A DNA stretch of 38,041 nt from Elusimicrobiota bacterium (GTDB lineage Bacteria > Elusimicrobiota > UBA8919). Location of the stretch: the NCBI GenBank assembly GCA_028718185.1, contig JAQUMH010000016.1, positions 1 through 38,041 of the forward strand, written 5' to 3'. Numbering within the stretch: the stretch's first letter is position 1; the number at the start of each line of letters is the position of its first letter. The position numbers and the translations under genes were made by a program. Shown one piece after another: positions 1 to 38,041 of the stretch. The notes under the pieces were generated by a model. It was not told the DNA's origin. It worked only from the letters and a program-made list of their open reading frames with translations, and made no database searches.

Positions 1-1155
1 ATCTACATATTCTGTTGTCCTGTATGCGCCGCCCTGATTATCCAGTGTAGTATCATAATATGCTTCATTCTGGCCTGAACCGGCGGACATCATATCAAAA
101 TTCTCTGCCTCTACTTTTGTGGGTGTGATAGTGCTGGTTGTTATCAGCCAGGGGATGCCTGCAGAATACGCTTGCTGGGTGCCGCCCCAGATATATCTTA
201 CTTTATCACCTGCTGTTGCACCCGGTGTGGTGTCGTTTGGCCACATTGTGGCGGATGTAGTAAGTCTGCCCTGTACGAATATACGCACGGAATGATTAAC
301 AGATTTAGCAAATTTAAGCTGGTCAAAAAATGCCTGGTTCCAGCATGTGGGACTGTTCCAATCCGGATACTTGACCTCGCAAGGGGTTGTAAGACCAGAA
401 TAATTTAAATATGTGCATGAAAACACTTCAAGATTTGGAAGCCGGTCCTTCCACGTCGTAATATCATAATTGGGATTTTGGTTGCCGTTTTGTATTTCAT
501 ATGCGTTGAATAATTTGTTTGCATTGATATAAACTGTATCAATTCCTACTCCCCAAATAGCGCTATCAGAATTACTGGCACAATTGAACGACCACACAAA
601 TTCTTCAGGTTTATCGGTAGGTTTGTATTTAGCCACTACATTTTTGCACTTAGTGAAAAAACTATTAGTGAACGCACGCCATGCTGCACCGCCGTCATCC
701 GAGCCGTTGTGGTCATGCGGTTCTTCCATTTCTATACCATCTAAAGTTGGATACCTCTGCAATATCCACTCCAAATCAGAAAGAAATTGATTCTGTATGG
801 AAGGACTATTTTTAAAAGCATCCCAATCACCATCAGTATATTGACCTATTGAGGTAAAAAGATAAGTTTTAATACCCTTTGTATGTGCATAATCGATGCC
901 TAATCCGATATAATCCGACGAACCACTTTTAACACCGGTTATATAGTGTGGCATTTGTGGATTAAAACCTGGTGAATATGAATCTGCACCATAGTATGCT
1001 GCCTTATCAATGTCGGCTTTATAATTAGACAAATCCACCCAGTTGTTTATTACTCCCCTTTTGAAGCTTAACGCAGCTGATAACGTTTCTGGTATAATAA
1101 TGTTTATTAATATCAACCCTGTAAATAATAAAAATAATTTAATGTGTTTAGTCAT
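1..1155 (-). CDS. Secreted TIM-barrel-like protein with CBM6-like domain (3' end outside window)
   Basis: Continuous minus-strand frame of about 385 codons from ATG at 1155 to the window edge with no stop, so the gene is cut by the left boundary. Residues 1-27 form a signal peptide (MTKHIKLFLLFTGLILINI then a hydrophobic stretch ending near TLSAA). Residues 30-330 alternate strand/helix signatures with aromatic and acidic patches such as DGIEMEEPHDHNG, which looks like a glycoside-hydrolase-type barrel, family not recognised. From about residue 345 the pattern VEAENFD...YYDTTLDNQGGAYRT..YVD is typical of CBM6 carbohydrate-binding modules. Inference: exported polysaccharide-binding or degrading protein. 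No clear Shine-Dalgarno precedes the start, and a word-repeat hairpin lies just upstream. Confidence 0.72.
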   Translation of the reverse strand, partial: MTKHIKLFLLFTGLILINIIIPETLSAALSFKRGVINNWVDLSNYKADIDKAAYYGADSYSPGFNPQMPHYITGVKSGSSDYIGLGIDYAHTKGIKTYLFTSIGQYTDGDWDAFKNSPSIQNQFLSDLEWILQRYPTLDGIEMEEPHDHNGSDDGGAAWRAFTNSFFTKCKNVVAKYKPTDKPEEFVWSFNCASNSDSAIWGVGIDTVYINANKLFNAYEIQNGNQNPNYDITTWKDRLPNLEVFSCTYLNYSGLTTPCEVKYPDWNSPTCWNQAFFDQLKFAKSVNHSVRIFVQGRLTTSATMWPNDTTPGATAGDKVRYIWGGTQQAYSAGIPWLITTSTITPTKVEAENFDMMSAGSGQNEAYYDTTLDNQGGAYRTTEYVD

Positions 1156-1170
1156 AAAATTATATCAATA

Positions 1171-1237
1171 TTATAGGGTTATAGAGTTTGTAGAGTTCTA
1201 GAGTTAAAACCCTAAAACACCATAACCCTATAACTCT
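1171..1237. repeat. TTATAGGG/CCCTATAA word-array hairpin
   Basis: The left arm is built of TTATAGGG-like words and the right arm of CCCTATAA-like words, so the region can fold back on itself. It sits directly upstream of the secreted-protein start and is one of at least six such arrays in the window. Confidence 0.75.
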
Positions 1238-1241
1238 TCTC

Positions 1242-1440
1242 TTACTTTATTAATCCTATTTTCCCCGTCTTCTTCTTTCCGGCACCATCTTCTATCTGGT
1301 AAATATATATTACTCCTCTGCTCACTTCATCTCCATCATTATTCTTCCCATCCCATTCTATTCAACCCAAATTATCATAATCTATCTCTTTGAGTTCCCT
1401 GACTGATCTGTCCCCATTGTTTTAAAATTATTCTTATGTT
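1242..1440 (-). pseudogene. Decayed C-terminal FlgD-like/secretion-tail fragment
   Basis: Minus-strand translation ending at TAA 1242-1244 gives WDGKNNDGDEVSRGVIYIYQ and then a tail ending TGKIGLIK, the classic closing pattern of FlgD-like Ig folds at the end of large secreted proteins (WDGkn..G..v..GvYiY..., tGKi.vik). The upstream residues GDRSVREL fit the same fold but are separated by an in-frame TGA at 1362-1364, and a frame change near 1420 is needed to recover more of the domain. It is a remnant of a larger exported protein gene lost from this site. Confidence 0.7.
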
Positions 1441-1474
1441 CTTGTGTTTATCCTTAAACTTTCATTTAGGGATT

Positions 1475-1513
1475 GTGTTCTCGGTCAGTGCGGTTGCTCC
1501 GACCTCCGAACAC
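1475..1513 (-). repeat. 39-nt hairpin repeat, copy Ha (inverted)
   Basis: Read on the minus strand this is a 39-nt unit starting GTGTTCGG and ending CGAGAACAC with inner stem GGTCGG/CTGACC (one G-T wobble) and a loop like AGCAACCGCA. It matches copy Hb at 1794-1832 in length, flanks and loop. Confidence 0.7.
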
Positions 1514-1608
1514 AAAAAAAAAGCTAATTAGGAAACAAGATAATCACTTAATTAAGTTTTTTTAAACCTAATTAACTAATTCTCTAATTCTCTAATTAAC
1601 TTCTTTGT

Positions 1609-1690
1609 TTTCGGTAACCTCGCTGGCTTGATAGTCCGGTCTTAGCCACAAGCGGTTTATCACAAAGCGGTTTACACGCTTGTGATTTTC
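1609..1690 (-). promoter_or_regulatory. Candidate c-di-GMP-I (GEMM)-like riboswitch, copy B, degenerate 5' half
   Basis: The minus strand contains GGCTAAG, a hairpin closed by GGCT/AGCC, then AGCGAGGTTACCGA, the 3' half expected of GEMM-I RNAs. Its 5' half is replaced by a hairpin ATCACAAGCG/CGCTTTGTGAT and lacks the CGCAAA-CC strand seen in the neighbouring copy, so it may be inactive or a partial duplicate. Any downstream target is lost or is the secreted-protein gene starting at 1155. Confidence 0.3.
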
Positions 1691-1710
1691 TTACTTGTGG
1701 TTTGTTGTTT

Positions 1711-1790
1711 TTCGGTAACCTACCCGGCTCTTTATCTTAGCCCTTGGTTTTGCGAACTCATCAAGGTTTCCCTTGAGCAGCCTTTTCGGA
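1711..1790 (-). promoter_or_regulatory. Candidate c-di-GMP-I (GEMM)-like riboswitch, copy A
   Basis: Minus-strand order: GGCTGCTC, an AAGG-GAAA-CCTT tetraloop hairpin, then TTCGCAAAACCAAGGGCTAA, then AGCCGGGTAGGTTACCGA. This follows the order of the GEMM-I consensus (GAAA-capped P1b, CGCAAAgCC strand, GGGcCTAA, AGCcGGgTTgCCGA). The 5' strand that is normally GGCAAACC is divergent. Class I c-di-GMP riboswitches often control exported and surface proteins, which fits the secreted gene and secretion-tail remnant downstream. Identification by eye only. Confidence 0.45.
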
Positions 1791-1793
1791 TTA

Positions 1794-1832
1794 GTGCTCG
1801 AAGTTCGGAGCTACTGCACCGAACGAGAACAC
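1794..1832 (+). repeat. 39-nt hairpin repeat, copy Hb
   Basis: GTGCTCG at the left pairs imperfectly with CGAGAACAC at the right; the inner stem is GTTCGG/CCGAAC around loop AGCTACTGCA. It is followed by CAATCCC, the same flank as copy Ha. Confidence 0.75.
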
Positions 1833-1873
1833 AATCCCGATCACATATTCAGTTATAAATAAGAATCGGGTTA

Positions 1874-1947
1874 GTGCTCGGAACTCGGACCTACCGCACC
1901 GAACGAGTCTATGCGCGGAAGTCGGAGCAACTGCACCGACTGAGCAC
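1874..1947 (+). repeat. Tandem hairpin repeats, copies Hc and Hd
   Basis: Hc (1874-1907) keeps outer CTCG/CGAG pairing and the ACCTACCGCA loop. Hd (about 1912-1947) has inner stem AGTCGG/CCGACT and loop AGCAACTGCA. Relative to Hb the stem sequence changes on both sides, so pairing is preserved. Confidence 0.7.
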
Positions 1948-1951
1948 ATGA

Positions 1952-1993
1952 TCCCATAGTATTATGGGAAACACAACCCCGCAATAAGCGGGG
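1952..1993. repeat. Two adjacent perfect hairpins
   Basis: TCCCATA/TATGGGA (1952-1969, 4-nt loop) and CCCCGC/GCGGGG (1977-1993, 5-nt loop). Neither is followed by a convincing T tract, so terminator function is uncertain. Confidence 0.6.
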
Positions 1994-2515
1994 TAAAACA
2001 ATATTTAATCCTTTTTTCTCCTTTTTAACTACATAACGTGTTCTAAAATATTTTAATATTTCCGAAACTAACTTACATATTAATCAAACTGCTTCTTTTA
2101 TATTATAAGGTAAAGTTTGAATTATGTCTATCGACTACTTGTGAATAGTTAACGACTACTTGTTGTAACGAAGTTTACGAGTTTATCCCGCTCTCACGGG
2201 AGCAGCCTTTTCGACTCTGTATTAAACTAATTGCACCACAAAATGGTGCAATTATATTTGATATTTTATCTTTGCTCAAAAATGATATTAACAAATTTAA
2301 GCTTTTTTAATAAAATTGAGTTTGTTTCTTCTTGCTCCTTATAACAGAAGTATAACGTATGAGGTAAAAATAGTCAATGGCGAAAACTGTTGTTTTTTTG
2401 TCTAAAACTGTGTTATGAAACATTATTGCTGCGGGAATATCAAAAGATATGATTTTAGCTTCAGCTTTGCCATTAAAAGTTATTTAACTTTAAAAATAAC
2501 GTAGTAAAGACATAA
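1994..2515. other. Gene-free spacer with minor repeats
   Basis: No convincing coding region on either strand. It contains a direct repeat CGACTACTTGT at 2132-2142 and 2153-2163; a minus-strand stretch GAAAAGGCTGCTC near 2198-2212 that matches the 5' end of riboswitch-like copy A and leads into a CCCG/CGGG hairpin; and a hairpin TTGCACCA/TGGTGCAA at 2231-2251. The rest is AT-rich and unremarkable. Confidence 0.6.
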
Positions 2516-2802
2516 AGACGGTGGGATAGCGGAATTGTGGAATTGTGGGATTGTGGGATAGCGGGATAGTAGAATCGTAGGGTCGTAGAATTAAAACCCT
2601 ATAACTCTAAAACCCTATAACCCTATAACCCTATAACTCTAAAACTCTATAACCCTATAACCCTATAACTCTAAAACTCTATAACCCTATAACTTCAAAA
2701 CTCTTTCTTCTCAACTTCGGACTGTTTTTCTCAATTTTAAATCTTTAATCTTTAATTTTTAATATCTTTGACCCCGGACATTGGACATCGGACCTCGGAC
2801 AA
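2516..2802. repeat. Short-word arrays (GGGATAGTG, CCCTATAA, GGACATCGGAC types)
   Basis: Three successive arrays fill the spacer downstream of folD. 2516-2590 repeats GTGGGAT/GCGGGAT words; 2588-2702 repeats CCCTATAA with a higher-order unit that alternates ACTCTAAAA and CCCTATAACCCTATAA; 2770-2802 repeats GGACATCGGAC-like words. Between them are TTAATC/TTTAAT runs. Confidence 0.75.
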
Positions 2803-2828
2803 AGAACTATTTGACTATTTTTATCTTC

Positions 2829-3734
2829 CTAATTATTCGCTCTATATATGTTCAAAAGATTTTTTATAAGCATCATTGTTGTCACTGCTCCGACTCCACC
2901 CGGGACAGGAGTAATGTAACCTGCAACATTTACCGCTTCATCAAAAGCTACATCACCAACTGTTTTCATTTTAGGTTTACCTGTTTTTTCATCAATTACA
3001 GGGTTACCGCTCGCATCCTTAACAGAAACTCTGTTTATTCCGACATCTATTACTATTGCACCTTCTTTTATCATATTACCTTTTACAAGACCCGCTTTGC
3101 CGACAGCGACAATTAATATCTCAGCCCTCTTTGTATGAGTAACTAAATCTTTTGTCGCAATGTGACAGACAGTAGGTGTTGCCGACTCTAAAAGTGAGGA
3201 AAGAAGCATAAGAGTTACCGGCTTACCTACTATTTCGCTATGACCTACGATGACAGCTTCTTTACCTTTAAGTTGTTCACCTGTTGCTCTTATACATTCA
3301 ATAACAGATAACGCTGTACAGGGCGCAACAGCCAGTTTCACATCAGCATATAAAAGTTTACCGAGATTTACAGGCGAAAGTCCTTCAACATCTTTATTAG
3401 GTGGAATTGACATTTGAATATTTTTTGAATTTATTTTAGCAGGTAACGGCATCTGTAAAATAATACCGGTAACCTTTTTATCTTCTCCTATCTTTTTTAT
3501 TTCAGAAATCAAGTCACTCTCAGAAATCTTCTCATCCAATTGAACAAGATTATAACCAATCCCCATTTCTTCGCAAGAAGCTTTCTGGTTCTTAATATAA
3601 ACACGGCTTGCAGGATTGTCCCCGACCTGCACCGCGACAAGAACAGGCTTTTCCGATAGTTTGCCGAGTTCCACCTTTAATTCCGCCTTTATCCCTTCCG
3701 CTATCTTGTTCCCGTCAATAACCTTCGCACTCAT
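2829..3734 (-). CDS. folD: Methylene-THF dehydrogenase (FolD family), cyclohydrolase Lys replaced by Gln
   Basis: A 301-residue FolD-family protein that oxidises or reduces methylene-/methenyl-THF with NAD(P). Family marks are GDNPASRVYIKNQK near residue 40, LQMPLPAKI, the Rossmann segment VGHSEIVGKP and the signature TPVPGGVGAVTT near the end. In the E. coli and human enzymes the motif Y-x3-K supplies the lysine (human Lys56) needed for cyclohydrolase chemistry; here it reads Y-I-K-N-Q, so Gln is at that place, with Lys one residue later. KDVDG is KDVEG, changing the second Asp. A dedicated cyclohydrolase, fchA, lies next to it, so this protein may be dehydrogenase only (inference). It is the last gene of the methyl-branch operon and has GGGGGAA before ATG. 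Confidence 0.95.
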   Translation of the reverse strand: MSAKVIDGNKIAEGIKAELKVELGKLSEKPVLVAVQVGDNPASRVYIKNQKASCEEMGIGYNLVQLDEKISESDLISEIKKIGEDKKVTGIILQMPLPAKINSKNIQMSIPPNKDVEGLSPVNLGKLLYADVKLAVAPCTALSVIECIRATGEQLKGKEAVIVGHSEIVGKPVTLMLLSSLLESATPTVCHIATKDLVTHTKRAEILIVAVGKAGLVKGNMIKEGAIVIDVGINRVSVKDASGNPVIDEKTGKPKMKTVGDVAFDEAVNVAGYITPVPGGVGAVTTMMLIKNLLNIYRANN

Positions 3735-3776
3735 TGTTCCCCCTGAACTTTTCTAATATTTTATCAAAATTAAATG

Positions 3777-3942
3777 AAAAATTATAGCTTTGAACGATTT
3801 AGAGACATTTAGACGAATAAACCGTTAAAAAATTTCAATGTTTGAACGACCCTGAACCAGTATCGGTTCAGGGGAGTGAGTTTTGAAATTTTAGGTTTAT
3901 TAGTCGTTAAAAATGTCTCGTCTAGTGAAAACTATAATTTTT
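3777..3942. repeat. Long imperfect palindrome P1
   Basis: A 166-bp inverted repeat whose outer arms are AAAAATTATAG and CTATAATTTTT and whose tip is CCCTGAACC/GGTTCAGGG (3850-3858, 3865-3873). It fills the spacer from just after the fchA stop (3947) to just before the folD leader. It is homologous to P2 at 5675-5821. Confidence 0.85.
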
Positions 3943-3946
3943 CACA

Positions 3947-4564
3947 TTAGCGCAGTTTTTTTAATATTTTTTCTATTTCTTCAAATGCATCTTTCATCAT
4001 CTTTTCATATTTTGGTTTTGTTTCTTTTACAAAATCAACATCTTCAATAAATTTAAGATTTATATCTATGTTGAATTTTGCAGATTCTATTCCGGCACGT
4101 AAAATAGATACACCGCACGCAACATCGCTCAAAAGATTTTTATTCCCTATTTCCGAAAGCCGTTCGGCAAAAGGTAAAACTTCAATACATATCTTAAAAA
4201 TCTTGCAAGGCACAGATAACGAATTTTTTAATGATAACTGTATTTCTTCTTTTCTTTTTGTTATCTCATCTGTGGTATTTTTAGGAAGTTTATAAGAATT
4301 GGAAAGAACCGTATATGCTTTAACGTCTTCATCAATCAGGGCTGATAGCTGGGAATTGAAAATTGAGAGTTCGAATAATATTTTTTTTAATTCATCCTGG
4401 TATTGTTCATAACCCTTTTTGTCAATTGTAAAATTAGCAACCATCAAAATACAGGATACTCCCGTAGTAGAAACCAAAGCAGCAGCACTCCCGCCACCTG
4501 GTGCCGGCAGTTTCGCAGATAAGTCATCTAAATATTTTTTTATAGAAGAATCGAGATAGTTCAT
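3947..4564 (-). CDS. fchA: Methenyl-THF cyclohydrolase FchA (cyclodeaminase family)
   Basis: A 205-residue, mostly helical protein of the formiminotransferase-cyclodeaminase/cyclohydrolase family. The diagnostic glycine-rich segment LPAPGGGSAAALVSTTGV is at residues 20-37, and SVPCKIFKICIEVLP and LLSDVACGVSILRAGIE are typical later helices. Acetogens use FchA to interconvert formyl-THF and methenyl-THF in the cytoplasm. Its place between metF and folD, and the altered active site of the neighbouring FolD, support a true cyclohydrolase role rather than histidine catabolism. Start ATG at 4564; the next gene is separated by palindrome P1. Confidence 0.9.
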   Translation of the reverse strand: MNYLDSSIKKYLDDLSAKLPAPGGGSAAALVSTTGVSCILMVANFTIDKKGYEQYQDELKKILFELSIFNSQLSALIDEDVKAYTVLSNSYKLPKNTTDEITKRKEEIQLSLKNSLSVPCKIFKICIEVLPFAERLSEIGNKNLLSDVACGVSILRAGIESAKFNIDINLKFIEDVDFVKETKPKYEKMMKDAFEEIEKILKKLR

Positions 4565-4743
4565 ATAATAAAAAATCAGTATTGAGTAGATAGTAGTTAG
4601 GTTTTAGGAAAAAATTTATAGATTAAATCTCTTAGTCTCCTTATTTTAAGGTCTTTATCCGTCTCTTTATGACTTCGGACATCGGACATCGGACTTTGGA
4701 CATCTTATACTTAATCTTCAATCTTAGTTCTTAATTCTATTTT
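4565..4743. repeat. Spacer with GGACATCGGAC and TTAATCTT word arrays
   Basis: After the metF stop the spacer holds TTCTTAATTC/CTTAATCTTCAATCTT-type words (4709-4738) and CGGACATCGGACATCGGAC-type words (4677-4701). The same word types follow folD at 2735-2802. Confidence 0.65.
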
Positions 4744-5622
4744 TTACAATCCTGCCAGTTCAAGAATTTTCGGAACCTTATCATCCCAACCGAGCGGCAT
4801 TAAATGTACACCCTGGCAATAAGGCTTGAGTTCTTTTATAAGTTTTGCGGCGATTTCCATTCCCGTCTGACCTGATTTTGTTTTTTCTTTATCTTTCCTG
4901 AGTTCTTCGATTAAGTTATCAGGGACATGAATACCTGCTACATTTTCATTCATAAATTTTGCCATACCTACAGTTTTTAAAACAACTATTCCAACCATCA
5001 CTGGCACACCAAAACCCTTTACTTTATCCATAAACTTGATGAATTTATCTACTTCATATACTGCCTGGGTTTGGAAGAACTCCATTCCTGCTTTTACTTT
5101 TCTTTCCATTTTGCTTATCTGGGAGTCAAGATTATCCGAACAAGGCGACACTACCCCGCCGATACAAAATTTGGGCGGTTCGCCGTCCAATTTGTTCCCC
5201 GCTAAATCAACACCCTGTTCAAGACGCTTTACAGTATATGCCAGTGAAATCGAGTCCAAATCAAATACAGGTTTAGAATCCGGATGGTCTCCAAGCTTAT
5301 TGTGGTCGCCGGTCAGCAACAGTAAATTTTCTATTCCGAATGTCGCAGCACCGAGGATATCCGACTGTAACGCCAGCCTGTTCCTGTCACGGCAAGTTAT
5401 CTGGAAAACAGGTTCCATACCTCTATCTTTTATTAATTTTGATACAACAAGCGGACTTAACCTCATAACTGACGACTGGTTATCAGTAACATTTATCGCA
5501 CTTACCTTATCTTTTATTATTTCAGTTTCATGTAAAAGTTTATCTACCTGCCACCCTTTAGGCGGTCCTACTTCAGATGTAACAACAAACTTCCCGTCAT
5601 CAAACAATTTTTTTAATTTCAT
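4744..5622 (-). CDS. metF: Methylenetetrahydrofolate reductase, catalytic subunit
   Basis: A 292-residue MetF-type flavoprotein barrel that reduces methylene-THF to methyl-THF. Visible family features are VTSEVGPPKGW at the N-terminus, QITCRDRNRLALQSD and LLLLTGDHNK in the middle (the folate and flavin region), and FFQTQAVYEVDKF with PVMVGIVVLKTVGMAKFMN near the C-terminus. It lies directly downstream of metV and the metV-rnfC fusion, the arrangement of the MetF/MetV/RnfC2 complex known from Acetobacterium woodii. Start ATG at 5622 follows GGGAGAGAGGAAAA, a good ribosome site. Confidence 0.93.
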   Translation of the reverse strand: MKLKKLFDDGKFVVTSEVGPPKGWQVDKLLHETEIIKDKVSAINVTDNQSSVMRLSPLVVSKLIKDRGMEPVFQITCRDRNRLALQSDILGAATFGIENLLLLTGDHNKLGDHPDSKPVFDLDSISLAYTVKRLEQGVDLAGNKLDGEPPKFCIGGVVSPCSDNLDSQISKMERKVKAGMEFFQTQAVYEVDKFIKFMDKVKGFGVPVMVGIVVLKTVGMAKFMNENVAGIHVPDNLIEELRKDKEKTKSGQTGMEIAAKLIKELKPYCQGVHLMPLGWDDKVPKILELAGL

Positions 5623-5674
5623 TTTTCCTCTCTCCCACTCTTTATGCTTTCTATTGAAATTATTTTATTACTAG

Positions 5675-5821
5675 AAAATTATGGTTTTGAAAGATTTAGA
5701 TGTTTTTAGCTTAAAAAATCGTTGAGAAATTGCTATGTTTGACGAACGAAGTGAGGAGTTTAGCAATTTCAGATTTTTTAAGCGTTAAGAAAACATCGTT
5801 TAGTGAAAAACCATAATTTTT
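5675..5821. repeat. Long imperfect palindrome P2
   Basis: A 147-bp inverted repeat with outer arms AAAATTATGG and CCATAATTTT and a perfect inner stem GAAATTGCTA/TAGCAATTTC (5726-5735, 5761-5770). It lies between the metV stop (5832) and the metF leader. Compared with P1 the outer A-T pair is replaced by G-C on both arms. Confidence 0.85.
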
Positions 5822-5831
5822 AAGTATATTT

Positions 5832-6458
5832 TTACGGTATTATTTTAAAATCGTGCAGATGTATCTTTTCGTCAAGAACGCAATTTTTATCTTTCATCTT
5901 CTCAGATTTTTTAAATATTTTCTCCCAGCCGCAATCCATTTCTTTATCCACTTCACATTTACCGTTTTTCACACCGCCGCACTGTCCGTTTAATAAACTT
6001 TTTGAGCAAGACGTTATAGGACAAATAGCACAGGTATAATTCAGATGACATTTTCTGCACTGGGCACAATTAGGTTCCGTGGCTGTCAATCCCTGAAAAC
6101 CATTTACATATAAGGTATCGCACCCGGCATAAACCTTTTTACCTTTAATTTTTAATTCAGTATTGTTATACAACATTTCCGAAAAACTTTGAACCCCTAC
6201 ACCACAGGAGAAAATTAATAACATCTCTGCATTCTCAATCTGTTCTTTACATTTATTTATATATTCCTTTGAATACTCATGATTACACAAGTAGTCCTGT
6301 AAAACATAATTTATACTATTCTCCTGTAAAAACTTTTGTATCTCATCAAACGGATAAACTACTTCCTTGCAACCGTAACATTGAATGACAAAAATGCTCT
6401 TTTTTTCTTTTAAGAACGCCAATATTTCTTCTTTAGGTTTTATTTCAGTAATTAACAT
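5832..6458 (-). CDS. metV: MetV, zinc/FeS subunit of methylene-THF reductase (stand-alone copy)
   Basis: A 208-residue MetV-family protein (the MTHFR C-terminal-like family found with MetF in acetogens). It has the conserved pairs CYGCKEV, CNHEYS and LIFSCGVGVQS, followed by a cysteine-rich half: CAQCRKCHLNYTCAICPITS, then LLNGQCGGVKNGKCEV and DCGWEKIF. These cysteines are thought to bind metal or FeS centres that pass electrons to the MetF flavin. It resembles the N-terminal third of the next protein upstream, so this operon carries two MetV domains. The C-terminus ends shortly after DCGW in a variable tail. Confidence 0.88.
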   Translation of the reverse strand: MLITEIKPKEEILAFLKEKKSIFVIQCYGCKEVVYPFDEIQKFLQENSINYVLQDYLCNHEYSKEYINKCKEQIENAEMLLIFSCGVGVQSFSEMLYNNTELKIKGKKVYAGCDTLYVNGFQGLTATEPNCAQCRKCHLNYTCAICPITSCSKSLLNGQCGGVKNGKCEVDKEMDCGWEKIFKKSEKMKDKNCVLDEKIHLHDFKIIP

Positions 6459-6498
6459 ATAATTTTAGCCCTTTCAATTAAAAATCCTATAATCCCAC

Positions 6499-8541
6499 TC
6501 AACTCTTTACTTCTCTTGCTTCTTTTTTCATTTCTTTTATATTATCTATCAGCGGCAATTTTGACGAGCAGATATATTCACAGCAACCACACTCTATACA
6601 ATTAGTCGCACCATGTTTACTTTTACTATTTAAAATATCCAGTCCGGTATTATCCAATTCTGCCTTAACATTCTGCGATTTAGAATTTTTATAATACCAG
6701 TAATAAAGGGGATATAATTCCATCGGGCACACATCAACACATCTTCCGCATTTTATACAACTTCGCTCCGAACTCAATTTAATATCCGGTTTCTTTGTTA
6801 CCAATAAACTGGTAGTCCCTTTTATAACAGGAACTTCTAAGCTTTTCTGTAATAATCCCATCATAGGACCACCCATTTTCAAAACATAATCGCCGTCTTT
6901 CAAGTCAGCTCCGCAATAATCCAATATTTCACTTACAGGGGTCCCTATTTTAACCTCAAGATTTAATTTGTTTTTTATCTTTTCACCGGTAACCGTTACG
7001 ATACGTTTAATAAGCGGCAAACCGTTTACTACTGCATTATATACGGCAAAACTCGTCCCTACATTATTCACAACAACCCCGACATCAAGCGGTAGTCCTC
7101 CGAGCGGAACATCTTTACCTGTGACTTTTTTTATCAGCATCCTTTCAGAACCTTGTGGGTATTTGGTGGGTAATTCTGCAATTTCTATTGCTGAAGTTAA
7201 ATTTAAATTATTTATTGTTTTCTTGACTGCTTCAATCGCTTGTGGCTTATTAGTCTCTATTGCAATATATCCTTTTTGCAATCCCAGAATTTTCATCAAT
7301 ATCTTCATCCCACCAACTATTTCTTCAGGATGTTCAATCATCAATCTATCATCTGCAGTAACATATGGCTCGCATTCACAACCGTTTAATATCAAAGTAT
7401 CAATCGGTTTTGGAGATTTAAACTTAACATATGTCGGGAATTGAGCGCCGCCAAGCCCTACAATACCTTTATCACGGATAATATCAATTAAATTGTCTTT
7501 AGATAATTTTTCGTATTCTTTATTCGCTTTAACTGATTCATGATACTCGTTTTTACCGTCAGCTTTTATTGTTATGGTAGTAACACCGGAAGGAATTACA
7601 GGATGGGGCTTTGTTTCGATAGCCGTAACTTTACCACTTACACTTGAATGTACCGGTGCCGAAATAAACGATTTTGAATCGCCAATTTTCTGACCGACTT
7701 TTACAACATCCCCAACCTTGACCAGCGATTCACAAACTGCTCCCGTATGCTGTGAGAGTGGTATTTCAACCGTTTCCGGCTCAGGAAATTGCTGGATTGG
7801 TTTTTCAGATGTGTATTCCTTGTTTTCAAACGGGTAAACACCGCCGTAAAAATTCCGGGAACGTTTTTCCCGCACTGCTGTATTGTATTTATTGGATATC
7901 TTGAAATTTACTCTATTGTATTTATGGAATTGTACCGGCAACTCCCAGAAATTGAATTCCGTCACTTTTAATCTTTGATTAATTTTTTCCCAGCCGCAGT
8001 CTTTATCCTTTGATACTTCGCACTTGCCGTTTTTAGCACCTCCGCAAGGACCATTCACTAGTTCTTTAGTGCAATTAGTTATCGGGCATATTCCCTGGGT
8101 CGCGGTAAGGAAACATGTTGCACACCCCGCACATTTATTATTATATAAAGCAATCCCATGCTGACCCTCCTGGGGAATAGTATCCGCAACAGCATAAACA
8201 GGCTTGTCCTCAAGAAAATTAGCAACCGTTTGAATACCTACTCCGCAAGAAAGAACTAACACATTATCAGATTTCTTCAGACCATCTTGAAAACCGGATT
8301 TTCTAATATCTAAATGATGTCTATTACATAAAAAATCTATTGTTTCGCATTCAACAACATTCTTACCGTTCTCTTTAAGTATGGGGTAAAGTTCTTTGCA
8401 ATCTTCCGGTATAACACTGGCAAATTCCTTGTAGCATTTTCCGCAGACAAAAACAAACAGATTATCTTTGTCCTTAATCAATTCAACAATTTCTTCCTTG
8501 GGCTTTAATTTATATTTAGTATAGTCTAAAAGTTTTTCCAT
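6499..8541 (-). CDS. MetV-RnfC fusion, electron-input subunit of methylene-THF reductase
   Basis: A 680-residue fusion. Residues 1-190 are a full MetV domain (VCGKCYKEF, LVLSCGVGIQT, CAGCATCF, LVNGPCGGAKNGKCEV, DCGWEKI). After a linker of about 60 residues comes an RnfC/NuoF-like domain: IPLSQHTGAVCES, the flavin/NADH loop GIVGLGGAQFPT, ILNGCECEPYVTADDR, YPQGSERMLI, and two C-terminal 4Fe-4S motifs, CIKCGRCVDVCP and CIECGCCEYICS. In A. woodii, separate MetV and RnfC2 proteins connect NADH to MetF; here they are one chain. The start ATG is six bases after the fhs stop, so translation is probably coupled. Confidence 0.93.
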   Translation of the reverse strand: MEKLLDYTKYKLKPKEEIVELIKDKDNLFVFVCGKCYKEFASVIPEDCKELYPILKENGKNVVECETIDFLCNRHHLDIRKSGFQDGLKKSDNVLVLSCGVGIQTVANFLEDKPVYAVADTIPQEGQHGIALYNNKCAGCATCFLTATQGICPITNCTKELVNGPCGGAKNGKCEVSKDKDCGWEKINQRLKVTEFNFWELPVQFHKYNRVNFKISNKYNTAVREKRSRNFYGGVYPFENKEYTSEKPIQQFPEPETVEIPLSQHTGAVCESLVKVGDVVKVGQKIGDSKSFISAPVHSSVSGKVTAIETKPHPVIPSGVTTITIKADGKNEYHESVKANKEYEKLSKDNLIDIIRDKGIVGLGGAQFPTYVKFKSPKPIDTLILNGCECEPYVTADDRLMIEHPEEIVGGMKILMKILGLQKGYIAIETNKPQAIEAVKKTINNLNLTSAIEIAELPTKYPQGSERMLIKKVTGKDVPLGGLPLDVGVVVNNVGTSFAVYNAVVNGLPLIKRIVTVTGEKIKNKLNLEVKIGTPVSEILDYCGADLKDGDYVLKMGGPMMGLLQKSLEVPVIKGTTSLLVTKKPDIKLSSERSCIKCGRCVDVCPMELYPLYYWYYKNSKSQNVKAELDNTGLDILNSKSKHGATNCIECGCCEYICSSKLPLIDNIKEMKKEAREVKS

Positions 8542-8547
8542 TATTTT

Positions 8548-10260
8548 TTAAAACAATCCTACAATTTTTCCGTCTTTATCCAAATCAACTTTAGTTCCTG
8601 CGGGAACTGACGGTAGTCCCGGCATTGTTCTCATTTCTCCGCATAGAGGATACAAGAAACCTGCGCCGATGGATGCGCGGATATCTTTTATCGGAATCCT
8701 GAAACCTTTCGGTCTTCCTTTTAATTTTGGGTCATGTGATAGCGATAAATGTGTTTTTGCCATACATATTGGAAGTTTGTCATAGCCAAGTTTTGTATAA
8801 AGCTCGATTTTCTTCTCTGCTTCAGGAAGATAGTCAACACCATCTGCTCCATAGATTTTTGTCGCTATTGTTTCTATCTTTTCTTTGATTGGCCGGTCAA
8901 GTTCATACAGGAACTTAAAGTCGGTTTTCTTTTCGCATGCTTTTACAACTGCTGTTGCAAGTTCCATTCCGCCTTCCCCGCCTTTTTCCCATACCTCGCT
9001 TAAAACAGCGTCATCAGCACCTGCTTTAATCGCTCTTTCCCTGACCATTTCTATTTCCTTATCAGTATCATATGTGAATTTATTAATTGCAACGACTACC
9101 GGAACGCCGAACATTTTAGCATTTTCTATATGCTTCTCAAGATTGCAAATTCCGCCTTCAACAGCGGGCAGGTTTTCTTTAATAAGTCCCTCATCCAGAG
9201 GTTTGCCTGCAACAACCGTGAATTTCCCGGAATGCATTTTCAAAGCGCGTATAGAACAGACAATTACCACGCAATTCGGAACAAGCCCTGAATACCTGCA
9301 TTTGATATCCATAAACTTTTCCATACCGCAATCAGCGCCAAACCCGGATTCAGTAACAACATAATCGGCAAGTCTTAAAGCTATCTGGTCGGCAATTATG
9401 GAATTATTACCATGTGCAATATTAGCAAAAGGACCCGCATGGACAAAACAAGGCGTATGTTCCGTTGTCTGTAAAAGATTTGGTTTGATAGCATCTTTCA
9501 TAAGAACAGCCATAGAACCAGCAACCTGTAAATCTTCAGTAGTAACCGGTTTACCATCAGGAGTAAATGCAACAACAATCCTTCCCAACCGTTCTCTTAA
9601 ATCTTTAAGTGAAGTAGTAAGTGCCAAAATTGCCATTACTTCAGATGCAACTGAAATATCAAATCCTGAATCACGCGGGATACCGTCATCTTTTGTTCCT
9701 AATCCTATTTTAATATTTCTTAAAGCCCTGTCAGATACATCTACCACGCGCCGCCATAAAATATTGTTCATATCTATATTAAGCTTATTGCCTTTATGAA
9801 GAGAATTATCCACAAATGCAGCGCATAAGTTATGTGCGATTGAAACAGCATGAACATCACCGGTAAGATGTAAATTAAAATCTTCCATAGGTAAAACCTG
9901 CGAATAACCGCCGCCTGCAGCACCGCCTTTAATTCCAAAAACCGGTCCCAATGAAGGCTGCCTGATAGCGGTAATAATCTTTTTACCTATTTTAGCCAGC
10001 CCTAACGACAATCCGATTGTCGTTACTGTTTTACCTTCGCCAAGCGGTGTAGGAGTAATCGCAGTTACATCAATATATTTTCCGCATTTTTTATTTTTCA
10101 GCCGTTCAAGAATTTCGAGTTTTATTTTTGCTTTGTTGTCACCATATAATTCCAACTCATTTCTTTTAATCCCTATTTTTTTAGCAATATCAATAATAGG
10201 TTTAAGCTTTACTGCCTGGGCTATTTCAATGTCGGAAGGAACAGATACTTTTTTATTCAT
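8548..10260 (-). CDS. fhs: Formate-tetrahydrofolate ligase
   Basis: A 570-residue enzyme, close to the usual 556-560, that uses ATP to join formate to THF as the first methyl-branch step after formate. The P-loop TPTPLGEGKTVTT is near residue 65; IRQPSLGPVFGIKGGAAGGG, HLTGDVHAVSIAHNLCAAF and FANIAHGNNSI are strongly conserved family blocks, and the protein ends with the usual PGLPSVPAG region. It is the first gene of the operon, preceded by a consensus promoter (10283-10310) and AGAGAGG ahead of ATG. Confidence 0.97.
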   Translation of the reverse strand: MNKKVSVPSDIEIAQAVKLKPIIDIAKKIGIKRNELELYGDNKAKIKLEILERLKNKKCGKYIDVTAITPTPLGEGKTVTTIGLSLGLAKIGKKIITAIRQPSLGPVFGIKGGAAGGGYSQVLPMEDFNLHLTGDVHAVSIAHNLCAAFVDNSLHKGNKLNIDMNNILWRRVVDVSDRALRNIKIGLGTKDDGIPRDSGFDISVASEVMAILALTTSLKDLRERLGRIVVAFTPDGKPVTTEDLQVAGSMAVLMKDAIKPNLLQTTEHTPCFVHAGPFANIAHGNNSIIADQIALRLADYVVTESGFGADCGMEKFMDIKCRYSGLVPNCVVIVCSIRALKMHSGKFTVVAGKPLDEGLIKENLPAVEGGICNLEKHIENAKMFGVPVVVAINKFTYDTDKEIEMVRERAIKAGADDAVLSEVWEKGGEGGMELATAVVKACEKKTDFKFLYELDRPIKEKIETIATKIYGADGVDYLPEAEKKIELYTKLGYDKLPICMAKTHLSLSHDPKLKGRPKGFRIPIKDIRASIGAGFLYPLCGEMRTMPGLPSVPAGTKVDLDKDGKIVGLF

Positions 10261-10282
10261 ATTTTATTACCTCTCTATAAAA

Positions 10283-10310
10283 ATTATACGAAAATAATTT
10301 ATTATGTCAA
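10283..10310 (-). promoter_or_regulatory. Sigma-70-type promoter of the methyl-branch operon
   Basis: On the minus strand a perfect -35 TTGACA (10305-10310) and a perfect -10 TATAAT (10283-10288) are separated by 16 bp. Fhs starts at 10260. It is back-to-back with the plus-strand promoter at 10338-10366. Confidence 0.85.
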
Positions 10311-10337
10311 CTACAAAAACCGGTTAGGTAATGACGC

Positions 10338-10366
10338 TTGACTTTTCATAAGTGAATTTGTATACT
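10338..10366 (+). promoter_or_regulatory. Sigma-70-type promoter of the DUF2157 gene
   Basis: TTGACT (10338-10343), 17-bp spacer, TATACT (10361-10366), with the gene start at 10390. Only 27 bp separate its -35 from that of the divergent fhs promoter. Confidence 0.8.
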
Positions 10367-10389
10367 ATCAAAAGAAAAATCATAATTCC

Positions 10390-11598
10390 ATGAATGAAAA
10401 TAAAGAAAAAAAAGTTGTAGAAGATTTGGAACAAGAAAGTGAAATTTGGGTGCGGGAAGGATTAATTTCTGAAGAACAGCGCACGAAAATTATCATACAT
10501 TATGATTCAACCCCACAGGTTCCTATACAGAGACAGCGTCTAACCACTATAATTGCTACTCTTGGTTCACTTCTTATAGGCATCGGGATAATTCTGTTTT
10601 TTGCAAGCAATTGGGATAAAATCTCACCTTTTCATAAAATGATTCTCCTTCTTATTGCCTTATTGGGAAGTTATCTGGTTGGTTACAGGCTTTCTATAAA
10701 AGATTATCCTAATATATCACTTGCCTTTTATTTCCTAGGAAGTATTATCTATGGTTCAAATATATTTTTAGTAGCACAAACTTATAATATTCAATCTCAT
10801 TGGCCAAATGGGATATTATGGTGGGGAATAGGTGTTTTACCTTTAGCATTAATACTTTCTTCCAGAGCAATAACTACTTTAACTTTACTTGTTTTTTCTT
10901 TTTGGTTGGGTTCGGAACTTTGTTTTGGAATTAATATTTCCGATGATAAGGGAATCTTTCTTTACGGTATAGCATATGGCCTTTGGGGATGCGGACTTAT
11001 GGGAATAGGTTATTTATTTGAGCGTATATCCCAATTTGAAAAAATTTCCAGAGTTTTTCAGAAAATTGGTCTTTTCCTGATATTTGCAGGACTTTATCCT
11101 TTCTCGTTTCGTAGCAAATATGCCAAAGTTCAATCCGGACTTTTAATGGAAACTTTCGATAGAAACCCTTTCTTCTTAAAATTGTCTATTATCTTAACAA
11201 TTATATCTATTTTTTCTGTTATATCTGTATATTTAAAAAAAACTGGGAAGAAAGAAATATCTTTAAGCATATGGCTTCTTATATCAGTCACATTGATATG
11301 GCTTGTTGGTTTTCTTCTTCCGCCTTTAACAATTCTGACGGCTATTTTATCAAACATCATTTTATTTATAGGGATTATTTCAATTATTTTTATTGGCTAT
11401 CTAAATCGGCACGCTTTTTGTGTAAATATTGGACTTCTTTTTTTTGCTGCACTTGTGATTGGGAGATATTTTGATTTTGCATGGGAATATATGGAAAGGT
11501 CGGCGGCTTTTACTGTAGGAGGGCTGCTTCTTTTACTTATGGGTTTTGCTCTTGAAAGAAGTCGTCGTAAACTTTTAAACTGGAACTTAAAGAAATGA
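10390..11598 (+). CDS. DUF2157 multi-pass membrane protein
   Basis: A 402-residue protein with a charged cytoplasmic N-terminus (residues 1-50, containing WVREGLISEEQ, typical of DUF2157) followed by about ten hydrophobic segments, starting IIATLGSLLIGIGIILFFA. The family's function is not established. Its partner gene begins inside its last codons (4-bp overlap), and DUF2157 genes are commonly paired with GDYXXLXY-domain genes. No strong Shine-Dalgarno precedes the ATG. Codon and base usage match the neighbours, so nothing suggests recent transfer. Confidence 0.8.
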   Translation: MNENKEKKVVEDLEQESEIWVREGLISEEQRTKIIIHYDSTPQVPIQRQRLTTIIATLGSLLIGIGIILFFASNWDKISPFHKMILLLIALLGSYLVGYRLSIKDYPNISLAFYFLGSIIYGSNIFLVAQTYNIQSHWPNGILWWGIGVLPLALILSSRAITTLTLLVFSFWLGSELCFGINISDDKGIFLYGIAYGLWGCGLMGIGYLFERISQFEKISRVFQKIGLFLIFAGLYPFSFRSKYAKVQSGLLMETFDRNPFFLKLSIILTIISIFSVISVYLKKTGKKEISLSIWLLISVTLIWLVGFLLPPLTILTAILSNIILFIGIISIIFIGYLNRHAFCVNIGLLFFAALVIGRYFDFAWEYMERSAAFTVGGLLLLLMGFALERSRRKLLNWNLKK

Positions 11599-12407
11599 CA
11601 CGTACAAGAATTATAACATTCTGGTTAATAGCAGGCTTTCAAATAATCATCGTATTAGTTATGGTCGGTCTTAAACAATCTATTGTTTTATATGGAAAAA
11701 CAATTATTCTAAAATCTCAACCTGTTGACCCGCACTCACTTTTTCAGGGTGATTATGCACAGCTTTCATATGCTATCAACACAGTAGAAATTCAAAAGTC
11801 TACAGGAACATCATACGATAGGGGTGATAAAATTTACACAGAACTTGCCCTTTCGGGAACTTTTTGGAACTTTGTTTCTGTTCATTCTGAAATTCCTGAA
11901 TCACTTTCTGACGACCATGTAATATTAGAAGGAATCGTTAAGTATCAAAGTCAGCACTCAGGTTATCCTGTTTCTGAATTAAAAGACTTTTCAAACCCTG
12001 GTTGGTTAAATATTCAACCTGCAACAGCCACTTGGCGACAGAATTGGAGTTGGGGTCCTTTTGGTCGTCAGGATGGGTTATGGTATAATTATGGAAGAAA
12101 GGGACTATCTGAAGGAACAAGTGTATTTATCTATCTTTATTCATATGATGATGGAAAATCTTGGAATTTTAGTCAGATTTCTGAAAGTTCTACTACTATA
12201 CACTCCCAGTATGCTTATAATATAATCCTTTCAGGGAAACTTGGTCCATATAAGGAACAAAATTATCTTAGCGTAAATTATGGTATAGAATCATATTTCA
12301 TCCCAGAAGGGAAAGGTAGAACATACGAACGGGGTGGATTAGACGTAGAAATTGCAGTAAATCGTAAGGGTAAATCTGTAATAAAAAATATTATTTTACT
12401 ACAATAA
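11595..12407 (+). CDS. GDYXXLXY-domain protein
   Basis: A 270-residue protein with one N-terminal membrane segment (FWLIAGFQIIIVLVMVGL) and the family-defining motif GDYAQLSY near residue 52, in the context DPHSLFQGDYAQLSY. A second, family-like half carries QNYLSVNYGIESYFIPEGKG near the C-terminus. The bulk probably lies outside the cytoplasmic membrane. It overlaps the DUF2157 gene and is presumably made with it. The role is unknown; a membrane-linked two-protein unit is the usual context. Confidence 0.8.
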   Translation: MTRTRIITFWLIAGFQIIIVLVMVGLKQSIVLYGKTIILKSQPVDPHSLFQGDYAQLSYAINTVEIQKSTGTSYDRGDKIYTELALSGTFWNFVSVHSEIPESLSDDHVILEGIVKYQSQHSGYPVSELKDFSNPGWLNIQPATATWRQNWSWGPFGRQDGLWYNYGRKGLSEGTSVFIYLYSYDDGKSWNFSQISESSTTIHSQYAYNIILSGKLGPYKEQNYLSVNYGIESYFIPEGKGRTYERGGLDVEIAVNRKGKSVIKNIILLQ

Positions 12408-12542
12408 GTTTTTTCTATGCTAAAAGTTCTCTTTTTTGATGGGATTAGAACCTATACCCAATCCTTAGTAGGCAGTCTAAATTAAAACGAGTTATAATTA
12501 TTAATCGCGATTTAATTTTTTAAGTTTATCAGGGAGGACAAA

Positions 12543-13328
12543 ATGGCATTTAAAAAACCTTATGAAACTCTTCAGGAAATCCAATCATCCGGTTGCGTAC
12601 GGGTAACTTTAGGACTCGATGTCCGGCTTATTCAGGGCTTTATGGCAGGCGCATTTATAGCTCTTGGTAGTCTGATAGCAATAGTTGTAGGCGGGGGCGT
12701 TCCGGGGATAAAAGAAGCAAATCCGGGATTACAAAAATTTATTTTCGGAAGCTTGTTCCCCGTAGGTTTAATACTTGTAGTCATTACGTCCGCAGAGTTA
12801 TTCACCGGGAATGTCGGATGTATTGTTCCCGGAGTACTATCCAAAAAAATACACTGGTTAGATGGATTAAAAAACTGGTTTTGGGTTTATATAGGGAATT
12901 TCATAGGCTCTATTTCTTTTGCATACTTTCTCGTCTATCTTACCGGCATCCTGGGCAAAGAACCATGGCTTAGTTCAGTTATAGCAATATCTGAAAATAA
13001 GATTTCACAAGATTTCACAACTCTTTTTTTCAAGGGAGTCGGCTGTAACTGGCTCGTATGCTTATCGATATGGCTCGCCATAGCTTCTGATGATGTAGTA
13101 AGTAAAATGTTCGGTATATGGTTTCCTATAATGACATTTGTTACAGTAGGTTTTGAACACAGCGTTGCAAATATGTTTTTTGTACCGATGGGAATCATGC
13201 TCGGTGCAAACGTAACATGGGGACAGTTTTTTATAGTCAATCTTATCCCGGTTACCCTGGGAAATATTGTAGGCGGGAGTCTTTTCGTCGGTACAGTATA
13301 TTGGTATCTTTACGGAAGGAATAAATAG
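12543..13328 (+). CDS. focA: Formate/nitrite transporter family channel (FocA-like)
   Basis: A 261-residue FNT-family protein with six hydrophobic segments. Family features are the N-terminal LIQGFMAGAFIALGSL, the broken helix ELFTGNVGCIVPG and, in the fifth helix, GFEHSVANMFF, whose His is the conserved pore residue of FocA-type channels. It likely conducts formate (or a similar small monocarboxylate) across the cytoplasmic membrane; beside fhs, formate is the natural guess. A strong AGGGAGGA site precedes ATG at 12543. A TATAAT-like box is at 12491, but no good -35 is visible. Confidence 0.9.
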   Translation: MAFKKPYETLQEIQSSGCVRVTLGLDVRLIQGFMAGAFIALGSLIAIVVGGGVPGIKEANPGLQKFIFGSLFPVGLILVVITSAELFTGNVGCIVPGVLSKKIHWLDGLKNWFWVYIGNFIGSISFAYFLVYLTGILGKEPWLSSVIAISENKISQDFTTLFFKGVGCNWLVCLSIWLAIASDDVVSKMFGIWFPIMTFVTVGFEHSVANMFFVPMGIMLGANVTWGQFFIVNLIPVTLGNIVGGSLFVGTVYWYLYGRNK

Positions 13329-13334
13329 AAAGTT

Positions 13335-13515
13335 ACGCCCAATGACCTCGGGGCAACTATAATTAAATTGTAGTTTCACGCCCTCGGCGTGATAACATTG
13401 AAATTCCTATACATTAAATTAATGCCGACTCCACCACTAATACTTTGGCGGACAAGCAAGGTCGGCAACTACATCAACATTGTAATTGTAGTGGCAGAGC
13501 TTGCTCTGCCTGCAT
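13335..13515 (+). repeat. Modular hairpin repeat S1
   Basis: Contains hairpin CACGCC/GGCGTG (13377-13391), a stem GCCGAC/GTCGGC (13424-13429, 13461-13466) enclosing TCCACCACTAATACTTTGG, and hairpin GGCAGAGC/GCTCTGCC (13493-13510). The last two modules match S3 at 32608-32775 in the same order; the first module is inverted relative to S3. Confidence 0.8.
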
Positions 13516-13551
13516 CTTTTAAATTCCAATATTATAAACGATTTCAGAATG

Positions 13552-13580
13552 ACCCCACATTTTTACGGGGTTATTTTTTT
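13552..13580 (+). terminator. Rho-independent terminator for focA
   Basis: Stem ACCCC/GGGGT (13552-13556, 13567-13571) followed by TTATTTTTTT. It works for plus-strand transcripts arriving from focA and the S1 repeat. Its 3' side overlaps the acsE stop codon (13571-13573) of the converging gene. Confidence 0.75.
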
Positions 13581-14359
13581 CTGTATGCTTCAAGGTAAGA
13601 GTCACAATAAAGTTGTCTTCCAAGTAAAAGCTCCGCTGTTATCATTGCATCCATAAGTTCATTGTCAAGCGGATTCAAAATCGCAGCATCAAGTCCTGAA
13701 GCCAAAGCCATTACAAGAAACGTCCTGTCTACAAGCCCCCTGTTAAGACAACCCTGTGAAACATTTGACAAACCAAGAATTGTTTTCGGCGGCGGGTCAC
13801 ATATAAGTTTGCATTGTTTAATAGTTTCCAAAACAGCACGGGAATGGTCTTGAGCAACATTCACGGGTAGAATCACTGCATCAATATATAAATTTGTCGT
13901 TTCAATATTATGCTCCATACAAGAGGCAACTATATTTGCTGCTATTTCCATACGTGCTTCGGCATTTGCAGGAACTCCTGATTTTGTCATTGTAAGTGCA
14001 ATTACATTTGCATTGTATTTCTTTACAAGAGGAAGCAGTAAATCCAATTTTTCCTTTTGCCCTGAAGTAGAATTAAGGAAAGAGCCGGGACCTGCAATTG
14101 ATAACCCTTTTTCCATAACATCAATTTTTGTCGTATCAACAGCCAGAGGACACTTAGTTGTCTCTCTTATGGTTGTTATCAACCATTCCATATCTTTTAA
14201 TGCTTCCATTGAAGCAGGACCTACATTGACATCCAAAACATTGGCACCGGCGTCAATTTGTTTCTTTGCAAGTTCCTGAATTATTGATTTATTTTTTTTC
14301 TGAATTGCCTCACTGACATTCTTAAACATCCCATTAATCTTCTCACCAATAATAAACAT
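13571..14359 (-). CDS. acsE: Methyl-THF:corrinoid iron-sulfur protein methyltransferase
   Basis: A 262-residue pterin-binding TIM barrel, the usual AcsE length, which moves the methyl group from methyl-THF to the cobalt of AcsCD. IIGEKINGM at the N-terminus, ANVLDVNVG, PLAVDTTKIDVMEKG, FLNSTSG, YIDAVILPVNVAQD and LGLSNVSQG are the expected pterin-site blocks. It is separated from acsCD by ackA, an ORF6N pseudogene and a GC-rich CsgG-like gene, which looks like later insertion into an acs locus. ATG at 14359 follows GGGAGG. Confidence 0.94.
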   Translation of the reverse strand: MFIIGEKINGMFKNVSEAIQKKNKSIIQELAKKQIDAGANVLDVNVGPASMEALKDMEWLITTIRETTKCPLAVDTTKIDVMEKGLSIAGPGSFLNSTSGQKEKLDLLLPLVKKYNANVIALTMTKSGVPANAEARMEIAANIVASCMEHNIETTNLYIDAVILPVNVAQDHSRAVLETIKQCKLICDPPPKTILGLSNVSQGCLNRGLVDRTFLVMALASGLDAAILNPLDNELMDAMITAELLLGRQLYCDSYLEAYRKK

Positions 14360-14557
14360 AAAAACCTCCCTTCAAATCCATTTTTCTCATTTTTTTCTTC
14401 ATCCCTTACTAATGTTTATAGAAGAAAAAGTTACATTTTTACTTGAAAAAGATAACTATTAAAATTGTGTCAAAACTGGAGAAATCAAACTTATACCGTT
14501 ATAACCATTCCGATATTTTTTCCTGTCAATTATATAAAATTGACGTATAACGCCTTT
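14360..14557. other. Spacer between acsE and the CsgG-like gene
   Basis: AT-rich and without a gene. The only structure is a perfect hairpin GTCAATT/AATTGAC at 14525-14544, soon after the CsgG-like stop. It lacks a T tract in the direction of that gene, so I do not call it a terminator. Confidence 0.5.
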
Positions 14558-15763
14558 TTAAAAATAGAGCGCGATGGAAGTATCAAAATAGAGTGACGGA
14601 AACTTGGACTGCCAGAGCGTCATGAGATGGCGGATGGTATTCGTCGATCCCTCCTCCATAACATTAATCTGCTGTTTATATGTCTTCTTAAGAATATTCC
14701 AGTTGGCGGAAAGGTTCCAGCCGAATCTGGCCTGCGGCTTCCATTCCACTCCCGCACGGAGGAAAGGGGTGAAAAAATTGGTACTATCGGATGTTTGCGA
14801 GATATAGTAGTGGTGTCCTCCGGCGTAATAGGACGTTTCCGTTGCATTCTTAAATTCGGCCTGAGAATAAACAGAGTAGTTGCCGAGGCCGAGGCCGACG
14901 TTCGAGTTGAACACCATCGAAAGTTTGCCGGTCCGGCTAATGCTCCCCCGGATGAGGAATCCGGTGTAGTGAGCCGAGGTTGAAAAGGGCGCACCCATGT
15001 AATCCTTTTCGGTGATTAAACTTGTTCCGTTATTGCTGCCTAATCTTATGAAGGTGTAATCCATCTGGAACATATATTTAGGTTTGACCCAGTAACGTAT
15101 GCCGAAGTTGAGGTTACCTTGTGATTTGTCCGGATTGATGGGTGTCAACGTCAGAAAATCGTAGGTCTGCGGTCCAGTTTTTACCGTGGGTGTCATCCCA
15201 TAAACGCCTCCCAGGAAAATTCCTATAGCCTGATATTCTGGTACTAGTATAAGATAGGGAGCTGCTTCCTTGTCAAAGGTCTCAACTGGAACTTCTGTTA
15301 TTTCAGAAGAGATCATCTCCGAGGTAACTGCGTCTACCAACTTCACTGTTATCTGGTAGGAACTCCCCAGTTTTATGACATTACCCATCACCAACAGTTT
15401 CGCACCCAGGATCTGTCCTATGCCTGCCGCGGTCTTTGAATCCACTGCACCAGATAGTCCCAGATTCTGCTCTTTCATGACGGTTTCAATCTGGGTGCGC
15501 TCCACCATCTTGAAGGTTCCAGTCTTAAGCAGGTAATAGGTCAGTATCTCGCCAGTGGCGAAATTTACTTTTTTCTTCTCCAGTTTTTCATCGGATTGCA
15601 GCGGGAAAACGGCAAGCGTAACGTCGGATAGGCCCTTGGCCGAAGCAGTATCGGCGAGCTTTTGGGATATCTTTTCAAGTTTAGGTTTAAGTTCGTCTGC
15701 GTGCAAAGCCAGCATAAGTGCAAGAAGCAGTAAGAAAACCGGCAAAATCTTTGAATATTTCAT
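14558..15763 (-). CDS. CsgG/FlgO-like secreted protein with C-terminal beta-barrel-like region
   Basis: A 401-residue exported protein: signal peptide MKYSKILPVFLLLLALMLAL, then a CsgG-type alpha/beta domain (residues 45-165) with LAVFPLQ, LKTGTFKMVERTQIETVMKE and GQILGAKLLVMGNVIKLG, patterns common to CsgG/FlgO/TolB-N-like proteins. Residues 180-401 are Tyr/Phe-rich alternating strands ending in IALYF, as in outer-membrane barrels. No lipobox cysteine is visible. AGGAGGGA precedes ATG. Base composition is clearly more GC-rich than every neighbour (many GCC, CCG and CGG codons), which suggests horizontal acquisition. Precise function unknown. Confidence 0.78.
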   Translation of the reverse strand: MKYSKILPVFLLLLALMLALHADELKPKLEKISQKLADTASAKGLSDVTLAVFPLQSDEKLEKKKVNFATGEILTYYLLKTGTFKMVERTQIETVMKEQNLGLSGAVDSKTAAGIGQILGAKLLVMGNVIKLGSSYQITVKLVDAVTSEMISSEITEVPVETFDKEAAPYLILVPEYQAIGIFLGGVYGMTPTVKTGPQTYDFLTLTPINPDKSQGNLNFGIRYWVKPKYMFQMDYTFIRLGSNNGTSLITEKDYMGAPFSTSAHYTGFLIRGSISRTGKLSMVFNSNVGLGLGNYSVYSQAEFKNATETSYYAGGHHYYISQTSDSTNFFTPFLRAGVEWKPQARFGWNLSANWNILKKTYKQQINVMEEGSTNTIRHLMTLWQSKFPSLYFDTSIALYF

Positions 15764-15997
15764 GTCTTATCCCTCCTGATTTTACTTTATATTTACCACT
15801 TTTTTATTATCCAGTCCAAAAAATACTTGGACAACGCTTCACATTTTCTATTTATCTATGTTTTCAATTATTTTTTGAACAACTTCCATTCAAACATTGA
15901 GTAATCATCGCAAATCTAAAATGCAACAATTATTGCAATTAACATGACATTATGATTTTACAAATATTTCATGAAATTGCACTGTTAGTTCTGGTAT
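15764..15997. other. AT-rich spacer upstream of the CsgG-like gene
   Basis: No gene or convincing repeat seen; presumably contains the promoter of the CsgG-like gene. Confidence 0.5.
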
Positions 15998-16018
15998 GGG
16001 GACAGGCATTAATTCCCC
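15998..16018 (+). repeat. REP-like element, left of the ORF6N pseudogene
   Basis: GGGGACAGGCATTAA followed by TTCCCC: a 5-bp stem with the GACAGG tract typical of REP sequences associated with IS200-like (RAYT) transposases. A related copy is at 16830-16849. Confidence 0.5.
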
Positions 16019-16052
16019 AAACATTTTGATTTTATATCTTTTTTACTATCTT

Positions 16053-16607
16053 TTATTTCTTTGTTTTCTTGATAGTGTGTTTAACTTTCAATACAGCAAG
16101 ATTCAGTTCTATTGTTGTCTCTTTTTCACTCGTTGCCAGATTATCATCAAAAAGTTCACCAATAATTTTGCCACTCTTTTGAAGTAAATTTTGTTTTTGT
16201 TGTTCGTCTTGTACCGTTGTTAATGCTTTGATGTTTCGCGAAAGATTCCTAATTCTTGCAAAAGTTTAAATAATGTATATTGTCGTTTGGGTAGCTCTGT
16301 GGCTTTTCAAAATCGTGGCAAGCATATATAGTCCTTTTTCTGTAAATGCTTTAGGAATATACTTTACATGTTTTCCCCTACCCTGATTCTTTAAGGTCAA
16401 AAATTTTGACCTTAAAGCAGACCATTCTTCTTTATCTAATAAAATTAAATATCCTTTAGGAAATTTATCAGAATTATTAGATACTGCTTGATTTATCTCT
16501 TTTGTTTCTACATTATAAAGTTTTGCTACATCACTATCAAGAATTACTTTCTGTCCTCTTAATTCTATGATTTTGTTTTCAATTTCTATAAGTTTTTTAT
16601 CTATCAT
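16053..16607 (-). pseudogene. ORF6N-domain protein interrupted by one in-frame stop
   Basis: Residues 1-113 (start 16607) give a KilA-N-like ORF6N DNA-binding domain: ELRGQKVILDSDVAKLYNVE, NQAVSNNSDKFPKGY and AFTEKGLYMLATILKS. The frame meets TAA at 16266-16268 just after TQTTIYII, then continues with TFARIRNLSRNIKALTTVQ and a glutamine- and lysine-rich tail to TAA at 16053-16055. A single base change of a Glu codon (GAA to TAA) would explain it, because homologues usually read ETF at this place. ORF6N proteins are typical of phage and mobile DNA. A short product may still be made. Confidence 0.82.
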
Positions 16608-16829
16608 TTTGTTCTCCTGTTCAATTTTATATTCCCATTCCCTTTAATTATAGACTTGAGAAGAAAATCTGGTAAAATCACTTCAAGTTTTCGATGCAAT
16701 ATTTCTGACGGATTATTGAGAAGTCAAACTTATCCTAAATACCCCATTTTCTTATCAATATCTAATTATCTAACAACGTCCCCTTTTTCCTGTCTCTTTT
16801 TTTCATAGAAGAATATTTGGGGATTAAAT
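16608..16829. other. Gene-free AT-rich spacer
   Basis: Upstream flank of the ORF6N pseudogene (AGGAGAAC before its ATG). No further feature recognised. Confidence 0.5.
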
Positions 16830-16849
16830 GGGAACAGGTACTAATTCCC
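16830..16849 (+). repeat. REP-like element, right of the ORF6N pseudogene
   Basis: GGGAACAGGTACTAATTCCC, related to 15998-16018; GGGAA/TTCCC pairing is kept although the arm sequences differ. Confidence 0.5.
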
Positions 16850-16855
16850 TCTTTG

Positions 16856-16962
16856 GCAAAGCTTCGCTTTGCAGCTACCTTTCCTACTTTCTACTTCCCA
16901 CTTGCCTTGCCAAAGGTTTAGTGTCAGTCAAACCCGCTAAAGTATTAGTGGTGGGGCGGGCT
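16856..16962. repeat. Hairpins, one related to the S repeats
   Basis: A hairpin GCAAAGC/GCTTTGC near 16857-16873, and CCCGC/GCGGG near 16932-16960 enclosing TAAAGTATTAGTGGTGGG, the reverse complement of the CCACCACTAATACTTT module of S1. The second hairpin ends just before the ackA stop. Confidence 0.55.
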
Positions 16963-16964
16963 TT

Positions 16965-18161
16965 CTACTTCCCGCCTTTAACAAGTTCCATGGTCTCTTT
17001 TGCAATCAAAATCTTTTCATTTCTCGGAAGAACCAATATTTTTATTTTAGAATTTGTAACCCCTATTTCACCTTCAATGCCGATTGTTTTTTCGTTCTTC
17101 TTAGAATCAATTTTTATATCGAATTTTTCAAAACCTTCAAGTATTTTTTCTCTTATAAGAGGCGAGTTTTCTCCAATTCCACCCGTGAACGAAATCGCAT
17201 CAATTTCTCCGTTCAAAAGAAAATAATAGCCGCCGAGATATTTTCTTGCTCTATAAACAAAAATATCTATAGCCAGTTTCGCCTTTTCATTGCCTTTTTC
17301 TGCTTCTTCGACAACTTCTTTCATTTTATTGCTAACTCCTGAAATTCCGAACGTACCACTTTCTTTATTAAGGCAAGTTTCAAGTTCACTTAACGACCAA
17401 CCGCTTTTTAAAAGATACAGAAGAATACCCGCGCTTATATCACCGGGCCTGTCAGGCATTACAAGTCCTTCAAGCGGCGTAAAACCCATTGAAGTATCGA
17501 TTGATTTTCCGTCCTTAATAGCACACACGCTACAACCTGCACCTAAATGAAAAGAAATCATTGTTGCAGTTTTTTTCTTCAGTATCTTTGCTGTTCTTTC
17601 TGCAATATATTTATGCGAAATTCCGTGAAACCCGTATTTCCTAATTTTATATTCAAGATACAAGCGTTCAGGCAGTGCATATCTAAAAGCGACCTCAGGT
17701 ATCGTCTGATGAAACGATGTATCAAATACAGCTATATTTTTTTTACCCGGAAAAAGTTTTTCAGATGCTTCTATCCCCATAAGATTATAAGGATTATGAA
17801 CCGGGGCAAGCTCAAAATCTTTGTAAATTTCTTTTTTTACATTTTCATCAATTATAACAGAAGCTGTAAATGTCCAACCACCATGAACAACTCTATGCCC
17901 TATGGCAGAAATATCATCTTTTGAATTAACACATCCACATTTAGAATTTGTTATTATTGATATAATCCATTCGAGTCCTTTTTGATGGTCAAGAATCGGT
18001 TGAACAATCTTTTCTATCTTTCCATTTACCGTACGTGTTAGTATAGCTTGCTCAAATCCAATATTTTCTAAAATACCTTTACATATTTCTTTTTCTTCCG
18101 GCATTTCGAAAATTTCATACTCAATCGAATAAATCCTACTGCTCAAAACAAGTATTTTCAC
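16965..18161 (-). CDS. ackA: Acetate kinase-family protein with degenerate phosphate motif 1
   Basis: A 398-residue ASKHA kinase. Strong AckA blocks remain: HRVVHGG, PVHNPYN, FDTSFHQTIP, GFHGISHKYI, DTSMGFTPLEGLVM and FTGGIGENS. However, the N-terminal signature normally reading N-x-G-S-S-S-x-K is SSRIYSIE here, so the catalytic Asn, Gly, two of the Ser and the Lys are replaced. HLGNG is HLGAG, losing the conserved Asn, and the usual GTR before the conserved Arg is PDR. It ends the carbonyl-branch operon, where acetyl-phosphate to acetate plus ATP is expected, but activity is uncertain. Start is GTG at 18161 with GGAGGT five bases upstream. No pta in the window. Confidence 0.85.
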   Translation of the reverse strand: MKILVLSSRIYSIEYEIFEMPEEKEICKGILENIGFEQAILTRTVNGKIEKIVQPILDHQKGLEWIISIITNSKCGCVNSKDDISAIGHRVVHGGWTFTASVIIDENVKKEIYKDFELAPVHNPYNLMGIEASEKLFPGKKNIAVFDTSFHQTIPEVAFRYALPERLYLEYKIRKYGFHGISHKYIAERTAKILKKKTATMISFHLGAGCSVCAIKDGKSIDTSMGFTPLEGLVMPDRPGDISAGILLYLLKSGWSLSELETCLNKESGTFGISGVSNKMKEVVEEAEKGNEKAKLAIDIFVYRARKYLGGYYFLLNGEIDAISFTGGIGENSPLIREKILEGFEKFDIKIDSKKNEKTIGIEGEIGVTNSKIKILVLPRNEKILIAKETMELVKGGK

Positions 18162-18252
18162 TGTATACCTCCATTATTAACGCTAATTGTCGCAAATTAT
18201 TCGCGTGTATTCGCGTTGTTCCTCTTTATTCGCCTTTTATTCGCGTTTATTT
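18162..18252. repeat. ATTCGCG word array
   Basis: On the minus strand the acsD stop TAA is followed at once by ACGCGAATAA, GGCGAATAA, ACGCGAATAC and CGCGAATAA words, up to the ribosome site of ackA. Confidence 0.7.
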
Positions 18253-19200
18253 CTCTAATCTTTTTATATAATTTTTAACTTCTTTAACTGCTTTTGGATG
18301 ATTCATCACAAGAATATCGCAACCTGACTGAAGATAACCGATAGCAGTTGTTACTTCCCATAAAATTCCTCTTTTTGACAGAGGTCCCCATTCCGGTTTT
18401 TCAGATTCATCTGCTTTGCATTCTTTTATCTTCCATGTTTCCTGACCGACAAGCGTAATTATAGGTTGTGACATCATTTTGTCGTTTGATAATGCTGCTA
18501 ACCGTGTTCTTTCAATTATAGTGTAACAATACTCAAATCCATAACCAATACCACCGGTACTGGGATGAATAACTATCCTGTCAGACCCGAAACCCATATC
18601 ACTTATTAAAATATTCAGCTGTTTCTCAAGATTTATGTCAAGCGGCGTCTCTGCTATTAAAGAATGTCCTCCTGATTGTGCCGCAGCGGTAAATGTTTTA
18701 TAGTTTTCTTTTGCGGCCATACCAATAAGGCAATTTTCGCCTTTTGCCGCCTGTGACACATCCATTATAATTGAAGAATCCTTTTCATTATTCCCGCAAC
18801 CGATAATTATCAAAGGAAGTGTTGTCGCCGATAAAACATCTTTTACTGTTTTTGAAACATCAGCGGCTGAAGCATTTTTACCGTCCGGGTCCGCGCTTTT
18901 AAGTCGCAGGCATATTAAATCACAACCGCTCTCTTCGCATTTCTTCGCCCATTGAGAAGGATTTTTCAGGACATCCCCGTATTCGTTTTTAAGAACATCG
19001 GGCCATTCAGCCGGTTCTTCATCCCACACTTCCATAGCAACTACCGGCGAATTAGGAATTGTCCCTTCAAAATATAAAAATGGAAGCGTGTTAAGCCCGC
19101 CTATCTTCACTTTTTTTGAACGAGTCCCCCCTTCTTCTTTTGTCGCCCCTATAGTTAATTCATAAACCTTACCCGCCCACTTTTCAATAACTTTATCCAT
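18247..19200 (-). CDS. acsD: Corrinoid iron-sulfur protein, small subunit
   Basis: A 317-residue TIM barrel, the usual length, that with AcsC forms the cobalamin-carrying methyl shuttle. Typical segments are VYELTIGATKEEGGTRSKKVKIGG, split here as YELTIGATKEEGG and RSKKVKIGG, then ALEVWD-like VVAMEVWDEEP, LICLRLKSADPDG, LPLIIIGCGNNEKD and DILVMNHPKAVKEV. It lies downstream of the reactivating ferredoxin gene and upstream of ackA. GAGGT precedes ATG. The gene is complete with no unusual features. Confidence 0.94.
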   Translation of the reverse strand: MDKVIEKWAGKVYELTIGATKEEGGTRSKKVKIGGLNTLPFLYFEGTIPNSPVVAMEVWDEEPAEWPDVLKNEYGDVLKNPSQWAKKCEESGCDLICLRLKSADPDGKNASAADVSKTVKDVLSATTLPLIIIGCGNNEKDSSIIMDVSQAAKGENCLIGMAAKENYKTFTAAAQSGGHSLIAETPLDINLEKQLNILISDMGFGSDRIVIHPSTGGIGYGFEYCYTIIERTRLAALSNDKMMSQPIITLVGQETWKIKECKADESEKPEWGPLSKRGILWEVTTAIGYLQSGCDILVMNHPKAVKEVKNYIKRLEK

Positions 19201-19318
19201 TTAACACCTCACTAATAACACATCACGAATGTTATCACGAATTGTCACGAATAAAGTCAAAGTTGTCATTCGTGTTTATTCGTGATGTTTGCCTTTATTC
19301 GTGATTCCCTATTCGCGA
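19201..19318. repeat. CACGAATAA/TTATTCGTG word-array hairpin
   Basis: CACGAAT words and their complement ATTCGTG occupy opposite halves, so the region can fold. It overlaps the 3' end of the upstream gene: that gene's last residues and its TAA are written in the array word CACGAATAA. Confidence 0.75.
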
Positions 19319-21220
19319 TTTTACATTAGGGAATAAATCCATATCCGTATGCGGTAAAAACAGGGATGCTGTATAATTATTCATAAATTCGGAATTCTCG
19401 CTTAAATCAATATACGTCATTTTTTGCGCAAGTTCTTCCGCTTTTTTCATAGCATCCTGGGACAGAAGACACATCTTGGCGCCGGTTATGGAACCATTAC
19501 CTATAAATATAAACTTTTCTTTCGGCAAATCCGGCAGAAGACCTATCATAATTGATTTTTCAATATCAAGTGCATTACCAAGCCCGCCTGCAATAATTAC
19601 ACGGTCAAGATTATTAAAATCAAATCCCATTTTTTTAATTAAAACCTCAGCACCGGAAAATATCGCTCCTTTTGAATGAATAAGGTTTTTTATATCTGCC
19701 TGCGTTATTGAAATTTCTGATGTTACGAAAAATTCTACTTCCTCATCGGTTTTCTTTAAATATTTTGAAGACTTTTGTATAAATTCGCCTGATTTATCAA
19801 TAATTCCTTTTTTAAAAAGTTCTGCAATTATAGAAATTATACCTGCTCCGCAGATACCTATCGCTTTTTCATTATTGATTATTTTTATTTTTATTTTATC
19901 ATTATTCAATTCAAAACTTTCGATTGCACCTGATTGTGCTCTTATCCCGTTTTTTATACCCCCGCCTTCAAAACAGGGACCCGCAGAAGTGGAGCAGCAT
20001 ACAAGAAAATCCTTATTTCCTAAAACAACCTCGCCATTTGTACCCAAATCAATAAAAAGCGTCAGTCCCGAAGAACTGTTGATTCCGCTTGCCAAAACCC
20101 CCGCTGTTATATCCCCGCCTATGTATGAAGAAATATTCGGAAGGGTTGCCAAAAGCCCTCTTGGATTTATTTTTATCCCTGCTTCCGATGCACGAATAAC
20201 AGGGAACGAATTGGCCACCGGAATATACGGAGACCGCCTGATGTTTGACGGGTCTACTCTTAATAGAAGATGTATCATCGTAGTATTTCCCGCGCAAACA
20301 ACACAGTTAATATCGTTAAGCGATATTTTATTTTCAATTACATGCGAAATAATTAAATCATTTATTACATCAACAACTGAGTGATGTAAACGGTCCAAAC
20401 CTGCCGGGTCTTCTGCATGAATTATTCTTGTAATTACATCTTCACCAAAAGAAACCTGCGGATTATAAATTGCTTTTGCAGAAAGAACGTCCTGGTTGTT
20501 TAAATTAACAAGATAGGTAACAATTGTAGTCGTTCCGATATCAACTGCAATGCCGTAATTTTTATTTGATGTATCAGACGGTTCGACAAGAACAATTTCA
20601 GTTGTGCCGTTCCTATTGCCAAGCGTTACGGTAACCTTAAAACCAGTTGACCTTAGAAGCAAAGGGAGTTTCTTTATATTTGAAAGCCCCATCTGCATAA
20701 CCAGATTATCTATTCCCTTTTTCCTTATCTCTCTTAATATTCTTTCTAAATCAGCTGTTGAATCATCAATTGATGGTTTAGGTAATTCAAGATATAACTT
20801 GGCTAAAAATGGACTATGCTTAAAAATATTCTCTTTAAAGACCTCGGTTTTTATATCAGCGGGTTCCGCCGGTGTGAAAATATTAGTAACTGTTCCTTTT
20901 GTTAAAATTTCAGCTTTTCCAACCCGGGCTTCTTCAGGAATAAATACTTCCATATGCCCTTTGCAATTCGTCCTGCAGGCAAGAACATACCCGTCTTTTT
21001 TTTCTTTTTTAGTGAGCGCCGGTGAATCAGTAACAACTTCGCCTTTTGTAACTTTGACCTTGCACTTCCCGCAAACACCCTCACCGCCGCAGGAATTATA
21101 AATCTGTATACCCGCCATCATAGCAGCAGTAAGCAAATCCGTCCCCTCTTGTACAGATACAACTTTGTTATAAGGTAAAAATTTTATTTTACACACCATA
21201 AATCGTGTTATAGCGTTCAT
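19295..21220 (-). CDS. acsV: Reductive activator of the corrinoid protein (RACo-like, DUF4445)
   Basis: A 641-residue protein with an N-terminal plant-type 2Fe-2S domain (CGGEGVCGKCKVKV near 44-57, then LACRTNC) and a C-terminal ASKHA-like ATPase region: GIAVDIGTTTIVTYL, NPQVSFGEDVI, CAGNTTMIHLLL, FIDLGTNGEVVLG and STSAGPCFEGGGI. Such proteins use ATP and low-potential electrons to rescue Co(II) corrinoid to Co(I). Its place between acsC and acsD fits. The start is uncertain: neither Met1 nor Met8 (MVCKIKF) has a clear ribosome site, and the first codons touch a repeat array. The last six residues are encoded by another array. Confidence 0.93.
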   Translation of the reverse strand: MNAITRFMVCKIKFLPYNKVVSVQEGTDLLTAAMMAGIQIYNSCGGEGVCGKCKVKVTKGEVVTDSPALTKKEKKDGYVLACRTNCKGHMEVFIPEEARVGKAEILTKGTVTNIFTPAEPADIKTEVFKENIFKHSPFLAKLYLELPKPSIDDSTADLERILREIRKKGIDNLVMQMGLSNIKKLPLLLRSTGFKVTVTLGNRNGTTEIVLVEPSDTSNKNYGIAVDIGTTTIVTYLVNLNNQDVLSAKAIYNPQVSFGEDVITRIIHAEDPAGLDRLHHSVVDVINDLIISHVIENKISLNDINCVVCAGNTTMIHLLLRVDPSNIRRSPYIPVANSFPVIRASEAGIKINPRGLLATLPNISSYIGGDITAGVLASGINSSSGLTLFIDLGTNGEVVLGNKDFLVCCSTSAGPCFEGGGIKNGIRAQSGAIESFELNNDKIKIKIINNEKAIGICGAGIISIIAELFKKGIIDKSGEFIQKSSKYLKKTDEEVEFFVTSEISITQADIKNLIHSKGAIFSGAEVLIKKMGFDFNNLDRVIIAGGLGNALDIEKSIMIGLLPDLPKEKFIFIGNGSITGAKMCLLSQDAMKKAEELAQKMTYIDLSENSEFMNNYTASLFLPHTDMDLFPNVKSRIGNHE

Positions 21221-21221
21221 C

Positions 21222-21298
21222 GGGTTGTAGAGTTTTAGAGTTTATAGCGTTAAATCCTTAACCCTATAACCCTACAACTCTATAACCCTATAACTTCA
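21222..21298. repeat. TTATAGGG/CCCTATAA word-array hairpin
   Basis: On the minus strand the acsC stop TGA (21296-21298) is followed at once by AGTTATAGGGTTATAG words, then CTCTACAAC-type words up to the start codon of the corrinoid activator. Confidence 0.8.
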
Positions 21299-22609
21299 TT
21301 TCCACACTGTCTTTAAATATTTCGGTATTCCCGACGCTTCTTTCGGTCCTACAAGAACCTGCCAGCCGGTTATATCTTCCAATTTCCCGCTTAATACCGA
21401 AACGTAACCAGGAATTATTATTTTTTTATGACTTACCTTGCTCGCTACATCTGTTTTTTTCATCCAGTTATCAATAATTTCAGCGTTAAATTTATCTGCT
21501 GCCCACGCGGTCAGGACAGACATCCCTTCGGCATCACAAACTAAAAGCCATGCAGAAACTTTTGAATTTTCCACCTCAGGCGAAACAGTAAAAAATGTTA
21601 ACGAAAAGTTTGTTGTAACTAAAAGCGGTGATTTGTCATCCGGCTTTCCTATAGTATATAGCTTCGGTTCCATCATTATCGGTTTCTGCGGGTCCGTGTA
21701 GATATTGAGCCGCAAAGTAATAAGAGGAAGAAGTTCCTCAGGTTTATCCATTTCAACAATAAGAACACTTACATATTTCGTTATATAAGTTGCCGCTTCA
21801 GCAACATCTTTTGCGAAAGCAATCACAGGAAAACCAAGCGGTCTGAAATTTTTCTTCAGAGCAAACCGCCTGACCTGCGTGAAATCCTGAACATTTTTTA
21901 ATATGTCACCTGAGCCGCAGTCAAGTATAATGTCCTTAACACCTGCCGAAGTAACTTTTTGTGAAAGTGCTGCGATTTCTTCAATATCTTTCCCGTTTAT
22001 ACATAGAGGAACACTATATTTTTTTGCTATATCAACCATCTGGCTAAGATTTTGTTCATTTGCTGAATAAACAAGCGGTTTTTTCTGTGAAACATTCTTC
22101 AATGCTTCTTCAATCGCCTGTAAATTTTTGCTGACAAGAACTAACGGTAATTGTATTTTCTCCGATAGTTCTTTTGATACAGCCGCGAATTTCGAGGCAT
22201 CGTTAGAATCATTTTTAACCGCTACAAGGTCTACTCCAACCATCATCCCGACCCGGTCAAAGTTGAGTTTCTTTATTTTTTCAATTTTTTCCTGAAGATT
22301 CTGTTCATTATCAGACACGGCAACAGCTATTGCAGTCGGATGATAAAATGTTTTTTCGTGACGGAACAACACCGTCTCACCGCCGACTTCTACCTTTTTT
22401 GCACCTTCCCCTATTGTAATTGTCGCCATAGGCGGAAGTGACGCCGACTCAAGCAGCTGTTTCGCCGCCTCACTAACATCCGGACACTTATCCAAAGATG
22501 TCTTTTTAGCAGCAAGCGCCATAGCAAATGCCAAACAAGTCGGAAACCCGCATTTTTTGCAATTTGTCTTAGGTAAATTTTTGTAAATATCAAGACCAGA
22601 TAAAGCCAT
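21296..22609 (-). CDS. acsC: Corrinoid iron-sulfur protein, large subunit
   Basis: A 437-residue protein with an N-terminal 4Fe-4S domain, Cys17, Cys20, Cys25 and Cys42 (NCKKCGFPTCLAFAM ... DKCPDV), then a TIM barrel and a C-terminal corrinoid-binding domain (VSAWLLVCDAEGMSVLTAWA, IIPGYVSVLSGKLEDITGW). The four cysteine positions equal those of characterised AcsC proteins. With AcsD it carries the methyl-cobalt intermediate to AcsB. GGAGGA precedes ATG; the spacer upstream is filled with repeats. Confidence 0.96.
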   Translation of the reverse strand: MALSGLDIYKNLPKTNCKKCGFPTCLAFAMALAAKKTSLDKCPDVSEAAKQLLESASLPPMATITIGEGAKKVEVGGETVLFRHEKTFYHPTAIAVAVSDNEQNLQEKIEKIKKLNFDRVGMMVGVDLVAVKNDSNDASKFAAVSKELSEKIQLPLVLVSKNLQAIEEALKNVSQKKPLVYSANEQNLSQMVDIAKKYSVPLCINGKDIEEIAALSQKVTSAGVKDIILDCGSGDILKNVQDFTQVRRFALKKNFRPLGFPVIAFAKDVAEAATYITKYVSVLIVEMDKPEELLPLITLRLNIYTDPQKPIMMEPKLYTIGKPDDKSPLLVTTNFSLTFFTVSPEVENSKVSAWLLVCDAEGMSVLTAWAADKFNAEIIDNWMKKTDVASKVSHKKIIIPGYVSVLSGKLEDITGWQVLVGPKEASGIPKYLKTVWK

Positions 22610-22630
22610 AAAAATCCTCCAAAAAAAATC

Positions 22631-22734
22631 GAGTTATAGGGTTTTAGGGTTATAGTGTTATAGCGTTATAGGGTTTTAGGGTTTAAACCCTACGAACTCT
22701 AAAACTCTATGAACTCTAAAACTCTAAAACTATT
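22631..22734. repeat. TTATAGGG/CCCTATAA word-array hairpin
   Basis: G-rich words on the left and C-rich words on the right meet at the palindrome GGGTTTAAACCC (22679-22690). It lies just upstream of acsC. Confidence 0.8.
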
Positions 22735-22855
22735 TTAATCGCAAGCGAGGAAGAAATTTCTGAAGAGCCTAAATTTGCGACTTATTCTTTCCAGGAGCAA
22801 ATGCCAGAGCGAGTTCTAACGAGCGTCTCGAAGAAATTTGCTCCCGAGCGATTAA
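22735..22855 (-). repeat. About 120-bp dispersed repeat R1
   Basis: Begins on the minus strand with TTAATCGCTCGGGAGC and ends with CTCGCTTGCGATTAA. Contains stem GGAGCAAAT/ATTTGCTCC and the block AATTTAGGCTCTTCAG. Nearly identical to R3 (27360-27478), and related to R4. Confidence 0.85.
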
Positions 22856-22875
22856 TATATCTTTTCTACCTTTTT

Positions 22876-23002
22876 TTAATCGCGAAGCGAGGGAGTTGTT
22901 GAGCAGAACTTCACGGAGTTCCGCTTAAAACATTCAGCGGAACGAGTGAGAGTGCCAGCACAGGCTGGACACGGTTCTGCGAGACAAGCTCCCGAGCGAC
23001 CT
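22876..23002 (-). repeat. Dispersed repeat R2, three-way-junction structure after acsB
   Basis: Shares its ends with R1 but has a different interior. Visible pairings: GGGAGTTGT (22891-22899) with ACAAGCTCCC (22984-22993, one bulge); GCAGAAC (22903-22909) with GTTCTGC (22974-22980); hairpin GTTCCGCT/AGCGGAAC (22918-22925, 22936-22943); hairpin GTGCCAGC/GCTGGACAC (22952-22959, 22964-22972, one bulge). Together they form a closed stem with two side hairpins. It begins about three bases after the acsB stop. Confidence 0.85.
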
Positions 23003-23003
23003 T

Positions 23004-25202
23004 TTACATCAACGCGTCCATCGTAATCGCCGGATGATTCACTTTCTGTAAAAATTCCAGCAGTTTTTCCGTGTCTGTTGCTATTGTTTCATCTGCTATT
23101 TTATCAAAGAAATCCGGAACTCCTTCCTCCGCACAACGGGCTTTAAGTTTATCTGCGAGCGCCTCTTTTAGTTCTTTCGGCATCCATACAATTCTCTTCA
23201 ACCCGCCGTCTGCTTTAATAAATTTCTTTGAAGTAATATAAAGACGCCCGAAACCCATAAATCCCGGTGTCTGGTTACCGCCGCCGACAGAACCCGCAAG
23301 CGTGGAAAAAGACATACCAAGCGGTGTCATTCCGGAAAATTCACGATTAACAATCATAAATCCGTTTGCTTCCGGAACAATTGCGCCTATACATTCAAAA
23401 CAACCGCAGGATGTCTCGGGAAATGTCATAATTGAATACCCGTGAAACTGTTCAAGGTGACCATTTGATTTTGTTTTTACCCAATCGTTTATACCCTGCC
23501 ATTCACCACGCACTTCATCCAAAACAGTACCTTTTTTTACCGGTTGGTTTGGTCCTGTCGGGTTTATTTCAAACGACGCCTTGCAATCAAGCCAGTTATA
23601 AGCACCGCAGAGCCCAAGCCGTTCGGGTTTTACAATGCATAAATGGTTAGGTGCAAAGGATTGACAGAGAGTGCAGGAATAAAACGTATCAACTGATTCA
23701 TCTGTCATAGCGCCTATTCTTTCGTCGCGGAACTTATACGCTTCGCGGGCTTTCGGTAATAATTTTTTAATATCTTCTTCTTTTGTATAAATCTTTACCT
23801 GGACCTTATCAATAATCGCCCCGAAAATTTCGTGTACTCTTGCGTGAATTATTGTTCCGAGATGTTTTAATTTAAAACCTTTTGTTTTGGCTTCTTTTGA
23901 AATCCTGAGCCATATCAAATCACGTTGACCGGTATGCATAACACCCTGCGCCTCGTTTAAGAATGTATGAATCTGCCTTTCCACAATTGATTCAAATTCC
24001 TTCTGCATCTTTCTTCCTGCTACTTCAACATATATTCCTAACGGAGTTGCAGAACCTTCTTTAATATCATCTATTTCAGACCCGATAATTTCTATTTTGC
24101 CGTCATCAATCTTGTCCGTATCCCCTATTGCGACATATTCAAACGCGGTTGAAAATTTACTACCCGCCTCAAGATATGTCTGCTCTCTTCTCACCCTTTC
24201 GCCTTCAAACGCAGCTGAGTAAGCGACCGGAATCGGAATTTCCGAAACTTTTACCTTAACACCTCTAACTTCAATACAAACAGGAACAATCTTTTTATAA
24301 TCTAATTCTTTAACCAAATGCTCGTAGGTACAGATTCCTGACGGACGAATTTCCGGTATGTCAGTATCTGCAATTATAGGAAATCCCATATCAATTGCAC
24401 CCGCACCTGTTGCATATTTAATATCATCTAATGGTCCTAACGTTAATCCGAAAGCAAAAACCCTTTCTTTACAATATTTCAAACACTTCGTCGCCTCACC
24501 TTTTCTATGACCGCCGAAAGTAAGAGCTCCTCTTATCGCCCAGTGTAACGGGTAAATAGCTGAAATTGTATCCCTGCCGTACGGAACTATATAAGTATCC
24601 CAACCCATTTCCACCCCTTCTTCTTTCAGCTGGTCAATAATTGATTTACCACCTGCCTTGCCGCCAGGCAGGTTAGAAGATGAACCGACAAAAGTAAGTA
24701 TCTGTCTTTTTTGGAGTTCTCTTACTATTTCAACTGCAGTTTTGTTATCAGGCGCCGCACCAAGTATTGCAGCAGCTCCGGGCATTCTGCCGTCAACAAG
24801 CTGTATTCCCAACTGCCTTAAAATAGTATCCGAAAAAAATCCGTTACAATCAGGCTGCGGTTCCTGGTTGTAAAGATAGCGGAGCCCCATAATAATCTCT
24901 TCCGAAAGAAGCGCGGCAATCCCTGAGTCCAAAGCGTCGCCAAGGTAAGGCAGCCATATCGCCTGTGTAGGCTCGTCATGTAAAAGTGATTTTGCTTCCT
25001 GCAAAACAGGTTTTATATCGCCAAGTGTTTTTACTTCAGTACCTAACAATGCATACGCCATCGGGAAGAAATATGCAGTATCAGGAAACTCTACTTTTTG
25101 CGATTCTCCTTTTTCAGAAATAGCTTTATTCAAGAATTCTTCCGCTTCTTTAACTATCTTATTAGCACCTCTTATAACAGCACCCGCAACAATCTTTGAC
25201 AT
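23004..25202 (-). CDS. acsB: Acetyl-CoA synthase (CODH/ACS beta subunit)
   Basis: A 732-residue bacterial ACS, close to the 729 of Moorella. It joins CO, the methyl group from AcsCD and CoA at the nickel A-cluster. The 4Fe-4S ligands are Cys510, Cys513, Cys522 and Cys532 (SCTLCQSF...HLCIVKPERLGLCGAYNW), and the bridging/distal nickel site is Cys599-Gly-Cys601 (ETSCGCFECIGA). The N-terminal CO-channel domain is complete. Residues about 178-186 (LPGGKAGGK) are encoded by a perfect palindrome (24651-24673) that resembles an intergenic repeat and may be a small in-frame insertion. GGAGGAAAAA precedes ATG. Confidence 0.97.
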   Translation of the reverse strand: MSKIVAGAVIRGANKIVKEAEEFLNKAISEKGESQKVEFPDTAYFFPMAYALLGTEVKTLGDIKPVLQEAKSLLHDEPTQAIWLPYLGDALDSGIAALLSEEIIMGLRYLYNQEPQPDCNGFFSDTILRQLGIQLVDGRMPGAAAILGAAPDNKTAVEIVRELQKRQILTFVGSSSNLPGGKAGGKSIIDQLKEEGVEMGWDTYIVPYGRDTISAIYPLHWAIRGALTFGGHRKGEATKCLKYCKERVFAFGLTLGPLDDIKYATGAGAIDMGFPIIADTDIPEIRPSGICTYEHLVKELDYKKIVPVCIEVRGVKVKVSEIPIPVAYSAAFEGERVRREQTYLEAGSKFSTAFEYVAIGDTDKIDDGKIEIIGSEIDDIKEGSATPLGIYVEVAGRKMQKEFESIVERQIHTFLNEAQGVMHTGQRDLIWLRISKEAKTKGFKLKHLGTIIHARVHEIFGAIIDKVQVKIYTKEEDIKKLLPKAREAYKFRDERIGAMTDESVDTFYSCTLCQSFAPNHLCIVKPERLGLCGAYNWLDCKASFEINPTGPNQPVKKGTVLDEVRGEWQGINDWVKTKSNGHLEQFHGYSIMTFPETSCGCFECIGAIVPEANGFMIVNREFSGMTPLGMSFSTLAGSVGGGNQTPGFMGFGRLYITSKKFIKADGGLKRIVWMPKELKEALADKLKARCAEEGVPDFFDKIADETIATDTEKLLEFLQKVNHPAITMDALM
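24651..24673. repeat. Palindrome inside acsB
   Basis: ACCTGCCT (24651-24658) and AGGCAGGT (24666-24673) pair perfectly around a 7-base loop. Its sequence closely matches the intergenic palindrome at 27257-27276. Confidence 0.7.
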
Positions 25203-25221
25203 TTTTTCCTCCGAAACAAGT

Positions 25222-25297
25222 TAGGCACGCCAAGGGTCTACGACAACTACATTAATGTTGTTTTTGTAGTGGCATAGCTTGCTATGCCTGCATTTTT
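25222..25297 (-). repeat. Modular hairpin repeat S2
   Basis: Contains GGCATAGC/GCTATGCC (25271-25288) and ACTACA...TGTAGT pairing, ending with a GGCACGCC-like partial hairpin. Ten bases after the upstream flavoprotein stop. Matches S3. Confidence 0.75.
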
Positions 25298-26578
25298 TTA
25301 CATTACCAATTCTTTATATTCTTTTTCAGCAAACTCTTCTTTATATTTTTTAACTAACGGCAGAATTTTAGCAAAATTAAAATTATTATTTAACAATTCT
25401 TCCTTTATAGATGAAACATCAATCTTTTTCCTGATAAGCGAACCATAAACACCTGCATTATCCACGTCATTTACCAAAACAAACCCTACAATTTTGTTAT
25501 TTTTTAAAACAATTTTTTTATAAATCTCCTGAGCATCATTCTTTTTAACAAGTATTTCGTATCCTTCACCTTTTGGTTTAGTAATACCGTATGAAATTGT
25601 GGGAAGTTCAAAAAATTCAACGGAATTCATACCTAAAGAACCATCATATTTTATATTTTTCCCTGCCATATTAAGTCCGGCTATTTTCCCCTGAATAACA
25701 GCGTTAGGCCAAAGAGCATTTATTGTCGACTCACCTGTAACTAAATCTTTTGTCTGTGCGACATCACCGGCAGCGAAAACATCAGTAACATTTGTCTGCA
25801 ACGACTCGTTAACTATAATTCCCCACTCGGTTTTTATACCGGCATCCTTTACAAGTTCAATATTTGCCTGGACACCTTTACCTATAACCACAATCTGACA
25901 GTCAATTTTTTCTTCGTTTTCAAGAATTATGCCGGATACTTCTTTATCCCCTGTAATTTCTTTTGCCGAAAGACCCGTGATAACCTTAATCCCTTTGTTT
26001 TCAATTCTTCTTTGTATAAAACCGGCTCCTTCCTCATCAAGCATTTGTGAAAGAATATGTTTTGATTTAACAACAACAATAACCTTTAGCCCTCTTTTAT
26101 GCAAAGCATACGCGGCACGAAGCCCGATAAGCCCGCCCCCGAGCATGACCGCTGTTTTTGTTTTACCAAGCCGCTCTTCTATTTTTCTTGCATCATTTAT
26201 ATTCCGTAATCCGAATACACCGTCTTTTTCAACACCGGGAATATTTTCCATCTTTGAACGGGAACCCGTCGCTATTAGAAGTTTATCAAAAGACAAAGTT
26301 TTCCCGTCAGAAAGTTTAATTTTTTTACCGGGTAACACTGCTTCCACTTTTTTCCCAACTATTGAATCAACATTATGTTTTTTAAAGAAATCTTCCCCCC
26401 GATATTTTAGTTTTTCTTCAGTCATCATCCCCGCAAGATAATAAGACAAAACACACCTTGAATAAATTGAGTAGTTTTCATCCGAAATAACCGTTATTTT
26501 TCCGCTTTTATCAACTGACCTTATCGCTTCAACCGCAGAAACCCCCGCAGCCGAAGACCCAACTATCACATATTCCAT
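25298..26578 (-). CDS. FAD/NAD(P)-dependent oxidoreductase of the CODH cluster
   Basis: A 426-residue two-dinucleotide-domain flavoprotein (pyridine-nucleotide-disulphide oxidoreductase superfamily, NADH oxidase/nitrite-reductase-like branch). FAD motif IVGSSAAGVSAVEAIR is at residues 5-20, the ATGSRSKMENIPG strand follows, NAD motif MLGGGLIGLRAAYAL is near 146-160, and the second FAD motif VFAAGDVAQT is near 265. No redox CxxxxC pair is visible. The order CooS, CooF-like, flavoprotein recurs in anaerobes, where it is thought to move CO-derived electrons from ferredoxin-like CooF to NAD(P). AAGAGG precedes ATG at 26578. Confidence 0.88.
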   Translation of the reverse strand: MEYVIVGSSAAGVSAVEAIRSVDKSGKITVISDENYSIYSRCVLSYYLAGMMTEEKLKYRGEDFFKKHNVDSIVGKKVEAVLPGKKIKLSDGKTLSFDKLLIATGSRSKMENIPGVEKDGVFGLRNINDARKIEERLGKTKTAVMLGGGLIGLRAAYALHKRGLKVIVVVKSKHILSQMLDEEGAGFIQRRIENKGIKVITGLSAKEITGDKEVSGIILENEEKIDCQIVVIGKGVQANIELVKDAGIKTEWGIIVNESLQTNVTDVFAAGDVAQTKDLVTGESTINALWPNAVIQGKIAGLNMAGKNIKYDGSLGMNSVEFFELPTISYGITKPKGEGYEILVKKNDAQEIYKKIVLKNNKIVGFVLVNDVDNAGVYGSLIRKKIDVSSIKEELLNNNFNFAKILPLVKKYKEEFAEKEYKELVM

Positions 26579-26593
26579 AATAAACCTCTTAAA

Positions 26594-26800
26594 AGGGTTA
26601 TGGCGTTATAGGGTTATAGGGTTGTAGGGTTGTAGGGTTTTTAAACTCTACAAACTCTATAACTCTATGAACTCTATAACTCCACGAACTCTATAACTCC
26701 ACGAACTCTATAACTCCACGAACTCTATAACTCCACGAACTCTATAACTCCACGAACTCTATAACTCCACGAACTCTATAACTCCACGAACTCTATAACT
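26594..26800. repeat. Word-array hairpin with seven perfect 17-bp tandem units
   Basis: 26594-26640 is GGGTTATA/GGGTTGTA words, including four GGG runs spaced by five bases (26611-26637). 26669-26787 is seven tandem copies of GAACTCTATAACTCCAC plus a 13-base partial copy to 26800. On the minus strand it starts inside the cooF stop codon TAG (26799-26801). Confidence 0.9.
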
Positions 26801-27221
26801 ATTTTACCGTTAGCGATTTTGTCGGACAGGAGACCACGCACACTGGTCCTTCAGTTCTGTCTTTGCATAAATCACATTTTATTGCAAGGTTCTTCCTGCG
26901 GGAAATCGCACCGAAAGGACAAACCATTACACACATCCAGCATCCTACACATTTATCTTCGTTATGCTGGGTAGAACCGTCTTCCGCTTTGAACATTGAA
27001 CCTGACATACAAGCTGTTATACAAGGCGCATCCTCGCAGTGATGACAGGCATCAGAAATAATTATTTCTTCAACTGCCTGGACTTTTCTCCTGTGGACAG
27101 GAAGCGGCGTTTCTGAAATTGCAGTAAAAAGCGTTTTCCCCTTTGAGTGTTCAACAGCACAGGCAATTTCACAACTCCTGCACCCTAAACATTTAGTAAC
27201 ATTACAATAAACCTTTTTCAT
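26799..27221 (-). CDS. cooF: CooF-like polyferredoxin (four 4Fe-4S)
   Basis: A 140-residue iron-sulfur protein with four cysteine groups: CNVTKCLGCRSCEIAC, CHHCEDAPCITAC, CVGCWMCVMVCPFGAI, and CDLCKDRTEGPVCVVSC leading to PTKSL. This is the arrangement of CooF/HycB-type electron carriers, acting in the cytoplasm between CODH (acsA, upstream) and the flavoprotein (downstream). Slightly shorter than many CooF proteins but no motif is missing. ATG at 27221; spacer to acsA is filled by repeat R3 and short words. Confidence 0.92.
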   Translation of the reverse strand: MKKVYCNVTKCLGCRSCEIACAVEHSKGKTLFTAISETPLPVHRRKVQAVEEIIISDACHHCEDAPCITACMSGSMFKAEDGSTQHNEDKCVGCWMCVMVCPFGAISRRKNLAIKCDLCKDRTEGPVCVVSCPTKSLTVK

Positions 27222-27256
27222 ACATTACCTCAGAATCTTATAATTTTCCCCTCATC

Positions 27257-27276
27257 CCTGCCTACCGGCAGGCAGG
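27257..27276. repeat. CCTGCC/GGCAGG palindrome
   Basis: CCTGCC (27257-27262) and GGCAGG (27267-27272), extended by CAGG. Same family as the palindrome inside acsB. A short array of GAACATATGAACACATGAAC words follows at about 27310-27340. Confidence 0.6.
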
Positions 27277-27359
27277 TTTCATCTTATTAATGTTCTGCTG
27301 TTATACCTAACAACATGTGAACATATGAACACATGAACGCCTTTCATTTCTCATCTTAT

Positions 27360-27478
27360 AATCGCGAAGCGAGGAAGAAATTTCTGAAGAGCCTAAATTT
27401 GCGACTTATTCTTTCCAGGAGCAAATGATAGAGCGAGTTCTAACGAGCGTCTCGAAGAAGTTTGCTCCCGAGCGTTAG
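27360..27478 (-). repeat. About 120-bp dispersed repeat R3
   Basis: Nearly identical to R1; differences are concentrated in the loop after CTCGCTCT and at one stem base. Its first bases include the acsA stop TAA (27475-27477). Confidence 0.85.
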
Positions 27479-29379
27479 TACATCATGGGCTTTAACTTCA
27501 ACGCTGCACGTTTTTTGTCCAAATGTTCTATTATAAGTTTTGCTGCTTTTATCGGATCGGGTTCAAACGCAAATTTTCCGCCTACTATATTTTCAATATC
27601 ATCCGTTAGATACTTTGTCAGGTTTTTTCCACCCATAATAGGGAGCGGAAGACCTAAAACCGTATAAATACCTGATGCAATAGCATAAAATCCAATACAT
27701 ACCGCTTTTTCAGACATCCATTCAGGAGCTGCAGCAGCAACAGGTAAATCGGAAATATCTTCACCTAATCCGCCTTCAGTTAAAACATTGCAAAGGGTTG
27801 TTAAAATCCTTGAAATATCAACACAAGCGCCCATATGCAAAACAGGCGGTATACCGACTGCTTCACAAATTTCCTGGAGACCTTTTCCTGCATATTTTTT
27901 TGCTGCCTCAGGAAGAAGTAATCCTGCTTTAGCAGAGGCAATTGCAGAACATCCTGTTGTAACAACCAGAACATCATTTTTTAGGAGTTCTTTTGTAAGT
28001 TCAATGTGCGCCCAGTCGTGTTTCACTTTAGGATTATTACAACCGACAATTCCAACCGCACCACGCAGACGTCCTGAAATTATAGCATCGTTGAGCGGCC
28101 TGTATGTAGCTCTATATTTTCCTCCGAGCATCTTAAAAATGTATTCAGTTGTAAAACCGGCGACTAATTCCATCTTTTCTTTCGGAATATTAACAAGTTC
28201 TTTTTTCCTATTTTTGTAATTTTCAATAGCAAGCCGGACAATTTTTTTAGCAATCGGCAGTGCTTCTTCCTCTGAGAATTCTATGTGTTCAACACCCGGA
28301 AATTTTGCTTTCGGTGAAGTCGAAACTACTTTTGTATGAAAACAACCGGCAAGTTTACCTAACGCAGGCATAACACACTGGACATCAGTAATAAACACCT
28401 CAACGGCACCCGTTATGATGGCAAGTTCCTGCTGTAAGAAATTACCTGCAATCGGTATACCTCTTCTCATTAGAATTTCATTTGCAGTACAGCAGATACC
28501 CGCAAGGTTTATTCCTTTTGCACCGTAACTTTTTGCAAGTTCCAAAAGTTCTTTATCCTGCGAAGCGGTAACGACAACATCCGACAGTAATGGTTCGTGC
28601 CCGTGAACAATTATATTTACTTCGTCTTCTTTTATTACACCAAGATTTGATACGGAACGTATCGGAGTAGGGGAACCAAACAGAACATCCTGCAAGTCGG
28701 TAGCAATCATACTTCCACCCCAGCCGTTTGATAGTGATGCCCGCATCCCCTGCTGAAGTATATTTTTATAATCGCTATCAACTCCCATTGTAGTTCTATT
28801 CATAAGCTCTACTATTTCTTTGTCAATACCTCGCGGCATAATTTTATTTTTTCTCCAGAGATCCTGTCTTTTTTGTGGAGCGCGGTGTGTTAGATCCAAC
28901 TCCCCTTCCTGCTGACCAAACTCTGAAAGGAATTTTTCAGCTACGTCATGAGCGATTTCTTCAATCTTTCTACTTTCTGTATTTATGCTTAACTCTTTTG
29001 CAAGATTTAAGAGTTTTTCTTCTCCTTTTATTCCATAACCTTTTGTTTTACCTTCAGCTGTTTTAAGTAAAGTGTGCGCAACATCCCTGCCATGGTCGGT
29101 ATGGGCTGCACCGCCTGCGGCTATCATTCTGACAAGATTTCTTGCGGCGATTGTATCGGCGTTCGCACCGCATATTCCCTCAGTATTGCCTTCGCCGAAA
29201 GGGTCAATTCTACAAGGACCCATTACGCAATTTCTACAACATACTCCAAGTTGCCCAAACCCACATTCCGGTTCCATTGCTTCATACCTATCAAACGCTG
29301 TAGTAATTGCTTTTTGACAAGATACATTTAACATATCTTTTGTTGCTGAATCTATTGTTTTTTTATTTTCACCACTCAT
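27475..29379 (-). CDS. acsA: Carbon monoxide dehydrogenase catalytic subunit
   Basis: A 634-residue Ni-Fe CODH that reduces CO2 to CO for AcsB or oxidises CO. N-terminal CGFGQLGVCCRNCVMGPC and EGICGAN supply the D- and B-cluster cysteines. C-cluster ligands are visible in order: His in VHGHEP, then Cys in GICCTANE, TDVQCVMP, VGIVGCNNPK, VTTGCSAIA and MGACVDISR. No missing ligand. It could be called cooS from sequence alone; the acsB/acsC context favours acsA. Its ATG directly abuts the cooC stop TAG, and GGAGGG within the end of cooC serves as its ribosome site, so translation is coupled. Confidence 0.96.
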   Translation of the reverse strand: MSGENKKTIDSATKDMLNVSCQKAITTAFDRYEAMEPECGFGQLGVCCRNCVMGPCRIDPFGEGNTEGICGANADTIAARNLVRMIAAGGAAHTDHGRDVAHTLLKTAEGKTKGYGIKGEEKLLNLAKELSINTESRKIEEIAHDVAEKFLSEFGQQEGELDLTHRAPQKRQDLWRKNKIMPRGIDKEIVELMNRTTMGVDSDYKNILQQGMRASLSNGWGGSMIATDLQDVLFGSPTPIRSVSNLGVIKEDEVNIIVHGHEPLLSDVVVTASQDKELLELAKSYGAKGINLAGICCTANEILMRRGIPIAGNFLQQELAIITGAVEVFITDVQCVMPALGKLAGCFHTKVVSTSPKAKFPGVEHIEFSEEEALPIAKKIVRLAIENYKNRKKELVNIPKEKMELVAGFTTEYIFKMLGGKYRATYRPLNDAIISGRLRGAVGIVGCNNPKVKHDWAHIELTKELLKNDVLVVTTGCSAIASAKAGLLLPEAAKKYAGKGLQEICEAVGIPPVLHMGACVDISRILTTLCNVLTEGGLGEDISDLPVAAAAPEWMSEKAVCIGFYAIASGIYTVLGLPLPIMGGKNLTKYLTDDIENIVGGKFAFEPDPIKAAKLIIEHLDKKRAALKLKPMMY

Positions 29380-30135
29380 CTATCCCTCCAATTTGGTAAC
29401 CACATTCTCTATTTCTTTTGTTAAAAATTCACTTTTATCCGAAATTATACCCCTATTTTTTTCAAATGCTTCGTTATATGCTATGTATTGAATTATTTTA
29501 TCTTCGCCTAAATTTTGTTTAAGGAATTCTTTGTCTTTTTCATTACGAATCTTATTTGCAACTATTGAAATTTTCTTTATACCTAGCGAACTTGCGAGAG
29601 AAATTATCCGTTTTGCTGTTTCAACGCTCGGTGCTGTCGGTTCCGTAACGATTAGAATAACATTAACCGCTTTTGCTGTCCCGCGGGTTAAATGCTCGAT
29701 ACCCGCTTCCATATCCATTAAAAGCACTTCATTTTCTTTAAGTAAAAGATGGCTTACGAGCGTCTTTGCAAAAGCATTTTCCGGGCAAAAACAGCCACTG
29801 CTGGCAGGTTTGACCTTTCCTAAAACAAGAAGGTGAATACCTTTATACTCGACAGAGAATTCTGACGGTATATCATCAACTTTAGGATTCATCTTAAAAA
29901 AAACCGCCGGACCGTCACCGCCGGACTGGGTGCGTTCCTGGATAATATTTTTTAATTCTATTACCGGCTGTAATTTCTCCGGCTGGGGATATCCTAAAAT
30001 TGTTGCGAGATTTGCATCCGGGTCACAGTCAAGAACCCAGACATCTTTCCCTTTTTTACTCAAAACAATAGCTAAAGCTGCAGTAATTGTTGATTTACCT
30101 ACACCGCCCTTACCTGTCACTGCAATTTTATTCAT
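29380..30135 (-). CDS. cooC: CODH nickel-insertion ATPase
   Basis: A 251-residue MinD/ParA-type ATPase that loads nickel into CODH/ACS. The deviant Walker A VTGKGGVGKST is at residues 5-15, DCDPDANLA follows, the metal-binding pair Cys-Phe-Cys is in SGCFCPENAF, and DMEAGIEHLTRGT is the Walker B region. It is the first gene of the carbonyl-branch operon, behind a strong promoter. There is no Shine-Dalgarno sequence and the start codon is only nine bases from the -10 box, so the transcript is probably leaderless. Confidence 0.93.
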   Translation of the reverse strand: MNKIAVTGKGGVGKSTITAALAIVLSKKGKDVWVLDCDPDANLATILGYPQPEKLQPVIELKNIIQERTQSGGDGPAVFFKMNPKVDDIPSEFSVEYKGIHLLVLGKVKPASSGCFCPENAFAKTLVSHLLLKENEVLLMDMEAGIEHLTRGTAKAVNVILIVTEPTAPSVETAKRIISLASSLGIKKISIVANKIRNEKDKEFLKQNLGEDKIIQYIAYNEAFEKNRGIISDKSEFLTKEIENVVTKLEG

Positions 30136-30144
30136 TTGAGTGTA

Positions 30145-30173
30145 ATTTTATCAAACAAATAGTTGCTTGTCAA
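30145..30173 (-). promoter_or_regulatory. Sigma-70-type promoter of the carbonyl-branch operon
   Basis: On the minus strand -35 TTGACA (30168-30173), 17-bp spacer, -10 TAAAAT (30145-30150). The cooC ATG follows nine bases after the -10. Confidence 0.85.
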
Positions 30174-30261
30174 CATTTGAAAAACAAAAAGCAAACTCTA
30201 CATTGACTTTAGAAAATTAGTAACAAAATTGTTCTATAATTCTGGATAAATAAAAGTATTT

Positions 30262-30816
30262 TTACACTACACAATTACTATCAAACAATATATCAGAAAC
30301 ATATAATGGAAACCACACTAATAAGCCATTTAGAAAGAAGTTGTTTACTTCCCATATCAACAGTAAAAATAGTGGCGCTTTAGAAACAACACCAAACTGA
30401 AATCCGAATAACCCACTTTCGACAATAAAGTAAAAAATATATCCGAATATTCCTCCATATAAAAACGCCTTTTTTTGTGTAGTTCTACGCCATTTAGCAA
30501 GGGCATAGACAACCAGATAGAAAATTAAATATGCAGGAAACGTGGAAGCCAGATCAACATAAAGGCTACTAAATGTTGTTGGATCTATCATGTACCATAA
30601 TACTTCTTCAGTCAAACCAAAAAGAGTTCCAACAACAATAATAGTAATAAAATCTCTTTTAACAATTCGGCGAAGTGCAAATCTCAACTGTTTTCTAAAA
30701 ATGTAAATCAGTATCATGAATAGCATTTGGGCTATGCCTGCAATCGACCCTATTAAAACCAAAAAACCAAAGAAAAATACACCCAAAGCTAAAATAAATA
30801 TCCTAAACTTGTCCAT
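30262..30816 (-). CDS. Membrane protein of unknown function
   Basis: A 184-residue hydrophobic protein with about six membrane segments (for example FRIFILALGVFFFGFLVLIG, IIVVGTLFGLTEEVLWYMI and LLLIWEVNNFFLNGLLVWFPL). Two acidic pairs sit within or beside membrane segments, TEEVLW and VESGLFG. I do not recognise the family. It lies between cooC and spoVG with no operon link; no clear ribosome site is seen upstream of ATG at 30816. Confidence 0.6.
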   Translation of the reverse strand: MDKFRIFILALGVFFFGFLVLIGSIAGIAQMLFMILIYIFRKQLRFALRRIVKRDFITIIVVGTLFGLTEEVLWYMIDPTTFSSLYVDLASTFPAYLIFYLVVYALAKWRRTTQKKAFLYGGIFGYIFYFIVESGLFGFQFGVVSKAPLFLLLIWEVNNFFLNGLLVWFPLYVSDILFDSNCVV

Positions 30817-31036
30817 ATTGCTAAGTAATATATCGACTTTAATAATTTAATTTGTGTGCAACTTTTTATAAATTTATGTTTTCCAAATCTAATTTTCCTT
30901 TACTCTACAAACTAAAAAAGCGTTACGGTATTAACTCGTATCGCTTAAAATTTGTTAAGAAGTTGACGGTATAAAAAACTACCCGATATGTTTGGATTAT
31001 ATTTTAAAAACTAAAAATTAATTGTTATTTTAATTC

Positions 31037-31351
31037 TTATTCTTTACTTTCTGCAGGAACCTCACTTTTTGCATCTTTTGCTCTGCTTACAGTGGGATTC
31101 TTAAGTTCTTTTTCATAAGCATCCATAACTGCTTTTTCTATTTTTTGTCTCATATCTGCATTTATGGGATGCGCTATATCTTTATGTGTTCCATCTTTCA
31201 TTTTCCGTGATGGCATTGAAACAATTAGTTTGTCATTTATTTTGACAATTTTCATGTTCCTGACAACAAATGCATTGTCAAATGTTACCGTTACATATGC
31301 TCTTAACCGCTCTTCATCTTTCAAAAAAACTCTGACTTCTGTAATCTCCAC
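31037..31351 (-). CDS. spoVG: SpoVG family regulator
   Basis: A SpoVG-family RNA/DNA-binding regulator of about 104 residues: VEITEVRVFL, FDNAFVVRNMKIV, MPSRKMKDGTHKDIAHPIN and a helical, acidic C-terminus. The frame is open to an ATG at 31396, but the true start is more likely GTG at 31349-31351: it is five bases after a perfect AGGAGGT, and the protein then begins exactly where other SpoVG proteins do. The extra upstream residues would overlap ispE. SpoVG follows ispE in many bacteria and does not imply sporulation. Confidence 0.92.
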   Translation of the reverse strand: MEITEVRVFLKDEERLRAYVTVTFDNAFVVRNMKIVKINDKLIVSMPSRKMKDGTHKDIAHPINADMRQKIEKAVMDAYEKELKNPTVSRAKDAKSEVPAESKE

Positions 31352-31376
31352 GATGTACCTCCTGATAGCATCAAAC

Positions 31377-32189
31377 TCAGCTACCCTTAACAGCATGAAC
31401 TAACCAAACGGAATATCCTTCTTTACCCAGATGCTTCCTTATTTCACCTCCTGTTGTTTTATTTTTTACGATGCCGAAAACACAACTGCCGCTACCTGAC
31501 ATAAGAGAATAATCTGCGCCGTAAAAAACTAATTTATCCTTAATTCTTTTAATTTCAGGATACAACGGAATAACCACGTCTTCCAACCTGTTATAATGCC
31601 CATTAATACTATATTTTTTCTTTGATTTTGTCAACACTTTTAGCCGTGAATATACAAATTTTGTGGATATTTCAAAATTTGGCTTAACTATAACATAAAA
31701 CTCGTCCTTAACAGGTATTTTTTTTAATTTATCACCGATTCCGGTAGCTAAACACCTGCCGCCTTCAATAAAGAAAGGGACATCTGCTCCTATTTGCTTC
31801 GCCATTTTAATAATAATATTTTTGGAAATTTTAAGATTCCAGAGCTTATTCAGCCCTTTTAACACAGCTGCCGCATCAGAAGACCCGCCACCAAGTCCTG
31901 CGCCAATAGGTATTCTTTTTTTTATTTTTATTTCAAGACCTTTTTTTATATTAAAGTATTTTTTTAACAAGTCGGCTGCTTTATAAACAAGATTTTTCTT
32001 ACCGGTAGGGATTTTAGGATTGCTGCAAAATATTTTTATGCCTTTTTTGATTTCTCTTATGAAAATATCGTCCGAAAGTGAGATTTCCTGAAAAATTGTT
32101 TTAATATTATGGTAACCGTCTTTTCTTTTATTAAGAACATCCAAAAAAAGATTTACCTTTGCATTTGCCTTTAATTTAACTTCTGCCAT
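31377..32189 (-). CDS. ispE: 4-(cytidine 5'-diphospho)-2-C-methylerythritol kinase
   Basis: A 270-residue GHMP kinase of the non-mevalonate isoprenoid pathway. KANAKVNLFLDVLNKRKDGYH at the start is the IspE N-terminal block (here starting at residue 7), the ATP loop is PIGAGLGGGSSDAAA near residue 92, GADVPFFIEGGRCLATGIG is the substrate region, and MSGSGSCVFGI is the third motif. It overlaps the end of the DUF296 gene by 19 bases and is followed 25 bases later by spoVG. Confidence 0.95.
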   Translation of the reverse strand: MAEVKLKANAKVNLFLDVLNKRKDGYHNIKTIFQEISLSDDIFIREIKKGIKIFCSNPKIPTGKKNLVYKAADLLKKYFNIKKGLEIKIKKRIPIGAGLGGGSSDAAAVLKGLNKLWNLKISKNIIIKMAKQIGADVPFFIEGGRCLATGIGDKLKKIPVKDEFYVIVKPNFEISTKFVYSRLKVLTKSKKKYSINGHYNRLEDVVIPLYPEIKRIKDKLVFYGADYSLMSGSGSCVFGIVKNKTTGGEIRKHLGKEGYSVWLVHAVKGS

Positions 32190-32569
32190 AAAAAAAGTCC
32201 GGTTTGTTTGTCAAATCCTCTTGAAAGTTTTTTATTTTCTCTTAATATAAAAACTTCACAGACAAAAATAATCGTGGGTGAAAAAAGATGCCCGCCGAAC
32301 ACCTTACCGTTCTTATCTGAAAGTGAAATATGGGCGTGTAAAAAGTGTTTTTTATTTTTAAATGAAATATTTCCCATGCCCGAAACAATTTCCAGCGGTT
32401 TGTTCAGAAATATTTTCTTATACTTTTTTGTATTTTGGTGATAATACCCAAGTGTCGCTTTTTGCACTGCTCCAATAAAAAAAACAACCCCTGAATTTAT
32501 TTTTTTCCTTTTACAGATACTAATTATGGCATCTGTTATATCTTCGCCATAATTTAATTCAAAAACCAC
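32171..32569 (-). CDS. PPC/DUF296-domain protein
   Basis: A 132-residue single-domain PPC (DUF296) protein: LNYGEDITDAI, SGVVFFIGAVQKATLGYY, LEIVSGMGNIS, HLHAHISLSD-like FLHAHISLSDKNGKVFGGHL. Bacterial stand-alone PPC proteins are trimeric and often called predicted DNA-binding, but the biochemical role is not established. Start is GTG with GGAGGG just three bases upstream. Overlap with ispE suggests co-translation. Confidence 0.85.
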   Translation of the reverse strand: MVFELNYGEDITDAIISICKRKKINSGVVFFIGAVQKATLGYYHQNTKKYKKIFLNKPLEIVSGMGNISFKNKKHFLHAHISLSDKNGKVFGGHLFSPTIIFVCEVFILRENKKLSRGFDKQTGLFLWQKLN

Positions 32570-32607
32570 ACGCCCTCCAATTAATTTCTATTACTTTTTA
32601 TAATCAA

Positions 32608-32775
32608 TTTTTACATACTAACGCCGACTCCACCAATAATACTTTGGCGGACAAGCAAGGTCGGCAACTACATTAATGTTATTTTTGTAGTGGCATAGCT
32701 TGCTATGCCTGCATTTATGTATAGGAATTTTCAATTTTTGTAGTTGCACGCCCTTGGCGTGCCTAACTTGTCAAT
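32608..32775 (-). repeat. Modular hairpin repeat S3
   Basis: GCCGAC/GTCGGC (32623-32628, 32660-32665) enclosing TCCACCAATAATACTTTGG; ACTACA...TGTAGT; GGCATAGC/GCTATGCC (32692-32709); GCACGCC/GGCGTGC (32746-32762). Full-length member of the S family, between the barrel-protein stop and the DUF296 gene. Confidence 0.8.
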
Positions 32776-32782
32776 ATTTCTT

Positions 32783-33208
32783 TTATTTTAACCTATATCT
32801 TACCCCGACACCACCTTGAAACACAAAATCATTTCCTATCGCCGGAGCAGCTTCTATGAATATACCTAACGGATTAGTATCAAAGAGATATTCTATGCCT
32901 ATCTTTCCCTGAACATAGAAATTTTCTTTTTTAATCATTACACCGGCACCATAATAAAGCGGGAATTTACCTTCGTTCACTTTTAATGCTTCAAAATCGT
33001 GCCAAAGATAGTCAACATGGACCATTAGCCCGGACCCGAAACCGGCAACAATATCTATAGCATTTTTTTGCGATACAAATATTTTCCCGGATATTCCCGA
33101 CGGTTCACCAATAATAACACCAATCTCAGGTTTATCCTTTTGCTGAGCAAAAACAAACCCCATTCCCGAAATTAACAAAAAAATTAACAGACCAAAAACC
33201 TTTTTCAT
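32783..33208 (-). CDS. Small outer-membrane beta-barrel protein, internal start in the rnfD frame
   Basis: From ATG at 33208: signal peptide MKKVFGLLIFLLISGMGFVF-AQ, then about 118 residues of alternating strands (IGVIIGEPSGISGKIF, AIDIVAGFGSG, VHVDYLWHDF, FPLYYGAGVMI, GVRYRLK). GEPxGxxGK near the N-terminus and DYLWH are typical of small BAPKO_0422-like/DUF3996-type barrels. The AGGAGA before ATG argues for independent translation as well as any read-through product. Confidence 0.75.
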   Translation of the reverse strand: MKKVFGLLIFLLISGMGFVFAQQKDKPEIGVIIGEPSGISGKIFVSQKNAIDIVAGFGSGLMVHVDYLWHDFEALKVNEGKFPLYYGAGVMIKKENFYVQGKIGIEYLFDTNPLGIFIEAAPAIGNDFVFQGGVGVRYRLK

Positions 33209-34102
33209 AATGTCTCCTATTTGTTTTCCATAAACCCGCGGTTTAGTATATTTATCAATTAAAAGAACTAAAGCATTCATAATTAAAATTGCATAGCAAA
33301 CACTTTTAGGGTATAAACCATAATTTCTTATTAAAACAGTAAATAACCCGCACCCGAACCCAAAAATAATTTTTCCTTTTGTAAATAGGGGACCTGTTAC
33401 ATAATCAGTTGCCATAAAAAATGCACCTAAAATCAAACTGCCTGATAAAACCTGAAAAATCGGGTCTTGTTTGAACAAAAATGATAAACCAAAGACAGTC
33501 AGAATATAAATAATAGGAATATGCCAGGAAATTACTCTTTTGTAAAATAAATATAAAGCTCCCAAAATCAAAAGAAGTTTTGAAACCTCACCGATTGAAC
33601 CGGAAACATTGCCGATAAATAAATCTAAATATGAAGATATCTGAGTGCCAACTCCCACGAGTGGCGATGCCTGACTAACCCCGTCAATATGCCATTTTGC
33701 TGGAGCGTAAGAAAACATTAAAAACACTACTGTAACTCCGATTAAGGCAGGATTAAAAATATTAAAACCAATCCCGCCGAAACATTCTTTTACTATAAAA
33801 ATTGCAACAAATGAACCCACAACAACCTGCCAAAGCAAAATATTAGGCGGAAGACAATAAGCCAAAAGAAGTCCGGTAAGCACAGCACTACCATCATCAA
33901 TTGTTACATCTCTTTTAAAAATAAATTTTTGAGCAATAAACTCAATCAAAACACAACTGACAATTGAAGTTAAAATAATATAAGCAGAATGAATCCCAAA
34001 CTTATACACACCCCAAACACCCGCCGGCAAAAGCGCAATTATAACTAAGCACATTATCGTTGCCGTTGTCCGTTCTGACCTTATATTCGGTGCATGTTCC
34101 AT
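32783..34102 (-). CDS. rnfD: RnfD reading through, without a stop, into a secreted beta-barrel protein
   Basis: A 439-codon frame. Residues 1-295 are a full RnfD, the flavin-bearing membrane subunit of the Rnf ferredoxin:NAD complex: about nine membrane helices, GGIGFNIFNPALIG, GAFFMATDYVTGP and the usual RnfD ending LIDKYTKPRVYG. The flavinylation site, normally like SGAT, reads DGVSQASPL, with Ser at the acceptor place. No stop follows; from residue 299 a new protein begins (MKKVFG... signal peptide, ribosome site AGGAGA five bases before its ATG). Either a real fusion or a lost stop codon. rnfG, E, A and B do not follow. Confidence 0.9.
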   Translation of the reverse strand: MEHAPNIRSERTTATIMCLVIIALLPAGVWGVYKFGIHSAYIILTSIVSCVLIEFIAQKFIFKRDVTIDDGSAVLTGLLLAYCLPPNILLWQVVVGSFVAIFIVKECFGGIGFNIFNPALIGVTVVFLMFSYAPAKWHIDGVSQASPLVGVGTQISSYLDLFIGNVSGSIGEVSKLLLILGALYLFYKRVISWHIPIIYILTVFGLSFLFKQDPIFQVLSGSLILGAFFMATDYVTGPLFTKGKIIFGFGCGLFTVLIRNYGLYPKSVCYAILIMNALVLLIDKYTKPRVYGKQIGDIMKKVFGLLIFLLISGMGFVFAQQKDKPEIGVIIGEPSGISGKIFVSQKNAIDIVAGFGSGLMVHVDYLWHDFEALKVNEGKFPLYYGAGVMIKKENFYVQGKIGIEYLFDTNPLGIFIEAAPAIGNDFVFQGGVGVRYRLK

Positions 34103-34116
34103 AAATAAACCTCTTA

Positions 34117-34206
34117 AGGGTTGTAGGGTTATAGGGTTATAGAGTTATAGGGTTTTAGGGTTTAAACCCTATAAACCCTATGAACTCCACGAACTCTAAA
34201 ACTCTT
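34117..34206. repeat. TTATAGGG/CCCTATAA word-array hairpin
   Basis: G-rich words, the palindrome GGGTTTAAACCC (34158-34169), then CCCTATAA/ACTCCACGA words. It sits just upstream of the rnfD ribosome site, as a related array does for the flavoprotein at 26578 (both share AACCTCTTAA before the first GGG). Confidence 0.8.
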
Positions 34207-34325
34207 TTAATCGTGAGCGAGCAAAAAATTTTCGCAGAGCCTAGATTTGCGACTACGCTTTCAAGAGCAAATCTCAGAGCGAGTTGGTGCCGAGCGACTC
34301 AAGAAAATTTGTTTGTGAGCGATTT
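34207..34325 (-). repeat. About 120-bp dispersed repeat R4, overlapping the rnfC 3' end
   Basis: Diverged copy of R1/R3 with the blocks ATCGCTC, AACTCGCTCT, ATTTGCTC and AGGCTCTGC kept. The last RnfC residues (SLTNKFS) and its TGA are encoded by it. Confidence 0.75.
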
Positions 34326-35609
34326 TTTGGCTAATTGTATATTCTGCACAAGCTGAATCTTCGCCGGGCATTCATATGCACAACATCCGCATTCCATACA
34401 ATCAAGCGGACTAAATTTTTCAAGTTCGTTATATTTTTCTTTTTCAACAAGCCGTGAAATAGTAGTCGGCACAAGACCCGCAGGACAAACAACTATACAC
34501 CTTCCGCATCTGATACAATTTGAAGGTTCATGTTGTTTTGATTCTTTTTCTGTTAATAAAATTATGCCGTTTGTCCCTTTTATAACAGGCACAGATAATG
34601 AACTTTGCGTTAATCCCATCATCGGACCGCCAATTATGACTTTTCGCCATGGTGCATCACCCTTAACCCCGTTATAATAACTAATTACATCTGAAATCGG
34701 GGTACCAATGCGAACTTTTAAATTAGCAGTTTTTCTAATGCTGCTTGCAACCGTAATAACCCGTTCGTATAAAGGTTTTCCTTCATAGACTGCCTCGTAA
34801 ACTGCTTTTGCTGTTTGTACATTTTGAACAATACAACCGACATCCTTCGGTAATTTCCCGGACGGGACTTCCTTTTTTAATATTGTTTTTATTAACTGCC
34901 TTTCTGAACCTTGCGGGTATTTAGTTTTTAGTCCAACAATTTTTACTTTTATATCGTCTTGTATTGCAGTGAAATCTTCAAACTTTTTAATAGCATCTTT
35001 TTTATTATCTTCAATTGCAATGTAACTGCTCTTGATATTGAAAATTTTCATCATCAACTTCAAACCATTAAGAACTTTGATGGTTTCTTCTATCATAACC
35101 CGATGGTCGCTGTTTAAGTACGGCTCACATTCGCAACCATTCAGTATTATCGCATCTATTTTGTTTTCTTTTGGCGGTGAAAGTTTTACGTGTGTGGGAA
35201 ATCCGGCTCCACCCAAACCGGCAATTCCGGCATTTTTTATTAATTCAATAATTTCATCCGGTGAAAGTTTCTCAGGGTCGTTTGGTTTGAACTCAACAAC
35301 ATCATCCTTGTCATCCGATTCAATAAATATTGATTTAGAATCAAACCCGCAAGGATGCGGATGGTCTTCTATAGCTAAAACTTTCCCCGAAACAGATGAA
35401 TGGATATTTACGGACACAAAACCGGTAGCTTCAGCAATGAGTTGTCCGGTTTTTACAAAATCGCCGACTTTAACAATTTCTTTAGCAGGTGAACCAGTGT
35501 GTTGTAATAATGGAATGACTACTTTTTTAGGAAGTGGTATCTCTTCGATGAAAATCACCGGTGTATTTTTTTTTACAGAAAACCGGATGCCGCCTTTAAA
35601 ACTATTCAT
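34299..35609 (-). CDS. rnfC: RnfC, NADH-linked subunit of the Rnf complex
   Basis: A 436-residue RnfC: IPLPKKVVIPLLQHTG at the start, flavin/NADH loop AGLGGAGFPTHV near residue 130, LNGCECEPYLNSDHR, YPQGSERQLI, and two 4Fe-4S motifs CIRCGRCIVVCP and CMECGCCAYECP near the C-terminus. It follows apbE with an 8-base overlap and precedes rnfD. It resembles the C-terminal part of the MetV fusion protein but lacks any MetV domain. The extreme C-terminus is written in repeat R4. Confidence 0.94.
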   Translation of the reverse strand: MNSFKGGIRFSVKKNTPVIFIEEIPLPKKVVIPLLQHTGSPAKEIVKVGDFVKTGQLIAEATGFVSVNIHSSVSGKVLAIEDHPHPCGFDSKSIFIESDDKDDVVEFKPNDPEKLSPDEIIELIKNAGIAGLGGAGFPTHVKLSPPKENKIDAIILNGCECEPYLNSDHRVMIEETIKVLNGLKLMMKIFNIKSSYIAIEDNKKDAIKKFEDFTAIQDDIKVKIVGLKTKYPQGSERQLIKTILKKEVPSGKLPKDVGCIVQNVQTAKAVYEAVYEGKPLYERVITVASSIRKTANLKVRIGTPISDVISYYNGVKGDAPWRKVIIGGPMMGLTQSSLSVPVIKGTNGIILLTEKESKQHEPSNCIRCGRCIVVCPAGLVPTTISRLVEKEKYNELEKFSPLDCMECGCCAYECPAKIQLVQNIQLAKKSLTNKFS

Positions 35610-36558
35610 ATTTTGAAAATCCTGTTGATTTAAAAATCCTCTTTTCTTTATCTATTATTAAACATTCAGCATTTTTATATTTTTTTACAAGTTCAATCCC
35701 CTTTTTGGGACCTAACACAAAAGTTGCAGTTGACAATGCATCTGAATCAGTTGCATTATCAGTAATAATCGTAGAACTTATAGAATTGTCTGCCGAATAA
35801 CCGGACAATGGATTTATTATATGCGAAATCTTCTTCTTGTCAAGAAAAAAATATCTCTCATAATCACCGGAAGTAGAAACTGCTTTATTTTTAATTTTCA
35901 GTGTAGTTATAAAACTGTTTTTGTCACGAGGGTTTTGGAGTGCTATTGACCATACTTTTTTACCAAAACATCCCATATTTCCACCGGCATTTATCATACC
36001 TGTTTGGACACCCGCTTTTTTCAATACCTCAATTGCCTTGTCAACGGCATAACCCTTTGCGATACCACCTAAATCAATCTTTACACCTTTTTGTGCAAAA
36101 GAGATTTTTTTACTTTTTTCATCAATAATAATTTTCCCGGAACCAACAAGTTTCAAGGTATTATTAATTTCTTCTTTAGTCGGTGCTTTCTCGTTCTTTT
36201 TTGCATTTTTCCATAACTCAATAACAGGCAAAACCGTTATGTCAAAAGCACCATCCGAAAGTTCTGAAAAATATTTTGAAACCTTTACAAGCTGAATTAC
36301 CTCATCTGACACAGTTCCGGAACCGTTTTTATTCAACCTCGCTATTTCCGAATCAGCTTTAAATACAGAAAACGTATTTTCTACACGTGCAATTTCATTA
36401 AAAGCAGCCGAAATGGATTTCCGGGCAAGTCCTTCATCAAACATCCAAACTTTTATCTCAACAGTAGTATTCATCAAAAGTCTAGTCTCAGAAAACTCCT
36501 TAACCCCAACAGAACACCCAAACAAAGAAACAATAAAAATAAAAATTATTTTTTTCAC
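35602..36558 (-). CDS. apbE: FAD:protein FMN transferase lipoprotein
   Basis: A 318-residue ApbE that attaches FMN covalently to Rnf-type proteins outside the cytoplasmic membrane. Signal peptide KKIIFIFIVSLFGC with lipobox Cys; GAFDITVLPVIELW, DLGGIAKGYAVDKA, STSGDYERYF, HIINPLSGY and DSDALSTATFVLG are the expected flavin and metal blocks. Its 8-base overlap with rnfC makes RnfD (and an RnfG elsewhere) the natural client. Start is GTG at 36558, directly after a perfect hairpin that separates it from GGGGAG. Confidence 0.94.
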   Translation of the reverse strand: MKKIIFIFIVSLFGCSVGVKEFSETRLLMNTTVEIKVWMFDEGLARKSISAAFNEIARVENTFSVFKADSEIARLNKNGSGTVSDEVIQLVKVSKYFSELSDGAFDITVLPVIELWKNAKKNEKAPTKEEINNTLKLVGSGKIIIDEKSKKISFAQKGVKIDLGGIAKGYAVDKAIEVLKKAGVQTGMINAGGNMGCFGKKVWSIALQNPRDKNSFITTLKIKNKAVSTSGDYERYFFLDKKKISHIINPLSGYSADNSISSTIITDNATDSDALSTATFVLGPKKGIELVKKYKNAECLIIDKEKRIFKSTGFSKYE

Positions 36559-36574
36559 TTAAAAGTTTTTAAGT
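36557..36574 (-). promoter_or_regulatory. Inverted repeat between ribosome site and apbE start
   Basis: ACTTAAAA/TTTTAAGT with a 2-base loop, spanning from the GTG start codon to GGGGAG at 36575-36580. Folding would bring the ribosome site close to the start. Confidence 0.5.
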
Positions 36575-36579
36575 CTCCC

Positions 36580-36724
36580 CTCATCTTTTATCTTCTCCCC
36601 TATGGGTAGAAGAAACTTCACTTTTCATATTCTTTTTCACCCTCCCCTTTGTAGGAAGAAAAAACTTCGCCTTTCATCTTATTTTCATCCTCTCCCCTGT
36701 GGGGAGAGGAAAGAGGTGAGGGGT
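36580..36724. repeat. Degenerate repeat of CTCCCC...GGGAGAAG units
   Basis: Three units of roughly 50-60 bp with CTCCCCTxTGGGxAGAAG and AACTTCxCCTTTCAT blocks; the last is a clean hairpin CTCTCCCC/GGGGAGAG near 36691-36709. Confidence 0.65.
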
Positions 36725-36738
36725 AAGCACTTGTGCTT

Positions 36739-37254
36739 TCAATTCTTAACCAATTCCATATTACCAAATACCACATTTACCTGTAAATTGAGATGATTTT
36801 CATTATCCTTAAAATTTTCCGACTTGTAATTATATTCTCCAAACGGAATAATATTCCCATCTAACATTTTAGAGCGCGCAAAAGCAGAATTAACACTAAT
36901 TTCAGTAGGTATTTTAGGATTTAATTTTATCGTTCCTGCCCCGAAAACCACATTGACCTTTGCTGTTACAGAATTATCCTTAATATCTATATTTGATAAA
37001 TCAATTGTCCCGTTGCCAAAAATGATATTATGCCCGTTAGGAGAACTTGAAGCACAAAATTTTGATTCGCTGAACACAGCAGTGTTTTTCTCTATCTTGC
37101 AAAGAGGTTTACCGATAAGAACCTTGACTCCGATATAAATGAGTATCATAGCAAACAATATACGGAACACCGGAATTCTGATAATAAACGAAAGCCCGAG
37201 AATTATCAGTACACTACCCCAAAAAATACTACTAAACAGAAAATTCATCTTCAT
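36739..37254 (-). CDS. LiaF-like membrane protein
   Basis: A 171-residue protein with two N-terminal membrane segments (IFWGSVLIILGLSFII and FRILFAMILIYIGVKVLI) and a C-terminal beta-rich domain of the LiaF/DUF2154 type: repeated glycine-asparagine turns such as NVVFGAGTIKL, IIFGNGTIDL and VNVVFGNMELVKN. Related proteins monitor or modulate envelope stress signalling, but that role is not shown by the sequence. It stands apart from its neighbours with no overlap. Confidence 0.75.
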   Translation of the reverse strand: MKMNFLFSSIFWGSVLIILGLSFIIRIPVFRILFAMILIYIGVKVLIGKPLCKIEKNTAVFSESKFCASSSPNGHNIIFGNGTIDLSNIDIKDNSVTAKVNVVFGAGTIKLNPKIPTEISVNSAFARSKMLDGNIIPFGEYNYKSENFKDNENHLNLQVNVVFGNMELVKN

Positions 37255-37340
37255 ACCCCCTCCCTGAATCTCTGCAGATTAAAACCCGCAGTATCCTGAA
37301 TCAAATTTACACTACTATAACCCGAAATGTTTCGATTATA

Positions 37341-37895
37341 TTATTTGAATGCCTTTTTGTTATTTGCAAGTTCTTTGATTGTTTCATAAGTCTGAAATTC
37401 CGGAGCAAGACTGTCATACTTCGCATTCTTACCGAAAGAAAGTATTTTTGCGCCCGGAGTAAAATCTCCGCCACGAACAGGATACATAAAAATCATGCCT
37501 TTACTCTGCAAAAAGGCATCCGCTTTTTCCAGCCATTCCTTTTGCTGTTTTTTGTTCAATCTCTGACTGAAAACATCCATTGGCGAGTTATTAGCCCACC
37601 CAAAATCTATGAAAACAAAACGCGGTATTTTTCCAAACTTATTTTCAACTTTCAGATTTATCTTATTCCATCTTTCTTCATCAAATTTGTTGTTATATAT
37701 TTCTTCCGGTGTAGGAGTAATTGTAACAAAATCAAGATTCGGAGCCTGCCATTCGTAATTGATTACCGGCTCAGCCCATGTCCCGACATATACACGTTTT
37801 CCTTTTGATTTTCCATATTCATGAATTGCGTCCACAATCTTCCCGGCAGCATCGTAAGATTCTTTTACCGCCGGATGATTAGCAACATTCAGCAT
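37341..37895 (-). CDS. C-terminal half of a TIM-barrel-like protein, probably truncated
   Basis: 184 residues from ATG 37895 to TAA 37341. Strand-helix repeats with VYVGTWAEPVIN, LDFVTITPTPEEIY, RFVFIDFGWAN and MIFMYPVRGGDFTPG look like the second half of a glycosidase-type barrel. The coding signal continues eight codons upstream of ATG (AQAESLKK), then meets TAA at 37920-37922, beyond which all frames are rich in stops, and the first half of a barrel is missing. GGAGAG lies about ten bases before ATG. Either a remnant or a small diverged gene. Confidence 0.6.
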   Translation of the reverse strand: MLNVANHPAVKESYDAAGKIVDAIHEYGKSKGKRVYVGTWAEPVINYEWQAPNLDFVTITPTPEEIYNNKFDEERWNKINLKVENKFGKIPRFVFIDFGWANNSPMDVFSQRLNKKQQKEWLEKADAFLQSKGMIFMYPVRGGDFTPGAKILSFGKNAKYDSLAPEFQTYETIKELANNKKAFK

Positions 37896-37922
37896 TTTTT
37901 TGAGACTCTCCGCCTGGGCTTA

Positions 37923-38041
37923 ATAGTACTAAAATGTTGTTTTTTTAATGGTTTTTTAAATAAATATACCATTTCAAATAAGCAATTTTATGTTTTTCAG
38001 ATAAGCCTCTGTGTCTTTGAAAATCTGATTTTAACCTTGAA
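37923..38041. other. AT-rich right edge
   Basis: No gene or repeat recognised before the window ends. Confidence 0.4.

Follow-up and report, generated by a model that had tools for sequence, protein, structure and literature searches.

The acetate-kinase-like gene in the acs operon of an Elusimicrobiota bacterium belongs to an ancient paralogous subfamily with a conserved signature of its own, missed by the preliminary description of this DNA. It is a variant of a known family, called acetate kinase by annotation pipelines; AckV is a convenience label, coined here, for the variant group. The best account, to which comparison of sequences lends about an even chance, is that AckV is an anciently duplicated, nucleotide-impaired paralogue that binds acyl phosphate or carboxylate and serves one-carbon and acs enzymes, and is not the operon's ATP-forming kinase. 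Its role is probably something other than making ATP from acetyl phosphate, because the ATP loop is rebuilt, the neighbours are genes of one-carbon (Wood-Ljungdahl/folate) metabolism and a normal AckA is encoded elsewhere.

The stretch of DNA analysed, here called the window, is 38,041 nucleotides long. AckV occupies 16965–18161 on the minus strand and encodes 398 aa from a GTG start (18161), with a ribosome-binding site, GGAGG, 6 bases 5′ of it (18168–18172); start, ribosome-binding site and full-length profile matches uphold the reading frame and strand first proposed. PF00871 matches over the full length at 424 bits (cut-off 22) and TIGR00016 at 433.6 bits (cut-off 293.4); the butyrate kinase profile TIGR02707 gives 81.8 bits, below its cut-off of 289.1, and covers residues 174–338 only. 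The AlphaFold model (pLDDT 94.9) has the acetate kinase fold: the best Foldseek match is Thermotoga acetate kinase 2iir, at TM 0.95. With AckA (PF00871, TIGR00016; 2iir and Methanosarcina 1g99/1tuy) AckV shares fold (TM 0.94–0.95), length and acyl pocket; with butyrate kinase (1saz) it shares the ASKHA acyl kinase fold.

The motifs are as first described. In PHOSPHATE1 (P1; residues 7–15, 18117–18143) the canonical N-x-G-S-S-S-x-K-Y is replaced by SSRIYSIEY, that is, S7-S8-R9-I10-Y11-S12-I13-E14, and the N-x-G-S-S-S-x-K that marks an ATP-dependent acetate kinase is absent; PHOSPHATE2 (17535–17549) reads HLGAG; LOOP3 (17448–17456; Mt G239-T240-R241) reads PDR, with its Arg retained. The His, Arg, Asp and Glu residues said to be kept are indeed there: catalytic R91, D148, H180, R241 and E384 (Methanosarcina numbering), and H123, all of them common to AckA and the window protein. 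The ADENOSINE motif, FTGGIGENS (17163–17189), is intact in the window, as are D148 and E384, and is degraded in several orthologues; PRNE (17016–17027; Mt P381-T382-N383-E384) keeps its Glu and carries a Thr-to-Arg change that is a signature of the clade. AckV thus differs from AckA in PHOSPHATE1 (K14 to Glu), LOOP3, LOOP4 and T382 to Arg. The predicted P1 hairpin (strands 2–8 and 12–19) makes the same turn as in a control model of canonical Elusimicrobia AckA, which places the change in side chains and not in the backbone. G-[ST]3-x-K is absent from every minus-strand reading frame of 16001–18600, which excludes a frameshift hiding the motif.

AckV is carried by 20 genomes, which represent six families of Elusimicrobiota and a seventh (f101) that belongs to a different phylum. 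A protein search of 60 relatives and GTDB contigs finds orthologues 66–78% identical in the same Elusimicrobiota family and order; the close ones all read N-[CF]-R-I-Y-S-[IV]-E-Y (or D for N) where the canonical motif is N-x-G-S-S-S-x-K-Y. Distant Elusimicrobiota members have R-V-N-T-I-D-F (G040), R-I-K-S-L-E-F (G034), R-[IV]-H-S-[IV]-[ED]-F (G272, G273) or R-V-N-S-V-E-F (G271), and family f11 forms a divergent subtype (NCGRNLIEF, DCERTIVQF) with lower profile scores. An AckV profile run over 336 Elusimicrobiota genomes gives 13 matches of at least 608 bits, all other AckA scoring at most 490; it leaves the f11 subtype unseparated, and a motif pattern search is too loose to use alone. Among the top-scoring matches inspected in 386 genomes mostly outside Elusimicrobiota, the motif occurs only in f101 (G681, G552), of which G726 also carries AckV; sampling outside Elusimicrobiota is thin, no family there contributing more than a few genomes, and most genomes are MAGs. 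A maximum-likelihood tree built with five active-site stretches removed groups 19 of 19 AckV rows behind a single branch with 100/100 support, and these genomes' canonical AckA copies fall elsewhere. AckV is therefore no recent defect but a paralogue of long standing, and it has a gene neighbourhood of its own. In the tree f101 branches as the sister group of Elusimicrobiota AckV as a whole and G008 nests inside the latter, so that a recent interphylum transfer of an AckV-FchA-FolD cassette is unsupported.

Comparison of 19 AckV rows with 59 rows of other acetate kinases (Methanosarcina numbering) separates what the clade has changed from what it has kept. Position 14 is Lys in all 59 others and Glu (16), Asp (2) or Gln (1) in AckV; position 9 is Gly in all 59 and Arg in 16 of 19; the canonical Ser at position 10 is Ile, Val or Arg; position 382, Thr in 58 of the others and Ser in one, is Arg (15), Pro (2), Lys (1) or Thr (1). 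Most members share the signature R9-x-x-[ST]-x-[ED]14 with R380. The changes G9 to Arg, S10 to Ile/Val and K14 to Glu/Asp, first noticed in the window, are those of the clade, whereas N7 to Ser is private to the window, N7 being retained in 15 of 19 rows. G239, N211, D283 and R285 are mostly replaced; G331 is lost in seven rows (to Arg, Asp, Asn, Glu or Ala) and kept in 12, the window included; E384 is lost in three and kept in 16; D148 is lost in two and kept in 17. R91, H123, F179, H180, G212, P232 and R241 are invariant in all 19, and the acetate-pocket residues V93, L122, F179 and P232 show no narrowing for a smaller acid. The variable sites on the nucleotide side are P1, LOOP3, LOOP4, ADENOSINE and E384 (in three of 19); taken together, the invariant and replaced positions show an acyl/phosphoryl pocket that is kept and a nucleotide perimeter that is rebuilt or relaxed. 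A Fisher test of nucleotide-side against acyl-side changes gives p = 0.017, which carries little weight, the site lists being hand-picked and the rows related. The nucleotide motifs of one member (G034, locus L153) are among the most degraded (LTGDVAEEI, E384 to Gly).

Mutagenesis of the Methanosarcina enzyme gives these positions unequal weight: Asn7, Ser10, Ser11, Ser12 and Lys14 of PHOSPHATE1 count among its functionally important residues, and the penalty is 117- to 200-fold for a group of changes that includes G239S but only about 6-fold for N211A (PMC4390882). Canonical enzymes also carry Ser, Gln, Ala or Gly at the Asn of HLGNG; for both reasons HLGAG, correctly read at the outset, is weak evidence of inactivity and was dropped as a sign of it. 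Counting against the main reading, P1 residues in the Methanosarcina structures lie too far from ATP to touch it directly (PMC4390882).

AckV is a working gene, under purifying selection as strong as that on canonical AckA. Between family members pN/pS is 0.15–0.33 for AckV and 0.13–0.32 for the canonical copy in those genomes; the new P1 motif ranks with the better-conserved stretches (10 of 13 columns identical across f1 and f2, a score equalled or bettered by 23 of 386 windows); and the motif codons differ synonymously between independent genomes. A pseudogene is rejected on pN/pS. In G726 (L268:3367-4575, G726:C121; f101) the AckV frame is interrupted by a TAG at about residue 90, either through an assembly error or because the copy is broken.

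In the window, AckV lies directly downstream of acsD, the CODH/ACS corrinoid protein delta subunit (18247–19200). On the same (minus) strand lie acsV, the corrinoid activation protein (19295–21220); acsC, the gamma subunit (21296–22609); acsB, acetyl-CoA synthase (23004–25202); the CODH catalytic subunit, CooS/AcsA (27475–29379); acsE, the methyl-THF:corrinoid methyltransferase (13571–14359); and the formate-THF ligase FTHFS (8548–10260). An FchA-type methenyl-THF cyclohydrolase (FTCD_C; 3947–4564) and FolD (2829–3734), also on the minus strand, complete the folate genes named here. AckV had been placed at the end of the acetyl-CoA operon; it is in the acs operon, but not quite last, acsE following 3′ after two inserted ORFs. 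A phage-type ORF6N-domain ORF (16266–16607) breaks the AckV-acsE linkage in the window genome. The search for the same variant in related acs operons, suggested at the outset, was positive: families f1, f9, f12 and f26 have AckV flanked by acsD and acsE, at times with one more ORF in the interval.

Other arrangements extend the association to the folate branch: acsD-AckV-FTHFS-FchA-FolD in G003, AckV-acsE-...-FTHFS in G274 (f11), acsD-AckV-...-FTHFS in G726 (f101), AckV-FchA-FolD in G008 and G681, where neighbouring genes lie only a few bases apart or overlap as slightly, and MetE-AckV-FchA-FolD in G552, where the distance is 20 bases. In the last three genomes, MAGs 91–95% complete, where homologues of the window's FchA and FolD follow AckV, neither acetyl-CoA synthase (CdhC) nor a full FTHFS was found. 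Altogether AckV stands beside acs or tetrahydrofolate genes in 18 of 20 genomes; in the other two (G038 and G053, both f11) it has no one-carbon neighbours, which counts against the main reading. The link with folate genes outlasts apparent ACS loss in at least two lineages, and an ACS-specific role was rejected as the sole reading because AckV is retained in G008, G681 and G552. Several ACS-bearing Elusimicrobiota (G011, G270, G275, G337) have no AckV in the acs cluster, so AckV is dispensable for ACS itself. One genome (G034, L153; 96% complete) has the ACS operon, with no FTHFS found.

The intergenic DNA of the acs region is rich in repeats. Tandem arrays of the octamer AGGGTTAT/TAACCCTA lie at 2595–2693, 21259–21294, 22633–22683, 26594–26639 and 34117–34162, and a 17-bp array of 9.2 copies at 26644–26800. 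The acsD-AckV intergenic segment (18197–18251) consists of degenerate CGCGAATA repeats, with CGCGAATACACGCGAATA exact at 18198–18215; similar pieces, CACGAATA, occur at 19236–19284. No RNA family was found in the window.

A canonical route from acetyl-CoA to ATP is encoded elsewhere in the window genome (G000). The search of the rest of the genome that had been proposed finds a canonical AckA, with GSSSIK, at G000:C7, beside ndk and plsX. The only match to the Pta family, at 27.5 bits, falls on the plsX-like ORF, and a PduL-type phosphotransacylase is present at C1:881962 (254 bits). Neither pta nor pduL lies beside AckV, in line with the original remark that no pta is nearby. A second AckA occurs in 19 of 20 AckV genomes, with GSSSxK in all 16 inspected, and was not found in G007 (89% complete). 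With canonical AckA and PduL encoded elsewhere, AckV is disfavoured as the operon's ATP maker, and the ATP formation originally expected of it there is probably not its role, because AckV persists beside FchA/FolD where ACS was not detected. The first interpretation nevertheless stands in part: AckV seems not to be the operon's ordinary, ATP-forming acetate kinase, and the options then listed (inactive, using another substrate, or regulatory) all fit the sequence alike.

A mechanism can be sketched on these lines. AckV would keep the acetate kinase fold and still bind a small carboxylate or acyl phosphate: acetate or acetyl phosphate, possibly formate or formyl phosphate. With Lys14 turned to an acid and the loop serines gone, phosphate transfer to or from ATP/ADP would be poor or nil; PduL and the canonical AckA would carry the flow from acetyl-CoA to ATP; and AckV would serve AcsD/AcsE or FchA/FolD/MetE as a partner that responds to a ligand, or as a weak enzyme of non-canonical type. 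Some weak kinase activity is possible, since the window copy keeps ADENOSINE, D148, R241 and E384.

A contrary perspective supposes that AckV still functions as an ATP/ADP acetate kinase, if a slower or a tuned one, and is dedicated to the acetyl phosphate of the acs operon, with R9 and R380 replacing the charge of Lys14. That these two arginines could stand in for the lost lysine counts against the main reading; the invariance of the acyl pocket and of the catalytic Arg and His, the survival of D148, R241, E384 and GGIGEN in the window copy, the place in the acs operon and the full-length TIGR00016 match all favour a kinase. It is fairly unlikely, however: K14 is lost in 19 of 19, G331 in seven, E384 in three and D148 in two; 19 of 20 genomes have a second AckA; AckV is retained where no ACS was detected, and has no pta or pduL beside it. 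A gene in decay, or a sequencing or assembly error, is hardly credible: the motif is lost and one relative (G726, L268) has the in-frame TAG, but no frame hides GSSSxK, independent orthologues share the variant in synonymously different codons, purifying selection acts on the gene and the clade is older than the families that carry it. The sequencing error that might have undone the original observation is thus rejected.

Two further perspectives change the substrate. AckV might handle formate or formyl phosphate for the folate branch, as a formate kinase or a formyl-phosphate-using enzyme working with FchA-FolD. The tight AckV-FchA-FolD grouping in genomes where no full FTHFS was found invites this idea; formate kinase activity is latent in canonical AckA, and no gene is known for the specific formate kinase that was reported in the 1960s (PMC10170137). 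It is nonetheless very doubtful, as the V93, L122, F179 and P232 pocket is not narrowed, most AckV genomes tested also have FTHFS, and loss of P1 speaks against efficient ATP use. Alternatively, AckV might use pyrophosphate or phosphate like the acetate kinase of Entamoeba histolytica (4h0o; 31% identity in the Foldseek alignment), also a family member with altered nucleotide-side residues. The relaxed nucleotide side and retained acyl pocket would suit this, as would the Arg, Asp, Asn, Glu or Ala at G331 in seven of 19 rows, the Entamoeba enzyme being marked by a substitution, to Gln, at the equivalent position (PMC5517563). Gly331 is retained in most members (12 of 19), the window protein among them, and no Entamoeba-type change therefore closes the adenosine pocket; a pyrophosphate enzyme is accordingly disfavoured and highly improbable.

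The nucleotide-impaired paralogue remains the preferred reading, and would resemble the pseudoenzymes and pseudokinases (PMC10211241) in being a conserved paralogue without the catalytic motif, the loss of activity in AckV being presumed; no pseudoenzyme of the acetate kinase family is described, as far as a literature search showed. A bolder version is quite unlikely: that AckV is a previously undescribed, acetate-kinase-derived one-carbon component working with FchA-FolD or AcsD-AcsE and binding or converting formyl or acetyl phosphate, whether as an acyl-phosphate sensor derived from an acetate kinase, the first of its kind, or as the formate kinase that still lacks a gene.

Standard annotation labels AckV acetate kinase with high confidence; for this reason acetogenesis reconstructions of uncultured Elusimicrobiota that use the acs-operon ‘ackA’ may misplace ATP formation. 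As a conserved non-canonical acetate kinase fold linked in two phyla to one-carbon genes, AckV offers a concrete, cheap target for learning whether acyl phosphates supply the folate branch or control it.

Other oddities occur in the family. Acetate kinase relatives of Atribacterota/Caldatribacterium (L095, L098, L101, L106) form another altered branch, with GSSS to GGSS, Arg91 to Lys (GIKLINGG) and D148 to Glu; as far as read, their neighbours are not one-carbon genes. Pairs of overlapping acetate-kinase-like genes occur at L235:7151-9434 (G040:C58) and L236:7236-9522 (G044:C20): the first copy has P1 intact or nearly so and ADENOSINE degraded, and the second aligns only after the P1 region. 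These pairs, unconnected to the AckV neighbourhood, may act as heterodimers.
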